64,000 nucleotides of DNA from a beta proteobacterium MWH-UniP1 (GTDB taxonomy: Bacteria > Pseudomonadota > Gammaproteobacteria > Burkholderiales > Burkholderiaceae_A), in assembly GCA_036362785.1 (NCBI GenBank), contig CP143625.1, positions 1,489,401-1,553,400 on the forward strand, written 5' to 3'. Shown here piece by piece: positions 1 through 64,000 of the stretch (position 1 is its first letter; each line of letters begins with the position of its first letter). The notes under the pieces were generated by a model. The model was not told the origin of the DNA. It saw nothing but the letters and a program-made list of their open reading frames with translations, and ran no database searches. The position numbers and the translations under genes are program-made.

Positions 1-572
1 TTGAATTCAACCCTGATATGGCCGCTTTGGCCACCCGAAACGCAAAACGGGCGGGGGTAGCAGACAAAGTCAAAATTATTAATGGCGACATTTTCAAAGA
101 AAATTTCTCTGAGGCGACTGTGGTCACGCTTTATCTGTTGCCGGATTTGAACTTAAAACTTCGCCCAATTATTTTGAATATGAAACCCGGCACACGGGTG
201 GTCTCGCATGCATTCACCATGGGGGATTGGGAAGCAGACCAACGCATCGATACGCAGATTGCACGGGCGTACTACTGGGTAGTGCCTGCCAATGTCGCTG
301 GCACGTGGCATTTAGAAAACATTGACGAACAGAAAGCCAAAACCACGCTAAAACTGGATCAGCGCTATCAAAAAATTGGCGGCACGATCACAGTGGGTAA
401 CGCGACCCAGCCACTGCTTGGGGCCACCATCAACGGTGATCGTCTTGCCTTTAGCTATCTGGGTGAAAAAGGCAATATCCTGCACGTGAAGGCCACCGTC
501 AAAGGCAATGAGCTGACCGGCGACTACGAGAGCGGCCTGATGTTTTCCAAGCTCAAGGGCACCCGTCGCTAA
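1..572 (+). CDS. SAM-dependent methyltransferase, 5' end missing
   Basis: The frame is open from base 3 to the stop at 570-572, so the gene begins before the window. The visible 5' residues (EFNPDMAALATRNAKRAGV) match the end of motif I and the following helix of class I Rossmann methyltransferases. They are followed by a GDIF acidic loop, a YLLPDLN segment (motif IV-like) and a KPGTRVVSH segment (post-motif). The last 90 or so residues are rich in beta strand and look like an added small barrel domain. The substrate cannot be read from the sequence. The stop codon directly abuts the ATG of the permease gene (TAAATG), so the two are probably cotranscribed and translationally coupled. Confidence 0.75.
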   Translation, partial: EFNPDMAALATRNAKRAGVADKVKIINGDIFKENFSEATVVTLYLLPDLNLKLRPIILNMKPGTRVVSHAFTMGDWEADQRIDTQIARAYYWVVPANVAGTWHLENIDEQKAKTTLKLDQRYQKIGGTITVGNATQPLLGATINGDRLAFSYLGEKGNILHVKATVKGNELTGDYESGLMFSKLKGTRR

Positions 573-1907
573 ATGAAGCACGACGATCCGCAGCGGCTGC
601 TCCACCCCTGGGGTGCAGTCGCCATTATCGTCGGCATCGTTATTGGTGCCGGTATCTTTAAAACCCCATCCATGGTGGCGGGAGTTGCTGGGGATATCGG
701 CTGGATCATGTTGATCTGGGGGGCGGGCGCGGTCGTCTCACTCGCGGGTGCGCTTTGTTACGCTGAACTTTCCACCACCTATCCCCATACGGGTGGCGAC
801 TACCATTTCTTGTCGCAAGCCTATGGCAAGAGCATCTCGTTTCTTTACGCCTGGGCCAAGGCCATGGTGATCAATACCGGATCGATCGCTCTGCTCGGAT
901 TTGTATTCGGGGATTACATGAGCCAGGTCATTGATCTTGGCCCCTACTCCACTGCGATCTGGGCCGTTGGCATTGTCTTGTTACTCACACTGATCAACAT
1001 CGCAGGCATTCATGCGTCTGCCCGCGTTCAAACAGTGATGACCATTTCCGAAGTGCTCGGACTGATTGGGGTGGTGATTGCGGGATTCATGCTGACCGCT
1101 CCGGCGGGTGCCGCCAGCACATCGGCCGCATTTTCATCCACACCACCGCTGGGCATGATGGGCCTGGCCATGGTCTTTGTTCTGCTGACCTATGGGGGCT
1201 GGAATGAATCCGCCTACATTAGCGCAGAAGTCAAAGGCGGCCCACGCACCATGGTGCGTGTCATTGTGATCAGCCTAACGGTGATCGCCCTTGTCTATTT
1301 GTTGGTAAATGCAGCATTACTGCACGGCCTGGGCATTAAGGGGCTGGCTGAGAGCAAAGCAGCCGGGGCCACGGTAATGGAGGCTGCTTTTGGCCCCTGG
1401 GGGCAAAAAGCAATTGGTGTGATCGTTGCAGTGTCGGCACTTACCAGCATCAATGCCACCATGGTGGTGGGTGCTCGGTCGAACCATGCCTTGGGCAAAG
1501 ACTGGCACAAACTGCGGTTCCTGGCCCAATGGGAAGGCAGCAAAGGGTCCCCAACACCAGCCTATCTGATTCAATCGGCGATCGCCTTGGCCTTAATTGG
1601 TTTTGGCACCATGCAGGCCGATGGCTTTGAGACCATGGTGGAATTCACGGCACCAATTTTTTGGGTGTTTTTGTTTCTGGTGGGCATCTCGATTTTTGTG
1701 CTGCGTTTCCGGGACAAACATCGTGAGCGACCATTCCGTGTACCGCTTTATCCCGTAACGCCGATTGTCTTTTGCTTATCGAGTGCCTATTTGGCCTACT
1801 CCAGCATCACTTACGCAGCCAGTAAAAATGCAGCCCATGTGGCGCTATGGGTGATGGTTGTGGGGGTGGTTGCACTTGGCCTTTTGAAACGGGCGCGCGC
1901 CCAATAA
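573..1907 (+). CDS. APC-superfamily amino acid permease
   Basis: The 444-residue protein has about 12 hydrophobic segments. The first carries the glycine-rich GIVIGAGIFKTPS loop typical of amino acid/polyamine/organocation transporters (L-type LAT/YkfD-like branch), where the broken helix binds the substrate amino group. It should sit in the inner membrane and import or exchange amino acids; the particular substrate is not evident. The start was taken as the ATG immediately after the methyltransferase stop, with no intergenic base. A strong terminator follows the stop, so this gene ends the transcript. Confidence 0.85.
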   Translation: MKHDDPQRLLHPWGAVAIIVGIVIGAGIFKTPSMVAGVAGDIGWIMLIWGAGAVVSLAGALCYAELSTTYPHTGGDYHFLSQAYGKSISFLYAWAKAMVINTGSIALLGFVFGDYMSQVIDLGPYSTAIWAVGIVLLLTLINIAGIHASARVQTVMTISEVLGLIGVVIAGFMLTAPAGAASTSAAFSSTPPLGMMGLAMVFVLLTYGGWNESAYISAEVKGGPRTMVRVIVISLTVIALVYLLVNAALLHGLGIKGLAESKAAGATVMEAAFGPWGQKAIGVIVAVSALTSINATMVVGARSNHALGKDWHKLRFLAQWEGSKGSPTPAYLIQSAIALALIGFGTMQADGFETMVEFTAPIFWVFLFLVGISIFVLRFRDKHRERPFRVPLYPVTPIVFCLSSAYLAYSSITYAASKNAAHVALWVMVVGVVALGLLKRARAQ

Positions 1908-1909
1908 AA

Positions 1910-1938
1910 AACCCGCTTGGTTTCGCAAGCGGGTTTTC
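1910..1938. terminator. Bidirectional rho-independent terminator
   Basis: A 9-bp stem (ACCCGCTTG at 1911-1919 with CAAGCGGGT at 1926-1934) encloses a 6-nt loop. It is preceded by an A run and followed by T residues, so it can end both the permease transcript and the convergent tctC-type transcript. Confidence 0.85.
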
Positions 1939-1956
1939 AAAGCACGACCAGCAGGC

Positions 1957-2946
1957 TTAGTCGATCTTGGCGCCAGAGTCTTTCACAACCTTGGCCCATT
2001 TGGTGACCTCAGCACTAACCATCTTGGCAAACTCATCAGGGCCCAAGCCGCCAGGCTCAGAACCCAGGGTCTTCCACACATCTTGCAGCTCTTTGGTTGC
2101 AAGTGCCTTGACCACTTCCTGATGCATCTTGGTGATGACCGGGCGGGGAGTGCCGGCCGGTGCCCAGATGCCGTACCAGGTACCGGCATTAAAACCCTTC
2201 AGTCCCAACTCGGTCAGTGAAGGAACATCTGGCAGTGCATAAGAGCGCTTTTCGCTGGTGACGGCAATGGCAGTCAGCTTGCCGGTCTTGATCTGGGGCG
2301 CCGAGGTACCGAGTCCGTCGAACATCATGTCGACCTGGCCGGCCAACAAATCGGCCATGGCTGGGCCAGCACCACGGTATGGAATATGGGTAATGCGGGT
2401 GCCGGTTGCGCCCTTGAACAACTCGCCAATCAGATGGTGGGCGGTGCCGCTACCTGCTGAGCCGTAGTTCAACTTACCAGGGCGCTCTTTTACAAACTTT
2501 AAGAATTCAGCGTAATTCTTCACGGGCACCTTGGAAGGGTTCACCACGATCACATTAGGTACAGACGACAACAAAGTGACGGGCACCAGATCTTTTTGCA
2601 GGTCGTACCCGAGCTTGGGGTACATGGAGACTGCGATGGTGTGGTGAACTGCACCAACCAAGAAGTTGTAGCCATCTGCTGGGGACTTGGCTGCGATATC
2701 CGCACCAATTGTGCCACCGCCGCCGCCACGGTTATCAATCACAAAGGATTGACCCAACTGGCCGGTGAGTACCTTTGCAAGTGGGCGGGCAAACGCATCG
2801 GTGCCGCCACCTGCAGCAAAGGGAACCACTAACCGAACAGGCTTGGTGGGCCATGCGGCCTGCGCATTGGCCTGACTGGCCAAAGAGGGCAATACCGCTG
2901 CAGCAGCAACACCCTGCACAAACTGACGACGATTGATCTTGGACAT
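1957..2946 (-). CDS. Bug/TctC-family periplasmic solute-binding protein
   Basis: The 329-residue protein has a twin-arginine-like leader (RRQFVQG at about residues 6-12, hydrophobic stretch, ANAQA cleavage region near residue 30). The mature protein then opens with WPTKPVRLVVPFAAGGGTD, the hallmark of the tripartite tricarboxylate transporter (TTT) extracytoplasmic receptors that are greatly expanded in Burkholderiales. Family members bind carboxylates, nicotinate or similar acids in the periplasm. No TctA/TctB membrane partner is adjacent, so this is an orphan receptor as many are. A clear AAAGGAGA ribosome site lies 5 nt before the ATG. Confidence 0.9.
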   Translation of the reverse strand: MSKINRRQFVQGVAAAAVLPSLASQANAQAAWPTKPVRLVVPFAAGGGTDAFARPLAKVLTGQLGQSFVIDNRGGGGGTIGADIAAKSPADGYNFLVGAVHHTIAVSMYPKLGYDLQKDLVPVTLLSSVPNVIVVNPSKVPVKNYAEFLKFVKERPGKLNYGSAGSGTAHHLIGELFKGATGTRITHIPYRGAGPAMADLLAGQVDMMFDGLGTSAPQIKTGKLTAIAVTSEKRSYALPDVPSLTELGLKGFNAGTWYGIWAPAGTPRPVITKMHQEVVKALATKELQDVWKTLGSEPGGLGPDEFAKMVSAEVTKWAKVVKDSGAKID

Positions 2947-3082
2947 CTTGTCTCCTTTAAAAATTTAGTCGCCAAGGATGTCAGAACTCGCAAGCTTTGT
3001 GGCTTCGGGAAATCCCCTGAACCCGTCAGTGACATCCGTCACCGCGGCAATCTTGAAAGTTCTTGCGTGGCATAATTTGGCT

Positions 3083-3355
3083 ATGGCTAGAACTGTGCAA
3101 TGCATCAAATTAGGTCGAGAAGCCGAAGGCTTAGACTTTCCTCCCGTTCCAGGTGAAATGGGCAAAAAACTCTGGCAGTCTGTCTCGAAAGAGGCCTGGC
3201 AGGACTGGATTCGTCAGCAGACCATGCTGGTAAATGAATACCGCTTAAATCTATCAGATCCAAAGGCCCGCAAATACTTGGCCCAGCAGATGGAAAACCA
3301 TTTCTTTGGCACGGGTGCCGATACGGCATCGGGCTACGTGCCCCCACCAAAATAA
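3083..3355 (+). CDS. yggX: Fe(2+)-trafficking / oxidative damage protection protein
   Basis: The 90-residue protein begins [11 protein letters not shown], with the near-N-terminal cysteine (Cys7) and the EAEGLDFPP and [13 protein letters not shown] segments diagnostic of YggX. The family protects iron-sulfur clusters and may carry labile ferrous iron in the cytosol. I chose the ATG at 3083 because the open frame further upstream (from 2978) has no family similarity. It is divergent from the TctC gene and convergent with phoU. Confidence 0.93.
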
Positions 3356-3400
3356 GACAAGGCTAGTGGGTTGCCCGGACAAATAATCTCTGGGGAAATA

Positions 3401-3430
3401 AAAAAAGCGGACTTTACAGTCCGCTTTTTT
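3401..3430. terminator. Bidirectional rho-independent terminator
   Basis: The stem GCGGACT (3407-3413) / AGTCCGC (3418-3424) has a 4-nt loop and is flanked by A6 on the left and T6 on the right. It serves both yggX and the convergent phoU transcript. Confidence 0.9.
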
Positions 3431-3450
3431 GCATCTATGAGTTAGATCAA

Positions 3451-4158
3451 TCAGTCCGCTTGAACTTCGCGTTCAACATCTTCCACATCAAGGTGGCGAA
3501 CATCACGCCCCTTGACCATGTAGACCACATGCTCGGACATGTTCTTGGAGTGGTCGCCGATGCGCTCCAAGGCTTTCGCAATAAAGAGCAGATCAATTGA
3601 TCGAGAAATCGTGCGCGTGTCCTCGATCATGTAGCTAATCAGCAGGCGCAGCGTGTTACGGAATTGGTCATCGACACTGATGTCTTGGCGAATCACCTCG
3701 GGCAAGGTTGAAGAATCATTGCGCGCAAAAGCATCTAATGACTGACGCATCATCTTAAGCACCAGCCCATACATCGACGATAGGTCAATGCGCGGCGCAA
3801 AACTTCCCGCATTCGTATCGTGAATCATTAGTGACATACGGGCGATCTTTTCAGCTTCGTCACCAATTCGCTCAAGATCACGAATCATCTTCATGCAGGT
3901 CAGCACGAAACGCAGGTCCGCTGCTGTGGGCTGGCGACGGGCAATCACATGGTTGCAGCGGTCATCAATCTCAATTTCCATGCGATTGACTTGTTTTTCT
4001 CTGTGCAGGACGTCTTTTAACAGGGGCACATCGGAATCTTCCAAGCCCTGAACGGCGCTCTTGATCATGCCCTCGACCAGGCCGCCCAACTCCAGAACGC
4101 TGGTTCGGATGGTCTCTAGCTCTTTGTCGAATTCTTTTGAAATGTGTTGTAGCGGCAT
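3451..4158 (-). CDS. phoU: Phosphate transport regulator PhoU
   Basis: The 235-residue protein is two PhoU repeats of three helices each. The conserved metal-binding-type segments DLERIGDEAEKIA and LERIGDHSKNM lie in repeats 1 and 2. PhoU links the Pst transporter to the PhoR sensor kinase and restrains Pho signalling when phosphate is plentiful; it acts at the inner face of the cytoplasmic membrane. Here it is not part of the pst operon, which lies more than 9 kb away and ends in its own terminator. It has its own Pho-box promoter overlapping the end of rpiA. The ATG at 4158 matches the normal family length. Confidence 0.95.
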   Translation of the reverse strand: MPLQHISKEFDKELETIRTSVLELGGLVEGMIKSAVQGLEDSDVPLLKDVLHREKQVNRMEIEIDDRCNHVIARRQPTAADLRFVLTCMKMIRDLERIGDEAEKIARMSLMIHDTNAGSFAPRIDLSSMYGLVLKMMRQSLDAFARNDSSTLPEVIRQDISVDDQFRNTLRLLISYMIEDTRTISRSIDLLFIAKALERIGDHSKNMSEHVVYMVKGRDVRHLDVEDVEREVQAD

Positions 4159-4220
4159 GCCTCACCCTTTAGCGAATAACGAAGGACCAACCCACCCGCC
4201 AGGGTAGGCCAATTTTGCCG

Positions 4221-4254
4221 AGTGTAGCCCAGACGTGTTTCAGTTTTGTGTCAG
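4221..4254 (-). promoter_or_regulatory. Pho box and promoter of phoU
   Basis: On the minus strand there are two 7-mers 11 bp apart, CTGACAC (4248-4254) and CTGAAAC (4237-4243), each matching 6 of 7 positions of CTGT(A/C)A(C/T). A 10-nt spacer separates them from a -10-like TACACT (4221-4226). This is the geometry of PhoB-activated promoters, where the box replaces the -35. It overlaps the rpiA stop codon, so phoU is expected to respond to phosphate starvation independently of rpiA. Binding is inferred. Confidence 0.65.
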
Positions 4255-4914
4255 CCGGGCAACACCGCTGGCCGCGGCCACCAGCGCCACATCCGCCCGA
4301 CGCAGGGCAAAAATCCCGTTGGTGACCACCCCGGGGATCTGATTTAGGGCCGTCTCCATAGCGACTGGGTCCGAAATCGAGAGCCCATGGACGTCCAGAA
4401 TGGGGTGGCCGTTATCCGTCAGGACTCCAATCCTTCGGCGCGGGTCTCCGCCCAGGGCACGTATCGCCCAAGAAACAGGGGTGATGGCGGACTCGATAAC
4501 CTCAATGGGCAAGGGGAACCTGCCAAGACACTGAACCTGCTTGGAGGCATCCACAATGCAAACAAAGCGCTTGGCAGCGCTGGCCACGATCTTTTCCTGG
4601 GTCAGCGCGGCACCACCCCCCTTGATCATGCAGAGCTTGGGGTCAATTTCGTCAGCCCCATCGATATACAAATCCATGGGGGCGTCTAACTGGTCAAGGC
4701 CGATGACTTTATAGCCCAAGGACTGAAGCCGAGCGGAACTGCGCTGCGAGCTTGAAATTGCAGCAGCCAAGCGCACGCCGGCGCCAGCCAGGGCATCAAT
4801 GAATAAATCGACCGTAGATCCGGTCCCAACGCCAAGCACAGAGTCTTGCGCTACTTCTGCGACTGCAGCCCTGGCCACGGCCAGCTTGAGCGCCTGTTGA
4901 TCGGGGATCGTCAT
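4240..4914 (-). CDS. rpiA: Ribose-5-phosphate isomerase A
   Basis: The 224-residue enzyme interconverts ribose-5-phosphate and ribulose-5-phosphate in the non-oxidative pentose phosphate pathway. Visible family motifs are GTGST (phosphate loop, near residue 32), DGADEID (catalytic Asp region) and the KGGGAALTQEK catalytic segment. I placed the start at 4914 (MTIPDQQALK) because an AAGGA ribosome site lies just upstream and the length then fits the family; the frame stays open to 4977 without similarity. It is divergent from the YkgJ-type gene. Confidence 0.95.
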   Translation of the reverse strand: MTIPDQQALKLAVARAAVAEVAQDSVLGVGTGSTVDLFIDALAGAGVRLAAAISSSQRSSARLQSLGYKVIGLDQLDAPMDLYIDGADEIDPKLCMIKGGGAALTQEKIVASAAKRFVCIVDASKQVQCLGRFPLPIEVIESAITPVSWAIRALGGDPRRRIGVLTDNGHPILDVHGLSISDPVAMETALNQIPGVVTNGIFALRRADVALVAAASGVARLTQN

Positions 4915-4948
4915 ACAATCCTTTCTTTGAATACAAAAGGATTGTGCC

Positions 4949-5335
4949 ATGTCCAAAGCCAAATACGATTGCAGCAAGTGTCCCGGTTACTGCTGCAGTT
5001 ATCCCAGAATTACCGTCACCAAAAAAGACGTGAAACGGCTAGCGGAGCATTTCGGCATGACCGAGGCGGCGGCATGGAAGAAATTCATCACCCAGTACAC
5101 CGTTGAGGAAGGCGATGAAAAAGGCGAGGTTGAAAATATCCTGAAGCATCAGAAGGATGATGTCTACGCAACCATCTGCCAATTCTTTGACAAAGATGAG
5201 CGCCGTTGCACAATCTACAAGGCGCGCCCCAGCGTCTGCCGTGAGTACCCAGATGGCAAGACCTGTGGCTATTACAACTTCCTGAAATTCGAGCGAAAGC
5301 ACCAAGGCGACAAGGAATTTATTCCCAGCGCATAA
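4949..5335 (+). CDS. YkgJ-family cysteine-cluster protein
   Basis: The 128-residue protein carries the CxxCxxxCC pattern near the N terminus (Cys at about 8, 11, 15 and 16) and later cysteines in CQFFD, RRCTIY, SVCREYP and KTCGYY. This is the arrangement of the YkgJ/zinc- or iron-chelating domain. The family has no settled biochemical role; metal or iron-sulfur binding is inferred from the cysteines. It is transcribed divergently from rpiA, and only one base separates its stop from the end of the convergent glycosyltransferase gene. Confidence 0.8.
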   Translation: MSKAKYDCSKCPGYCCSYPRITVTKKDVKRLAEHFGMTEAAAWKKFITQYTVEEGDEKGEVENILKHQKDDVYATICQFFDKDERRCTIYKARPSVCREYPDGKTCGYYNFLKFERKHQGDKEFIPSA

Positions 5336-5336
5336 G

Positions 5337-6527
5337 CTAAGTGGTCTGAAGTGCAACGCCAAGCATGACGCTCTCGGTTTTCTTCAGAATCTTCGACCAA
5401 CCCTGACCAAGGGTTACCCGCCGTGCTGCTCGGCCCAGAGAAGACCGAAACTCTGGGTCGGCAGCCAGCCGATGAGCAATCGCGACGAATCCACGCTTGT
5501 CGCCAAGACTTGCCAAACACCCGCTCTCGGCATCCCGAATCAACTGCCGCGCTGCTGCGCAGTCAAAAGCGGCCACCGCCAAGCCACTGGCCATCGCCTC
5601 CAAGGTCACGTTACCAAAGGTTTCCGTCACGCTAGGAAACAGAAAAACGTCGCCGCTCGCATAGTGGGCGGCGAGGGCCTCTCCGCGTTGGGTCCCCGTA
5701 AAAACGGCATCAGGGCAGGCCTTAGCAATCTGTTCGCGTAGCGGCCCGTCGCCAACGAAAACCAAACGAACATCACCGCCACTGTCGCGGATTTGCTGAT
5801 ACGCCTTAACGGTGAGATCCAGGTTTTTCTCTGCAGCAATTCTGCCCACGGAGAGCAGCACCGTCGTCTTCGGCCCCACACCCCAGCTACTTCGCAAGGC
5901 CAAAGAGCGCTTTGCCGGATCGAATAGATCGGTATCAATGCCCCGCGGGACCACCACCAGTCGCTGAAATCCCAGGAGAGCTAAGGATTGATGTAATTCA
6001 TCGGTGGGCACCATCGTGCACTGAGTAGTGTTGTGAAACTTACGCATGTAGCCAAGAATGGCTTTTTTAAGAAAACCAAGGTTATAAAACGCACTGTAAG
6101 CGTGAAAGTTAGTTCGAAAGTCCGACGTAATCGGAATCTTTAACTTTTTCGCAGCCTGTATTGCCGACCAGCCCAACGGACCTTCTGTCGCGACATGAAC
6201 CAGATCAGGTCGATGACGGGACCAAAGCCTGACCAAGTAACGCTTGGCTGGCAGACCAAGCTTTAATTCGGGATACATTGGAATTGGGATACCCCGCACC
6301 AGAGACTCGTTGTCCTGGCCCTCTGGCACCGGAGCCCCCAATGGGCGTGGGCGCACCAACCAGACATCATGGCCCAGCGATTGCAGCCCCTCAACAATAC
6401 GCTGCAGTGTCATGGCAACGCCGTTGACATCCGGTGGATAGGTTTCTGTAACAAACGAAATTCTTAGTTGTCGGCGGGCGCCGAGAAAGGGCCTTACTTC
6501 AATCGCAGGCAGGTCAGGTAAATCCAT
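5337..6527 (-). CDS. GT4-family glycosyltransferase, Pho-box controlled
   Basis: The 396-residue GT-B enzyme has an N-terminal acceptor domain opening with FVTETYPPDVNGVA. Its C-terminal nucleotide-sugar domain contains SVGRIAAEKN and the E-x7-E motif in TETFGNVTLEAM. This profile resembles GT4 enzymes that glycosylate diacylglycerol or phosphatidylinositol (MgtA/PimB/Agt-like). The promoter region carries tandem Pho boxes with two perfect CTGTCAT repeats. I infer a role in making phosphate-free glycolipids when phosphate is scarce, as described for agt genes in other proteobacteria. No plcP phospholipase is visible nearby. The acceptor and sugar remain unproven. Confidence 0.85.
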   Translation of the reverse strand: MDLPDLPAIEVRPFLGARRQLRISFVTETYPPDVNGVAMTLQRIVEGLQSLGHDVWLVRPRPLGAPVPEGQDNESLVRGIPIPMYPELKLGLPAKRYLVRLWSRHRPDLVHVATEGPLGWSAIQAAKKLKIPITSDFRTNFHAYSAFYNLGFLKKAILGYMRKFHNTTQCTMVPTDELHQSLALLGFQRLVVVPRGIDTDLFDPAKRSLALRSSWGVGPKTTVLLSVGRIAAEKNLDLTVKAYQQIRDSGGDVRLVFVGDGPLREQIAKACPDAVFTGTQRGEALAAHYASGDVFLFPSVTETFGNVTLEAMASGLAVAAFDCAAARQLIRDAESGCLASLGDKRGFVAIAHRLAADPEFRSSLGRAARRVTLGQGWSKILKKTESVMLGVALQTT

Positions 6528-6534
6528 GACCGCA

Positions 6535-6590
6535 AGCCTAGGGCTGCATCATAACGGTTACATGACAGAAAAAAGAAACTTCTATGACAG
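6535..6590 (-). promoter_or_regulatory. Tandem Pho boxes before the glycosyltransferase
   Basis: Reading on the minus strand, four 7-mers lie on an 11-bp period: CTGTCAT (6584-6590), GTTTCTT (6573-6579), CTGTCAT (6562-6568) and CCGTTAT (6551-6557). Two are perfect Pho half-sites. A -10-like TGTAAC (6557-6562) lies 10 nt after the first pair, and TAGGCT (6535-6540) lies 10 nt after the second pair. If the second is used, the transcript would begin at or next to the ATG at 6527. Confidence 0.7.
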
Positions 6591-6611
6591 GGTTTTAATT
6601 GCGCATTTAAT

Positions 6612-6656
6612 CTGAAAGAAATGTGTCATGAATCTGACATGATCAAAGTGCAGAGT
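6612..6656 (+). promoter_or_regulatory. Triple Pho half-site before the Mpo1-like gene
   Basis: Three 7-mers on an 11-bp period face the rightward gene: CTGAAAG (6612-6618), GTGTCAT (6623-6629) and CTGACAT (6634-6640). The hexamer 10 nt further on (CAGAGT, 6651-6656) is only a weak -10. Together with the leftward array this makes 6551-6640 a divergent Pho control region. Confidence 0.55.
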
Positions 6657-6722
6657 TCGGGCTTACCAAAAAAATTGCCAAGTATGGCGACACATGTTCA
6701 ATTGCCCGAAGGGAGAGCGCAA

Positions 6723-7163
6723 ATGGCCAACGCACTAAAACAACTCTATGAAGCGATAGAAGTGCAACGCTGGGATGATCATCGTTATTACCATCAGAGC
6801 CGAATCAACCAGTCGCTACATTTTGTGAGTGCGTTATCGTTTTTAGCGGCTTATGCATTGTTGTTCGTTGACCCTGTGATGGCAGCCTTGATTGCCTGGC
6901 TGGTGGCAATGACCACCCGGCAGGCTGGCCACTTCTTCTTTGAATCAAAAGACTATGACGTGATCAACCAAGCCACGCATGAGTACAAAGAAGCCATCAA
7001 GGTGGGCTACAACCTAAACCGCAAGGTCGTGCTGTTATCGGTCTGGGCGGCCATTCCGGTATTTGCATTTGTCTGGCCCCCCGCCATCACCTGGGCTGTG
7101 CCAGAACTCTTTGAGGATTCCGCCTTGCGAATGATCGGTATGGCCTGGTTGTTTCTGGGGGTA
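6723..7163 (+). pseudogene. Mpo1-like membrane protein, 3' end lost
   Basis: From the ATG at 6723 (ribosome site GAAGGGAGA 8 nt upstream) about 146 residues read as a membrane protein. The segment order is YHQSRINQSLHF, two hydrophobic helices, HFFFESKDYD, and another hydrophobic pair ending in AWLFLGV. The outline resembles Mpo1/YGL010w-type (DUF962-like) proteins, though I hold that assignment loosely. At about 7161 the sequence switches to the antisense of a class III aminotransferase gene. The frame stays open by chance to 7553, but that part is not protein-like for this family. The C-terminal part is therefore missing. Confidence 0.6.
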
Positions 7164-7520
7164 GCGGGCCAAACGCACTGCCTGCATCACCGCCTCGGTA
7201 CCCGACATATGAAACGACACCTCGTCCATGCCGGAGATGTCGATCAATTCGCTCACCACCTGCCCAATTGCCGGATGGTAGCCCCCCAAAAATGGACCCA
7301 AGGGTTTGGCCTGTGTCACGGCCTGATCAATTGTCTCTTTGTAAAAATCCAACCCAAAAAGATTCACGCCATAGCAGCCACTGACATCAATAAAGCGCTG
7401 CCCATCCAAATCAGTCAGCCAGGCACCCTGACTCTGCTGCCAAATGTTGCCAACCGAGAGCCGGTCCAGGCTTGCATTACGAAATTGAAACGGAATCCGA
7501 TATCGCTTGGTCAGCTGAAT
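7161..7520 (-). pseudogene. Class III PLP aminotransferase fragment (N-terminal part)
   Basis: About 120 residues match the N-terminal portion of glutamate-1-semialdehyde-type class III aminotransferases: RLSVGNIW, the strand pair WLTDLDGQRFIDVSG, the loop GGYHPAIG, and the cofactor-phosphate segment SGTEAVMQAVRLARY. Everything after RLARY, including the catalytic lysine and the large domain, is missing because the sequence joins the Mpo1-like gene there. The 5' end is also unclear. The frame runs back to a GTG at 7586 that overlaps psd, but there is no ATG near the expected N terminus (TKRYRIPFQF, 7513 leftward) and no ribosome site. It cannot encode an active enzyme as it stands. Confidence 0.75.
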
Positions 7521-7533
7521 TTCAGATGGGGAC

Positions 7534-7567
7534 GTTGTATTACACCAACATGACGAATAGATGACGA
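7534..7567 (-). promoter_or_regulatory. Triple Pho half-site between aminotransferase and psd
   Basis: On the minus strand TCGTCAT (7561-7567), TCGTCAT (7550-7556) and GTGTAAT (7539-7545) repeat every 11 bp. A -10-like TACAAC (7534-7539) lies 10 nt after the first pair. This would drive the broken aminotransferase gene. The array lies immediately before the psd ATG. Confidence 0.5.
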
Positions 7568-7568
7568 T

Positions 7569-8453
7569 ATGAATCGACTCGCGCACGCTCTCCGGTCTTT
7601 ACTGATGCAGGAAGATTTAAATTTCCTGCTCACCAACCGGATTCCGCGCTCGGCAGCGACGCGATTTATTGGCTGGTTTAGCAAGATCAAAAGCCCCTTG
7701 CTCGCAAGGGTCTCGATCTGGGTCTGGCAACGCTTTGCACCCCTTAATTTAGACGAGGCAAAGACCACTCAATTTTCCAGTCTTCACGACTGTTTTATTC
7801 GCGAACTCAAATCCGGTGTAAGGCCCATTGATGCCGACCCCACCATACTCACCAGCCCCTGTGATGCGATTATTGGCGAGTTCGGGACTATTCAAAACGG
7901 TCAGCTCTTTCAGGCGAAGGGGTTCCCATATGCACTAGCGGATCTAATTCTTGATGATCACGATGCGGCAAGGTGGAATCACGCACGTTACATCACGCTA
8001 AGAATCACCTCTTCGATGTATCACCGTTTCCATGCGCCTATCGACGGGACGCTAAAACGCGTTCGCTACATCTCGGGGGACACCTGGAACGTCAATCCAG
8101 TCGCGCTAAAACGTGTCGAACGGCTGTTCTGCAAGAACGAGCGGGCCGTCTTGGAAGTCAGCTGCCAGAACGATCAGTTCTCACTGCTGATGATTCCCGT
8201 CGCAGCAATACTTGTTGCAAGTATTCGGCTTCACAGCATTGATACAACGCTAAATCACGGCACCCCAGACGGACTGGTCGTGAACACGAATCACCGATTC
8301 GCCAAGGGAGAGGAGCTTGGGTGGTTTGAGCACGGATCCACCATCATCTTGTTCGCACCCCAAGAATTTGAGTTTCTGAGTTCTATCAAGACCGGCGACA
8401 CCATTCGCATGGGAGAAGCCCTAATGCGACTGGTCAAGCCCGAACAGGGCTAA
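7569..8453 (+). CDS. psd: Phosphatidylserine decarboxylase family protein
   Basis: The 294-residue protein has the features of the pyruvoyl-dependent decarboxylase that converts phosphatidylserine to phosphatidylethanolamine at the inner membrane. The catalytic-triad candidates are Asp99 in SPCDA, His155 in YHRFHAPIDG and the self-cleavage serine in HGST (Ser257), which becomes the pyruvoyl group. The motif is HGST rather than the LGST of the E. coli enzyme, a variation also seen elsewhere in the family. The ATG at 7569 gives normal length but lacks a clear ribosome site. It is followed directly by the phoX promoter. A housekeeping psd may also exist elsewhere; this copy sits among Pho-controlled genes. 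Confidence 0.85.
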   Translation: MNRLAHALRSLLMQEDLNFLLTNRIPRSAATRFIGWFSKIKSPLLARVSIWVWQRFAPLNLDEAKTTQFSSLHDCFIRELKSGVRPIDADPTILTSPCDAIIGEFGTIQNGQLFQAKGFPYALADLILDDHDAARWNHARYITLRITSSMYHRFHAPIDGTLKRVRYISGDTWNVNPVALKRVERLFCKNERAVLEVSCQNDQFSLLMIPVAAILVASIRLHSIDTTLNHGTPDGLVVNTNHRFAKGEELGWFEHGSTIILFAPQEFEFLSSIKTGDTIRMGEALMRLVKPEQG

Positions 8454-8486
8454 CGTCATGCTTTTGAAACATTGCCAACCTAGAGT
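8453..8486 (+). promoter_or_regulatory. Pho box and promoter of phoX
   Basis: ACGTCAT (8453-8459) and TTGAAAC (8464-8470) lie 11 bp apart, each matching 5 of 7 consensus positions. They are followed after exactly 10 nt by TAGAGT (8481-8486). Transcription would start near 8493, giving a short leader that contains the AGGAG site at 8506-8510. Confidence 0.6.
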
Positions 8487-8517
8487 CACGCCAGTGTTAT
8501 CTACCAGGAGCATTTAC

Positions 8518-10404
8518 GTGAACGAGTTTGTTGATTCCATTGCCAATCCAAGCCAGAAAACCCCAGTGTCGGATCTTAAGAACCCGATTCGACGCCGCCT
8601 GTTAATCGGCTCGGCGATCGCTGCACTCTTTAACGCCAACCCGGTCATGGCCAGCACCAGCAGGCCTCGCACTGGATTTAGCTTTAATTCCGTTTCCATT
8701 ACTCAGGCCGCCGACAACATCGTGCTGCCATCGGGCTATCGCTGGTCAGTAGTGGCCGCCTGGGGAGACCCGATTGATGGCGTTGGAAAGGAGTTGTCGT
8801 CAGACGCCAGTAATAGCGCTGCCGAACAAGAGCGCCAGTTTGGTATGCACCATGACGGTTGCGCTTTTTTCCCCGAGCAGGGCCACGATTCGACCAAAGG
8901 CCTGTGGGTGGTGAACCATGAATACACCGACGATGGCATGCTCCACCCCGGCGGGATGACGCCCTGGACCGCAGAGAAAGTGCGTAAAAGCCAGGCGGCA
9001 CACGGCGTTACCGTTAGCATGATTGCCCGCCAGCCAGATGGTGGCTGGAAGCCTATTCCCAGCCCCCTCACCCGCCGAATTACTGCGTTTACACCTTGCG
9101 ATGTAAGCGGCCCTGCTGCGGGCCACGCCCTGATGATGACGGCCGCCGACCCAAGCGGAAAGACAGTGCTCGGCACACTCAATAACTGCGCGCACGGCGT
9201 AACACCATGGGGTACTTACCTGACCTGCGAAGAAAACTTCAACGGATATTTCGTCAAGACTGGCAACCCATCACAAGAGGAACGCCGCGTTGGCATTGAT
9301 GCCAAGGGGTTCGGCTATCGCTGGCACGAGTTTGATGAGCGGTTTGACGCCAACAAACACCCTAACGAGCCAAATCGCTTCGGCTGGGTGGTTGAGATTG
9401 ATCCGCGCGACGCAAGCCGTCGGCCAGTTAAGCGCACGGCGCTCGGACGCTTTAAGCATGAAGGGGCCTGGGTCACGCTCGCCCGTGATCGGCGCGTGGT
9501 GGTATACATGGGAGACGACCAGCGTAATGAATATGTCTACAAATTTGTCTCAAAGCTGCCCTTTGATGCCCAGAAAAATCCCAAGGGCGATGGTTTGTTA
9601 GACAACGGCACGCTCTACGTTGGCCGGTTTGAGTCCAATGGCTCCGGACAGTGGGTCGCCCTTGAGCATGGCAAAAATGGGCTGACAAAAGAAAATGGCT
9701 TTCCTGATCAAGCCTACATCGCAATCAATGCACGTTTGGCTGCGGATTTTGTTGGCGCAACACCCATGGATCGACCCGAGTGGATTGCAGTACACCCCAA
9801 GTCCAATGATGTCTACGTCACCCTGACCAATAACTCGGATCGCGGGAGCAAAACACCGATTAACGCGGCCAACCCAAGAGAAAAAAATCTCATGGGCCAT
9901 ATTGTCCGGTGGCGTGAGTTCAACAAAGACGCGGCCGCACCCACATTCAAATGGGAAATTTTTGTCTTAGCCGGGGACAAAACGGCACAAGACCCCATGC
10001 TTCGCGGCAATATCAATGGCGACCAATTTGGCTCGCCGGATGGCCTATGGTTCGATAAGCGCGGTATTTTGTGGACACAGACCGACATTTCCACCAGCAC
10101 GCTCGGCAAGAACGCTTATGCCAACATGCCCAACAACTGCATGTATGCCGCTGACCCAACGACCCGTGAGTTCCGTCGGTTTTTGATTGGGCCCAAGGGC
10201 TGCGAGGTCACCGGCATTGACATCACGCCGGACTACAAAACCATGTTTGTGAACATCCAGCATCCGGGTGAGAGCCCTAGCGAGCGCGCCGATCCGGCCA
10301 ACCCAACGGCAGTTTCGTCCTGGCCAGATGCTGCCGTATATAAACGTCCTCGTTCCGCAACCATTGCCATCTGGCGTGAAGACGGCCAGGCGGTTGGCAC
10401 CTAA
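8518..10404 (+). CDS. phoX: PhoX-family alkaline phosphatase (DUF839), Tat-exported
   Basis: The 628-residue protein matches the PhoX family, which releases phosphate from organic phosphoesters using an iron-calcium centre. It has a twin-arginine leader (NPIRRRLLIGSA, about residues 22-33, then a hydrophobic stretch ending near MAS). Family segments WVVNHEYTDD, TCEENFNGYF, HEGAWVTLARD, GSPDGLWFD and NIQHPGE follow. I chose GTG at 8518 because AGGAG lies 7 nt upstream; an in-frame ATG at 8458 lacks a ribosome site and lies upstream of the predicted transcription start. Tat export suits a cofactor loaded in the cytosol. It is a classic Pho regulon member and has its own Pho box and terminator. 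Confidence 0.92.
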   Translation: MNEFVDSIANPSQKTPVSDLKNPIRRRLLIGSAIAALFNANPVMASTSRPRTGFSFNSVSITQAADNIVLPSGYRWSVVAAWGDPIDGVGKELSSDASNSAAEQERQFGMHHDGCAFFPEQGHDSTKGLWVVNHEYTDDGMLHPGGMTPWTAEKVRKSQAAHGVTVSMIARQPDGGWKPIPSPLTRRITAFTPCDVSGPAAGHALMMTAADPSGKTVLGTLNNCAHGVTPWGTYLTCEENFNGYFVKTGNPSQEERRVGIDAKGFGYRWHEFDERFDANKHPNEPNRFGWVVEIDPRDASRRPVKRTALGRFKHEGAWVTLARDRRVVVYMGDDQRNEYVYKFVSKLPFDAQKNPKGDGLLDNGTLYVGRFESNGSGQWVALEHGKNGLTKENGFPDQAYIAINARLAADFVGATPMDRPEWIAVHPKSNDVYVTLTNNSDRGSKTPINAANPREKNLMGHIVRWREFNKDAAAPTFKWEIFVLAGDKTAQDPMLRGNINGDQFGSPDGLWFDKRGILWTQTDISTSTLGKNAYANMPNNCMYAADPTTREFRRFLIGPKGCEVTGIDITPDYKTMFVNIQHPGESPSERADPANPTAVSSWPDAAVYKRPRSATIAIWREDGQAVGT

Positions 10405-10429
10405 CAAAACCGTTTAGCTGAAAGGGTTT

Positions 10430-10457
10430 GGGCCGCCGATGAGGCGGCCCTTTTTTT
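10430..10457 (+). terminator. Rho-independent terminator of phoX
   Basis: The stem GGGCCGCC (10430-10437) / GGCGGCCC (10443-10450) has a 5-nt loop and is followed by T7. Confidence 0.92.
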
Positions 10458-10498
10458 GGGAAAATAAGAGAGACCAGGCCGCTGGGCCACCCCAGCGC

Positions 10499-10532
10499 AG
10501 GTCACACAAGTGTCACAATATTTCGATACAAT
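10499..10532 (+). promoter_or_regulatory. Pho-box-like promoter of the ars operon
   Basis: AGGTCAC (10499-10505) and GTGTCAC (10510-10516) lie 11 bp apart. Exactly 10 nt later is TACAAT (10527-10532), a 5-of-6 match to the -10 consensus. The predicted transcription start (about 10538-10540) coincides with the arsR ATG at 10540. The mRNA would be leaderless or nearly so. An ArsR operator should overlap this region, but I cannot assign it with confidence. Confidence 0.6.
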
Positions 10533-10539
10533 TGGAAAC

Positions 10540-10869
10540 ATGAACAATCAGCAAGCCATCGTCGCCTTCCTCGCCCTCGGCCAGGAGTCCCGCCTGAATA
10601 TCTTTAGGCTCATCGTGCAACGCGGAGATCTAGGGCTATCCCCGGGGGAGATTGTGGAAAAACTGGGCATCCCTAACGCGACGCTTAGCTTTCACCTAAA
10701 AGAGCTCAGCCGGGCGCAGTTGATTTCGGTAGAGCGCCAAAGCCGACACTTGATCTACCGGCCCAATGCAGAGCTGGTCCAAAAGCTAAGCGGCTTCTTG
10801 CTGGATAACTGCTGCGGCGGCAAGTCATGTATTCCACAAACCACCCCTAAAAAGACGAGAACCAAATGA
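10540..10869 (+). CDS. arsR: ArsR-family arsenite-responsive repressor
   Basis: The 109-residue winged-helix repressor has a recognition segment around NATLSFHLKELSRAQ and a C-terminal cysteine cluster (Cys91, Cys92, Cys97 in CCGGKSC). This resembles the C-terminal As(III) site of the Acidithiobacillus-type ArsR rather than the classic ELCVCDL site in the DNA-binding helix. It should release DNA when arsenite binds. The ATG at 10540 gives the usual family length; it lies at the predicted transcription start, preceded only by a weak GGAAA. Its stop overlaps the arsC start by 4 nt. Confidence 0.93.
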   Translation: MNNQQAIVAFLALGQESRLNIFRLIVQRGDLGLSPGEIVEKLGIPNATLSFHLKELSRAQLISVERQSRHLIYRPNAELVQKLSGFLLDNCCGGKSCIPQTTPKKTRTK

Positions 10870-11354
10870 AGCAATACAACGTACTCTTTCTTTGCACACA
10901 CAACTCTGCCCGATCGGTTCTTGGAGAGGCGCTTGCTTCGACTCACAAAAGCGGTCGATTCGTTGGCTACTCTGCTGGCTCTTCGCCGGGCGGCCAAGTC
11001 AACCCCTTTGCACGCGAGATTGCACTTACTCTAGGCTATCCCGAAGCGAAGCTTCGCAGTAAAAGTTGGGATGAATTCGCCATAAGCGGTGCCCCCCAGA
11101 TGGATTTCATTATTACCGTCTGCGACAACGCCGCAGGCGAGATCTGTCCGGTCTGGCCGGGCAAGCCGGTGACCGCCCACTGGGGCTTTCCAGACCCACC
11201 TCAGGTCCAAGGCTCAGATGACGCCAAACGTCGCGCCTTTCGCGAAGTAATGCAGGGCCTTTCGCGACGAATTGATGCGTTAGCCGCACTCCCATTTGAA
11301 CAGCTTGATCAGATCAGCCTGCAGGCAGAAGTTCGCCGGATCGCATCGACATGA
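10866..11354 (+). CDS. arsC: Arsenate reductase, low-molecular-weight phosphatase type
   Basis: The 162-residue enzyme reduces arsenate to arsenite. The P-loop CTHNSAR begins at Cys10, and Cys86 and Cys94 in the TVCDNAAGEIC segment are placed like the redox cysteines of thioredoxin-coupled ArsC (Cys82 and Cys89 in Bacillus). It is therefore the LMW-PTP class rather than the glutaredoxin class. The length is a little above the usual 130-140 because of a C-terminal helix extension. It overlaps both neighbours by 4 nt (ATGA), so translation is coupled across arsR-arsC-acr3. A thioredoxin gene is present at 37481. Confidence 0.93.
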   Translation: MKQYNVLFLCTHNSARSVLGEALASTHKSGRFVGYSAGSSPGGQVNPFAREIALTLGYPEAKLRSKSWDEFAISGAPQMDFIITVCDNAAGEICPVWPGKPVTAHWGFPDPPQVQGSDDAKRRAFREVMQGLSRRIDALAALPFEQLDQISLQAEVRRIAST

Positions 11355-12379
11355 GTATTTTTGAACGTTATCTCACCCTGTGGGTAGCCTTGTGTATTGT
11401 GGCGGGCATTGCCTTAGGGCAGGCATCGCCAGAGTTTTTTCAAGCCGTCGGAAGCCTGGAGGTCGCGCAAGTCAACCTTCCAGTGGGACTACTGATTTGG
11501 GTGATGATTATTCCGATGTTAGTGAAGGTGGATTTCGGCGCCCTGCATCAAATTCGCCAACATGTTCGCGGGATTGGCGTGACTCTTTTTGTGAATTGGC
11601 TTGTCAAGCCATTTTCAATGGCGCTGTTGGGATGGTTGTTTATCCGCGAGCTATTCGCGCCTTATCTTCCCGCAGGCCAGATTGATAGCTATATTGCTGG
11701 CTTAATCTTGCTTGCCGCAGCCCCCTGCACTGCCATGGTGTTTGTCTGGAGCAGGCTTTCCAACGGTGACCCACTCTTCACTCTGTCACAGGTGGCGTTA
11801 AACGACACCATCATGATTTTCGCCTTTGCGCCACTGGTAGCGTTTCTATTGGGAATCTCCTCGATCACAGTGCCATGGTCGACGCTGCTGATCTCGGTAG
11901 TGCTCTACATTGTGATTCCCGTATTGATCGCCCAGGCGTGGCGAAGACATTTGCTTGCGAAAGGCGAGCAGGCCTTTGACCGCGCCATGCATTGGATTGG
12001 CCCCTGGTCCATTGCCGCCCTGCTGCTTACCCTGGTATTGCTTTTTGGTTTTCAGGGAAAGGCCATTATTGAGCAGCCATTGGTCATTGCACTCTTGGCA
12101 GTGCCAATCCTGATTCAGGTGTTCTTCAATTCTGCCTTGGCGTATTGGCTTAATCGACGGTTGGGCGAAACACATAGCGTGGCCTGCCCATCTGCATTAA
12201 TTGGCGCTTCGAATTTTTTTGAGCTTGCCGTTGCTGCTGCAATCGGTCTGTTCGGATTCGAATCAGGTGCTGCCCTGGCCACGGTCGTGGGGGTGCTGAT
12301 CGAAGTTCCGGTAATGCTCTTGGTGGTCAGTGTCGTGAACCGATCAAAAGGCTGGTACGAAAAAGGCTTGGCGAGATAG
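11351..12379 (+). CDS. acr3: ACR3-type arsenite efflux transporter
   Basis: The 342-residue inner-membrane protein has about ten hydrophobic helices. The conserved cysteine of the ACR3 family lies in APCTAMVFVWSRLSNGD (Cys126), and a second conserved segment is NDTIMIFAFAP. It extrudes arsenite made by ArsC. It belongs to the bile acid/arsenite/riboflavin transporter superfamily and is unrelated to ArsB. It is the last gene of the operon and ends right before the tRNA-His gene on the other strand; I see no terminator between them. Confidence 0.93.
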   Translation: MSIFERYLTLWVALCIVAGIALGQASPEFFQAVGSLEVAQVNLPVGLLIWVMIIPMLVKVDFGALHQIRQHVRGIGVTLFVNWLVKPFSMALLGWLFIRELFAPYLPAGQIDSYIAGLILLAAAPCTAMVFVWSRLSNGDPLFTLSQVALNDTIMIFAFAPLVAFLLGISSITVPWSTLLISVVLYIVIPVLIAQAWRRHLLAKGEQAFDRAMHWIGPWSIAALLLTLVLLFGFQGKAIIEQPLVIALLAVPILIQVFFNSALAYWLNRRLGETHSVACPSALIGASNFFELAVAAAIGLFGFESGAALATVVGVLIEVPVMLLVVSVVNRSKGWYEKGLAR

Positions 12380-12456
12380 TGGGGTGGCCGATGGGACTCG
12401 AACCCACGACAACAGGAATCACAATCCTGGACTCTACCAACTGAGCTACGGCCACC
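12380..12456 (-). tRNA. tRNA-His (GTG)
   Basis: Cloverleaf on the minus strand with anticodon GTG. The 7-bp acceptor stem is GTGGCCG with CGGCCAC, the discriminator is C paired with an encoded extra 5' G (position 12456), and the CCA end is encoded. Confidence 0.95.
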
Positions 12457-12491
12457 ACTGACTCAACAACGTTGTCCCCGGCCTGCGCCAA

Positions 12492-12568
12492 TGGCCTGCC
12501 GGGAGGGAATCGAACCCCCGACCTACAGCTTAGAAGGCTGTTGCTCTATCCGACTGAGCTACCGGCAG
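12492..12568 (-). tRNA. tRNA-Arg (TCT)
   Basis: Cloverleaf on the minus strand with anticodon TCT. The acceptor is CTGCCGG with CCGGCAG, the discriminator is G and CCA is encoded. It lies between tRNA-Pro and tRNA-His in one likely transcript. Confidence 0.95.
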
Positions 12569-12603
12569 CGGGCCGACACAACGCCAGGCTTTACAAGCTA
12601 GCC

Positions 12604-12680
12604 TGGTCGGGGTGGAGAGATTCGAACTCCCGACCCTCTGCTCCCAAAGCAGATGCGCTACCAGACTGCGCTACACCCCG
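12604..12680 (-). tRNA. tRNA-Pro (TGG)
   Basis: Cloverleaf on the minus strand with anticodon TGG, acceptor CGGGGTG with CACCCCG, discriminator A and encoded CCA. It is the first tRNA after the promoter. Confidence 0.95.
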
Positions 12681-12691
12681 AGAAGCCCGAG

Positions 12692-12720
12692 ATTATAACA
12701 GGCGCAACGGGGCTTTTTAA
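12692..12720 (-). promoter_or_regulatory. Promoter of the Pro-Arg-His tRNA operon
   Basis: On the minus strand there is a perfect TATAAT (12692-12697) preceded by TG one base upstream. A TTAAAA -35-like hexamer (12715-12720) lies 17 bp upstream. Transcription would start just before tRNA-Pro. Confidence 0.75.
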
Positions 12721-12754
12721 GCGACAATCTCGCTCCTGAATACGCCTGCGCGCC

Positions 12755-13273
12755 ATGCCCATGACAACGGTTCACCTGACCCTGATCTATATCGCCGCCA
12801 TGACCGGGGCAAACCTGTTGGTGGCCTGGCTTGGCCCCTGGTTTAGCCCCATCAATGCGTTTTTCCTGATCGGGCTGGATCTCACGCTACGAGACAAGCT
12901 GCACGACGCCTGGCAGGGGCGCCATTTGGCCCTGAAGATTGGGGGGCTGGTGGTGGTGGCAGGGCTGATTTCCTACCTGCTCAACCCGGCCAGCGGCAAG
13001 ATTGCAATAGCAAGCATCACGGCCTTTGTCTGTGCCATGACGGTCGATTCGCTGGTCTATCAGTTAATGCGGCACCGCAAATGGGTTCAGCGGGCCAACA
13101 GCTCCAACATTGCCGGTGCGGCAACCGACTCCCTGCTTTTCCCCACGATCGCCTTTGGCGGGCTACTGCCGCACATTGTGCTGCTGCAATTCGCAGCAAA
13201 GGTGGCGGGCGGAGCAGTCTGGTCTTTGGTGCTCAATCGCCTTGTTGTTCGACGACAAGCTGCGGAGCAGTAA
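12755..13273 (+). CDS. VUT-family membrane transporter (preQ-type)
   Basis: The 172-residue protein has five or six hydrophobic helices. It carries GANLLVAWLGPWFSPINAF near the start and NSSNIAGAATDSLLFPTIAFG near the end, resembling the VUT/DUF165 (YhhQ-like) family. YhhQ imports queuosine precursors; this is a shorter, divergent branch, so the substrate is not certain. Two in-frame ATGs (12755 and 12761) are both possible. It is convergent with the pst operon. Confidence 0.75.
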   Translation: MPMTTVHLTLIYIAAMTGANLLVAWLGPWFSPINAFFLIGLDLTLRDKLHDAWQGRHLALKIGGLVVVAGLISYLLNPASGKIAIASITAFVCAMTVDSLVYQLMRHRKWVQRANSSNIAGAATDSLLFPTIAFGGLLPHIVLLQFAAKVAGGAVWSLVLNRLVVRRQAAEQ

Positions 13274-13284
13274 TTCACCCGCCA

Positions 13285-13312
13285 TTAAAAATGGCCGCAT
13301 TGACATGCGGCC
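13285..13312 (-). terminator. Terminator of the pst operon
   Basis: The stem GGCCGCAT (13293-13300) / ATGCGGCC (13305-13312) has a 4-nt loop. On the minus strand it is followed by ATTTTTAA. It lies directly after the pstB stop, showing that the operon ends without phoU. Confidence 0.8.
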
Positions 13313-13318
13313 AAGCCA

Positions 13319-14098
13319 TCAGCCAAAACGACCCGTGATGTAGTCCTCGGTTTCTTGTCGTTTGGGCTTGATGAAGATTTCGTCGGTTTTTCCGAATTCA
13401 ATCATCTCGCCAAGATACATGTAGGCCGTAAAGTCGGATACCCGGGCAGCCTGCTGCATGTTATGCGTCACGATGGCCACTGTGTAGTCTGATTTCAGTT
13501 CATGCACCAGCTCTTCCACCTTGGCCGTTGAAATTGGATCCAAGGCCGAAGTAGGCTCGTCCAGAAGAATCACCGATGGCTTCACCGCCACCGAGCGCGC
13601 AATACAGAGACGCTGCTGTTGACCGCCTGATAGCGCAAGACCGCTCTGATTTAGCTTGTCTTTGACTTCGTTCCACAGTGCAGTCTTGGTCAGGGCCCAC
13701 TCCACACGAGCATCCATTTCGCCTTTTGACAACGGCTCATACAGACGAACGCCAAAGGCGATGTTGTCGTAAATGGACATGGGAAACGGCGTGGGCTTTT
13801 GGAAGACCATACCGATTTGAGCGCGGAGTAGGTTTAAGTCCTGTTTGGCGTCGAGAATGTTTTTACCGTAAAAATTGATCTCGCCTTCGGCACGTTGGCC
13901 GGGATACAGGCTGTACATCCGATTCAGCGTGCGCAGCAGCGTAGATTTACCGCAGCCCGACGGGCCGATAAATGCTGTTACTTTGCGTTCGGCAATATCG
14001 AGATTGATATTTTTGAGACCCTGGAACTTGCCGTAATAGAAATTCAGATTACGGATTTGCAGGGCGGTCTTGAAATCGAATTCGGTGTTCTGCGTCAT
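13319..14098 (-). CDS. pstB: Phosphate ABC transporter ATPase PstB
   Basis: The 259-residue ATPase powers high-affinity phosphate import. It has Walker [10 protein letters not shown] (about residues 45-53), the PstB-typical [14 protein letters not shown] loop, signature LSGGQQQR, Walker [14 protein letters not shown] and the switch histidine in VTHNMQQA. It is the last gene of pstSCAB, with a 71-nt gap after pstA, and works at the cytoplasmic face of PstCA. PstSCAB together with PhoU also reports phosphate status to PhoR. Confidence 0.97.
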
Positions 14099-14169
14099 GG
14101 TCTACTTTCTTTCATGTCTTTTTTCATCCACGGGCGGGCACTTGGCCCTGCCCCGATCACTCAACTAGG

Positions 14170-15024
14170 TTATCGCTGGCCTTTTTCTCGGAAAAACACC
14201 CGGGCCACAACATTCAGCACCAACACTGCCAGGGTGATTAACAATGCACCACCCCAGGCAAGCCGGACCCAGTTGTCGTAGGGGCTCATGGCAAACTGGA
14301 AAATCACCACGGGCAGGTTGGCCATCGGTGCGTTCATGTTGGTTGAGAAGAACTGATTATTTAGTGCCGTGAACAACAGAGGAGCCGTCTCACCGCTGAT
14401 GCGCGCAATCGCCAACAGCAGACCAGTCACCACACCTGACTTCGCAGCCCGAAGGGTGACATAAGAGGCCACTTTCCAACGGGGTGCGCCAAGCGCAAAT
14501 GCGGCCTCGCGAAGACTACCGGGAACAAGCCGAAGCATGTTCTCGGTTGTTCGCAACACCACAGGAATCGCAATCAAACACAAGGCAAGGCTGCCCGCCC
14601 AGCCCGAAAAATGCTTCTGCTGAGCAACCAGAATGGCGTAGACAAACAGACCCAGCACGATGGACGGTGCGCTTAACATGATGTCGGTCACGAATCGCGT
14701 GATTTCTGCCGTCTTACTTTCGTCACCAAACTCGGCCAAGTACACACCCGCAAAAATACCAATTGGCGTGCTCACGAACGCTGTGACGGCAATCATCATT
14801 AGACTGCCGACAATCGCGTTGGCAAGACCGCCGCCCTCAGACCCCGGTGCTGGTGTGGACTGGGTAAACAGGGCCCAATCAAGCGCAGCAAAACCATTGG
14901 CAAACAGAATGGTCAAAATCCACAGCAGGACAAATAGTCCCAGCCCCATGGCCGACATGGATAAGGTTAGCCCGATCGAGTTAACGAACTTTCTTTTTTG
15001 ATAAAGACGCTGATTGATGTTCAT
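14170..15024 (-). CDS. pstA: Phosphate ABC transporter permease PstA
   Basis: The 284-residue permease has six hydrophobic segments, with an ABC-permease coupling loop ([22 protein letters not shown]) near residues 170-190. It forms the inner-membrane channel with PstC. The start overlaps the pstC stop by 4 nt, indicating translational coupling. Confidence 0.96.
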
Positions 15025-16004
15025 GTCTTCGCTCCTTTTGCGCGCTCCGTGCGAATAATCAGAATCTTGGCGAACGCGAGCACGAAGAACGTAATCACGA
15101 ACAGCAAAAAGCCCAGCGCAAACAATGTGTTCAAGTGAAAATCACCTGCCTCGCCAAACTCATTGGCAAGGGTCGAGGCAATCGAGGTTCCCGGTGCAAA
15201 CAACGAAGGAAGCAGGCGCTGGGAGTTTCCGATCACAAAGGTGACCGCCATGGTCTCGCCAAGGGCACGGCCCAGGCCAAGCATGATGCCGCCGATCACA
15301 CCCTTGTTGGTGTAGGGCAGCACCACATAGCGCACGACTTCCCAAGTGGTGCAGCCAACCCCATAAGCGGACTCACGAAGGATTGGGGGGACGATCTCGA
15401 ACACATCACGCATCACCGCGGCGATGAACGGCAGCACCATGAAGGCCAGGATGATGCCGGCCGCCAAAATACCGATTCCGTTGGTTGCCCCGCCAAAGAG
15501 CGGCCCAATCAACGGCATTTGACCCAGCGTGGACTGTAATGCCGGCTGTCCATACTCGGCGAATAAGGGCGCAAAGATGAACAAGCCGAACATACCGTAG
15601 ATGATCGACGGTACCGCCGCAAGTAATTCAATCGCTGTTCCCAAAGGCCGACGTAGCCAAACGGGACAAGTCTCGGTAAGAAAGAGTGCGATCCCGAAGG
15701 CAAGCGGCACCGCAATCAAGAGTGCAATTGTTGCGCTGGCAATCGTTCCGTAAATTGCAATCAGCGCGCCGAATTCTTCATTAATGATGTCCCATTCGAC
15801 ACGCCATAAAAACTCAATGCCAAATTTTTGAAACGCCGGCCAGGCGTTGATAAAGAGAGACACCAAAATGCCGACCAAAGACACCAAGACCAGCAAAGAA
15901 AACACCATGGTGATCTTGTGGAAGAACCAATCCTGGGTTCGCTGGGTTTTTACGACAGCAAGCCGGCGTTGCTCCAGGGCTTGCGAATCGGCAGAGGGAC
16001 TCAT
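15021..16004 (-). CDS. pstC: Phosphate ABC transporter permease PstC
   Basis: The 327-residue permease has six hydrophobic segments after an N-terminal cytoplasmic stretch. The coupling loop is [18 protein letters not shown], and [14 protein letters not shown] is the characteristic PstC segment. It follows pstS after 96 nt containing a hairpin. Confidence 0.96.
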
Positions 16005-16043
16005 AGGTACTCCAGATAATGCTGTTTTACAGACGACACAACT

Positions 16044-16077
16044 GCGGGACCCTGATGAATGTCAGGAATTAGCCCGC
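16044..16077 (-). other. Hairpin between pstS and pstC
   Basis: Nested inverted repeats, GCGGG/CCCGC outside (16044-16048, 16073-16077) and CCTGA/TCAGG inside (16051-16055, 16062-16066), form a stem with internal mismatches and no T run. Such structures after pstS usually stabilise the pstS mRNA or reduce readthrough, giving more binding protein than permease; that role is inferred. Confidence 0.5.
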
Positions 16078-16100
16078 GGTTTTCATAAATATTGCTTTTA

Positions 16101-17129
16101 TTACTTCAGGTTAACCTGTGACCAAACCTTGTCACGAATCTGTGCAGTCAAGGCATCGGGCAGCGGCACATAATCCAGCTCGGCAGCCATACCTTTGCCG
16201 TTCTTGAAGGCCCAGTCGAAGAACTTGATTGCGTCAGCAGAAGCTGCCTTGTCTACGGGCTGTTTGTACATCAGCACAAACGTTGCGCCAGTAATCGGCC
16301 ATGCCTTTGCGCCCTTTTGGTTCACCAAGGAGATGCCCATGCCAGGAACGCTAAACCAATCTGCACCCGCAGCTGCGGCCGCAAATGTGTCGTCGTCAGG
16401 ATTGACAAACTGGTTGCCACGGTTCTGCAGTTGCAGATGGGGGATCTTGTTTTTCTTGGCGTACGCATACTCAACATAGCCAATCGCACCTTTTACACGG
16501 CTTACGTTTGCGGCAACGCCTTCGTTACCTTTGCCACCAACCGAGGAAGCTGCGGGCCACTTCACTGCAGCGCCTTTACCAACTTTGTCTTTCCACAGTT
16601 TGCTGACTTCGTTCAGGTAGTCTGTGAAAATGAAGGTAGTGCCGGAACCGTCAGCACGGTGTACCACGGTGATTGCCTGGTCAGGCAATTTCTTACCGGG
16701 GTTGAGCTTGGCGATTTTTGGGTCGTTCCACTTGGCGATATCGCCTGAGAACATTTCTGCAAGAACTTCACCGGTGACACGGAGTTCACCCGGCTTGAAA
16801 CCATCGAGGTTAATCACGGGAACAACGCCGCCGAGCACGGTGGGGAACTGAATCATGCCGTCTTTATCAAGATCAGCACCAGATACGGGCGCATCGGTGC
16901 CGCCGAAGGTCACGGTCTTGGCACGGATTTGGCGAATGCCGCCGGAAGAACCAATCGACTGATAGTTCAGACCAACATTGGTGGTCTTTTTGTAAGCTTC
17001 AGCCCACTTGGCATAGATCGGGTACGGGAAGGTTGCACCTGCGCCAGTGATGTTAGCCGCCTTAGCGGAGCTGATCACAGCAATCGCAGACACAGCCGCA
17101 ATCAGGTACTTCTTAAGCGTTGATGTCAT
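16101..17129 (-). CDS. pstS: Periplasmic phosphate-binding protein PstS
   Basis: The 342-residue protein has a Sec signal peptide (MTSTLKKYLIAAVSAIAVIS, cleavage near AKA-ANITGAG). The phosphate-binding motifs GAGATFPYPIY, GSSGGIRQI, FGGTDAPVS and RADGSGTTFIFTDYL are clear. I placed the start at 17129, with an AGGAA ribosome site; the frame is open to 17264 but the extra residues lie upstream of the likely signal peptide and cover the Pho promoter. It heads pstSCAB. Confidence 0.97.
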   Translation of the reverse strand: MTSTLKKYLIAAVSAIAVISSAKAANITGAGATFPYPIYAKWAEAYKKTTNVGLNYQSIGSSGGIRQIRAKTVTFGGTDAPVSGADLDKDGMIQFPTVLGGVVPVINLDGFKPGELRVTGEVLAEMFSGDIAKWNDPKIAKLNPGKKLPDQAITVVHRADGSGTTFIFTDYLNEVSKLWKDKVGKGAAVKWPAASSVGGKGNEGVAANVSRVKGAIGYVEYAYAKKNKIPHLQLQNRGNQFVNPDDDTFAAAAAGADWFSVPGMGISLVNQKGAKAWPITGATFVLMYKQPVDKAASADAIKFFDWAFKNGKGMAAELDYVPLPDALTAQIRDKVWSQVNLK

Positions 17130-17211
17130 GTTTTCATTCCTATTCAAGTTACCAACTGTTTTCACTTCAAACTCTCCGATCTCGGATCGCTTCCCACTAA
17201 GGGGTAGGCGT

Positions 17212-17245
17212 AATTTACGAGCCGAATGTTTCAAATTCGTGACAC
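17212..17245 (-). promoter_or_regulatory. Pho box and promoter of pstSCAB
   Basis: On the minus strand GTGTCAC (17239-17245) and TTGAAAC (17228-17234) lie 11 bp apart. They are followed after exactly 10 nt by TAAATT (17212-17217). pstS is one of the best established PhoB targets, so this site calibrates the geometry used to recognise the others in this window. Confidence 0.75.
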
Positions 17246-17287
17246 TATTGCAGCGCAAAAACAAAAAATTCTTTAAAAATCAATTAG

Positions 17288-17968
17288 TTACAGAAGCCCA
17301 AAATGTTTTCCGTAGCGGGGGTCAATCTTTTGTAGATCCAGAAGCATTAGAAAATCGGCCGAATTAAAGTCAGGGTCCCAATTGGGTTCACCACAGATTC
17401 GGGCCCCAATTCGAAGATAACCGCGAATCAGCGGGGGTACCTCTACCTTCGCTAGACGCGGGATCTCATCAAGCTGAAGCGGATGTTTAGGGAAGGCTTC
17501 CAACATTGGGTCGACCATTGCATCTTGGCGAAACTGGCCCCATAGCGAGGCGGCCAGGGCACCACCGTCTCTCATGCTGACACTGGCACAGCCAATCAGA
17601 TGCTGATGGCCGTGATGCTTCATAAACCGGGCGATTGCGGACCAGAGCAGCATGATGACCACGCCGTTACGATGCTCTGGGTGCACGCAGGATCGGCCCA
17701 GCTCGATCAAATCCGGAACATTACGTTCGATCCTTGGCATAAAGAATTCGCTCTGGCTGTAGTAGCGGCCAATGCGCTTTGCCTGATAAGGCGTCAGCAG
17801 CCGATAGGTGCCGACAATCTCTTGGGTCTGGGACAAACGAACAATCAGGTGCTCACAGTAATCATCGAATTCATCTTCATCAATACCCGATGCTGAGCTA
17901 GAAAATACCGCACCGTACTCGGCCTGAAATACAGAGAAACGCAGACGCTGTGCTGATCGTAGAGCTAC
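17288..17968 (-). pseudogene. olsB: OlsB-like N-acyltransferase (GNAT), 5' end lost
   Basis: About 226 codons are open. The protein matches ornithine-lipid synthase OlsB/hemolysin-like acyltransferases: AQRLRFSVFQAEYGA, the FDDYCEHLIV segment, VGTYRLL, ELGRSCVHPEHRNG (acyl-donor site) and HLIGCASVSM. The first visible residues lie inside the family domain, and an in-frame TGA (17969-17971) precedes them. The only ATG is at 17836, well inside the domain. The normal first 25-40 residues are missing and the DNA beyond 17953 belongs to a dgkA gene on the other strand. OlsB makes lyso-ornithine lipid, a phosphorus-free membrane lipid, which suits its place beside pst. It is probably non-functional as assembled. 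Confidence 0.75.
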
Positions 17969-18111
17969 TCAATACGGCGATCGAAAAGACCGTGGATCGG
18001 ATTTCAACGGAATCAAATCCGCTGTCGAAAAAGGTGAAAGATATTGGGAGCGCCGCGGTACTCGGGGCGATTATTAATGTGGTGATTGTTTGGACTTTTG
18101 TGCTGATCTAA
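17950..18111 (+). pseudogene. dgkA: Diacylglycerol kinase fragment (C-terminal third)
   Basis: The plus-strand frame reads VLIVELLNTAIEKTVDRI, the best conserved DgkA segment (with the catalytic Glu and the NxxxE/VDR pattern). It then reads KVKDIGSAAVLGAII and a final hydrophobic helix ending in a TAA at 18109-18111. Only about 53 residues of a roughly 120-residue protein remain, with no start codon. The missing N-terminal part would lie in the DNA lost at the junction with the olsB-like gene. DgkA recycles diacylglycerol to phosphatidic acid in the inner membrane. It ends 2 nt before the glmM stop. Confidence 0.75.
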
Positions 18112-18113
18112 GG

Positions 18114-19484
18114 TCAGCCCGCGTGGGCGCGCAGCACATCGGCGACTTGTGTTGCCGTGGTTTTGGCAAGCAGCGCATCGTTGGCCTCGACCATGACCCG
18201 GACCACCGGCTCGGTGCCCGATGCCCGGATTAATAAGCGGCCCTGCTGGCCAAGTGCCTGCTGCGCGTCAGTGCAGGCCTGTTTGATTGCTGCGATCTTT
18301 TGCCAATCGCTACCCGCCGCTACGGGAACATTGATCATGGTCTGCGGGAAGCGCTGGAAATCCGACACAATCTGGGCAAGCGGCTGCTGAAAGCGAACGA
18401 TGGCCGCCAAGACCTGCAAAGCACTCACGATGCCGTCGCCCGTGGTGTGTTGGTCCAGACACAAGATATGCCCCGAAGACTCACCGCCCAGATTCCAGCC
18501 GGTTTCTTTGAGCATTTCCATCACATACCGATCGCCCACCTTGGCGCGCCGAAAATCCAGATGCAATCGATTGACGGCCTGCTCAAAGCCAAGATTGGTC
18601 ATAAGCGTGCCCACGACACCGGTTACCGAATCCACACTGACGTGGCGCAGCCGGTCTTTCACAATCGCGTACAGCAATTGATCACCGTCGAATACAGTGC
18701 CGCTTCGGTCCACCATAATCAGGCGATCGCCGTCACCATCAAGGGCAATGCCGTAATCGGCCGACTCTGCAACGACCCGTTTGGCCAGCGCTTCTGGGTG
18801 TGTGGCACCCACATGATCATTGATATTAAAGCCATCGGGCTCGTGTCCCATCACCACCACTTCTGCGCCCAGTTCATGAAAGACGGGGGGCGCGACCTGA
18901 TAGCCCGCCCCATGGGCACAATCAATCACCAGCTTTAAGCCACGCAGTGACAAGGCCGATGGAAAAGTGTTTTTACAAAATTCAATGTAACGGCCGGATG
19001 CGTCTTGTAGACGACGAACCTTGCCCAAATCTGCCGAAGCAACACAAGTCAGCGGGCTATCCAGTGCGGTTTCGATCGCCTGCTCAATCGCATCCGATAG
19101 CTTTTCACCCTGGCCATTAAAAAACTTAATGCCGTTGTCATCAAAGGGATTGTGTGAGGCGCTGATCACAATACCCGCTGACAGGCGCAAGGCACGCGTG
19201 AGATAAGCCACTGCGGGGGTGGGCATCGGCCCGACCAAGAGCACATTCACACCGGCGGCGCTAAACCCGGATTCAAGCGCCGACTCCAGCATGTAGCCAG
19301 AAATACGCGTGTCTTTGCCGATCAAAACGGTGGGGTGTGCTCCGCCATCTGTCTGCGCGCCAGATGCAGCCTTTGCGAAGACCTGGCCAGCGGCCATGCC
19401 AAGCCGCAGGACAAAATCTGGGGTGATGGGGGCCTGGCCGACCTTGCCCCGAATGCCATCGGTGCCGAAGTATTTTCTGCTCAT
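18114..19484 (-). CDS. glmM: Phosphoglucosamine mutase
   Basis: The 456-residue enzyme converts glucosamine-6-phosphate to glucosamine-1-phosphate for peptidoglycan and lipopolysaccharide precursors. The N terminus [13 protein letters not shown], the phosphoserine loop [11 protein letters not shown] (Ser110), the metal site DGDGDR and the C-terminal [12 protein letters not shown] loop are all present. It overlaps folP by 4 nt in the conserved ftsH-folP-glmM order. Confidence 0.97.
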
Positions 19485-20317
19485 GCTGGCATTTTAATCG
19501 CCGACCAGACGGCAAGCGCCTGGGCGGTTTCTTGGACATCATGTACACGCAGGATCTGGGCGCCCTGATCGGCAGCCCACAAGGCGGCCACCACACTACC
19601 GGTGACCCGTTGGTCTGGGGGGTAGTCCTGGCCGAGCAGGCCGGCGATCATCCGCTTACGCGACACCCCCACCAAGATCGGCTGCTGCGCCGCCATCTGG
19701 CCAATGGCCCGCATCAATGCCAGGTTGTGTTCCAGGCTCTTGCCAAAGCCAAAGCCGGGGTCGATCAGCAGCCGACGGCGATCCACGCCTCGATCCACAA
19801 AGGCCTGGCAACGGGCCATTAAAAAGTCGGTGACCTCGCCCACCACATCGCTGTATTGCGGGTTGTCTTGCATGGTGCGGGGCTCACCCAGCATATGCAT
19901 GATGCAAAGCCCACAAGACGAATTCACGGCGGCCTCAAAGGCCTGCGGGTCTCGAAAGCCGTTGATATCGTTGAGTAGGTCCACACCCAGAGCGACCGCT
20001 TCTTTCATCACCTGCGGTCGACGGGTGTCAATTGAAATGGGAACACCCAGATCCATCACGCCGCGCAAGACCGGAAGCACACGCTGCAACTCTTCTTCCA
20101 CGCTTACCGGTGCCGCACCAGGCCGAGTGGACTCGCCACCAATGTCCAGAATATCGGCGCCCTGGCTAATCAGTAACTTTGCGTGGGCGATGGCCTGCTC
20201 GGCTGTGTCATGCTGACCGCCATCAGAAAAAGAATCGGGCGTGACATTCACAATGCCCATGATCTTGGGCCGATCTAGCGGTATTGAAAAACGGCCACAC
20301 TGAAATACGGTCGACAT
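19481..20317 (-). CDS. folP: Dihydropteroate synthase
   Basis: The 278-residue TIM-barrel enzyme joins p-aminobenzoate to dihydropterin pyrophosphate in folate synthesis. Signature segments are [43 protein letters not shown] and GVSRKRMI. The start at 20317 ([11 protein letters not shown]) was preferred over an upstream extension to 20389 that runs into the ftsH terminator. Confidence 0.96.
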
Positions 20318-20340
20318 AGTGCGATTGGGAGTCTTTAACG

Positions 20341-20378
20341 AAAAACGGCGGGGCAACCTTGGGGCTACCCCGCCGTTT
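20341..20378 (-). terminator. Terminator after ftsH
   Basis: The 9-bp stem ACGGCGGGG (20345-20353) / CCCCGCCGT (20368-20376) is followed on the minus strand by a T run (20341-20345). It separates ftsH from folP-glmM and probably acts as a partial terminator, since no clear folP promoter is visible. Confidence 0.8.
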
Positions 20379-20395
20379 GTGATGGTCACTAACGC

Positions 20396-22279
20396 TTAAG
20401 CTGCTGCCGGGGCAGTGGGTGCAACACCCGTTGGGCCCTGGCCAGAACTTGGCGTGTTGCCCGGTCCGGCATTTTTCGGTGGGCGCGGTGGGCGACCTTC
20501 GATGATGTCGTTGATCTGATCAGCATCAATCGTTTCCCACTCCAGCAATGCATTGGCCATGGAGTGCATCTTGTCTTTGTTGTCCTCGATGATCTTGCGG
20601 GCAACGGCATACTGCTCGTCCAGAATGGCACGAATCTCGGCATCTACCTTTTGCATGGTGCTTTCCGACACGTGGGTAGTCTTGGTGACCGAACGGCCAA
20701 GGAAGACCTCGCCTTCGTTTTCCGCATAGACCATCACGCCGAGCGAATCACTCATGCCGTAACGGGTTACCATGTCACGGGCCAACGCCGTGGCGCGCTC
20801 AAAGTCATTGGATGCACCGGTGGTCATCTGATTCATAAAGACTTCTTCGGCAATACGGCCACCAAACAAGACCGCAATGGTGCTGAGCATGCGCTCTTTG
20901 TCCATGCTGTAACGATCACCCTCGGGCAACTGCATGGTCACGCCCAACGCACGGCCACGAGGAATGATGGTGACCTTATGCACTGGGTCGGTCTTGGGCA
21001 GCATGCGTGCCACCAAGGCATGGCCAGACTCGTGATAGGCGGTGTTCTTACGCTCTTCTTCCGGCATGACGATGGACTTGCGCTCAGCGCCCATCATGAT
21101 CTTGTCTTTGGCCTTTTCGAAGTCACTCATTTCCACCACACGGCCATTACGGCGCGCGGCAAAAAGCGCGGCTTCGTTCACCAAGTTGGCCAAATCAGCA
21201 CCAGAAAAACCAGGCGTACCGCGGGCCAGGATGTCGGCGCGAACGTCGGTTGCAATGGGAACCTTGCGCATGTGCACGTTGAGGATCTGCTCACGGCCAC
21301 GGACATCGGGCAGGCTGACCACCACCTGACGGTCAAAGCGGCCGGGGCGCAACAGCGCGGGGTCCAACACATCGGGGCGGTTGGTTGCAGCGATCACGAT
21401 AATGCCCTGGCCGGTTTCAAAGCCGTCCATTTCCACAAGCATCTGGTTCAATGTTTGTTCACGCTCGTCATTGCCGCCACCCAGGCCAGCACCACGCTGA
21501 CGGCCAACCGCATCAATCTCATCAATGAAGATGATGCAAGGCGCGTTTTTCTTGGCCTGCTCAAACATGTCGCGGACACGGGCAGCACCCACACCCACAA
21601 ACATCTCAACGAAGTCAGAGCCAGAGATGGAGAAGAACGGCACCTTGGCCTCGCCTGCGATGGCCTTTGCCAACAGGGTCTTACCGGTACCCGGCTGACC
21701 CACCATCAACACGCCACGAGGAATGCGGCCGCCAAGCTTCTGGAACTTGGAAGGGTCGCGTAAAAACTCAACGAGCTCGACCACATCTTCTTTGGCCTCG
21801 TCGCAACCAGCGACATCGGCAAACGTGACGGGGTTGGTGTTCTCATCCAACAGACGGGCGCGAGATTTCCCAAAGGAGAACGCGCCGCCCTTGCCACCGC
21901 CCTGCATCTGTCGCATAAAGAACACCCAGACCGCAATCAAAAGCAGCATGGGGAACCAAGACACGAAGATGCTCATGAGCAGAGAAGGCTCTTCTTCTGC
22001 TTTTGCAGAGACCCGAACCCCATACTTCATGAGATCAGAGACCATCCAGAGATCCTGGGGAGTATTGACCGATATTTGACGCTCGTCAGACGTGACGGCG
22101 CGAACCGTGCGGCCCTCGACGCTGGCGGACTTAATCCGGCCCTGACGCGCGTCTTCCATGAACTGCGAATACGGGACCTCTTGGCCGCGGGTCTGGCGAT
22201 TGTCAAACTGACGAAACACCGTGAACAGGACCAGCGCAATCACCATCCATATGGCGGCCTTGGGGATCATGTTGTTCAA
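20396..22279 (-). CDS. ftsH: ATP-dependent membrane zinc metalloprotease FtsH
   Basis: The 627-residue protein has two N-terminal transmembrane helices around a periplasmic domain, an AAA+ module (Walker A GQPGTGKT, Walker [10 protein letters not shown], second region of homology with [20 protein letters not shown]) and a protease domain with HESGH. The C-terminal tail is Pro/Gly/Ala-rich. It degrades misassembled membrane proteins and selected regulators. I chose TTG at 22279 (reading [11 protein letters not shown], matching the family N terminus) because AAGGAG lies 8 nt upstream. An in-frame GTG at 22285 is too close to that site. Its modulators HflK and HflC are encoded at 57894-60238. 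Confidence 0.96.
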
Positions 22280-22411
22280 GGGCACTACTCCTTCAAGAAA
22301 ACATCAATAAAACATCGAAACTGCAGGTGACTGAAAACCCCAGCAAGTTACTTGGATTCTATGCCTCGGGCTTAGTTTCCTCAATGAGATTTTTATATCC
22401 CCACCATAGGG

Positions 22412-22435
22412 AAAATGGCGTCAGAACGCCATTTT
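22412..22435. terminator. Bidirectional terminator between rlmE and ftsH
   Basis: The 10-bp stem AAAATGGCGT (22412-22421) / ACGCCATTTT (22426-22435) has a 4-nt loop, with A/T tails on both sides. It lies 55 nt after the rlmE stop, so ftsH should have its own promoter in 22286-22410; I could not identify a convincing one. Confidence 0.75.
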
Positions 22436-22490
22436 TCAAGGGTTGATCCTGTAAAAAACGGAATAAAAGCAGCTTCAATGTGGGATTTCA

Positions 22491-23171
22491 CTACTGCTTT
22501 AGGGGTTTTAACTTACGACCCAGCAGAAAAGTCTCAGACGACTGGGCCCGGGAGGCCGGGGGCTTACGGGAGGATACCGACACAAAATGGCGCTTAAAGA
22601 GCTCCACCAGCTGGCTGTAGCCACTGCCATTAAAGGCCTTCACCAAAAGCGCCCCATCAGGCTTTAGGTGAGCCAGCGCAAACTCCAGGGCAAGCTCACA
22701 GACATGCATCACACGGGCCGCGTCGGCCGACTCTACGCCTGAGAGATTCGGGGCCATATCGGAAATGACCAAGTCAACTTTCTCACCGCCCAGCCGATCC
22801 GCCAGGGCCTTGGCAACCGCGTCTTCACGAAAATCACCCTGAATAAATTCGACATCGGCGATCGGCTCCATGGGCAAAATGTCCAGGGCCAAGATGCGGC
22901 CATGCACGCGTTTGCCTTCGTCGCCAGCCCGTTTCACACACAGGATTTCACGCACCACCTGGGACCAGCTGCCGGGCGCACTGCCCAAGTCCACCACGGT
23001 CATGCCGGGCTTAATGATGCCGTCTTTTTCATGAATGCCAAGCAGCTTGAATGCGGCCCGAGAACGATAGCCCTTGGCCTGCGCCTGTCGGACATAAGGG
23101 TCCGTCAGGTGCATATGTAACCACTGTGGGTTGAATTTATTTTTTGCCACTGACGGCGCCCGTAAGCCCAT
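22491..23171 (-). CDS. rlmE: 23S rRNA (uridine-2'-O) methyltransferase
   Basis: The 226-residue enzyme methylates U2552 of 23S rRNA on the 50S particle. Visible are [11 protein letters not shown], the SAM site [12 protein letters not shown], the catalytic [10 protein letters not shown], and [11 protein letters not shown]. The K-D-K-E tetrad of the family is present. It precedes ftsH in the classic rlmE-ftsH order, but a terminator separates the two. Confidence 0.96.
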
Positions 23172-23197
23172 GCGCCGAGGTTCGGCGCAACAGGGGA

Positions 23198-23674
23198 TTA
23201 GATGTAGCGGACTTCCAGAATCTCAACCTGACGTGCACCGCCTGGGGCATGCACCACCGCAACATCGCCCACCGACTTGCCAATTAAGGCACGCGCAATC
23301 GGGCTGGAAATTGAAATCTTGTTTTCTTTTAAATCGGCTTCGTCGTCGCCCACGATCTGATAGACCGATTTCTTGTCTGATTCAATCTCAACGAGTTCCA
23401 CTGTTGTGCCAAAGACCACACGGCCGTCTTGCTCGATTTCAGCGGGGTCAATGATCTGTGCATGGGCCAATTTGCTTTCCAGCTCAGAGATACGGCCCTC
23501 GATAAATCCCTGACGCTCTTTCGCGGCGTCGTATTCGGCATTTTCAGACAGATCACCCTGGGCACGTGCCTCGGCGATTGCAGTAATCACGGCGGGACGC
23601 TCCACGTGTTTTAAACGTGTGAGTTCTTCCTTTAATAGCTCAGCACCGCGAACGGTTAACGGGGTAATGCTCAT
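23198..23674 (-). CDS. greA: Transcription elongation factor GreA
   Basis: The 158-residue factor has an N-terminal coiled coil ([19 protein letters not shown]) whose tip holds the acidic pair in [14 protein letters not shown] that activates RNA polymerase transcript cleavage. A C-terminal FKBP-like domain ([14 protein letters not shown]) follows. It lies 18 nt after carB and is probably cotranscribed with carAB. Confidence 0.97.
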
Positions 23675-23692
23675 AACTAGCCTTTGCTTGAA

Positions 23693-26600
23693 TTAATGGG
23701 CGATTTGCTTGTGCATAGACTGCACATCAATCACGGTCAGGCTGGCATCGGCCAAGTGACGGATGCCCTCTACCGCAGCCTCGGCCCCTGCAATCGTGGT
23801 GAATGTGGTTACCCGCGATGCCAGGGCCGTGGTGCGAATGGAACGCGAATCCGCAATTGCAGAACGCTTTTCATCCACCGTGTTGATCACTAACTGTACA
23901 TCACCATTTTTGATCATGTCCACGATATGTGGCCGGCCCTCGGTAACTTTGTTGACCGTGGCCGCAGGAATGCCCGCCGCCACAAGTGCTGCCGCAGTAC
24001 CACGCGTACCCAAAAGCTTAAAGCCGAGATCGGTCAACATCTTGGCGATCTGCACCATGGCCGGCTTGTCGCTATTTTTCACACTGATAAAGGCCGTACC
24101 GGAAGTGGGCAGCTTGATACCAGCGCCGATCTGGGATTTCACAAAGGCCTCGGCAAAGGTCTTGCCCACGCCCATGACTTCACCCGTTGATTTCATCTCT
24201 GGGCCAAGAATGGTGTCCACACCCGGGAACTTCACAAACGGGAAGACCGCTTCTTTGACTGAGTAATAAGGCGGGGTGACTTCAACCGTGACGCCCTGGG
24301 CATCAAGTGTCTGGCCCAGCATGCAACGCGCCGCGACTTTCGCCAGCGGAATGCCCGTGGCCTTGGAGACATAGGGCACGGTGCGGGACGCACGTGGATT
24401 TACTTCCAACACAAACACGGTGCCGTTTTGAATGGCGAACTGCACATTCATCAGACCCACCACGTTGAGTGCACGAGACATCAAGGCGGTCTGGCGCTTG
24501 AGCTCGTCAATCATCTCGGGCGACAGGGAGTATGGCGGCAGACTGCAGGCCGAATCGCCCGAGTGCACGCCCGCCTGCTCGATGTGTTCCATCACGCCAC
24601 CAATGAAGACCCGTTTGCCATCGGACAGACAGTCCACATCAACTTCAATCGCGTCATTTAAGAAACGATCCAAGAGCACTGGCGAATCGTTGGACACTTT
24701 TACCGCTTCACGCATGTAGCGTTCCAAATCACGCTGCTCGTGCACGATTTCCATGGCCCGGCCGCCCAAGACATAGCTGGGGCGAACCACCAGTGGGTAG
24801 CCAATTTCTTGGGCCAGACGAATGGCCTCTTCTTCTGTGCGGGCCGTGCGATTGGGCGGCTGGCGCAGTTCAAGCTTGACCAGAAGTTTCTGGAAGCGCT
24901 CGCGGTCTTCGGCGATATCAATGGATTCGGGGGATGTGCCCACAATCGGCACGCCAGCGGCTTCTAAGGCCTTGGCCAACTTCAATGGGGTCTGACCGCC
25001 GTACTGCACGATCACGCCGATGGGTTTTTCTTTATCAACGATCTCTAGAACATCTTCTAGTGTGAGCGGCTCGAAATACAAACGATCGGATGTGTCGTAG
25101 TCGGTCGAGACAGTCTCGGGGTTACAGTTGACCATGATGGTCTCGTAACCGTCTTCGCGCAGGGCCATGGCCGCATGCACACAGCAGTAATCGAACTCAA
25201 TGCCCTGACCAATTCGGTTGGGGCCGCCACCCAAGACCATGACTTTTTTGCGGTCGGTCGGTCGGGCCTCGCACTCGTCTTCGTAAGTTGAATAGAAGTA
25301 CGAGGTTGATGTGGAAAATTCTGCCGCACAGGTGTCCACCCGTTTATAGACGGGCCGAACATTTAAGGCGTGACGCAGTTTGCGCACTTCGGCTTCGGTT
25401 GTTTCTAGCAGGTAGGCCAGGCGACGATCAGAAAAGCCTTTGCGCTTGAGGGTGCGCAGAGACTGTGCATCCAAATCAGACAGGGTTCGCTTGTCGAGCT
25501 CGAGTTCGATGTCCACGATCTCTTTGATCTGCACCAGGAACCAAGGGTCAATCTTGGTGAGGCTATGGACCTCTTCAACCGTGAAGCCCTGGGCAAAAGC
25601 ATCACCCACATACCAAATCCGCTCGGGACCAGGCTCGCCAAGTTCTTCTTCAATACGCTCGCGGTCGGTGGTCTTTTGGTTCATGCCATCGACACCGACT
25701 TCAAGGCCGCGTAACGCTTTTTGGAAAGACTCTTGGAAGGTGCGGCCCATGGCCATGACTTCGCCGACCGACTTCATCTGCGTGGTCAGGTGCGAATCTG
25801 CCGATGGAAACTTTTCAAAGGCAAAACGCGGGATCTTAGTGACCACATAGTCAATCGATGGCTCAAACGATGCGGGGGTTGCACCACCCGTGATGTCATT
25901 TTTGAGTTCATCAAGCGTATAGCCAACCGCAAGCTTCGCCGCGACTTTTGCAATAGGAAAGCCAGTGGCCTTGGAGGCCAATGCCGATGAGCGAGAGACC
26001 CGTGGGTTCATCTCAATCACAATCAATCGGCCGTTTTCTGGGTTGATGGCGAACTGTACGTTTGAGCCACCGGTATCCACGCCGATTTCGCGAAGAATCG
26101 CAATCGATGCGTCGCGCAGGACCTGGTATTCCTTGTCGGTCAGGGTCTGGGCTGGCGCTACCGTGATGGAGTCGCCGGTGTGGATGCCCATAGGGTCTAG
26201 GTTTTCAATCGAGCAAACGATGATGCAGTTATCCGCGCGGTCGCGGACGACTTCCATCTCGTATTCTTTCCAGCCAATCAAAGACTCTTCAATCAAGAGT
26301 TCGGATGTGGGCGAAGCCTCGATGCCACGCTTACAGATCGTTTCAAACTCTTCGGCGTTGTACGCGATACCGCCGCCCGTGCCACCCAGCGTGAAGCTGG
26401 GGCGAATAACCATGGGAAAGCCACTGCTGCCAGTGGTTTGCGCAATTGATTTTTGCACGGCCCAGGCTTCTTCAAGCGTGTGGGCAATGCCCGACTTGGC
26501 CGAGTCCAGACCAATCTTGGTCATGGCGTCTTTAAATTTCAGACGGTCTTCTGCTTTTTCAATCGCCTCTTCTTTGGCCCCGATCAGCTCCACGCCGAAT

Positions 26601-26929
26601 TGGTCGAGCACGCCGTTGCGATGCAAATCAAGCGCACAGTTCAATGCGGTCTGCCCGCCCATGGTGGGCAGCAGGGCATCGGGCCGCTCTTTTTCAATGA
26701 TCTTGGCCACCACCTGCCAGGTGATGGGTTCGATGTAGGTGACGTCGGCCGTTTCGGGGTCGGTCATGATGGTGGCAGGATTGCTGTTCACCAGAATGAC
26801 TTTGTAGCCCTCTTCTTTCAGAGCTTTACAGGCCTGTGCGCCGGAGTAGTCAAATTCGCAGGCCTGGCCAATCACAATTGGGCCAGCGCCGATGATCAAA
26901 ATACTTTTTAGGTCAGAACGCTTAGGCAT
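23693..26929 (-). CDS. carB: Carbamoyl phosphate synthase large subunit
   Basis: The 1078-residue subunit makes carbamoyl phosphate for arginine and pyrimidines. It contains two homologous ATP-grasp halves, each with a [18 protein letters not shown]-like or [13 protein letters not shown] phosphate region, an oligomerisation domain between them and a C-terminal allosteric MGS-like domain ([13 protein letters not shown], then [10 protein letters not shown]). Its start overlaps carA by 8 nt. Confidence 0.98.
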
Positions 26930-28082
26930 TCGCAGTCTCCATCAGCGCAATAAACCGATCAAACAATGGGCCAATGTCATGCGGGCCGGGGCTTGCTTCC
27001 GGGTGGCCCTGGAAACAAAAGGCGGGCACATCGGTTCTAGCCAACCCCTGAATCGATTGATCAAATAAGGACACATGGGTCACGCGCAGGTTGGCCGGCA
27101 GTGAGTTTGGGTCGACCGCAAAGCCGTGGTTCTGGGATGTGATGAACACGCGCTTGTCGCCCAAGTCTTGCACGGGGTGGTTGCCCCCATGGTGACCAAA
27201 CTTCATCTTCAGGGTCTTGGCACCCGAAGCCAAGGCCATGATCTGGTGGCCCAGACAAATACCAAAGACCGGGATTTTCTTGGCCATGGCGGCCTTGGTG
27301 GTGGCAATGGCGTAATCACAGGGCTCGGGGTCGCCAGGGCCGTTGGACAGAAACACGCCATCGGGCTTTAAGGCCTCGATTTCCGCAAAAGTGGTTTGGG
27401 CCGGCACCACGGTGACCTTGCAGCCACGATCGGCCAGCATGCGCAAAATATTGAGCTTCACACCAAAATCAAGCGCCACCACGTGAAAGCGGGTTGCCCC
27501 CATGGGCTGATGGCCCTTGCCCAGCACCCAGCTGCCCTCGGTCCAGCTATAGGGTTTGGTGGTGGACACGACCTTGGCCAGGTCCATGCCGACCAGGCCA
27601 GGAAATTTCTTTGCCGCTTCAATGGCGACCGCGGGGTCCAGCGTTTCGCCAGGCTTACCCGCCAACAGTGCGCCGTTCTGGGCACCCTTTTCCCGAAGAA
27701 TTCGGGTGAGCTTGCGGGTGTCAATGCCCGCGATGCCAACCACGCCCGCGGCCCTGAGGGCATCCGACAGGCTTTCTTTGGCGCGAAAGTTAGAGACCAC
27801 GGCTGAGAGGTCGCGAATGACCAGGCCTGCGGCGTGAATTTGTTTGGATTCCGCGTCTTCGGGGTTCAGACCCACATTACCGATGTGCGGGTAGGTGAGG
27901 GTGACGATTTGGCGGCTGTAGCTGGGGTCGGTCAGGATTTCCTGGTAGCCGGTCATGGAGGTGTTGAAAACAACTTCCCCTACCGACAAACCGTTGGCAC
28001 CGATAGACTGCCCTTGAAACACCGTGCCGTCGGCAAGCGCGAGCAGAGCCGGAGCCACGGTCGAAGACTGGCTGAACAACAA
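26922..28082 (-). CDS. carA: Carbamoyl phosphate synthase small subunit
   Basis: The 386-residue glutaminase subunit delivers ammonia to CarB. The class I amidotransferase nucleophile is in [12 protein letters not shown], with the His/Glu of the triad in [11 protein letters not shown]. The N-terminal domain begins [14 protein letters not shown]. The start codon is TTG at 28082, with a GGGAG ribosome site 6 nt upstream; no ATG or GTG is available nearby. Confidence 0.97.
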
Positions 28083-28105
28083 GAGATACTCCCGGAATTT
28101 TTTCG

Positions 28106-28111
28106 ATTATA
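28106..28111 (-). promoter_or_regulatory. -10 element of the carAB promoter
   Basis: A perfect TATAAT on the minus strand lies 23 nt before the carA TTG. Transcription would begin near 28099, leaving a short leader with the ribosome site. The -35 (about 28129-28134, TTTCGC) is poor. Part of the promoter overlaps the 3' end of the MAPEG gene. Confidence 0.55.
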
Positions 28112-28115
28112 CGCT

Positions 28116-28490
28116 TTAAGCGCCCGAGGCGAAAATCACCAGAGTGGTGATAAAGCCAGCCAGCCAGGCCAAAGTCCGCAATGTCGATAAATTCGCGAGA
28201 TAAAAGCCGATGAACAAAATTCGGCACACGATGAAGATGATTGCCAGATCATCGATCTTTCCCGGGTCCGCCTTGGTGGCCATGGCCACCAGCACAGCAA
28301 TACCGAACCAAAGAAAAGCTTCCCAGCTGTTTTGCTGGGCGGCGTTGGCCCGCTTGCGATGGCCCTCTTGTTTGGCCAACCACTCGCGGGGATATTGATT
28401 GTCAAAATCTGAAGCGCCCCACTTCGAGACACCAGCGCAGACAATCGGCAACCAGCCAGCAATCATCAGGCACCACAGGGCAATACTCAT
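28116..28490 (-). CDS. MAPEG-family membrane protein
   Basis: The 124-residue protein has four hydrophobic helices. The [16 protein letters not shown] and [20 protein letters not shown] segments are characteristic of the MAPEG (membrane-associated eicosanoid and glutathione metabolism) superfamily, including the Arg in helix 2-3 that contacts glutathione in characterised members. The bacterial substrate is unknown. It overlaps recR by 4 nt. Confidence 0.85.
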
Positions 28491-29107
28491 AGTCGTCTCC
28501 GATCTCTCATGGCCTGGGCAATCGTGCCCAGATCGATGTATTCCAACTCGCCCCCCACCGGCACACCTCTGGCCAGACGAGCAATTTTCTTTTGCTCTGT
28601 TAAACCCCGGGATTTCAGGAGCGATTCAATCGCGTGGGCTGTGGCCTCGCCCTCGGGTGTGAAGTTGGTGGCAATCACAATTTCTTTCACTTCTTCATCT
28701 GCGACCCGGGCAATCAAACGATCAAGATGAATCTCTTTGGGCCCAATACCATCGAGCGGTGAGATGTGGCCCATTAGCACAAAGTAAAGGCCCCGCCAGG
28801 CATGGCTTTGCTCCACCGCCAGTAGATCAGAGGGGGACTCCACAACACAAAGCTGAGAGCGATCACGCGATGGACTCACGCAGACCTGGCAGACCTCTTC
28901 TTCCGTAAAGGTGTTGCACTGCCGGCAGTGCTGAATGGCGGACACCGCATGAAGCAGTGACTGGCCCAATAATTCCGCACCGGAGCGATCGTGTTGCAGC
29001 AAATGCATGGCCATGCGTTGCGCAGTTTTCGGGCCAACACCCGGTAGCCGCCGCAGGGCTTCGGTCAGCGCATCAATCGCATGGGGTGTAGCGGGAAGTT
29101 CACTCAC
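28487..29107 (-). CDS. recR: Recombination mediator RecR
   Basis: The 206-residue protein has an N-terminal helix-hairpin-helix ([13 protein letters not shown]), a C4 zinc finger ([16 protein letters not shown]), a Toprim domain opening [12 protein letters not shown], and a C-terminal Walker-B-like region. With RecO it loads RecA at gaps. It is part of the conserved dnaX-ebfC-recR cluster. Confidence 0.97.
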
Positions 29108-29115
29108 ACGCGTTG

Positions 29116-29448
29116 TTAAAAGAGTTTCATGCCCGGGGGAATCGGCAGGCCCGCCGTGACTGCAGACATGCGCTGCTGACTCACTGCCTCGGCCTTGGCG
29201 TGCGCATCATTAAATGCCGCCACCAAAAGATCTTGCAAGGTCTCACGATCATCGGCGTCAGCCGACATCAGGCTTGGATCAATTGCCAAACTCTTGACTT
29301 GGTTTTTGCAGGTCATGGTGATCTTCACCAAGCCGGCACCCGCCTGACCTTCGACAATTTCATGCTCCAGGCTATCTTGCACCTGTTTCATTTTTTCTTG
29401 CATCTGCTGGGCCTGACGCATCAGACCTGCAATCTGGTTTTTCATCAT
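29116..29448 (-). CDS. ebfC: YbaB/EbfC-family nucleoid-associated protein
   Basis: The 110-residue dimeric DNA-binding protein has an N-terminal glutamine/methionine-rich helix ([19 protein letters not shown]), a beta region and a C-terminal helix ending IPPGMKLF. It lies between dnaX and recR, 14 nt after the dnaX stop, which is the usual order. Confidence 0.95.
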
Positions 29449-29462
29449 GATGAAGTTCCTTT

Positions 29463-31265
29463 TTAATCTTTCGTCGATCGAATCGAGCCGGGCACGATCT
29501 TGCCGCCAAAGTCTTGCAAAATGGATTGCACCACAGGGTCAGCAGCAATCACCTGCTCTGCCTTGGCAAGCGCTTGGGCGGCGGCCTGTGCATCTTCTGC
29601 AGCCGCAGTTTTAGTGGCCGCCTGGGCGACTTCGGTCTCAATACGGCAAGGCTTTCCAAAATAGGTCGAGAGCGCGTCCTGAGCCTTAGCGATGATGGCG
29701 GTTTCCGTGAGCGCCGGAATCGCCACGCGAAAACGGCAATTCACTGTGCGGCCCGCATCTTCACAGGAAATGAGCTCGGCCTGCTGCACAAACTGCTTGG
29801 CCAGGCCCGAGATCGACAGGCTGCGAGACACCGTGGGCCATTGCTCGGGGCTTAGCGATGCAGCGGCAAGCGCAGGCGCATAGGACGGCTCATCCACAGT
29901 GCTCGCAGCCCGTGCCGATGGTGCCGAAGCATTTGATGTCGCTGGCCGCGGCCGTGGGGCCGCAGACGAAGGCATCACTGCCGGAGTCGACGTTGCATCC
30001 GATCGTGTTTTGATTGGTGGCGTCGGGACCGCAGGAATTGCGGCAGAGCGCTGTGATCCGGCCGCCGCCAAAGCCGCTGCACGCGCATTACCGGCCGATG
30101 GCGTGGCCGTGGTCACGCCGGCTGCGGTGGGTTGAAAGGCAAATAGGCGCAGCAGTGTCATTTCAAGGCCGGTGCGCTCGTCGGGCGCAAGGCTCAAATC
30201 ACGCCGGCCCAAAACGGTAATTTGGTAATTCATTTGCAGCAACTCTGCCGACATTTTTTCTGCAAGCAGGGCTACCGTGCCAGTGGGGTCGTCATTCGAT
30301 TCAATACCGAGTGCAGACTGGGCGGCAGCCTGATGGAACCACTTGGCCATGTCGCCCAAGAGCGCCTCTGCGGAAGCCCCCGCTGTGAGCAACTCTTCCA
30401 TGGTGGCAAATGCCGCAGCAGGCTGGTGCTCGGCGATTGCACGAAGCAGCTTGGCCAATAACTCCCGCTGCACCAGGCCCAACATCGATTGCACTGCGGG
30501 TGCTGTGACCTGGCCTGCACCATAAGCAATGGCCTGGTCAGTGAGCGACAGACTGTCGCGCACGCTGCCCTGGGAGGCCGCAGCAATCCAAGCCAATGCG
30601 GTTGGATCGGCAGTAATGCCTTCTTGCTCCAGCACCCAAACAAGGTGCTGCTGCAGGGTGTCGGGCGGTACATTCTTAAGATTGAATTGCAGGCAGCGCG
30701 ACAAGACCGTGACCGGAATCTTCTGTGGGTCGGTGGTGGCCAACAAGAACTTCACGTCGGGTGGCGGCTCTTCCAGGGTCTTTAACATCGCGTTAAAGGC
30801 GTGGTTTGAGAGCATATGGACTTCGTCGATCACATAGACCTTGAAGCGGCCCGCCGTTGGCGCAAACTGCGCCTGCTCTAAAAGCTGTTGAATCTCACCA
30901 ACCCCACGATTCGATGCGGCATCGATTTCGATGTAATCAACAAACCGGCCACCATCAATCTGAGTGCAGCTGCTACAAACACCACAGGGCGAGGCGCTAA
31001 TGCCCTGCTCACAATTCAGAGCCTTAGCGATGATGCGTGCGAGCGTGGTTTTCCCGGTACCACGGGTACCGGTCAGAAGATAGGCATGATGGAGCCGCTG
31101 GGCGTTGAGCGCGTGGGACAGCGCCTTGACCACATGGTCTTGACCCACCACCTGTTCAAATGCTTTGGGCCGCCACTTTCGGGCGAGCACCACAGGCGCA
31201 GAACTGGCCATTGAATTGGCAGACCCCATGGGCAACTCATCTGCAGAAAACAAAGCGTCCGTCAT
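29463..31265 (-). CDS. dnaX: DNA polymerase III subunit tau/gamma
   Basis: The 600-residue clamp-loader subunit has Walker [10 protein letters not shown], the zinc-binding cysteines ([16 protein letters not shown]), Walker [12 protein letters not shown], sensor [11 protein letters not shown] and SRC. A Pro/Ala-rich linker and the tau-type C-terminal domain follow. I placed the start at 31265 ([12 protein letters not shown]); frame upstream to 31415 is just the antisense-free body of the 4.5S RNA. Later ATGs at 31229 and 31211 are possible, and no strong ribosome site distinguishes them. No A-AAA-AAG-type frameshift site was seen, so a separate gamma form is not predicted. Confidence 0.95.
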
Positions 31266-31329
31266 TGGGGTGATTACATCCGTCCTGATTAAGGCCCAAG
31301 CCCTGGGTGTTGGCGATGACACATCAAAC

Positions 31330-31431
31330 AAAGGGGGCGAGCCGGACCCCCGGCACTTGGGAAATTCAGCATTGGCTGCTTCGTTCCCGACCTGACCAGG
31401 TTTACCGACTCCCAATGCGGGGCGGCCCGCC
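31330..31431 (-). ncRNA. ffs: Signal recognition particle RNA (4.5S)
   Basis: On the minus strand the universal SRP loop sequences GGTCAGG and GGAACGAAGCAGCC flank the apical hairpin. The 5' end (GGCGGGCCGCCCCG) pairs with the 3' end (CGGGGGTCCGGCTCGCC), giving one long hairpin of about 100 nt. A -10-like TACACT (31439-31444) lies 8 nt before the 5' end, inside the last codons of the helicase gene. The RNA binds Ffh to target membrane proteins. The ffs-dnaX neighbourhood is common in proteobacteria. Confidence 0.92.
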
Positions 31432-34400
31432 TACCCGAAGTGTACCAAGCGGCCCTGATCTAAGTCCCAGATTTCTGCTTCGGACGTGAGAATCTTGGCA
31501 AAAACCCGGGCCTGCGGCCGGATCGATTGCATCAGAGCCTGATAGCCAGCGAGCTGTTTCGCGTAATCCGACATCTCAGAGGCCAGCACCTGCCATTTGA
31601 AGTCGATGATCCACCAGGTCTCGGGATCTTCTGAGACGCGAACGATTCGGTCGGGGCGGGCTAGACCAAGATCGGCCGTTGGCCACTCGCGCTCGGCATA
31701 GGCAAGCAGATGTTTAGAAAAAATTCTCTCGGCAATCTCACTTTTGGCGATACGTTCAACAGCACTTACCACTGCTACCTGAGCATCGCTTGGCAAGGCA
31801 AACGGCGCGATCAACCGTGTACGCTGGTTCGGCGTAATGTTCGGGCCAAATTCCAATAGTCGGTGCAGGGCTTTGCCCTGACGCACTGCCAGGGAATCAG
31901 GTGTGGCACGGGCAATCGCACCGTTGCCCTGCTTGTCAAACCGCAGGCCCCGCCAGCGCAGGGCTGGGGCTGCAGAACCCTGGGCCGCAATCGGCGAGAG
32001 CATCATTTCTTGGCAATGATCGGCGACCTTGGTAAACCATTTCTTGTCCGCGTTCTTGCCGCTCTCGGTCGCGCTAAACAACAGGAAACGCCGAGCGCGG
32101 GTGCAGCCCACGTATAGCAAATTGAAATCTTCGTCGTCGCTTTGTCGGCGATCATCCAACAAGGCCCGTTTCACGGTTGGGTCCATTGGCTCGCCTGATC
32201 GCCATGCCGCCACGCCACGAACCTGATCACGGGAATCACTCCAATCGACCAGCCATCGAACACCCACGTCTGACTTATCACGATCCAAGAGCCCGGCGAG
32301 CACCACCACATCGGCCTCTAGGCCCTTTGCAGAATGAATGGTCGAGAGCATGACTGCATCGGTACTGGGCATGACACCAGGGCCAGGGGCGTCGGCATCT
32401 TTGACCTGTGACCAGCGATGCAACTCTTGCAGAAAACGGGCCAGGCTTGGAAAGCGGCCCGTATCTAAATCCAGGGCCAGAGTGAGAAAGGCTTCCAGAT
32501 TGGCAATGCACTGCAGTCCACGGCCATGCGCGAAACGCCCCGCCATGCGATCAAAGACATCTTGGCGATGAATCATTCGATCTAAAAGATCATGGACTGG
32601 CAGCTGGGCAGACCAGTCAATCCATTGGGCCAAAGAAGCACAGGTCTCTTTGAAAATTGCTGCGGTGTCGGACTGATTCGCCAGTGTTTTTAGCTTCTCG
32701 TAAAACGAGAGTGGCCCATCGGCCGATGTCACTGCAGCGATTGTGGCCAGCTGACGATCAGCGCAGCCAAAGATCGGGCTTTTTAATGCATGGGCACAGT
32801 CCACATCAGACCATGGGAAGGCAAGAAACCGCAGTAAGGCCATGACGTCTCGGATCTCTGGCTCTTTTAACAGGCCACCGGTTCGGTCACTGACAAATGG
32901 AATGCCCGCCGCGGCCAAGGCCTGCTCGTAAGCGGCCATGTGGGTGCGGCTTCTGACCAAGATGCGCATATCGGACCACTTCAATTCAGCGTGCTCGGTC
33001 TTGATCTGGGCCAGGGCCTGCGCAATGGATGCACCTTCGGCAGACCAATCGCTGGCGACTGGCAACTTGGCCACGAAGCCCTCGCGATCCGTGGTGTGGC
33101 TCTCGTGGGTGTGATAGCGGTGCGACGGATCAGCACCCGGCATGGCGGCGTTTAAAAAGTTAACCACCTGTGGGCCGCAACGACGGGTGGTATTGGTGGG
33201 CAAAACAATTGCGCCATAGTGCTGGCACAGCCAATCCGAGGCCACGCGAAACACCTGCGGGTCTGCGCGACGGAACCGATAAATCGACTGCTTGGGGTCC
33301 CCCACCAAAAAGACCTTTGGTGCTTGTGACCGCAGAACTTGGTCGGCCTGCACATATTGGCCCAACCACTCTCGAAGCATGGCCCACTGCACAGGATTGG
33401 TGTCTTGAAACTCGTCGACCAACACATGAGAAATAGTCTGATCGAGTCGCTCATGAAAACCGGCCGATGCCTGGCCACCCATTAAGTGCCACGCGGTCAA
33501 CTCCAGGCCTGTGAAATCAATTTCGTTGGTTTTTGCCATGACCCGATCTAGGCATTTCCCCAAGGCATTGCCACAGAGCCACAGGGCCTGGGTCTGGGCA
33601 TGCAGTAATCGAGCACTGTTGGCATCCAGCAGACGGGTTAATGCGCCCACCAGCAATTCCACCTCTGCGCTGTATTGCGCAGCATTAGCGCCCCATTGTT
33701 TCAGCTCGGTACCCTTGCGAATCAGCACATGACTTCCGCCCTTCATGCGATAACGGGCGGGCGGTGTCTCGGTGCTGTCCAACTGCGCATCCGTATCGAT
33801 CTTGGTGAGCAAAAATTTCACCAAACCATCCAGGTCACTCGGCTGCCAACGATTAAGCATCTCGCAAAACGATTCGCGGCCAGCACATTGCGCAAAGGCC
33901 TTTGCCAGGCCCTGGGCACATGCAGACTGCTCAGCAAAAAAAGACGCAACGGCCTGCTGATTCAATTGCTCCGCCTGCATCAGAAGCTCTCTGGCCTGAT
34001 CCGCTGCCATCTGATCCAGACCAAGCTGCTGGCCAAAGGCAGCCCATTCGACGCGGCTTTGGACCCAAGCCTCCATGGCCTGCCGTGTCGGGCTATCCCC
34101 CATGGATGCCACGAGTGCGGCATAAGGAAGGCCGTCCATCTCTTCGGCGTAAAACAACTTCCATGCCTGACGCAACAGATCCCATGGCCGCTGCGTGAGC
34201 GAGCGCGTTGCGATGCCAGCAAGCGACAAGGGCGCCATTGCAGCAAGCCGCACATACCAGCTGTGAAAAGTTGCAATGACCGGTGGCTGTGGATCTAACA
34301 AGTAACGGGCCAGCAGGCCTCGCGCATCCAACATGGCCTTGGACAGTGCTTCCCCCGTGAGCCCCCAATCACGCAGTTTGGTCTCAAGCGTGTCATCACG

Positions 34401-34619
34401 AAGATCTGCCATCTCTTTGAGATGGCCAACCACCCGGGTGCGCATCTCGGCCGCAGCTTTGTTGGTAAAGGTGAGTGCCAGAATCTCACGCGGCGGCGTG
34501 CCCTCGAGCAAAGCGCGGGCAATGCGCGAAGACAACAACCAGGTCTTGCCACTGCCGGCACAGGCCTCCACCACCACACTGCGTGAAGTGTCGAGTGCGA
34601 TGTGATTGTCCAAACTCAT
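31431..34619 (-). CDS. addA: AddA-like UvrD/PcrA helicase-nuclease subunit
   Basis: The 1062-residue protein is an SF1A helicase: motif I ACAGSGKTWLL, motif Ia LTFTNKAAAEM, motif II VLVDEFQDTNPVQW, motif III LVGDPKQSIYRFR, motif V STIHSAKGLEADVV and motif VI YVGCTRARRFL. A C-terminal PD-(D/E)XK nuclease region follows, with RPDRIVRV, IIDFKWQ and QLAGY. With the upstream AddB-like protein it should form a double-strand-break resection complex like AddAB, loading RecA. It overlaps addB by 4 nt, and its stop codon touches the first base of the 4.5S RNA. Confidence 0.92.
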   Translation of the reverse strand: MSLDNHIALDTSRSVVVEACAGSGKTWLLSSRIARALLEGTPPREILALTFTNKAAAEMRTRVVGHLKEMADLRDDTLETKLRDWGLTGEALSKAMLDARGLLARYLLDPQPPVIATFHSWYVRLAAMAPLSLAGIATRSLTQRPWDLLRQAWKLFYAEEMDGLPYAALVASMGDSPTRQAMEAWVQSRVEWAAFGQQLGLDQMAADQARELLMQAEQLNQQAVASFFAEQSACAQGLAKAFAQCAGRESFCEMLNRWQPSDLDGLVKFLLTKIDTDAQLDSTETPPARYRMKGGSHVLIRKGTELKQWGANAAQYSAEVELLVGALTRLLDANSARLLHAQTQALWLCGNALGKCLDRVMAKTNEIDFTGLELTAWHLMGGQASAGFHERLDQTISHVLVDEFQDTNPVQWAMLREWLGQYVQADQVLRSQAPKVFLVGDPKQSIYRFRRADPQVFRVASDWLCQHYGAIVLPTNTTRRCGPQVVNFLNAAMPGADPSHRYHTHESHTTDREGFVAKLPVASDWSAEGASIAQALAQIKTEHAELKWSDMRILVRSRTHMAAYEQALAAAGIPFVSDRTGGLLKEPEIRDVMALLRFLAFPWSDVDCAHALKSPIFGCADRQLATIAAVTSADGPLSFYEKLKTLANQSDTAAIFKETCASLAQWIDWSAQLPVHDLLDRMIHRQDVFDRMAGRFAHGRGLQCIANLEAFLTLALDLDTGRFPSLARFLQELHRWSQVKDADAPGPGVMPSTDAVMLSTIHSAKGLEADVVVLAGLLDRDKSDVGVRWLVDWSDSRDQVRGVAAWRSGEPMDPTVKRALLDDRRQSDDEDFNLLYVGCTRARRFLLFSATESGKNADKKWFTKVADHCQEMMLSPIAAQGSAAPALRWRGLRFDKQGNGAIARATPDSLAVRQGKALHRLLEFGPNITPNQRTRLIAPFALPSDAQVAVVSAVERIAKSEIAERIFSKHLLAYAEREWPTADLGLARPDRIVRVSEDPETWWIIDFKWQVLASEMSDYAKQLAGYQALMQSIRPQARVFAKILTSEAEIWDLDQGRLVHFG

Positions 34620-37351
34620 TCGTCGGCCCCACCCTCTTCTTCATCGCCCACCACTGCCGCGATGTCGTCGCGCCGGCAAACACCACGGACATTGCAACGC
34701 TCGCAGATTTTCTTATCCCGCGTCATGCCCAAAAGCTCAATCGGCTGGCCGGCAGCAAGTCGGCCAAGGGCATCGCCCACCTGAGTCAAGACCGAGTCAG
34801 TGAGTTGCGACATGGTCTGGCCCGTGGTTTTGGTCAGCCCAATTTCTTCAACCGCATCACGCCTGATCGAGACATAGGCGGCATCTGCAGCGGCATGTTC
34901 CGGGCCAATCAACCAGGCATATAGCGGTAGCTGCACATCTTGATCACCTGGCTTGACCGATTTTTTAAGCTGATCTGGGTCAGAGGTTTTGAAATCAATC
35001 AGCATGGATGCTTGATCGCCTTTTTCCCACCGGTCGATGCGGCCCTTGATGCGAACACTCAGATCATCCAAGGCACGCTCGACCGTTTTTTCCGTGAGTG
35101 TTTCAGTCCACTGCCACGCTGAGTCATTACTGCGTTTAAAAAGCCACTCGCTTAAGCCTGGCACCAGGGCCATGGCATCGGCACGAAGCTTGGCAGCGAT
35201 CGCAGGCGGCACAGATAGTCTTTCCAGTTCTGCGCCCCGCCGAACAAAAAAGGGCTTATGAAGGAGTTCATCAATACGCTCGGTGAGCCAAACGGCCCAG
35301 TCGTGGGCAGACGCCTGCCGCATCCGCGCACCGGAGAGCGCCTGGTGAATCAAGGAGCCAAGATCACTGGGCGGGCTCTCTTCTTCTAAGGTTGTGGTGG
35401 GGGATAAGCCCAACAGCGTTTGCAGATAAAACTGATACGGGCAGTCAATCAATTTTTGTAGATCCGTCACGCTGATCACATCGGGCAGCTGGCCTGTGAA
35501 TTGCGCAGTTTCAATGGCCGTGGGTTGATCCGACTCTGCCGAGATCGCGTAGAGGCCGATCATCTCAGAGGCGTGTGTGCGCTCGACCAAGTCAGGCCGC
35601 TCTATGGCCAACAACTCAATCCAACTTGAGAATTCAACGTCGCTGTCTGACTTTTCAGCGCAGGCAATCAACGCCATGGCAAGCGGGTCTGCCCAGACCG
35701 ATGCGAACTGACCAAAGCCCTCGGCCTCGGCGAATTCGGGCGGATTGATCAGGCCCATCTCGGCAAACCGCTTCGGGCCAAAAAACTCAGGTGTTGGCCG
35801 CTCCGGAAGCCGCTGTGCATCGGCACCCAGCACCACCACCGCCTTGGGGCGTTGCCATGAGAGCGAGGCGAGCGAGCACATTCTGACGCAGGCCTGTGTG
35901 ACCGGCTCGACAAATCGAGACCGGGCCAAAGACTCATTTAAAAGGGCCTGCCACAAAGACGGCGTGATCCGATTCTGGTCCAGCGAGGCATCGGCATGCA
36001 GCATCTGGATGGCCGCCAGCACCGCCTGGCCTGCGGGGTCTTCAGCAAGCGACGACTCCAGGCCACTTGTAGCCACGGCATGCATCAATTGCGCTGACCA
36101 GAGTGCCAGCGGCTGTCGAGCGGCGCTTGTTGCAAGCGCTGCTTGCAACTCCTGCAGGGGCAACAGCCCCTGACTCACCAGGTCGGTCAGTGTGATGGGC
36201 GCCACACGGCCATAGGCCCGCAATGCACTGTCGAGCCGACGACGATCCGAATACTGAAACCCACACCGAAGCCCAAGACCACGCATGACAAATGGTGAGT
36301 GAATCCACTCTAAGACTGACTGTGTGTTGGCCTGATGGATGATCAAATCATTGAGACCAACCACTGCTGATGCAGCCACCGTTGTGTCCAGCGCCCAGCC
36401 CGACCGATCAGAAAAGGGTTCCCCGGCGCGCTCAAGCAAAGCCCGCAGACGACGCAGCATCTTTCGATCCAGTGGGACCACCCCAATGTCATCCATGCCC
36501 TGTGATCGCCAGTCCAGAATTGTTTGCACGGCGGCCCAGGCCGACTCCTCGGTGGTCTGCGCGGCAATTAGGCGACGCGGCAAAACAGACCCACCCGGGC
36601 GTGAACTGAATTGCTGATCAAGAAGTTTGCGCAGTGCTGTCATGGAATCCACTGCGGGATGGGACCAGAACCGAATCGCATCACTTGGCACACGCCAAAT
36701 GAGTGCGGCCATGGCAATCTCTTTGGGCGAAGGCGTGCGATTGATACAAAACCAGACTGCCGATGCCGACAAGGTGCTGTGTTTGGCTGCCCAGGCAGCA
36801 CGATCTACATCACTGCGATTGGCCTGATGCAGGTTTTTTAAGAGATTGAGATCGTCAGACAGATGCGTGGCATCCGCCATGACGTTTGCCCAATCGGTGC
36901 CCCGTGACTGCAATTCCAGCCATTCCCAGCCATCGAAGATGTCGACCCACTTCGTCGCCAGATGAAGGGCCGCACGGGCCGACCCCCCGAGAGACTCGGC
37001 AATGCTGCGGTAATCCATGAGCTGCTGCGCCAGCTGAACTCGACGCACGAACAAAGGCCGGGGCGCGGGAATCTCTGGGTTGATCGCACCACCCTCCACT
37101 GATGCCTCGAAGGCCTGGTCCAGGGTTCCACACCAAGGCAGCGGTTCGCCACGGTCACGGCCTGGCCAGCCGGTCTTTGCCAGGGCGGCCTTTACCGCCT
37201 GGGCAGTCAATGCCGAATCCACCACGAGAGCCGGCGGCAGATCTGTCGGGCCAAGCCCGGCCATCGCCTGGGCAAGGGCCTGGGCCATAGAGGTCGTGGT
37301 GTTGGCAGAAATATCTTGGGGGTTCACGGGATTTATGCTATCTTTTTTCAC
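34616..37351 (-). CDS. addB: AddB-like PD-(D/E)XK nuclease subunit
   Basis: The 911-residue partner has a divergent N-terminal inactive helicase-like region and a C-terminal nuclease domain with IKGRIDRWEKG, LIDFKTSD and QLPLYAW. Four cysteines, one in LIDCPYQFY and three in ICERCNVRGVC near the end, match the iron-sulfur staple of AddB. There is no classic Walker A, as is common in the betaproteobacterial branch. The start at 37351 has AGGA shortly upstream. It is divergent from trxA. Confidence 0.9.
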   Translation of the reverse strand: MKKDSINPVNPQDISANTTTSMAQALAQAMAGLGPTDLPPALVVDSALTAQAVKAALAKTGWPGRDRGEPLPWCGTLDQAFEASVEGGAINPEIPAPRPLFVRRVQLAQQLMDYRSIAESLGGSARAALHLATKWVDIFDGWEWLELQSRGTDWANVMADATHLSDDLNLLKNLHQANRSDVDRAAWAAKHSTLSASAVWFCINRTPSPKEIAMAALIWRVPSDAIRFWSHPAVDSMTALRKLLDQQFSSRPGGSVLPRRLIAAQTTEESAWAAVQTILDWRSQGMDDIGVVPLDRKMLRRLRALLERAGEPFSDRSGWALDTTVAASAVVGLNDLIIHQANTQSVLEWIHSPFVMRGLGLRCGFQYSDRRRLDSALRAYGRVAPITLTDLVSQGLLPLQELQAALATSAARQPLALWSAQLMHAVATSGLESSLAEDPAGQAVLAAIQMLHADASLDQNRITPSLWQALLNESLARSRFVEPVTQACVRMCSLASLSWQRPKAVVVLGADAQRLPERPTPEFFGPKRFAEMGLINPPEFAEAEGFGQFASVWADPLAMALIACAEKSDSDVEFSSWIELLAIERPDLVERTHASEMIGLYAISAESDQPTAIETAQFTGQLPDVISVTDLQKLIDCPYQFYLQTLLGLSPTTTLEEESPPSDLGSLIHQALSGARMRQASAHDWAVWLTERIDELLHKPFFVRRGAELERLSVPPAIAAKLRADAMALVPGLSEWLFKRSNDSAWQWTETLTEKTVERALDDLSVRIKGRIDRWEKGDQASMLIDFKTSDPDQLKKSVKPGDQDVQLPLYAWLIGPEHAAADAAYVSIRRDAVEEIGLTKTTGQTMSQLTDSVLTQVGDALGRLAAGQPIELLGMTRDKKICERCNVRGVCRRDDIAAVVGDEEEGGADE

Positions 37352-37480
37352 ACGGTGGTCCTGATGGGGTCACCATTTAATCCGCCAGGGGGCTCACCAG
37401 TTGACCCTAACTCGGCTAAAAACCTTTTCCAACCGACTTTTCGTCCTCTTTGACCACTACGGTCTTTCATCTCACACACT

Positions 37481-37807
37481 ATGAGCCAATCCGTTATTGC
37501 CTTATCCGATGCCTCGTTTGATAGCGAAGTCTTAAAATCTGACCTGCCCGTCCTGGTGGACTTCTGGGCCGAGTGGTGCGGTCCTTGCAAGATGATCGGC
37601 CCAATCGTGGAAGAGATTGCCAACGAATACAACGGCCGTCTCAAGGTCGCCAAACTCAATGTGGATGAAAATGCGGCCGTTCCGGCAAAGCATGGCATTC
37701 GGGGCATTCCCACACTGATCCTGTTCAAGAACGGCGCGGTCGTCTCCCAAAAGGTTGGGGCCGCCGCAAAATCCCAACTCACTGCATGGATTGATAGCAA
37801 CCTGTAA
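37481..37807 (+). CDS. trxA: Thioredoxin 1
   Basis: The 108-residue protein has the redox motif WCGPCK (near residue 33), the cis-proline segment [11 protein letters not shown] and the Asp in VDFWAEW. It is a general cytosolic disulfide reductant and the likely electron donor for the ArsC encoded at 10866. It lies upstream of rho in the common trxA-rho order. Confidence 0.97.
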
Positions 37808-37853
37808 GAACGACCTGTAAGCGGGCCGACCAACGCGCCTGCTTACCGCTTGC

Positions 37854-37890
37854 GGCGATCGCAGCAAGGGAAAGCCTCCCAGCGATCGCC
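37854..37890 (+). other. Hairpin in the trxA-rho intergenic leader
   Basis: A 9-bp stem (GGCGATCGC at 37854-37862 with GCGATCGCC at 37882-37890) encloses 19 nt and has no T run. It lies 77 nt before the rho ATG. After it the sequence is C-rich and G-poor (37891-37930), as in rut-type Rho sites, so it may belong to rho autoregulation; this is inference. Confidence 0.45.
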
Positions 37891-37967
37891 GAACACACAA
37901 CACTCCCTACCCCTTCTCTATTTGTCACAACCCAAAGCCGCTGTGGCGGTGAATTGTTAAAACACTT

Positions 37968-39230
37968 ATGCATCTTTCAGAACTTAAAGCACTACACGTT
38001 ACGCAGCTGGTCGACCTGGCCATGACCCTGGAAATAGACAACGCCAGCCGCCTGCGCAAACAAGAACTCATGTTTGCCATCTTGAAGAAAAAGGCCAAGC
38101 TTGGCGAACAGATTTTCGGAGATGGCGTACTCGAAGTTCTGCCCGATGGCTTTGGCTTTTTACGGTCCCCAGAATCGTCTTACCTGGCCAGCACCGACGA
38201 CATTTATCTCTCCCCCTCGCAGATTCGACGCTTCAATCTGCACACCGGTGACTCGGTCGAAGGCGAGGTCCGCACCCCCAAAGAGGGCGAGCGTTACTTC
38301 GCACTGGTCAAGGTCGACAAGATCAATGGCCAGCCACCGGAAGCATCTAAAAACAAGATTCTTTTTGAAAACCTGACGCCACTCTTTCCCGACGAGCCGA
38401 TTCGCCTTGAGCGGGACATGAAGGGCGAAGAAAACATTACCGGCCGCGTGATCGACATGATTGCGCCGATTGGTAAAGGCCAGCGGGGCCTGCTGGTGGC
38501 ATCACCCAAAAGCGGTAAGACCGTGATGATGCAGCACATTGCCCATGCCATCACCACCAACCACCCGGAAGTCACGCTGATCGTGTTGCTGATTGATGAG
38601 CGCCCGGAAGAGGTCACCGAAATGCAGCGATCAGTGCGCGGCGAGGTGGTGGCCTCCACCTTCGATGAGCCCGCCACACGCCACGTTCAAGTGGCCGAGA
38701 TGGTGATTGAAAAAGCAAAGCGCCTGGTCGAACACAAAAAAGATGTGGTGATTCTGCTGGACTCGATCACACGGCTGGCCCGGGCCTATAACACCGTGGT
38801 GCCAACGTCTGGCAAAGTGTTGACCGGTGGTGTGGATGCCAACGCCCTGCATCGGCCCAAGCGCTTTTTCGGTGCCGCACGAAATATTGAAGAGGGCGGC
38901 TCGCTCACCATCATCGCCACTGCCCTGATTGATACCGGCAGCCGGATGGATGAAGTGATTTATGAAGAATTCAAAGGCACCGGCAATATGGAAGTCCACT
39001 TGGCCCGCCGCCTTGCCGAAAAACGGGTCTACCCGGCGATCAACATCAATCCGTCAGGCACCCGCCGCGAGGAGCTGCTGATCAAGCCCGATGTGCTGCA
39101 AAAGATCTGGATCCTGCGCAAGCTGCTGCACGACATGGACGAGCTCCAGGCCATGGAGTTCCTGCTCGACAAGATGAAGCAGACCAAAAACAACGCCGAG
39201 TTCTTCGACATGATGAAACGAGGCGGCTAA
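37968..39230 (+). CDS. rho: Transcription termination factor Rho
   Basis: The 420-residue hexameric RNA helicase has the N-terminal helix bundle ([14 protein letters not shown]), a cold-shock-like RNA-binding domain ([16 protein letters not shown]), Walker [12 protein letters not shown], Walker [14 protein letters not shown], the Q-loop region and [21 protein letters not shown]. It ends untranslated or excess transcripts in the cytosol. Confidence 0.98.
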
Positions 39231-39270
39231 ACCAGGGTCCATACGCCGGGAAGGCCCGCCGCAGGCGGGA

Positions 39271-39299
39271 TTCCGGGCGTGAGAAATTTCGTATATAAT
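39271..39299 (+). promoter_or_regulatory. Probable promoter of rpmE2
   Basis: There is a perfect TATAAT at 39294-39299 with a weak -35 (TTCCGG, 39271-39276) 17 bp upstream. The leader of about 60 nt ends with AAGGA before the ATG. Confidence 0.5.
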
Positions 39300-39367
39300 T
39301 CAAAGGTTTAGGCACGTAGCGGGGGGTTTTCAGCTCGCCGGCGACCCACACCAATTAAGGAAAAATC

Positions 39368-39649
39368 ATGAAACAAGGCATCCACCCCGATTACCGTGAA
39401 GTCGTGTTCGTCGACCTATCGAACGACTTCAAATTCATCACCCGCTCCACGGTCCAGACCAAAGAAACCATCAAATGGACCGACGGCAAGGAATACCCGC
39501 TTTACAAACTCGACACCAGCTCTGAATCTCACCCCTTCTTCACGGGCAAACAGAAACTGGTCGACACCGCTGGCCGTGTTGAGAAATTCCGCCAGAAGTT
39601 CGGTGCTAAAACCGGCAAGAGTGCCAAATCTGAAACGGCCGCCGGCTAA
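39368..39649 (+). CDS. rpmE2: 50S ribosomal protein L31 type B
   Basis: The 93-residue protein starts MKQGIHPDY and ends in a basic Lys/Ala tail. It contains no cysteine, so it is the zinc-free type B (C-minus) form. Type B L31 often replaces the zinc form when zinc is scarce; whether a second L31 gene exists cannot be seen here. AAGGAAAAATC precedes the ATG. A terminator follows after about 65 nt. Confidence 0.96.
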
Positions 39650-39703
39650 TGCGGTGTCGGTCACGCAACGCCTTGGTGACCTAAGCACACTCAGCATTCG
39701 TTG

Positions 39704-41668
39704 ATGAACACGCACGAAAAAGGCAGCCGTCCGGCTGCCTTTTCTTTTTTCGACGGCAACTCCAACGCCCCGCTGCCGGGCCTGGCCGCAAGCGCAGCCA
39801 GCCGACTGCCGCGATGGGCCCTGATTGCACTGGTCCTGCTCTATGTGGGCCACGGACTGGTGCACCGTGATCCTTGGCGTGGCGATGATGTGATGGGCAT
39901 TGCGCTGGCCCGATCCGTGATCGAGGCGATCTGGTCGGGTGACATTGGTGGCCTCTTCATGCCTTACCTGCAGGGGTTTGCTGTGAATGGCACTGGGCCG
40001 CTTTGGGCTGCCATCAGTGCCCTGTTCATGCTGCCGGTCTATCTCTGGTCCGCCCTGCAACAAACACCACTGGCCATTGGGCTGCTCGACGATCTAGCAA
40101 GGATTCCGCTGGGTATTTCACTGTTGATTGGCCTGACCGCGATATGGAAAGCCACGGATCGGTTTGCTCGGCGGCGTGAGGCACAGCCAGTAGACCCCCT
40201 GGGGGTTGGCCCGAAGTCTCAGGATTTTGGAAAGACATTGGCCGATTGCGCTTTGCTGCTTACCACCGCAACCCTTGGGGTGATCTATCCCTGGCATCAG
40301 GCGGGCACGGCCAGCGTGAGCTTTATGCTGCTGGCCTTGTTGCTCTGGTCGTTCGCGACCGCCCCCGAAACACCCAAGCGCGCAGGGCGTCAATCCGGAA
40401 TCATTCTGGCCGCAGGCCTACTGACCCACGGCCTGGGGTTGGCGACCACCATTGTGCTGGCCATGGTCTTGGTGTTTTCCTTCGTTGGCCCCTACCAGCT
40501 GGTGGCACGCGAGTTTTATCGGCGCAGCTTCACGACTGCGGGGCTCATCGTCGGCATTTGGATTGGGCTATCGCTACTCACAAATCCCTGGGATCGCGTA
40601 ATTCAGTGGTGGGTGGCCGGTGTTTCGCAATGGTGGCTTCTGAAGTGGTTTACCAATCCGGTGTCCTTGCTGTCGATTAGCGGCTGGGCCAACGACAGCC
40701 TTTGGAAATGGTGGCCCCTATGGCCCATTGCGGCTTTTGGGCTTTGGAACGCGCGAAAAACTGCCTTGCTCAAGGCCCCCCACTGGGCTGTGCCACTTCT
40801 CTTTGTTGTGGCAACCATCTGCGCGGGATTGATTGGCCCCACCGAATGGAAAGTCCATCAACTCTTGCCGATTGCACCGCTTGCACTGATCGCGGCTTTT
40901 GGCCTGCTGTCTTTGCCCCGACCGATTGTGAATCTGGTCGACTGGTTTGCCGTGGTGCTCTTTACCGCGCTTGGCGTCTTTATCTGGCTTTACTGGAGCG
41001 CATTAAATTTCGGTTTCCCAGAAACATTGGCCAACCGTGTCCCACTACTGGCACCCGGTGTGAAAGGCAATGCCAATGTCTACGAGGTTTTCATTGGCAT
41101 CACGGCAACTTTGGCATGGATTGGCCTTGTGTCTTGGCGTGTGCGCCGCGGCAACCCCAGGCTGTGGCGCCCGGTGGTGTTGAGTGCCGGTGGTCTCACG
41201 CTGGTTTGGGTCTTGCTCATGACGCTATGGATTCCTGCCATCGACCGTATTCAAGGCCAGGCAACCCTGGCCAGCTCACTGACATCGGGCTGGGTGCGTG
41301 CCGCCGAAGTGAAATTGGAAATACCTGCCACGGAAGTGCGTCGTGCACTTGCCAATCGCCGTCACGGACAAACCAGTCTTAAGGCGACATCACCCACATC
41401 ATGTATTCGACTCTCCGGCGAGAGCGCCAACTTAGATGCCATGGCCGTTGCCATGACTCCGCTACCCATTGCCAACAAGGTCGATTGCATTTGGCAACTG
41501 GCGCTCTTTAATCCCAATCAGATTCGTGCCGTGGATCAGACCGCAAGGCTCGAAGCCGATCGTGCGGCGACACTGCCGCGATGGAAAATTGTCTGGCAGA
41601 GTTCGGTGGGCGAAGACCGCCGAAGCCGTGACCGATACGTGCTTTTAGAGCGTATTGATTCGCGCTGA
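39704..41668 (+). CDS. Large membrane protein, GT39/ArnT-like
   Basis: The protein, up to 654 residues, has 10-12 hydrophobic helices. An early periplasmic-loop segment HRDPWRGDDVMGIA resembles the acidic first loop of GT39/ArnT-type lipid-linked glycosyltransferases. A soluble C-terminal domain with CIRLSGESAN and a late cysteine follows. The function is inferred only from this outline. The start is uncertain: ATG 39704 lacks a ribosome site, and its first 16 codons encode the rpmE2 terminator, so a later non-ATG start is possible. It lies 11 nt before the MATE gene. Confidence 0.65.
   Translation: MNTHEKGSRPAAFSFFDGNSNAPLPGLAASAASRLPRWALIALVLLYVGHGLVHRDPWRGDDVMGIALARSVIEAIWSGDIGGLFMPYLQGFAVNGTGPLWAAISALFMLPVYLWSALQQTPLAIGLLDDLARIPLGISLLIGLTAIWKATDRFARRREAQPVDPLGVGPKSQDFGKTLADCALLLTTATLGVIYPWHQAGTASVSFMLLALLLWSFATAPETPKRAGRQSGIILAAGLLTHGLGLATTIVLAMVLVFSFVGPYQLVAREFYRRSFTTAGLIVGIWIGLSLLTNPWDRVIQWWVAGVSQWWLLKWFTNPVSLLSISGWANDSLWKWWPLWPIAAFGLWNARKTALLKAPHWAVPLLFVVATICAGLIGPTEWKVHQLLPIAPLALIAAFGLLSLPRPIVNLVDWFAVVLFTALGVFIWLYWSALNFGFPETLANRVPLLAPGVKGNANVYEVFIGITATLAWIGLVSWRVRRGNPRLWRPVVLSAGGLTLVWVLLMTLWIPAIDRIQGQATLASSLTSGWVRAAEVKLEIPATEVRRALANRRHGQTSLKATSPTSCIRLSGESANLDAMAVAMTPLPIANKVDCIWQLALFNPNQIRAVDQTARLEADRAATLPRWKIVWQSSVGEDRRSRDRYVLLERIDSR
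39715..39752 (+). terminator. Rho-independent terminator of rpmE2 inside the next gene
   Basis: The stem AAAAGGCAGCCG / CGGCTGCCTTTT has a 2-nt loop and is followed by a run of T (CTTTTTT). It lies just after the ATG at 39704, within the first codons of the downstream membrane-protein frame. Confidence 0.85.
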
Positions 41669-41679
41669 AAGACTGCACG

Positions 41680-43029
41680 ATGTCCACCACGCGGGCACGC
41701 GATGTTTTTCTTCTGGGTTGGCCTATCTTGGTGGGCCAGATCGCCGTGCTGGGCAATGGTGTCATCGACACCATCATGGCCGGCCAACGCTCAGCCGTTG
41801 ATCTGGCGATTGTTGGCCTTGGTGCCAGCATCTATATCAGCGTATTCGTTGGTTTTCGTGGCGTGTTGATGGGCCTAACCCCCATTGCCGCAGGCCATTT
41901 TGGCGCCGGGCGTTTGTCCGAGATTGGCGACGATGTCGGCCAGACCGTCTGGGTGGCCCTGATTCTGGCATTACTCGGTGTTCCCTTGTTGCTCTGGGCC
42001 GACCCGTGGCTGTGGCTGATCAAACCAGATCCATCATTACATGCGCCGCTGTCAGGCTATCTGCAGGCCACCTTAACCGCCCTGCCCGCCACCTTGCTGT
42101 TCAGTGTGTTTTTCACCCTGAACAGTGCAACGTCTCGGCCAGCGGTCACCATGACCATCAATCTTGTGGGGCTTGCCCTGAAGTGGCCACTCAACATGGT
42201 CTTCATGGATGGACTCTTTGGCTGGGTGGAGCCCATGGGTGCAGTTGGCTGTGCAGTCGCCACGGCAGTCTTGGCCTGGACATCTTTTTTCATTGGACTT
42301 GCGGTCTTGGCAATCGATCGGCGCTACCGTGAATTTCATATTCGACTGCGCCGCCCAGACACCAAGAAAATCGGTGAGCTCTTTCGAATTGGGCTGCCCA
42401 TCGGTGTTGGCTACCTGATTGAAGTCACATCCTTCACCCTGATGGCCCTCTTGATTGGTCGATTTGGCACGATTGCGAGCGCCAGCCACCAGGTTGCTGC
42501 CAACCTGGCAACACTCATGTTCATGGCACCGCTGGCGCTATCAAATGCCACCAGTATTTTGGCGGCCCAATGCATCGGCGCCCAAGATGAGCGAAAGGCT
42601 AGAGCGTGGGTCTTTGCCGGCATGCGGCTGGTGATGGGAATTGCAATCACTCTGAGTGTTGCGCTGGTGTTGTTCCGATCACCGATTGCAGCACTCTATG
42701 CAGAAAATGCCCAAGTCCGCGCCTTTGCAGAAACACTCATCGTGATGGCCGCAATCTGCCATGTGCTGGATGCCCTGCAGTGCCTGCTCTATTCCTCGCT
42801 GCGCGCATGGCGGATCACATTTGCACCCATGCTCGTCTATGGCGTGAGTCTGTGGGGGCTTGGCGTGGGGGGCGGCTGGCTATTTGCGAACCATCTATTC
42901 ACGCCTGATGCCAGCGCGGCCCAGGGTTTTTGGATTGGTAATTTCTGCGGCCTGGCACTGGCCTGCATGGGCCTTTGGTTCTTACTGCGGCAGCGGTTTT
43001 TGAATCCAGTTGTCGCGATAAAAACGTAA
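41680..43029 (+). CDS. MATE-family efflux transporter
   Basis: The 449-residue protein has about 12 hydrophobic helices in two homologous halves. [24 protein letters not shown] at the start and [24 protein letters not shown] at the start of the second half are typical of NorM-like multidrug/sodium antiporters. It is an inner-membrane drug or metabolite exporter of unknown substrate. Its last 48 bases overlap the 3' end of orn on the other strand. Confidence 0.9.
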
Positions 43030-43542
43030 TTCCTGAATCGACTCTTCGATATCGGCCAATGCCGTGTGGGCCCCTTTTTTCTCAAAGCCCTTCATGACTG
43101 CAGGACTCCAACGCCGGCACAATTCTTTGATCGTGCTGACATCAATATTTCGATAATGAAAAAAGGCCTCGAGCTCAGGCATGTAACGGGCCATGAAGCG
43201 GCGGTCCTGATGGACCGTGTTGCCACACATCGGTGCCTTACCAGCCGGCACATAGCCACGTAAAAACGCCAAGAGCTCGGCAGCCGCCTGTGACTCCGTT
43301 GTGGTGGACGCCTTGACCTTGTCAATCAGGCCCGAACGGCCATGGGTACCTTTGTTCCAGGCATCCATGGCGTCTAACACCGTATCGGGCTGATGCACCA
43401 CCATCACGGGGCCAACCCCAAGGATATTGAGTTCAGCATCCGTCACGATCACCGCCACTTCCAAGATACGGTCGGTCTCGGGATTCAGGCCGCTCATTTC
43501 CATGTCGACCCACACCATATTGAGTTCATTTACCTGTGTCAT
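42982..43542 (-). CDS. orn: Oligoribonuclease
   Basis: The 186-residue DEDDh exonuclease degrades 2-5-nt RNAs and pGpG. Visible are [11 protein letters not shown] (Asp/Glu pair), [13 protein letters not shown] and the final His-x4-Asp in [11 protein letters not shown]. The start at 43542 ([12 protein letters not shown]) is preferred over 43551. Its 3' end is antisense to the MATE gene for 48 bp; divergent rsgA begins 23 nt away. Confidence 0.96.
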
Positions 43543-43565
43543 AGCCCGCAATCATAGCCTGTGCG

Positions 43566-44567
43566 ATGATTGCCGCCATGCCGTTAGACGCTCTATCCGC
43601 CCGCCTGCTCAGCCACCAAGGCCGCCAGGCTTTGGTATTGGACGAGGCCGGTGAGACTCGGCGCTGCGTGTATAAGGGCCGCGACTTAGCGCCCACGGCC
43701 AACGACCAGGTCATCATCGATACCACCGTGACACCGGCGGTCATCACAGCCATTGTCGAGCGCCACAACCAACTCATCCGTAGCGAGGCCCACCGGTCCA
43801 AGATTCTGGCCGCCAATATTGATCAGGCCATGATCGTGATTTCAGGGGCCCCGCTCTTTTCCGATGAACTGCTGGCCAGAATGATTTGCGCCTGTAGCGC
43901 CGAGCATATTCCTGGCATCGTTGTGCTCAATAAAATTGATTTAAAAGACGAAACAATTCGGGCCCGCGCACAGCTTGCGCCGTTTGGAGATTGCCTGCGG
44001 CTTTTGGGCTGGCGGATTTATGAAGTGTCTGCAAAACCGCAGGCCTCCCCACAGGTGTCAGACACCGCAGACAAGGTGTCTGACACCTGGCAAGATGGGT
44101 TGGCAAACGGATTGGCCCAACTTCGGCTGGCCCTCGAAAATAAAACGACCGTGATCATGGGCCAATCGGGCATGGGCAAGAGCAGCTTACTCAATGCACT
44201 GGTGCCCGGCTTTAATGCCATGACCCGCGAAATCTCTGAAGCGTTGCAAACGGGCAAGCACACCACCACCGCTGGACAAGTTGTGAAGTATTCAACGAGC
44301 CCAGGGCAAGACGGCGCACGCGCCTCAGATCAAGGCTGGTTGATTGACACGCCGGGGTTCCAACTCTTTGGCCTGCACCACTTGTCGGAAAGCCAGATGG
44401 CACTTGGCTTTCCAGAGTGGCGTGAAATTCACGAGCAAGATGGCCGATGCAAGTACTTCAATTGCCGGCACATCAATGAGCCCGGCTGCACGGTGCAGGC
44501 TGCTGCAGAAAATGGTCGCATTGCAAGGCGGCGGCTAGGCCTGTGGGCCAGTCTGGTTGGCGGCTAA
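43566..44567 (+). CDS. rsgA: Ribosome small subunit-dependent GTPase RsgA
   Basis: The 333-residue circularly permuted GTPase matures the 30S subunit. It has an OB fold, then G4 NKID, G1 GQSGMGKSSL, G3 DTPG and a C-terminal zinc knuckle with CKYFNCRH and GC. Between G4 and G1 the linker carries PQVSDTADKVSDTWQ, encoded by two copies of a 13-bp palindrome in inverted orientation, which looks like an inserted repeat. An alternative start is the ATG at 43578. Confidence 0.95.
   Translation: MIAAMPLDALSARLLSHQGRQALVLDEAGETRRCVYKGRDLAPTANDQVIIDTTVTPAVITAIVERHNQLIRSEAHRSKILAANIDQAMIVISGAPLFSDELLARMICACSAEHIPGIVVLNKIDLKDETIRARAQLAPFGDCLRLLGWRIYEVSAKPQASPQVSDTADKVSDTWQDGLANGLAQLRLALENKTTVIMGQSGMGKSSLLNALVPGFNAMTREISEALQTGKHTTTAGQVVKYSTSPGQDGARASDQGWLIDTPGFQLFGLHHLSESQMALGFPEWREIHEQDGRCKYFNCRHINEPGCTVQAAAENGRIARRRLGLWASLVGG
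44054..44087. repeat. Paired 13-bp palindromes inside rsgA
   Basis: GGTGTCAGACACC (44054-44066) and its reverse complement GGTGTCTGACACC (44075-44087) are separated by 8 nt. Each is a near-perfect palindrome, so the pair can fold into one long cruciform or two small ones. They encode a repeated V-S-D-T in a solvent-exposed linker. I found no other full copy in this window. Confidence 0.7.
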
Positions 44568-44587
44568 GCGCCTAGCCGATTGAATTA

Positions 44588-44619
44588 GAAAAAGTGTTCG
44601 CTAGTGCAACAACACTAGC
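44588..44619 (-). terminator. Possible terminator of the CobD/CbiB-like gene
   Basis: The stem GCTAGTG (44600-44606) / CACTAGC (44613-44619) overlaps the stop codon of the minus-strand gene. Five T residues follow after a 7-nt gap, so it is a weak candidate. Confidence 0.35.
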
Positions 44620-45649
44620 CTAGCCAGTGGCCAACTGACACCAAGAACATTAAGGCCACCCAAAGAATCAGTGCCCGCCAGACCAGACCAACAGCAGAGC
44701 GCAAGGAAGATTCGTCTGCCTCGCGAAAGTCGGGCATGTCTTGATACAGCGATGGCCACGGGCCACCGAGTGCCTCGGTCTCAGCAGGCTCATCAATCTG
44801 TATGGATACCGAATGGGCCTCGGGCACACTGAGCCGAACGCCCATAGCACCGGCACCTGAAGACAGAATCACACGCTCCGTGTCGTTGGCATGGGGCACA
44901 AAACCAGATTTGATTCGCCACATCAAAATGGCATCTTCAAAGTTACCCACAATCGCAAACACGATGGCGGTGACGCGTGCGGGAAACCAGTCGATCCAGG
45001 CAAAAGCACGGACTGCAAATTCGCCAAAAGGTGACAGCGGTGGCGTTGGCGCATTCGGCGCAAGACTGACTTCCTGGCGGGCGTCGGCCCAGACACGCCG
45101 TGCCTCAGCGCTTAAGCGATACAGCATGGCACCGGCAGGGCCGGGCAGAATCACAAACCAGAACAGCACACCAAAGACGTGACGCTGCGCCCCCACCAAG
45201 GCAAGACGAATGGCCTCGCGAGAGATGGCCGATGCATCACCCGAATCGGCCGCGATACGGGTCATGAGATCACCACCAGAGTGGGCCGCCCACTTCCTTA
45301 ACTCTTCGCGGGCCAGCGGTAGATCGTTGTTGGCCAAGGCCAACTGGATTTCGGTGAAGCGATTGCTGAACTGACGAAAACCAATCGTTACATAGAGCAC
45401 ACCAATTGTGGCCAGAAAACCCAGAATCACATGGACCCGAGTGAGCAGCGCCACAACGATCCAGGTCAACAGCGTGCCGCCAATGACCACCACCAGCCAT
45501 GTCCATCGGGCCGAAGCCGCATCGCCCGCATTGGTCACACGCTCGGCGCGCAACAAAATCCGCTCGATCCACGAGCCCAGGCGTGAGTCATCCCGGACGG
45601 GCCGGACCTGCTCAAGCAACATGGCAAAAATAAAGCTAAATAGCGTCAT
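44615..45649 (-). CDS. CobD/CbiB-like (AmpE-like) inner-membrane protein
   Basis: The 344-residue protein has several hydrophobic segments: a first helix near residues 47-70, a pair near 70-95, one at 155-175 and one at the C terminus. Segments such as FVILPGPAGAMLYRLS and RVTAIVFAIVGNF match the CbiB/CobD superfamily. In Burkholderiales this protein sits beside the Nudix-rplS-trmD genes without any cobalamin genes, so a role in B12 synthesis is doubtful; AmpE-like membrane functions are another possibility. Confidence 0.75.
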   Translation of the reverse strand: MTLFSFIFAMLLEQVRPVRDDSRLGSWIERILLRAERVTNAGDAASARWTWLVVVIGGTLLTWIVVALLTRVHVILGFLATIGVLYVTIGFRQFSNRFTEIQLALANNDLPLAREELRKWAAHSGGDLMTRIAADSGDASAISREAIRLALVGAQRHVFGVLFWFVILPGPAGAMLYRLSAEARRVWADARQEVSLAPNAPTPPLSPFGEFAVRAFAWIDWFPARVTAIVFAIVGNFEDAILMWRIKSGFVPHANDTERVILSSGAGAMGVRLSVPEAHSVSIQIDEPAETEALGGPWPSLYQDMPDFREADESSLRSAVGLVWRALILWVALMFLVSVGHWLG

Positions 45650-45680
45650 GGCCGTTAGTCTAGCTGCTTCGGGTCAAGTT

Positions 45681-46400
45681 TCAATTTTGATGCCAGGCGG
45701 CATGCAGTAGGTGGTAGAGATTGCGCAACATGGCCGCCGTTGCACCCCAGATAAAGAAATCCTGGTAGGGCATGGCATAGAACTGGATTCGCTCACCCGT
45801 TGGGCTTCGCTCCGCGGGAATGACACGGACCTGGTGGTGGCTGGGGTTCATCAGAAACGAGAGCGGCACCTGAAAAATATCCGCCACCTCGCGCTTATCG
45901 GCGGTAAAACTCGGCTGCGCCTGAATATGGCCAATCACCGGCGTGACGCAAAATCCTGTCGCCGTGAAGTAGTCAGGCAGTCGGCCCAAGACCTGGACCG
46001 ACTGCGGGGAAAGACCAATTTCTTCGAAGGCCTCCCGCAGGGCAGTGGCCTCGACCGATGGGTCATAGCGCTCAGCACGGCCCCCAGGAAAACTAATCTG
46101 ACCAGCATGACTGGACAGACCAGAGGTGCGTTTGGTGAGCACCACCTGTGGCTGCTCATGGCCCACCAGGGGAATCAGTACCGATGCCCTAACCGCATTT
46201 TCTGGTGTGACTGGACGCACGGGCCTGCGGCGATCACGCAACAATTCAGGGGACCAACTTGGAAACGTGGGATCGGCACGGACTCGAGAAAACAAAGTGT
46301 CGAGGGCCGAAAACGACAAAGCCTGCTCGGGTAGAGCAGGCTCTGTGGGGCGGGCTTCAAAGTCCGCTGATTCGGGATCGAAGCCAATCTGGGACGACAT
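45681..46400 (-). CDS. nudL: Nudix hydrolase, CoA pyrophosphatase type
   Basis: The 239-residue hydrolase has the Nudix box in GGRAERYDPSVEATALREAFEEIGL (written as the pattern G-x5-E-x7-RE-x2-EE-x-G). Just before it is the UPF0035 motif LTKRTSGLSSHAGQISFPGG that marks coenzyme A diphosphatases. It probably splits CoA to phosphopantetheine and 3',5'-ADP. It follows rplS after 36 nt on the same strand. Confidence 0.88.
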   Translation of the reverse strand: MSSQIGFDPESADFEARPTEPALPEQALSFSALDTLFSRVRADPTFPSWSPELLRDRRRPVRPVTPENAVRASVLIPLVGHEQPQVVLTKRTSGLSSHAGQISFPGGRAERYDPSVEATALREAFEEIGLSPQSVQVLGRLPDYFTATGFCVTPVIGHIQAQPSFTADKREVADIFQVPLSFLMNPSHHQVRVIPAERSPTGERIQFYAMPYQDFFIWGATAAMLRNLYHLLHAAWHQN

Positions 46401-46436
46401 GATGACCCGTTGGCTCCGGCCCTTGTGCGACCTGAA

Positions 46437-46832
46437 TTACTCGGCGGCCGAATCAGCCTTGCCTGCGTCAGCTTTGCGTGCAGGCAGCTTTTCGCGGATA
46501 CGGGCCGATTTGCCGGAACGATCACGCAGGTAATACAGCTTGGCACGGCGAACATCACCGCGACGCTTGACTTCAATCTTTGCAATCAGGGGTGAGTACA
46601 ACTGGAAGGTTCTCTCAACGCCCTCGCCCGAGGAAATTTTTCGAACGATAAACGAGGAATTCAATCCACGATTACGTTTTGCGATGACCACGCCCTCGTA
46701 GGCCTGCATACGTTTGCGGTTACCTTCCACCACATTCACGCTAACGACCACGGTATCCCCTGGTGCGAATTCGGGGATGTCTTTGCCAAGACGGGCAATT
46801 TCTTCCTGCTCAATTTGACGGATCAGATCCAT
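46437..46832 (-). CDS. rplS: 50S ribosomal protein L19
   Basis: The 131-residue protein starts [13 protein letters not shown] and contains [39 protein letters not shown] and [18 protein letters not shown]. The Ala/Lys/Asp C-terminal tail extends about 10 residues past the usual end. The start at 46832 is the family start, although the frame stays open to 46901. A 168-nt gap separates it from trmD. Confidence 0.98.
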
Positions 46833-47000
46833 GATTTCTCCAAAAACCATCGTGGGTCCAAGAGGAGAACATCGCTTAAGCGATTGCGCGATATTGCGCA
46901 CGTTCCCATTGACCTATTGGATGGGGTTCACAATTAACAACACTCATTTTTTGGCGCGACCCCGAGTGATGAAACGATCGGAATCGGTCACAAGAAACGA

Positions 47001-47717
47001 CTAGTCCGGTTTTTCTAACAGGTCTGGCCGAAGCTGCTCTGTGGCCGCTAAAGCGGCCTTTTTGCGCCAATCTGCGATTCTCTCATGATGTCCGGATAAA
47101 AGCACGTCGGGCACGGCCTGCCCCGCGAATACCTCTGGCCGGGTGTAGTGGGGCCAATCCAACAGCTGGCCACCGGAAAACGAGTCCTGCACCGCCGATT
47201 CGGCATCGCGCAAGGCCCCAGGCAGGCGACGAATCGCGCCATCTAAGACGGCCATCGCCGCAATCTCGCCGCCCGAGAGCACAAAGTCCCCCAGGCTCCA
47301 GAGTTCATCGACCTGCTGATCAATAAACCGCTGATCCACACCCTCGTAACGCCCGCAGATGATGGTCCAACAAGGCGTAGTGGCCACCCGGTCCATCAGG
47401 GCCTGGTTCATCGGCTGGCCGGCTGGACTCATCAGCACCACCGGGCCCGGGGCAAGGCCTGCTGCCTGTTGCTGGGTTTTTACGGCAGCCACCGCCTCGG
47501 TCAGGGGGCCGGGCATCATGACCATGCCAGGGCCGCCGCCATAGGGCCGATCGTCGACGGTTTTATAAGCGTCGTGGGCGTAGTCCCGCAGCTGGTGGGT
47601 GTGCAGCTGGGCAAGCCCCCGGTCCAGGGCGCGGCCGGTAATGCCAAATTTCGAGACCGCATGAAACATCTCGGGAAAGATGGTCACGATGTCAAAACGC
47701 ACCAAAGGCTGGGCCAT
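47001..47717 (-). CDS. trmD: tRNA (guanine-37-N1) methyltransferase
   Basis: The 238-residue SPOUT enzyme methylates G37 next to the anticodon. The trefoil-knot segments are FDIVTIFPEMF, DDRPYGGGPGMVM, CGRYEGVDQRF and GDFVLSGGEIAAM. The start at 47717 was chosen to match the family; the frame extends to 47840 through unrelated sequence. It is 11 nt downstream of rimM. Confidence 0.97.
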   Translation of the reverse strand: MAQPLVRFDIVTIFPEMFHAVSKFGITGRALDRGLAQLHTHQLRDYAHDAYKTVDDRPYGGGPGMVMMPGPLTEAVAAVKTQQQAAGLAPGPVVLMSPAGQPMNQALMDRVATTPCWTIICGRYEGVDQRFIDQQVDELWSLGDFVLSGGEIAAMAVLDGAIRRLPGALRDAESAVQDSFSGGQLLDWPHYTRPEVFAGQAVPDVLLSGHHERIADWRKKAALAATEQLRPDLLEKPD

Positions 47718-47728
47718 GCGAACTGCTC

Positions 47729-48277
47729 TTATTTCATCCAGGCCGGATCCCAATCCACGTGAATCACACGCTGATCGGAGTCGACCTGGTCGATGTATTG
47801 GGCAACAAACGGGATCATTCCGGAATCCACCACAAGCCAATCGTGTTCGCCATTGGTCTGTAGCGAACCCACCAGGCCAAGATCTAGCCCTTGTCGATTG
47901 ATGACCCTGCAGCCGATCAAATCAGCCCAGTAAGTCTCGTCTTCATCAGGTTCGGGAAATTCACTGCGCGATAGCCCAACGAGCGCGCCGCGAAGCAATT
48001 CGGAATGATTTCGATCACTGACCGCTGCGAGTTGAAGCTTTAGGCCACGGGTCTGCGGCGAGCACTCGACAATATCGGAGTGCAACCATTGGCCGCTTTT
48101 GAGTTTTACCCAGCAGTGGGAAAAATCCTGCAGCAGAGAATCGTCGATGGGAAGTCCGGTCACGGACTTCAGCGTGTGGAGCCGAACGGCTCCTTTCAGA
48201 CCGATGGGTGCGCCGACCTCGGCCAGCGGCACCCAATCTTCAGGAGGTGAAACCTCAGGCAGCTTTTTGGCTTGCAA
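47729..48277 (-). CDS. rimM: 16S rRNA processing protein RimM
   Basis: The 182-residue protein has the N-terminal RimM barrel ([20 protein letters not shown]) and a PRC-barrel C terminus ([23 protein letters not shown]). It helps assemble the 30S head. The annotated start is TTG at 48277, which overlaps rpsP by 23 nt; GTG at 48232 is an alternative and no clear ribosome site decides. Confidence 0.93.
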
Positions 48278-48509
48278 ATTCTTTGATCAGGCGCTGAACG
48301 CGCGGGCTTACCTGTGCGCCCTGGCTACGCCAGTAATCAACGCGATCCATTGCGATGCGCAGTTTTGTCTCGCTGGCCGCGGCCACGGGATTAAAAAAGC
48401 CAACACGCTCAATGAATTTGCCATCACGGCGGCTGCGCGAATCAGTCGCGACCATGTGAAAGTAAGGCCGCTTGTGTGCGCCACCACGGGCTAAACGAAT
48501 AATGACCAT
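48255..48509 (-). CDS. rpsP: 30S ribosomal protein S16
   Basis: The 84-residue protein begins [20 protein letters not shown] and has [16 protein letters not shown], both typical of S16. It heads the rpsP-rimM-trmD-rplS operon. Confidence 0.98.
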
Positions 48510-48593
48510 AAATGCTCTCTCGTATCAAAATCGGGTCGGCGGCAGGCGCCTTGCCTACAGCCGGAAAAGCCCTCGATTCTAGCAGTCTGGCCT

Positions 48594-49544
48594 TTATTTG
48601 GAAAGGGCTTGGGTTAATTCAGGGACAACCTGAAAGAGATCCCCCACCAGGCCGTAGTCGGCCACCGAGAAAATCGGTGCCTCGGCGTCTTGGTTGATGG
48701 CCACGATCACTTTGGAGTCTTTCATGCCGGCCAGGTGCTGAATGGCGCCAGAAATGCCCACTGCAATGTAGAGCTGGGGGGCGACCACCTTGCCCGTCTG
48801 GCCCACCTGCCAGTCGTTGGGGGCATAGCCCGCATCCACGGCGGCCCGGCTTGCACCCATGGCGGCCCCAAGCTGATCCGCCAGCTGCTCCAACATGGCG
48901 AAGTTTTCTTTCGAGCCCAGGGCCCGACCACCGGAGACCACGACCTTGGCCGCCGTTAATTCCGGGCGGGCCAGCACGGCGATTTCACGCGAAACGAACT
49001 TGGCGCAAGCCGCAGGGGCAGCGGCGACAGCGACGGGTTCAATCGGGCAGGCGGCCTGTGCACCCTGTGCCTCGAAGGCAGTGCCACGGACCGTCATGAC
49101 CTTCACCGCATCGGTTGATTGCACAGTGGCAATCACGTTGCCCGCATAGATGGGCCGCTTAAAAGTGTCGACCCCAAGGACTTCGATGACGTCGGAGATC
49201 TGGGCCACATCCAACCGAGCCGCCACACGTGGCGAGATATTTTTACCAAAAGCCGTGGCAGGAAACACGATCGCGTCCATGCCGGCAGCGCTGACCAGGA
49301 TCTGCTCGGCCATAGGCTCAGCCAGTTGGTCAGCAAGCAGGGGCGCGTCGGCCACCATCACGCGTTGCACGCCCGCGATCTGGGCGGCCGCCTGGGCAGC
49401 AGGTCCAACATTGGCACCGGCAACCAAGACGCAGATTTCTGCACCACCGCCAGCCTTGGCCAGGGCACTCGCTGCAGCGACCGCATTGGCCGTGACCGGA
49501 CGCAGTTGATCGTTACTGTGTTCTGCAATGACTAGAATTTTCAT
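48594..49544 (-). CDS. etfA: Electron transfer flavoprotein alpha subunit
   Basis: The 316-residue subunit holds FAD at its C-terminal domain (VVSGGRALGSKENF, GASRAAVDAGYAPNDWQVGQTGK, YIAVGISGAIQH). It passes electrons from acyl-CoA and other dehydrogenases to ETF-quinone oxidoreductase. It lies 12 nt after etfB. Confidence 0.97.
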   Translation of the reverse strand: MKILVIAEHSNDQLRPVTANAVAAASALAKAGGGAEICVLVAGANVGPAAQAAAQIAGVQRVMVADAPLLADQLAEPMAEQILVSAAGMDAIVFPATAFGKNISPRVAARLDVAQISDVIEVLGVDTFKRPIYAGNVIATVQSTDAVKVMTVRGTAFEAQGAQAACPIEPVAVAAAPAACAKFVSREIAVLARPELTAAKVVVSGGRALGSKENFAMLEQLADQLGAAMGASRAAVDAGYAPNDWQVGQTGKVVAPQLYIAVGISGAIQHLAGMKDSKVIVAINQDAEAPIFSVADYGLVGDLFQVVPELTQALSK

Positions 49545-49556
49545 GAGATCGATTCC

Positions 49557-50306
49557 TTAGATCACTTTGGCTTCGTTGCGCAGCTTGTCAACGAGCGTGG
49601 CGACATCGGCCACCTTGATGCCGGCCTTGCGGCTTGGTGGATCTTCAACTTTTAAGAGTTTGAGGCGATGGGTAATGTCGACCCCATGGTCAGCCGGCGT
49701 GGACTGCTCAATGGGTTTTTTCTTCGCCTTCATGATGTTGGGCAGGGTGACATAGCGGGGTTCGTTTAGCCGCAGGTCGGTCGTTACCACTGCAGGAAGA
49801 TTTATGGAAATTTTTTCCAGACCACCATCGATTTCACGCGTGACCAGGGCCTGCTGACCCGATATTTCAAGTTTGCTGGCAAAGGTGGCCTGGGGCACGC
49901 CCCAGAGTGCGGCCAGCATCTGGCCGGTCTGATTGGCGTCGTCGTCAATGGCCTGCTTGCCCATGATGACCAACTGAGCCGATTCTTTTTGCGCAACCGA
50001 CTTCAGAATTTTTGCAACCGCCAACGGTTCCAAGAGCTGGTCGCACACCACATGGATGCCCCGGTCTGCGCCAATGGCCATTGCGGTGCGAAGCACATCT
50101 TGGGCCTGGGCAGGGCCACAGCTGACCGCCACAATTTCTGTGGCCACACCCGCCTCTTTCAGGCGGGTTGCCTCTTCGATCGCAATCTCGTCAAAGGGGT
50201 TCATCGACATCTTGACGTTGGCGATATCCACATCCGAGCCATCCGACTTGACTCGGACTTTCACGTTGTAGTCCACCACGCGCTTTACGGGTACCAACAC
50301 TTTCAT
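49557..50306 (-). CDS. etfB: Electron transfer flavoprotein beta subunit
   Basis: The 249-residue subunit starts [16 protein letters not shown] and binds [22 protein letters not shown] is the nucleotide loop and [12 protein letters not shown] the recognition loop. It is paired with etfA in one operon. Confidence 0.97.
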
Positions 50307-50414
50307 TACGGTCTACCTTTTAAATACGGATTTGGTCAGGGACATGCGGCAAAAAGGCTTGACGCAACAAGACGCCAAGCTACATTCTAATGCGACAATT
50401 CCAGCAACCCATCC

Positions 50415-51509
50415 ATGCCCAACGACCACGCCATGCAGCCCCGCCGCCGACGCACACTTGCGCTTGGGGCTGGCCTGCTTCTGTCAGCCGGGTTTCCTGC
50501 AGCGCACCTATTGGCGCAGCCCCGCAACAAAACCGCCCGCGAAACTGAAGAGTCTCTGGCCATTGGCCTGCGGCATGGTTGGCTGGGCCGAAGCGATGTG
50601 CAAACCTTCATCTCGGATACTGCCGACAAACACAACCTGCCGCGGACATGGCTGTGGAGCCAGTTTGAGGGGCTCGGGGCGCAGCCCCGGGCACTACTGC
50701 TGATGAATCCGCCCCCACCGCCCCCGGGCGAAGTGCCAAGAAAACGGTCCTGGGCCCGTTACTTATCGCAGCACGCCGACATCACCCGGATCAACGCGGG
50801 GCGCACCTTTATGGCCGAACATCGGCAGGTACTCCACGATGTTGCACAACAATCTGGTGTGCCGGCACAGGTGATCGCCGCCATCATTGGTGTTGAAACC
50901 AAATACGGGCAATTCACCGGTCGATTTCCAACATTAGAAACGCTCACCACGCTGGCCTTTGAGTCACCAAGGCGGGCGGATTTTTTTCGTAAAGAACTCG
51001 AGACGCTTTTGGTGATGGGCCGGCAAGGTGTTGTGAATTTGAAAGAACTACGGGGTTCGTTTGCGGGCGCACTGGGCTTGCCGCAATTCATGCCCAGCAG
51101 TTGGCAGAATTTTGCCCTTGGCTACCGTAACCCAGCACGTGCCGATTTGATCAACAACCCGCATGACGCAATTGCATCGGTGGGGAATTTTCTAAAACTG
51201 CATGGATGGCGGGCCAGTCGCCCGAGCCACACCGTGGCAGTGATTCCACTGCACACCAACCCAGCAAGATTCGTAGCACCACAGCTTGAACCGCTACACA
51301 CCGTGGCACAGCTTCAGGCGGCCGGTATTGAACAAGAAACACCCAGACTTTCGGCGGATACAAGCGCGAGCCTAATCGATCTTCCCGAAGAAGATGACAA
51401 CGTGACCTACTGGATTGCAGCCCATAATTTTTTTGTGATTACCCAGTACAACCGAAGTTTCATGTACGCAGCGGCCGTTTTAACGCTCGCCGAATCCCTG
51501 GAGAGTTAA
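50415..51509 (+). CDS. mltB: Lytic murein transglycosylase B-like
   Basis: The 364-residue protein has an N-terminal leader with RRRR followed by a hydrophobic stretch (Tat- or Sec-type, cleavage near LLA-QPRN). The SLT-fold catalytic core has GVETKYG (catalytic Glu), FESPRRADFF, GALGLPQFMPSS and DAIASVGNFL. It cleaves peptidoglycan to 1,6-anhydro products in the periplasm. No lipobox is seen, so it would be soluble, unlike E. coli MltB. Starts at 50415 and 50433 are both possible. Confidence 0.9.
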   Translation: MPNDHAMQPRRRRTLALGAGLLLSAGFPAAHLLAQPRNKTARETEESLAIGLRHGWLGRSDVQTFISDTADKHNLPRTWLWSQFEGLGAQPRALLLMNPPPPPPGEVPRKRSWARYLSQHADITRINAGRTFMAEHRQVLHDVAQQSGVPAQVIAAIIGVETKYGQFTGRFPTLETLTTLAFESPRRADFFRKELETLLVMGRQGVVNLKELRGSFAGALGLPQFMPSSWQNFALGYRNPARADLINNPHDAIASVGNFLKLHGWRASRPSHTVAVIPLHTNPARFVAPQLEPLHTVAQLQAAGIEQETPRLSADTSASLIDLPEEDDNVTYWIAAHNFFVITQYNRSFMYAAAVLTLAESLES

Positions 51510-51512
51510 GTC

Positions 51513-52064
51513 TTGCGCGTGATTCAATGGCTGGCCGCGACGCTGGCTGCACTGGTCATCGGCCTGTCGGGATGCAGCTCACAGCCAGGCCTGGCCCCAC
51601 CAAGTGGCCCCTACAAGATTGCGGAAATCTTTGATGGTGATTCCTTTAATCTGATTGCTGCCAATCAACAGATCGTGCGCGTGCGCATTGCGGGCATAGA
51701 TGCGCCAGAAAAACGCCAACCTTATTCCAACAAATCCAAAGAGTCTTTAGAGTCTTTGCTCGCGGGCGGCACAATCACGCTCACGCCTGTGAAGATCGAC
51801 CGGTTCGAGCGCTGGGTGGCCCATGTGTCGGTGAATCAAAACGATATTGGATTACTTCAGATCCAGCGGGGCTACGCCTGGTTCTTCACACGCTATCAGC
51901 AAGACCTGGATGATCGCCGCAAATCGGACTATGCCCGGGCCGAAGAAAACGCCCGCCGAGAAGGCCTAGGCTTGTGGGCCGGCATTGCGGCATCGGTCAA
52001 CAACCCCGCACTGGCACCCGAGCCACCGTGGAAATTTCGTGAGCGGACAAAGAAAGAAAAATAA
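51513..52064 (+). CDS. Thermonuclease-family lipoprotein (SNase-like)
   Basis: The 183-residue protein has a lipoprotein signal (VIGLSGCSS, lipid-modified Cys near residue 21). It then has a staphylococcal-nuclease-like OB domain: IFDGDSFNL (Asp), VRIAGIDAPEK (Arg and Asp of the calcium/catalytic site), RWVAHVSV and the EENARREGLGLWAG segment. It is probably a cell-envelope-anchored DNA/RNA nuclease. The start is TTG at 51513 with GGAGAG upstream; it lies 3 nt after the mltB stop. Confidence 0.85.
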   Translation: MRVIQWLAATLAALVIGLSGCSSQPGLAPPSGPYKIAEIFDGDSFNLIAANQQIVRVRIAGIDAPEKRQPYSNKSKESLESLLAGGTITLTPVKIDRFERWVAHVSVNQNDIGLLQIQRGYAWFFTRYQQDLDDRRKSDYARAEENARREGLGLWAGIAASVNNPALAPEPPWKFRERTKKEK

Positions 52065-52069
52065 TTGAT

Positions 52070-52831
52070 TTACTTACGCGCCTGACGCTGACGCAGCGCT
52101 TCATAACAACACACGCCGCAAGCCACTGACACATTCAGGCTTTCCACCGACCCTTGCATGGGCAGCCGCACCAGAAGATCACAACGCTCCCTCGTTAAGC
52201 GGCGCATGCCCTCGCCTTCGGCGCCCAGAACCAGAGCGATCTTGCCCGTGAGATCGGTGGCATAGATTGACGCCTCTGCCTCGCCGGCCAGCCCAATCAC
52301 CATGTAATCGGCCTGCTGTAGCTCTTCAATGGCTCGCGCCAGATTGGTCACCTGCAGATACGGCAGATGATCCGACGCACCAGCGGACACACGTGCGGCG
52401 ACATCGTTCAACGGTGCGGATTTGTCACGTGGTGCAATGACTGCCGCCGCACCGGCAGCATCCACACTGCGCAAAATCGCCCCAAGGTTGTGAGGATCGG
52501 TCACGCCATCCAAAACCACCAGCCACTGATCAACCGGCTTGAGTGATTCCATCTGCTCTAATAAGTCTGACAGGCTGTCAGGCTGCGGACGTTTGCTGGC
52601 AATGGCCAACACGCCCTGATGTCGCTGCCCCTTGGCCAGCCGATCCAGCTGAAGTATTGATTCCGAAATGGTTTTGATCGAAGCCTGTTCGGCCTGCTTC
52701 AAAAGCCCATTGATGCGTGCGTCTTTACGCTGGCCATCAAACACGATTCGGCTGATGGTGTCGGGCGCCGCCCGAAGGCGGGCACGAACCGCATGAAAAC
52801 CGAGTAAACAAATTTCTTTGGGATCTGCCAT
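52070..52831 (-). CDS. rlmB: 23S rRNA (guanosine-2251-2'-O) methyltransferase
   Basis: The 253-residue SpoU/TrmH-type enzyme has an N-terminal L30e-like substrate domain (GFHAVRARLR) and a SPOUT knot: DPHNLGAILRSVDAAG (motif 1), LVLGAEGEGMRRLT (motif 2) and LPMQGSVESLNVSVACGVC (motif 3). It methylates G2251 in the peptidyl-transferase P loop. It lies 6 nt after rnr. Confidence 0.96.
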   Translation of the reverse strand: MADPKEICLLGFHAVRARLRAAPDTISRIVFDGQRKDARINGLLKQAEQASIKTISESILQLDRLAKGQRHQGVLAIASKRPQPDSLSDLLEQMESLKPVDQWLVVLDGVTDPHNLGAILRSVDAAGAAAVIAPRDKSAPLNDVAARVSAGASDHLPYLQVTNLARAIEELQQADYMVIGLAGEAEASIYATDLTGKIALVLGAEGEGMRRLTRERCDLLVRLPMQGSVESLNVSVACGVCCYEALRQRQARK

Positions 52832-52837
52832 TGGGAA

Positions 52838-55132
52838 TTAGCGCCGGCTGCGTTTGGATTTGCGCGCTTTGCCGGCCTGAGATGCCGGCTGGCGGGCGGT
52901 CTTGGTTTTCGCGGGTTTTGCCCTCGCGGACTTCGTGGAATTTTTCGTGCCTGAAGGCGGCGCAACGACTGGTGTCACCGATGGTTTGGATTTTTTCTTC
53001 TTGCCGCCCCGTTTCGCTGCGCCACTGGCCTGCTCTGCCAAGGCCTCGGCCAGCCAGCGGGGCATATCGAGCACTTCTTCCTCATCATCAGGAAGTTCGT
53101 AATAGTCTTGCTCGCGCTCGGTCGTCTTGGTGGACTTGGTTGCGCGCATCAGGCTTGGCACCAGCTGAAACTCAATACGGCGGGCATCCAGGTCAACACG
53201 GGCAACCTGCACCACCAGGCTGTCATAGAGCCTAAAACGCCGGCCGGTTCGCTCACCGCGCAGCTCATGCAGGACTTCGTTGTGTTGGAAGTATTCTGCG
53301 CCGAGCTCTGACACATGAACAAGACCCTCGACATAGAGTGCATCTAGAGTGATAAACAAACCAAAGGGCGCAACGCCTGTGACGGTGCCGCGCAGCTGCT
53401 CGCCCACACGAGACTTCATGTATTGACACTTCAGCCAAGCCTCGACATCGCGCGATGCCTCATCGGCACGACGCTCTGCTGCCGAGCAATGGTCACCAAT
53501 ATTGCGCCAACGCTGCAAGGGATCGTCGTCGCCGAGATCGCCAAAAGACGGCACATAGTGGCCCTTGTTGTGGATGATGGTCTTGATCACCCGATGCACT
53601 AACAAATCCGGATAACGGCGAATCGGCGATGTGAAATGGGCATAAGCCTCGTAGGACAGGCCAAAGTGGCCGGAGTTATCCGGTGTGTAAATGGCCTGCT
53701 GCATACTGCGCAAGAGTAGCGACTGAATCAATCGCGAATCGGGTCTGGCACGAATCTCTTTGGCCAGGCGGGAATAGTCCCCGGGATTGGGCTCATCACC
53801 CCCCTCGAGCTTTAGTCCCTGCACTTTCAGAAAATCGCGTAGTGCCTTTAAGCGCTCCGGCGTGGGCCCTTCGTGAACGCGGAATAAGCCATGGCGTTTT
53901 GCCCGCTTAAAAATATCGGCAGCACAGGTGTTGGCCGCCAGCATGCACTCTTCAATCAGACGATGGGCATCGTTGCGGACTCGCGGCAAGATCTTCTCAA
54001 TTCGGCCATTGGCATCGAATTGCATAAAGGTCTCGACCGAGTCGAAATCAATCGCGCCACGGGCCTCGCGCGCGCCCAACAGCGCACGAAAGACTTCCTC
54101 GAGTTGGCCCAGCGGTTCAACCAAGGGGCCAAGCTGCACCGCCTCTTCCGACAGCGGGTCGCACAACACCGCCCAGGCGCGGGTATAGGTGAGCCGCTGA
54201 TGGGAACAAATCACGGCGTCATAAAACTGATAGGCCTTGACCTCGCCGTCGGTGCTCACCACCATGTCGCAGACCAGGGCCAAGCGATCGACATGTGGAT
54301 TTAAGGAGCACAGGCCGTTGGAGAGTTTTTCCGGCAGCATGGGAATGACCCGGCGCGGAAAATACACCGATGTGCTGCGTGAAAATGCATCGCGGTCCAG
54401 AGCATCACCCGTTTGCACATAGTGGCTGACATCGGCAATGGCCACCAACAAACGCCAGCCTTTGCCGGGAATGGCTTCGGCATAAACCGCATCATCAAAG
54501 TCTCGCGCATCTTCGCCGTCAATGGTCATAAACGGCACATCGCGCAGATCAATTCTGTTTTTCAGGTCTTTGGCACGGACCTCGTCTGGAAGACGGCTGG
54601 CGAGTTTTTCCGCCTCGGCAGAAAACTCATGGGGTACATCGAATTTGCGTACCGCAATCTCAATTTCCATGCCGGGGTCGTCGACCCCGCCAAGTACCTC
54701 GACCACCCGGCCCACCGGCGGCGTGTACCGGGTGGGGGGGTCCACAATCTCAATGGAGACCACCTGTCCCGACTCCGCCCCCATGGTGTCGGCCGGCGCC
54801 ACGATCACGTCGTGTTTAATGCGCTGGTCCTCGGGCACCACCACTAAAATGCCGCGCTCATTGACCAGTCGGCCCACGAGCTTGCGATTGGCGTGCTCCA
54901 CCACTTCCAAAATGACCGCCTCGGGCCGGCCCCGCCGATCGGTGCCCACCACACGGGCACTCACCCGATCGCCATGCATGGCCTTGAGCATTTCTTTTGG
55001 CGAGACAAAGACGTCATCGCCGCCAGTATCGGGCCGAATAAAACCGAAGCCGTCTCGGTGGCCAATCAGGCGGCCATAAAAACCACTGGGCTGGGCTTTG
55101 GATGGGGTCAGAGGCGAGGCTCGTTTTGACAA
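52838..55132 (-). CDS. rnr: Ribonuclease R, shortened N terminus
   Basis: The protein is 764 residues from TTG at 55132. It has two cold-shock domains (GFYGRLIGHRDGFGFIRP first), the RNB catalytic core (TIDGEDARDFDDAVYAE with the metal-binding aspartates), an S1 domain (LRGTVTGVAPFGLFITLD) and a lysine-rich C-terminal tail. It degrades structured RNA 3' to 5'. The usual N-terminal winged-helix (about 80 residues) is absent, because the tRNA-Leu gene begins 35 nt upstream on the other strand. The TTG has a weak GGAAA before it, and the -35 of the tRNA promoter lies over the first codons. Confidence 0.92.
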   Translation of the reverse strand: MSKRASPLTPSKAQPSGFYGRLIGHRDGFGFIRPDTGGDDVFVSPKEMLKAMHGDRVSARVVGTDRRGRPEAVILEVVEHANRKLVGRLVNERGILVVVPEDQRIKHDVIVAPADTMGAESGQVVSIEIVDPPTRYTPPVGRVVEVLGGVDDPGMEIEIAVRKFDVPHEFSAEAEKLASRLPDEVRAKDLKNRIDLRDVPFMTIDGEDARDFDDAVYAEAIPGKGWRLLVAIADVSHYVQTGDALDRDAFSRSTSVYFPRRVIPMLPEKLSNGLCSLNPHVDRLALVCDMVVSTDGEVKAYQFYDAVICSHQRLTYTRAWAVLCDPLSEEAVQLGPLVEPLGQLEEVFRALLGAREARGAIDFDSVETFMQFDANGRIEKILPRVRNDAHRLIEECMLAANTCAADIFKRAKRHGLFRVHEGPTPERLKALRDFLKVQGLKLEGGDEPNPGDYSRLAKEIRARPDSRLIQSLLLRSMQQAIYTPDNSGHFGLSYEAYAHFTSPIRRYPDLLVHRVIKTIIHNKGHYVPSFGDLGDDDPLQRWRNIGDHCSAAERRADEASRDVEAWLKCQYMKSRVGEQLRGTVTGVAPFGLFITLDALYVEGLVHVSELGAEYFQHNEVLHELRGERTGRRFRLYDSLVVQVARVDLDARRIEFQLVPSLMRATKSTKTTEREQDYYELPDDEEEVLDMPRWLAEALAEQASGAAKRGGKKKKSKPSVTPVVAPPSGTKNSTKSARAKPAKTKTARQPASQAGKARKSKRSRR

Positions 55133-55153
55133 TTGTGTGTTTCCAAGTAAAGT
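55126..55153 (+). promoter_or_regulatory. Promoter of tRNA-Leu
   Basis: There is a perfect -35 TTGACA (55126-55131), a 16-bp spacer and TAAAGT (55148-55153), with a predicted start near 55160. The -35 lies over the first codons of the divergent rnr gene. Confidence 0.75.
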
Positions 55154-55166
55154 ACGCGGCTCACTT

Positions 55167-55253
55167 GCCCAGATGGCGGAATTGGTAGACGCACTAGGTT
55201 CAGGTCCTAGCGGTGGCAACACTGTGGAGGTTCGAGTCCTCTTCTGGGCACCA
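55167..55253 (+). tRNA. tRNA-Leu (CAG)
   Basis: An 87-nt class II tRNA with acceptor GCCCAGA / TCTGGGC, anticodon CAG, a long variable arm, discriminator A and encoded CCA. Confidence 0.96.
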
Positions 55254-55314
55254 TCTTAATCCCCTGAAGTTCAAACACAACCAGCCCGAGCAACGCGCCC
55301 GGGCGGTCACCGCC

Positions 55315-56703
<1,389 letters not shown>

Positions 56704-57876
56704 TTAGGCCACGGACCAGCTGCCCGCCTGATTCACGAGCTTTTCGCCGGTCCACACCCCTAATTCTGCATCAGGAAGAGCAATTACCGTTTTCCCCTGT
56801 GCCCGCAGGCTGGCAATCGCTGCCCGAAGCGCCGCATCGTCACGCCAGGGCGCGGCGATCGGGGCGAAAGAACAATCCGCCTCGCCCTCTGAAGAGGCCG
56901 TGATGCCGAGTAATTCCCGTAGTTCCAGGCTAAACCCGGTGGCCGCACGTGCACGGCCAAAGATCTCACCCACACCGTCGTAGCGGCCACCACGGACCAC
57001 GGCGTTGGGCAGGCCCTCGCAGTAAATCGAGAACATGACACCGTTGTGATAGCGATAACCGCGGAGATCGGCGAAGTCCACCGTTAACACGCACTGCGGG
57101 TGTTCGGTAAAGAGTGCCGAATTGGCCACCGCCTGCAGACGATCCAGCGCCTGGCTAATCGTTGGCACGGCCGGCAAGACTGCCCTGGCTTTTTCAATGA
57201 CATTGCCTGGGCCCGTTGCTGGGCCGTACAGATCGATCATGGCCAGAAGCGACTTTGCCGTTGCCGGTGCTAGCCGGGTAACGAGTTGATTCAGGCGAAC
57301 ACGGTCCTTGGACTGCAAGGCCTGCAGCACATCAGTCTCAATCGCTGCCAAGGCCGGATCCTGGTCACGCAAGGCCAAAAACACCCCGCGGTGCGAGAGA
57401 TCCAGCCTAACTTTTTGAATGCCAGCAGCATCTAAAGAGGCCAGCGCCAGTTCTTGAACTTCCAAATCCGCTTCCAGGCCAGCATGGCCAAAGAGTTCAC
57501 AGCCCACCTGAACCGGCTCACGCGACGAGAGCAATCCAGCCGGCTGCGCATGCAGCACCGAGCCGGCGTAACACAGGCGGGTCACGCCCTGATGTTGTAT
57601 TTGATGGGCGTCAATACGTGCTGCCTGCGGCGTCATATCCGCCCGCAGGCCCAGCAACCGGCCGCTGGCCTGATCCACCAGCTTAAAGGTGCGCAGATCA
57701 AGATCGCGGGCCTGATCAATCATGAGTGATTCGACATGCTCCACCAGGGGTGGCTGAATCAATGCGTAGCCGTAGCCCGCATAAAGGTCGAGAAGGCGAC
57801 GGCGAAGCGATTCAAGCCGCTTCGCCTCGAGCGGCAAAATATCCGAGAGTTGGTCAGGCAAAAGCCATGCGGGCAT
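56704..57876 (-). CDS. hisZ: ATP phosphoribosyltransferase regulatory subunit
   Basis: The 390-residue HisRS paralogue activates the short form of HisG, the first enzyme of histidine synthesis. The class II core is visible (PPLVEHVESL, LVDQASGRLLGLRADMTPQAARI) and there is no anticodon-binding domain, which separates it from true HisRS. Its place between hflC and purA is standard in Burkholderiales. Confidence 0.94.
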   Translation of the reverse strand: MPAWLLPDQLSDILPLEAKRLESLRRRLLDLYAGYGYALIQPPLVEHVESLMIDQARDLDLRTFKLVDQASGRLLGLRADMTPQAARIDAHQIQHQGVTRLCYAGSVLHAQPAGLLSSREPVQVGCELFGHAGLEADLEVQELALASLDAAGIQKVRLDLSHRGVFLALRDQDPALAAIETDVLQALQSKDRVRLNQLVTRLAPATAKSLLAMIDLYGPATGPGNVIEKARAVLPAVPTISQALDRLQAVANSALFTEHPQCVLTVDFADLRGYRYHNGVMFSIYCEGLPNAVVRGGRYDGVGEIFGRARAATGFSLELRELLGITASSEGEADCSFAPIAAPWRDDAALRAAIASLRAQGKTVIALPDAELGVWTGEKLVNQAGSWSVA

Positions 57877-57893
57877 AAAAAATTCGCCTGTGG

Positions 57894-58790
57894 TTACTTG
57901 GCGTTTCCGTTGCCGCTTGGCCGAACACCTGAAGACCTGAAATGACGGAAGAAGTCGGATTGCGGGTCCGCCACAATCACGTCCGATTTGTTTTTAAAGC
58001 TCTCGCGATAGGCCTGCAGGCTTCGGTAAAACGAGGCGAATTCCGGGTTTTGTCCAAAGGATGCGGCGTAAAGCGACGTGGAGCGTGCATCGCCGTCACC
58101 CATGATGCTTTGGGCGCGACGATAGGCCTGAGCAAGAATGACTTCGCGCTGGCGATCGGCATTGGCACGAATCTTTTCAGACTCGGCAGCACCGGAAGAG
58201 CGCCGCTCATTGGCGATGGCTTTTCGCTCGGACTCCATGCGGCGGAAAACAGAATCGCGGATTTCATCAGCCAGATCGACACGCTTGATTCGCACATCGA
58301 CCACTTCCACACCAAGCCGCTGGGCATCGGCATTCACGCGGTCGCGAATGCCCGTCATGATCTGCTCGCGCGATGCGGAAATCACTTCATTCATGGTGCG
58401 CTTGGCGATCTCGTTATTCAGCGCGTCACGCAGGCTGCGGGAGATACGGTCTGCGGCACCGGCCGGGCGGCCAGCCACCGAGACCCAATACTCTTTGGGA
58501 TCGATCACACGCCATTTCACATACGTATCCACCAGCACGTTTTGTTTTTCACTGGTGATAAAGCGATCAATCTCGGGCGTGTCGATGGTCAGAATGCGTT
58601 TCTCAACGAAAACCACGTTTTGAAAGGGGGGTGGCATCTTGAAGTACAGGCCAGGCTTATTCACCACTTCTTTGATTTCACCCAGGGCAAACACAATAGC
58701 GTATTGCCGTTGATCCACCACAAAAATGCACGAACCGGCGATCAGGACCAACACGACCAGCGCGGAAATCGCTGTAAAGAGCTTATTCAT
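57894..58790 (-). CDS. hflC: FtsH modulator HflC
   Basis: The 298-residue SPFH-domain protein has one N-terminal membrane anchor (TAISALVVLVLIAGSCIFVV). The SPFH core (TSEKQNVLVDTYVKWRVIDP) and a long C-terminal coiled coil with ANERRSSGAAES follow. With HflK it forms a periplasmic cage around FtsH and modulates its access to substrates. Its start shares one base with the hflK stop (TAATG). Confidence 0.96.
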   Translation of the reverse strand: MNKLFTAISALVVLVLIAGSCIFVVDQRQYAIVFALGEIKEVVNKPGLYFKMPPPFQNVVFVEKRILTIDTPEIDRFITSEKQNVLVDTYVKWRVIDPKEYWVSVAGRPAGAADRISRSLRDALNNEIAKRTMNEVISASREQIMTGIRDRVNADAQRLGVEVVDVRIKRVDLADEIRDSVFRRMESERKAIANERRSSGAAESEKIRANADRQREVILAQAYRRAQSIMGDGDARSTSLYAASFGQNPEFASFYRSLQAYRESFKNKSDVIVADPQSDFFRHFRSSGVRPSGNGNAK

Positions 58791-60238
58791 TATCTTGCCT
58801 CCCGCAGACGGTCACGCAGGCTTGGCCCGGAATTGTTAGCGGCTGGAACCGATGGCTCGGCTGCTGGTGCAGCCGGTGCAGGTGCGGCTGTTGGTGCGGC
58901 CGGTGGAGTGGTGGCCATGCCCGATGCGGCGGGTGCCGCGCCCGGGGCGCCGGCAGCCGACTGCTGCATCAAACGATCCAGGGGCAAGTACAACAGATTG
59001 CTGTTGTTCTTGGACTCGACCATGACCTTGCTGACATTGCTAAAGACCTGCTGCATGGCTTCTAAGTACATCCGTTCACGCGTGATCGCAGGGGCTTTGT
59101 TGTACTCCACCATGATCTTGCGGAAACGGTCTGCATCACCCTGGGCCGTGGCGATCACACGCTCTTTGTAACCTTCGGCTTCTTGGATGAGTCGCTCAGC
59201 AGAACCGCGGGCACGAGGAATGACATCGTTGGCATAGGCCTGGCCCTCGTTTTTCGCGCGCTCGGCATCTTGGCCTGCTTTGATCGCATCGCTAAAAGCA
59301 GCCTGGACTTCTTCAGGCGGCTGGGCATTTTGAATGGTCACGTCGATGATGCTCAAACCCGAGGTGTAACGATCCGCAATGGCCTGGATCTGGGCGAGTG
59401 CTTCGCGAGCGATGCCCTCTTTGTTTTCGTAGAGCACCGTGTCGCTCAGGCTTCGGCCCACAATTTCACGCATGGCGGTCTCAGCAGCCTGGGCCACGAT
59501 GTCATCAGTGGCCACGTTGTTAAACAAATACGACTTGGGATCAGCGATTCGGTATTGGACCGCGAACTGCAGATCCACCATGTTCTCGTCACGGGTCAGC
59601 ATCAGGGAATCACGCCCGCGATTACCCGCACCGCTACCGCGAATACCAACGCTCACCTGACGAATCTGAGACAGATTCACAATCTCATGCGATTCAAAAG
59701 GGTAAGGCAAACGCCACTGAAAACCAGCGGGTGCCGTGGTGCGGAATTCGCCAAAGCGCAGCACGATCGAGGACTGGCCCTCTTGCACAATATAAAAGCC
59801 AGTGGCCAGCCAGATCAGCGCACCGGCAACCGCCACCATGCCAAAGGCTGGGCCGGTTTTGACATTCGGGGCCTTAAAGCCGCCGCCGCTACCACCAGGG
59901 CTACGTCGGCCACCACCGCCAAAGCCCCCACCTGAATTCTTATTGCCCTTGCCGCCAAACATGCCGCTGAGTCGGCGATTAAAGTCACGCCAGACTTCGT
60001 CGAGATCGGGGGGCTCGTTGTTGCCCGAGGGGCGATTACCCCGTGGCGGCTCAGACGGCCCGCGATTTGGTTCCTGCTGGTCCTGGGCAGATGGCCCCTG
60101 GGCATTGCGGCCAGGCTCTTGGCCGCTGGGCTGCCCATTACTGGCAGGCGGCTCTTGGCCAGAGCCCGATTGACCCCAGCGGGGGTCGCCTAGGGCGAAC
60201 AAGCGCCGAAAAATAGACCAATTTTTAAGTCGAATCAT
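58790..60238 (-). CDS. hflK: FtsH modulator HflK
   Basis: The 482-residue protein has a long Gly/Pro/Gln/Asn-rich cytoplasmic N terminus (to about residue 125), one transmembrane helix (MVAVAGALIWLATGFYIV), an SPFH domain (LTRDENMVDLQFAVQYRIAD) and a coiled coil with an Ala/Pro-rich tail. It partners HflC. The N-terminal glycine-rich segment is longer than in E. coli HflK but is common in betaproteobacteria. Confidence 0.96.
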   Translation of the reverse strand: MIRLKNWSIFRRLFALGDPRWGQSGSGQEPPASNGQPSGQEPGRNAQGPSAQDQQEPNRGPSEPPRGNRPSGNNEPPDLDEVWRDFNRRLSGMFGGKGNKNSGGGFGGGGRRSPGGSGGGFKAPNVKTGPAFGMVAVAGALIWLATGFYIVQEGQSSIVLRFGEFRTTAPAGFQWRLPYPFESHEIVNLSQIRQVSVGIRGSGAGNRGRDSLMLTRDENMVDLQFAVQYRIADPKSYLFNNVATDDIVAQAAETAMREIVGRSLSDTVLYENKEGIAREALAQIQAIADRYTSGLSIIDVTIQNAQPPEEVQAAFSDAIKAGQDAERAKNEGQAYANDVIPRARGSAERLIQEAEGYKERVIATAQGDADRFRKIMVEYNKAPAITRERMYLEAMQQVFSNVSKVMVESKNNSNLLYLPLDRLMQQSAAGAPGAAPAASGMATTPPAAPTAAPAPAAPAAEPSVPAANNSGPSLRDRLREAR

Positions 60239-60244
60239 GGGCTT

Positions 60245-61438
60245 TTAGAGAAGGGACTGAACAGAAGGTTGCACTGCATCGACATTATCGCTGAGAGCCC
60301 CCAAAGTCGGTTCGGAATTAGGGAAAGCCGGCATATGGGATCTGACCGCCTGCCGCAGAGCATCAATGCCGCTGCCAGAAGAGGCGCTCAACCAAACCCG
60401 GCGGATCCTACCATAGGGATCTACCTCGGACCGTGGGGGCAAATCGGTCAAGTCAATCTTGTTGTAGACCTCGATTCTGGGAACGTCTGCCGCCCCAACC
60501 TCAGCCAATACTTCTTCAACGGCCTGTTTATGAAGATCGCGGTCAGGGTCAGATGCATCAATCACATGTAACAGCAAATCGGCGTCGGCCGCCTCGTGCA
60601 GCGTCGACTTAAAGGCCTCGATCAGGCTGTGCGGGAGTTCACGAATAAAGCCAACTGTGTCTGACAAGACCATAAACTCACCTGGCGCAAGAAAGACGCG
60701 ACGGCTGGTGGTATCTAGCGTGGCAAACAACTGGTCAGCCGCATAGACATTGGCATGGGTGAGGGCATTAAAAAGCGTGGATTTGCCGGCATTGGTATAG
60801 CCCACCAAGGACACCACAAAAGCCCCCTGTCGGCTGCGCTGACGACTTCGATTCTTGCGCTGCTTTTCCACCAATGCCAGCCGCGACTTCAACTGTTTCA
60901 CACGCTGGCCAATCAGCCGCCGGTCGGTTTCCAACTGAGTCTCACCTGGACCACGCAGACCAATACCGCCCTTTTGCCGCTCTAAGTGGGTCCAGCCACG
61001 GACCAGCCGGGCCGACAAATAATCTAGCTGGGCCAGCTCCACCTGCAATTTGCCCTCATGGCTGCGGGCCCGTAGGGCGAAGATATCCAAGATGAGCGCA
61101 ACACGATCGATCACGCGACGTTTTAACAATTTGGTCAGGTTGCGTTGCTGACCAGGCGTCAGGGTGTGGTCAAAAATGACCAACTCTGCCGCATGCTCCT
61201 GGCAGGCCAACAGAATCTCTTCCGCCTTACCAGTGCCGACAAACAAAGCAGAGTCTGGTTTGTCTCGGCGGCCTGTCATCACGGCCACTACCTTTGCGCC
61301 TGCCGATTCAGCCAGGGCCTGAAGCTCATCAATATCTGGCCGTGGGCCTTGGCCCAGGGTCAAGGCGACTAGAACAGTGCGCGGCTGTTTAGAAAAATCA
61401 ACGTCATTCGACGTTGAGACGGAACCGAGGTCGCTCAG
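60245..61438 (-). CDS. hflX: Ribosome-splitting GTPase HflX, probable CTG start
   Basis: The GTPase domain has [24 protein letters not shown] and NKID, after the HflX N-terminal domain ([21 protein letters not shown]) and the [14 protein letters not shown] linker. It rescues stalled ribosomes after heat or antibiotic stress. The first in-frame TTG (61363) would remove the beta strand [10 protein letters not shown] that family members keep. The frame extends 25 codons further to 61438, where CTG overlaps the hfq stop as CTGA. No ATG, GTG or TTG occurs in that stretch, so a CTG start coupled to hfq is the best reading, giving 397 residues. Confidence 0.88.
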
Positions 61439-61674
61439 CTCGACTCACCCTCTGCTGTGAAGTTCACTGCGCGGGCAGGAACAATTGTGGAGATCGCATG
61501 TTTGTAAACCATCTGCGTCACGGTGTTGCGAAGCAGCAGCACATACTGATCAAACGACTCAACATGGCCCTGCAATTTAATACCGTTAACCAGATACACC
61601 GATACCGGCACATGCTCTTTGCGGAGCAGGTTTAAAAACGGGTCTTGTAACGCCAGCCCTTTTGCTTGTGACAT
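61435..61674 (-). CDS. hfq: RNA chaperone Hfq
   Basis: The 79-residue Sm-like protein has [22 protein letters not shown] (Sm1, with Gln8-like and Asp residues) and [10 protein letters not shown] (Sm2 KH motif). It forms a hexamer that pairs small RNAs with mRNAs. The C-terminal tail is short, as in most betaproteobacteria. The order der-hfq-hflX is conserved. Confidence 0.98.
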
Positions 61675-61726
61675 GGTAGAGAACTCCCAAATAGAGCACC
61701 TACTATACCCATTTCAGGCCTGGGAA

Positions 61727-63073
61727 TCACTCTTCTGGCTTGTAGGGATTGGTGGACGTCTTCCACTCAATTCTCAGGGGTGTGCCCTCAAGTTTGAAGA
61801 CCTTGCGAAACCGGGCCTCCAAGAACCGCTTGTAAACGTCGGAGATGTGTTCCAGGGCGTTGCCATGCACCACGATAATCGGTGGGTTCTGTCCCCCCTG
61901 GTGGGCATAGCGCAGTTTTGGCCTAAACCGGCCATGCCTTGGTGGCTGCTGATGTTCCACCGCCTCGCGCAGGGCCCGCGTGATCTTGGGTGTTGAGAGT
62001 TTGAGTGTCGCCGCCGCATAGGCTGCATCCACCGACCGCATCAGGGCATCCACGCCGGTGCCTTTTAATGCCGAAATAAAGTGGAACTTCGCCCAATGCA
62101 AAAAGTGGAGCTTGCGGTCTAAGACTCGCTTCACATCGTCACGGGCAACGGAATCCAAGCCGTCCCACTTGTTGACCGCAACCACCAGGGCCCGGCCCGC
62201 CTCCATCACGAACCCAGCAATGTGGGCGTCTTGATCCGAGACCTCTTCCCGGGCGTCCAGCATCAGAATCGCGACATGGCAGGACTCAATCGCCTGCAGG
62301 GTTTTAATCACCGAAAACTTTTCAACGGCTTCAAAGACCTTGCCCCGTTTGCGCAGGCCCGCGGTGTCGATTAGCTGATACTTTCGGCCATCACGCTCAA
62401 ATGGAATCGTGATGGCATCTCGCGTGGTGCCTGGCATGTCAAAGGCAATTACACGCTCTTCACCCACCAGGGTATTGATCAGCGTGGATTTCCCCGCATT
62501 TGGCCGGCCAACAATGGCCACACGCAGGCCGCGCTCAGCAATCTCTGCGGCTTCATCTAGTTCCGGCACATGGGCGGGCAATACTGCAAATACCCGTTCC
62601 ATCATGGTGTGAATGCCGTCCCCATGGGCCGATGAAATTGGGCTGGGATCACCCAAGCCTAGCTCGTAAAATTCGGCCGTGCGGCCCTCGCCGGTCAGTC
62701 CCTCAAGTTTATTCACAGCCAGCGTGACGGGACGGCCTGTTTTGCGCAAAAGATCGGCAATCTGAAAATCCTGTGGCGTAAGACCCGCGCGGCCATCAAC
62801 CAAGAACACCACCGCATCAGCCTCGGCAATGGCCTGCTTGGTCTGCTTGGCCATCTGAAAGGTAATGCCCTCTTTGACCACGGGCTCAAAGCCACCCGTG
62901 TCGACCACCAGATAGGGCCGTTCACCTAAACGGCCCTCGCCGTAGTGGCGATCTCGCGTTAAGCCAGGCAGGTCGGCGACCAACGCATCACGGGACCGCG
63001 TAAGCCGATTAAACAGCGTGGACTTGCCGACATTCGGCCGACCCACTAACGCAACGACAGGTTTTGGATTCAA
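61727..63073 (-). CDS. der: Ribosome biogenesis GTPase Der (EngA)
   Basis: The 448-residue protein has two tandem GTPase domains, each with a P loop (GRPNVGKST near residue 10, GRPNAGKST near residue 190) and NK(L/W)-type G4 motifs. A C-terminal KH-like domain ([17 protein letters not shown]) follows. It acts in 50S assembly. The start lies 4 nt after the bamB stop. Confidence 0.97.
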
Positions 63074-63077
63074 ACCA

Positions 63078-64000
63078 TTAGCCTTCCGTGCGGATCAGCA
63101 TCAGCTGGCCGCCTTGGGTCTGAATCAAGAGGCCCGAACGCGTTGTGCGAATCGCACCGCTTGGCGCACCGCCATCCAAGCTCATGCGCGCCAGGAGCCG
63201 CCCGTCTTCACGGTTCACGGCATGAAGATAGCCAAAACGATCTGCAACCCACACAGCGCGGCCCCATGACACGGGTGTCATCAAGTTGCGCAACTGAAAG
63301 CTATCAATGGTCCAGGCGGTGGTGCCATCTTTGCGGTTTAACGCATGCAAACGGGATTGGTCATCGGACACATAAACAAACCGTGTGTCGGCGGCCACCG
63401 GTGTGCTGACCACGATATCGCGACTCCACAGCCTGCGACCACTCTCTGCACCAAAGCAAGAGACCATGGTCTGATAGGCCGCAACGCAGACATCAGGGCC
63501 ATCGACTGTGGGTGCGCCAAGTAAATCGATGATGCGTTCGACCTCGTTTGCGCCACGAGGTGTCACCACCTGGGATTCCCAACGGACCGCACCCGTGGTG
63601 ATATTCAGCCAAACCAGCCGGCCACCGGGCATGTTGACCAGCAGATCACCCGGGCCCAAGACAGAGCTGGATAACTCCTCGGGTGCCTGAGGCAGTCCGC
63701 GCAGGCCAGACTGCGCATGCAAGACCAAAGGCGGAAGACTGCGCTGTATCACCCAGCGACGTGCGCCAGTCTGTATGTCCCAGCCGGCGACACGGTTGTC
63801 TGCCAATCGGGCCACAAGAGTGCTGCCCAACAGTGCCGGAATTTCAAGGGCAACGCCACCCAATGCAATGCGCCGAAGAATTTTTCCATCGGCATCAATC
63901 AAGACAGCCTCACCGCGATCGGTCAGTACTGCAGATACGCCAGTGGATGCGCCGCTACCGGTGGCCACACCCGCCACAATCGGAGCGCCCACCTGGGTGC
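63078..64000 (-). CDS. bamB: Outer membrane assembly lipoprotein BamB, N terminus off window
   Basis: The visible C-terminal part, about 307 residues, consists of repeated beta-propeller blades with PQQ-like motifs ([60 protein letters not shown]). The frame is open to base 64000, and the signal peptide and first blades lie beyond it. BamB is a periplasmic accessory of the BAM complex. The order bamB-der is conserved. Confidence 0.93.

What the first reader, a model, noticed from the sequence alone, without database searches (positions are those of the whole stretch)
10499..10540. Arsenic resistance operon with a Pho box and a leaderless arsR
AGGTCAC and GTGTCAC repeat at 11 bp, 10 nt before TACAAT, so the ars operon appears to be activated by PhoB as well as repressed by ArsR. 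Starved cells raise phosphate uptake and therefore import more arsenate, so anticipatory expression of arsC-acr3 makes sense. The predicted transcript starts at or within 2 nt of the ATG, which would make arsR leaderless; only a weak GGAAA precedes it.
Basis: partly seen in the sequence, partly recalled or inferred. Interest (0 to 1): 0.7.

Follow-up and report, generated by a model that had tools for sequence, protein, structure and literature searches.

The report
Phosphate-controlled, leaderless arsenic resistance promoter
In this freshwater-type bacterium and in most of its Polynucleobacter relatives, the switch for arsenic defence genes carries a binding site for the phosphate-starvation regulator PhoB where an ordinary promoter element would sit, so arsenic defence appears to be wired to phosphate hunger, the state in which cells also take up more arsenate by mistake.

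Summary
The 18-bp Pho box (10499-10516), the -10 TACAAT (10527-10532) and the arsR ATG (10540) are exactly where stated. A Pho-box matrix trained only on pstS promoters of relatives ranks this site second of 127,966 18-mers in the window. Of 68 orthologous arsR promoters (mainly Polynucleobacter), 58 carry a box at the same place, against 6 of 607 other genes. Most of these operons are not beside pst genes. The stretch around the -10 is a conserved dyad, ATTTCCA-TATAAT-TGGAAAT-ATG: the likely ArsR operator. All 68 have the -10 only 6-7 nt from the start codon, so leaderless arsR is well supported; it has been measured in Cupriavidus. Elsewhere in the order the same leaderless operator is often preceded by a TTGAC -35; here the Pho box takes that place. 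The genome encodes PhoBR and Pst, with no Pit or Na/Pi carrier detected. 'Anticipatory' expression is not established: the anatomy fits better with PhoB-gated, ArsR-repressed control. No binding or expression has been measured.

The parts
10430..10457 (+). intrinsic terminator after phoX: 8 G-C pair stem then T7; separates phoX from the ars operon
10499..10516 (+). Pho box AGGTCAC-ACAA-GTGTCAC, at the place of a -35
10520..10539 (+). ArsR operator (inferred) ATTTCGATACAATTGGAAAC: an imperfect copy here (5 of 10 dyad positions paired) of the conserved dyad ATTTCCA-TATAAT-TGGAAAT, abutting the ATG
10527..10532 (+). -10 element TACAAT (TATAAT in most relatives), 7 nt before the ATG; predicted start of transcription 10539-10540
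10540..10869 (+). arsR, predicted leaderless; Cys91, Cys92 and Cys97 align with the NCC..C stretch of the solved ArsR 6J05
10866..11354 (+). arsC, LMW-phosphatase-type arsenate reductase; ATGA overlap with arsR
11351..12379 (+). acr3 arsenite efflux carrier; ATGA overlap with arsC
   Evidence: TIGR00832, 399.5 bits over cut-off 282.8
8458..10404 (+). phoX alkaline phosphatase, upstream neighbour
   Evidence: PF05787, 554.6 bits
13319..16004 (-). pstB, pstA and pstC phosphate transporter genes
16101..17133 (-). pstS; start codon placed by eye at MTSTLKK
17228..17245 (-). Pho box of pstS, GTGTCACGAATTTGAAAC, 10 nt before TAAATT: same layout as arsR

Best explanation
The arsR-arsC-acr3 operon has one composite core promoter. 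(1) PhoB~P binds the tandem repeat at 10499-10516 and stands in for the missing -35 (inferred from layout and conservation). (2) An ArsR dimer binds the dyad at 10520-10539 over the -10 and start point and represses until arsenite binds Cys91/92/97 (inferred). (3) RNA begins at or next to the A of the arsR ATG, giving a leaderless arsR; arsC and acr3 follow by translational coupling through ATGA overlaps (inferred). The net effect is arsenic defence controlled by arsenite through ArsR and gated or amplified by phosphate starvation, when Pst, the only phosphate importer recognised here, also imports arsenate. Shown here: sequence anatomy, conservation, statistics, gene content. Not shown: protein binding, start of transcription, expression.
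For: Layout and rank. Own-genome boxes with the same 10-nt distance to a -10 at pstS and upstream of the apparent phoB (ATGTCACCGAGTTGTCAT-N10-TAAAGT), and a box upstream of the apparent ppk. Conservation 58 of 68 against 6 of 607 other ORFs; 55 of 68 as best box of the region against about 0.15 of 68 in Markov shuffles. Position is kept although in most Polynucleobacter loci no pst or phoX lies in the fetched flanks. A second ArsR lineage in the window's own genus (L074, L075; about 45% identity) carries the same box-operator-ATG layout. Related pstS promoters use GGGTCAC, GCGTCAT and once AGGTCAC as half-sites, and E. coli PhoB ChIP sites include GGTCA half-sites (PMC10294691). The dyad axis at the -10 is paired in 73% of cells against at most 50% at any other axis. 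The -10 is 6-7 nt from the start codon in 68 of 68, and no SD run is longer than 3. In Cupriavidus metallidurans arsR was measured as leaderless, with a start site 0 bp upstream (PMC7563307, PMC9045368). No Pit or Na/Pi carrier found.
Against: A close relative in the same genus with the same ars-pst arrangement (L026) lacks the box and has TTGACA-N17-TATATT, so the link can be lost. The spacer from box to -10 is 9 or 11 nt in most relatives, 10 here. One relative (L044) starts with GTG, unusual for a leaderless gene. Pho box and -35 exclude each other in counts (Fisher p 1.6e-9), but on the tree this rests on very few independent switches and cannot be tested there. The window's operator is a degenerate copy. 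No expression or binding data.
Confidence: 0.8

Rival explanations
1. Anticipatory control: PhoB alone switches the operon on during phosphate starvation, before any arsenic is sensed, with ArsR as a secondary brake.
For: The Pho box is strong for this genome, and an autoregulated repressor leaks, so starvation could raise basal ArsC and Acr3.
Against: The conserved ArsR dyad covers the -10 and start point, so bound ArsR should block RNA polymerase whether or not PhoB is there.
Confidence: 0.3
2. The Pho box is bystander DNA of a phosphate gene neighbourhood (phoX upstream, pst downstream), with no role at arsR.
For: The operon lies between phoX and pstSCAB here.
Against: A terminator separates phoX from arsR. 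The box is kept at the arsR promoter in loci without pst or phoX nearby, and with a different ArsR lineage (L074, L075).
Confidence: 0.05
3. The repeats are bound by another regulator (another OmpR-type protein, or a second ArsR site) rather than PhoB.
For: Eight OmpR/PhoB-type DNA-binding domains are encoded in the genome.
Against: Half-site sequence, 11-bp period and distance to the -10 match the pstS, phoB and ppk boxes of the same genome and the pstS boxes of relatives. The repeat is direct, not a dyad.
Confidence: 0.08
4. arsR is not leaderless: an upstream promoter makes a leadered RNA, perhaps read from GTG 10510 (AGG eight nt before it).
For: The GTG at 10510 is in frame with no stop before 10540.
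Against: 52 of 68 relatives have no in-frame alternative start between the nearest upstream stop and the ATG. GTG 10510 lies inside the Pho box, upstream of the -10. No other sigma-70-like promoter is found at 10300-12500. ArsR conservation begins at the ATG.
Confidence: 0.08

Closest known systems
PhoB control of arsenite oxidation genes (aioBA in Halomonas HAL1, PMC4563254; aio genes in Agrobacterium tumefaciens, reviewed in PMC7533571)
   Same: PhoBR acts directly on an arsenic gene promoter under low phosphate.
   Different: Those are arsenite oxidase genes, and the HAL1 box lies on the antisense strand 3-21 bp before the aioB start codon. Here the target is the arsR-arsC-acr3 resistance operon and the box sits where the -35 would be.
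ArsR1 control of pstS1/phoB1 in Agrobacterium tumefaciens 5A (PMC7965956)
   Same: Joins the arsenic and phosphate circuits.
   Different: Opposite direction: there ArsR represses phosphate genes; here PhoB is predicted to activate arsenic genes.
Leaderless arsR of Cupriavidus metallidurans CH34 (PMC7563307, PMC9045368)
   Same: arsR RNA starting at the start codon, experimentally mapped, in the same order.
   Different: Described there as RpoD-dependent; no Pho box is described in the passages read. Its promoter was not compared here.
ACR3 and PhoBR/PhoA enrichment in low-phosphate marine Prochlorococcus (PMC3686209)
   Same: Arsenite efflux as part of life under phosphate scarcity.
   Different: Gene-content evidence in cyanobacteria; no promoter mechanism in the passages read.
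E. coli PhoB ChIP site inside arsR (PMC10294691)
   Same: PhoB binding near arsR.
   Different: Listed as an intragenic site with little enrichment; the paper finds most such sites transcriptionally inert. Here the site is in the promoter and conserved.

Membership tests
Pho regulon promoter (PhoB-activated) | two 7-bp direct repeats with an 11-bp period, TGTCA-like | tested here: met
   15.2 bits, second of 127,966
Pho regulon promoter (PhoB-activated) | box about 10 nt before a -10, no consensus -35 | tested here: met
   10 nt here; no TTGACA-type promoter found; 9-11 nt in relatives
Pho regulon promoter (PhoB-activated) | PhoB and PhoR encoded in the genome | tested here: met
   OmpR/PhoB-type DNA-binding domain at 162335, a kinase-like gene next to it and a Pho box upstream; named PhoB/PhoR by sequence likeness, not by a specific model
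Pho regulon promoter (PhoB-activated) | induced by phosphate starvation through PhoB | not testable with these tools
   needs expression data and a phoB mutant
ArsR-repressed ars operon | ArsR/SmtB-type regulator with arsenite-binding cysteines | tested here: met
   NF033788 55.6 bits over cut-off 55; best solved relative 6J05, NCC..C stretch aligned; Cys91, 92, 97
ArsR-repressed ars operon | dyad operator overlapping the core promoter | tested here: met
   conserved axis; the window copy is imperfect
ArsR-repressed ars operon | arsenate reductase and arsenite efflux genes | tested here: met
   ACR3 over cut-off; ArsC hits LMWPc over cut-off
Thioredoxin-type ArsC (TIGR02691) | score over the curated cut-off | tested here: not met
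Leaderless mRNA | -10 about 6-7 nt before the start codon, no Shine-Dalgarno | tested here: met
   68 of 68 orthologs
Leaderless mRNA | mapped 5' end at the start codon | not testable with these tools
   not measured here; reported for arsR of C. metallidurans

The most novel reading that the evidence does not exclude
In Polynucleobacter and a few other freshwater Burkholderiales an arsenic-only promoter was rewired by putting a Pho box in place of its -35, making arsenic resistance a member of the Pho regulon that can be induced by arsenite only when cells are phosphate-starved (a PhoB-AND-arsenite gate), and this happened at least twice with different arsR genes.
Probability: 0.45. Interest if true: 0.65.

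Novelty: new variant of a known kind. Interest (0 to 1): 0.55.

Why it matters
Arsenate enters through phosphate transporters, and arsenic and phosphate circuits are known to talk in arsenite oxidisers. A direct Pho box in the core promoter of the basic resistance operon, kept across Polynucleobacter, an abundant freshwater genus, would mean that arsenic tolerance there depends on phosphate status. That is testable with one reporter, and it matters for arsenic toxicity and speciation in phosphate-poor lakes. The promoters also form a natural series (TTGAC -35 against Pho box over the same operator) for studying how a promoter changes its activator.

Tried and rejected
GGAAA as a Shine-Dalgarno: rejected, it is an operator arm. 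GTG 10510 as the start: rejected on conservation. E. coli Pho matrix: too strict for this lineage, replaced by a pstS-trained one. A strict composite pattern scan of 399 genomes found one genome and missed the window itself, so it says nothing about distribution. The simple Pho-core pattern in the own genome gave 55 sites against 35 for the reversed control, so it is not informative without promoter context. A phylogeny-corrected test of Pho box against -35 lacked independent pairs. Two papers on arsenic in marine cyanobacteria were not held. Literature searches for Pho box with ars operons found none, but the library lacks most subscription journals.

Full report
Observation. The operon is arsR (10540-10869), arsC (10866-11354) and acr3 (11351-12379), joined by ATGA overlaps. 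Upstream lie phoX (PF05787) and a strong terminator; downstream lie three tRNA genes and pstSCAB on the other strand.

More than chance. A matrix built only from 20 pstS Pho boxes of related genomes scores the site 15.2 bits, second of 127,966 18-mers in the window. The same genome has boxes with the same 10-nt distance to a -10 at pstS and upstream of the apparent phoB, and a box upstream of the apparent ppk. With a matrix of recalled E. coli boxes the site is weak (6.7), because this lineage tolerates G at the second half-site position: pstS boxes of relatives read GGGTCAC, and one reads AGGTCAC.

Conservation. A scan of species genomes gave 67 orthologous arsR loci, mostly Polynucleobacter. 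Their upstream sequences share one layout: Pho box, 9-11 nt to the -10, ATTTCCA-TATAAT-TGGAAAT, ATG. With the window, 58 of 68 have a box scoring at least 6 at -46 to -39 from the ATG, against 6 of 607 other long ORFs in the same loci. Counted more strictly, as the best box of the 150 bp upstream, it is 55 of 68 against about 0.15 of 68 in Markov shuffles. In most of these loci no phoX or pst gene is found in the fetched flanks, so the box is not a by-product of a phosphate neighbourhood. In some Polynucleobacter (L055, L058, L065 and kin) arsR-arsC-acr3 lies directly before pstSCAB on the same strand, with an ArsI/CadI-type gene inserted in L054.

Operator and leaderless start. The dyad centred between -11 and -10 from the ATG pairs in 73% of cells, with no other axis above 50%. 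Double-sided changes number 47 against a shuffled maximum of 42, though the sequences are related; examples are AATTCC..GGAATT and AGTTCC..GGAACT. This is what a dimeric repressor site looks like. The GGAAA before the ATG is its right arm. The -10 is 6-7 nt from the start codon in all 68, and no SD run longer than 3 is seen. A scan of 399 genomes of the order finds the operator-ATG fusion in 51 genomes and 31 of 158 genera, with only a handful of matches for the reversed pattern. Most of the loci read from that scan lead into ArsR proteins. Independent experiments report arsR of Cupriavidus metallidurans as leaderless (PMC7563307) with its start site 0 bp upstream (PMC9045368). Leaderless arsR is therefore sound and not new.

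What is particular. Among the wider set, many promoters have TTGAC at the usual -35 distance over the same operator; in Polynucleobacter and the window a Pho box holds that place. Counting promoters with a box and a -35: 61 box only, 1 both, 19 -35 only, 17 neither (Fisher p 1.6e-9). Related sequences inflate this; on the ArsR tree there are too few independent pairs to test it. The tree suggests two origins: the main clade, and L074/L075 in the window's own genus, whose ArsR is only about 45% identical but which carry the same layout. The tree is short and weakly resolved, so the number of gains and losses is uncertain. The window's close relative L026 keeps ars beside pst but has TTGACA-N17-TATATT and no box. 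The efflux pump differs too: most Polynucleobacter carry an ACR3 only about 31% identical to the window's, so the promoter layout outlived a change of pump.

Mechanism. ArsR has Cys91, Cys92 and Cys97 aligned with the NCC..C stretch of the solved ArsR 6J05; that such cysteines bind arsenite is established knowledge, not tested here. With ArsR over the -10 and PhoB in place of a -35, the plain prediction is that PhoB sets how strongly the promoter can fire and arsenite decides whether it fires. Whether starvation alone raises expression depends on leak, and cannot be read from sequence. The logic is strengthened by the absence of detectable Pit (PF01384) and Na/Pi carriers (PF02690) in this 99.8% complete genome, which leaves Pst as the recognised route for phosphate and arsenate. 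Some relatives with the box do have Pit, so this is not a general rule.

Prior knowledge. Known: PhoB control of arsenite oxidase genes (PMC4563254; PMC7533571), ArsR control of pst1/pho1 in Agrobacterium (PMC7965956), synteny of ars, aio and pst in arsenic islands (PMC3834237; PMC3954881), and ACR3 enrichment in low-phosphate Prochlorococcus (PMC3686209). In the papers searched no Pho box in the core promoter of an arsR-arsC-acr3 operon was found; the library is incomplete. I rate it a new variant of a known kind: an ArsR-repressed operon brought under PhoB.

Limits. No binding or expression data; the PhoB/PhoR and ppk names rest on sequence likeness; the genome could not be ranked as a whole; taxonomy of the window is inferred from relatives only.

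Noticed in passing
window 6551-6640: Cluster of overlapping Pho-box-like repeats between a glycosyltransferase gene (5337-6527, minus; best NCBIfam hits are glycolipid synthases, below cut-off) and a plus-strand Mpo1-like ORF; the top-scoring box of the window is here (16.0 bits). Suggests phosphate-controlled membrane lipid remodelling.
   Followed up: partly
window 5337-17836: An apparent phosphate-starvation island: glycosyltransferase, phosphatidylserine-decarboxylase-like gene, phoX, ars operon, pstBACS and an olsB-like ornithine-lipid gene.
   Followed up: partly
L055, L058, L065 (and L054, L061 without a full pstS match): In these Polynucleobacter the ars operon lies directly before pstSCAB on the same strand; in L054 an ArsI/CadI-type gene (NF041414, over cut-off) sits between arsR and arsC, and the other loci show a similar gap there.
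   Followed up: partly
L045: A contig filed as Thermoflexus hugenholtzii (Chloroflexota) carries a Polynucleobacter-type arsR locus nested among betaproteobacterial sequences: probably a mis-binned contig.
   Followed up: no
arsR promoters of relatives: The spacer between Pho box and -10 is 9 or 11 nt in most relatives (28 and 14 of 54) and 10 in only 12. The two main forms often differ by one AT unit, which may reflect slippage; why 10, the usual pstS distance, is less common is unexplained.
   Followed up: partly
window 4237-4254, minus strand: Another Pho-box-like site, CTGACACAAAACTGAAAC (13.7 bits), not examined further.
   Followed up: no
G000:C1:902208-902234: Three tandem GTCAY repeats at 11-bp steps (GTCATAAAAACGTCACATGATTGTCAC) on the minus strand, between divergent genes; the plus-strand gene at 902298 looks like a type II topoisomerase subunit. 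Possible multi-repeat Pho box.
   Followed up: no
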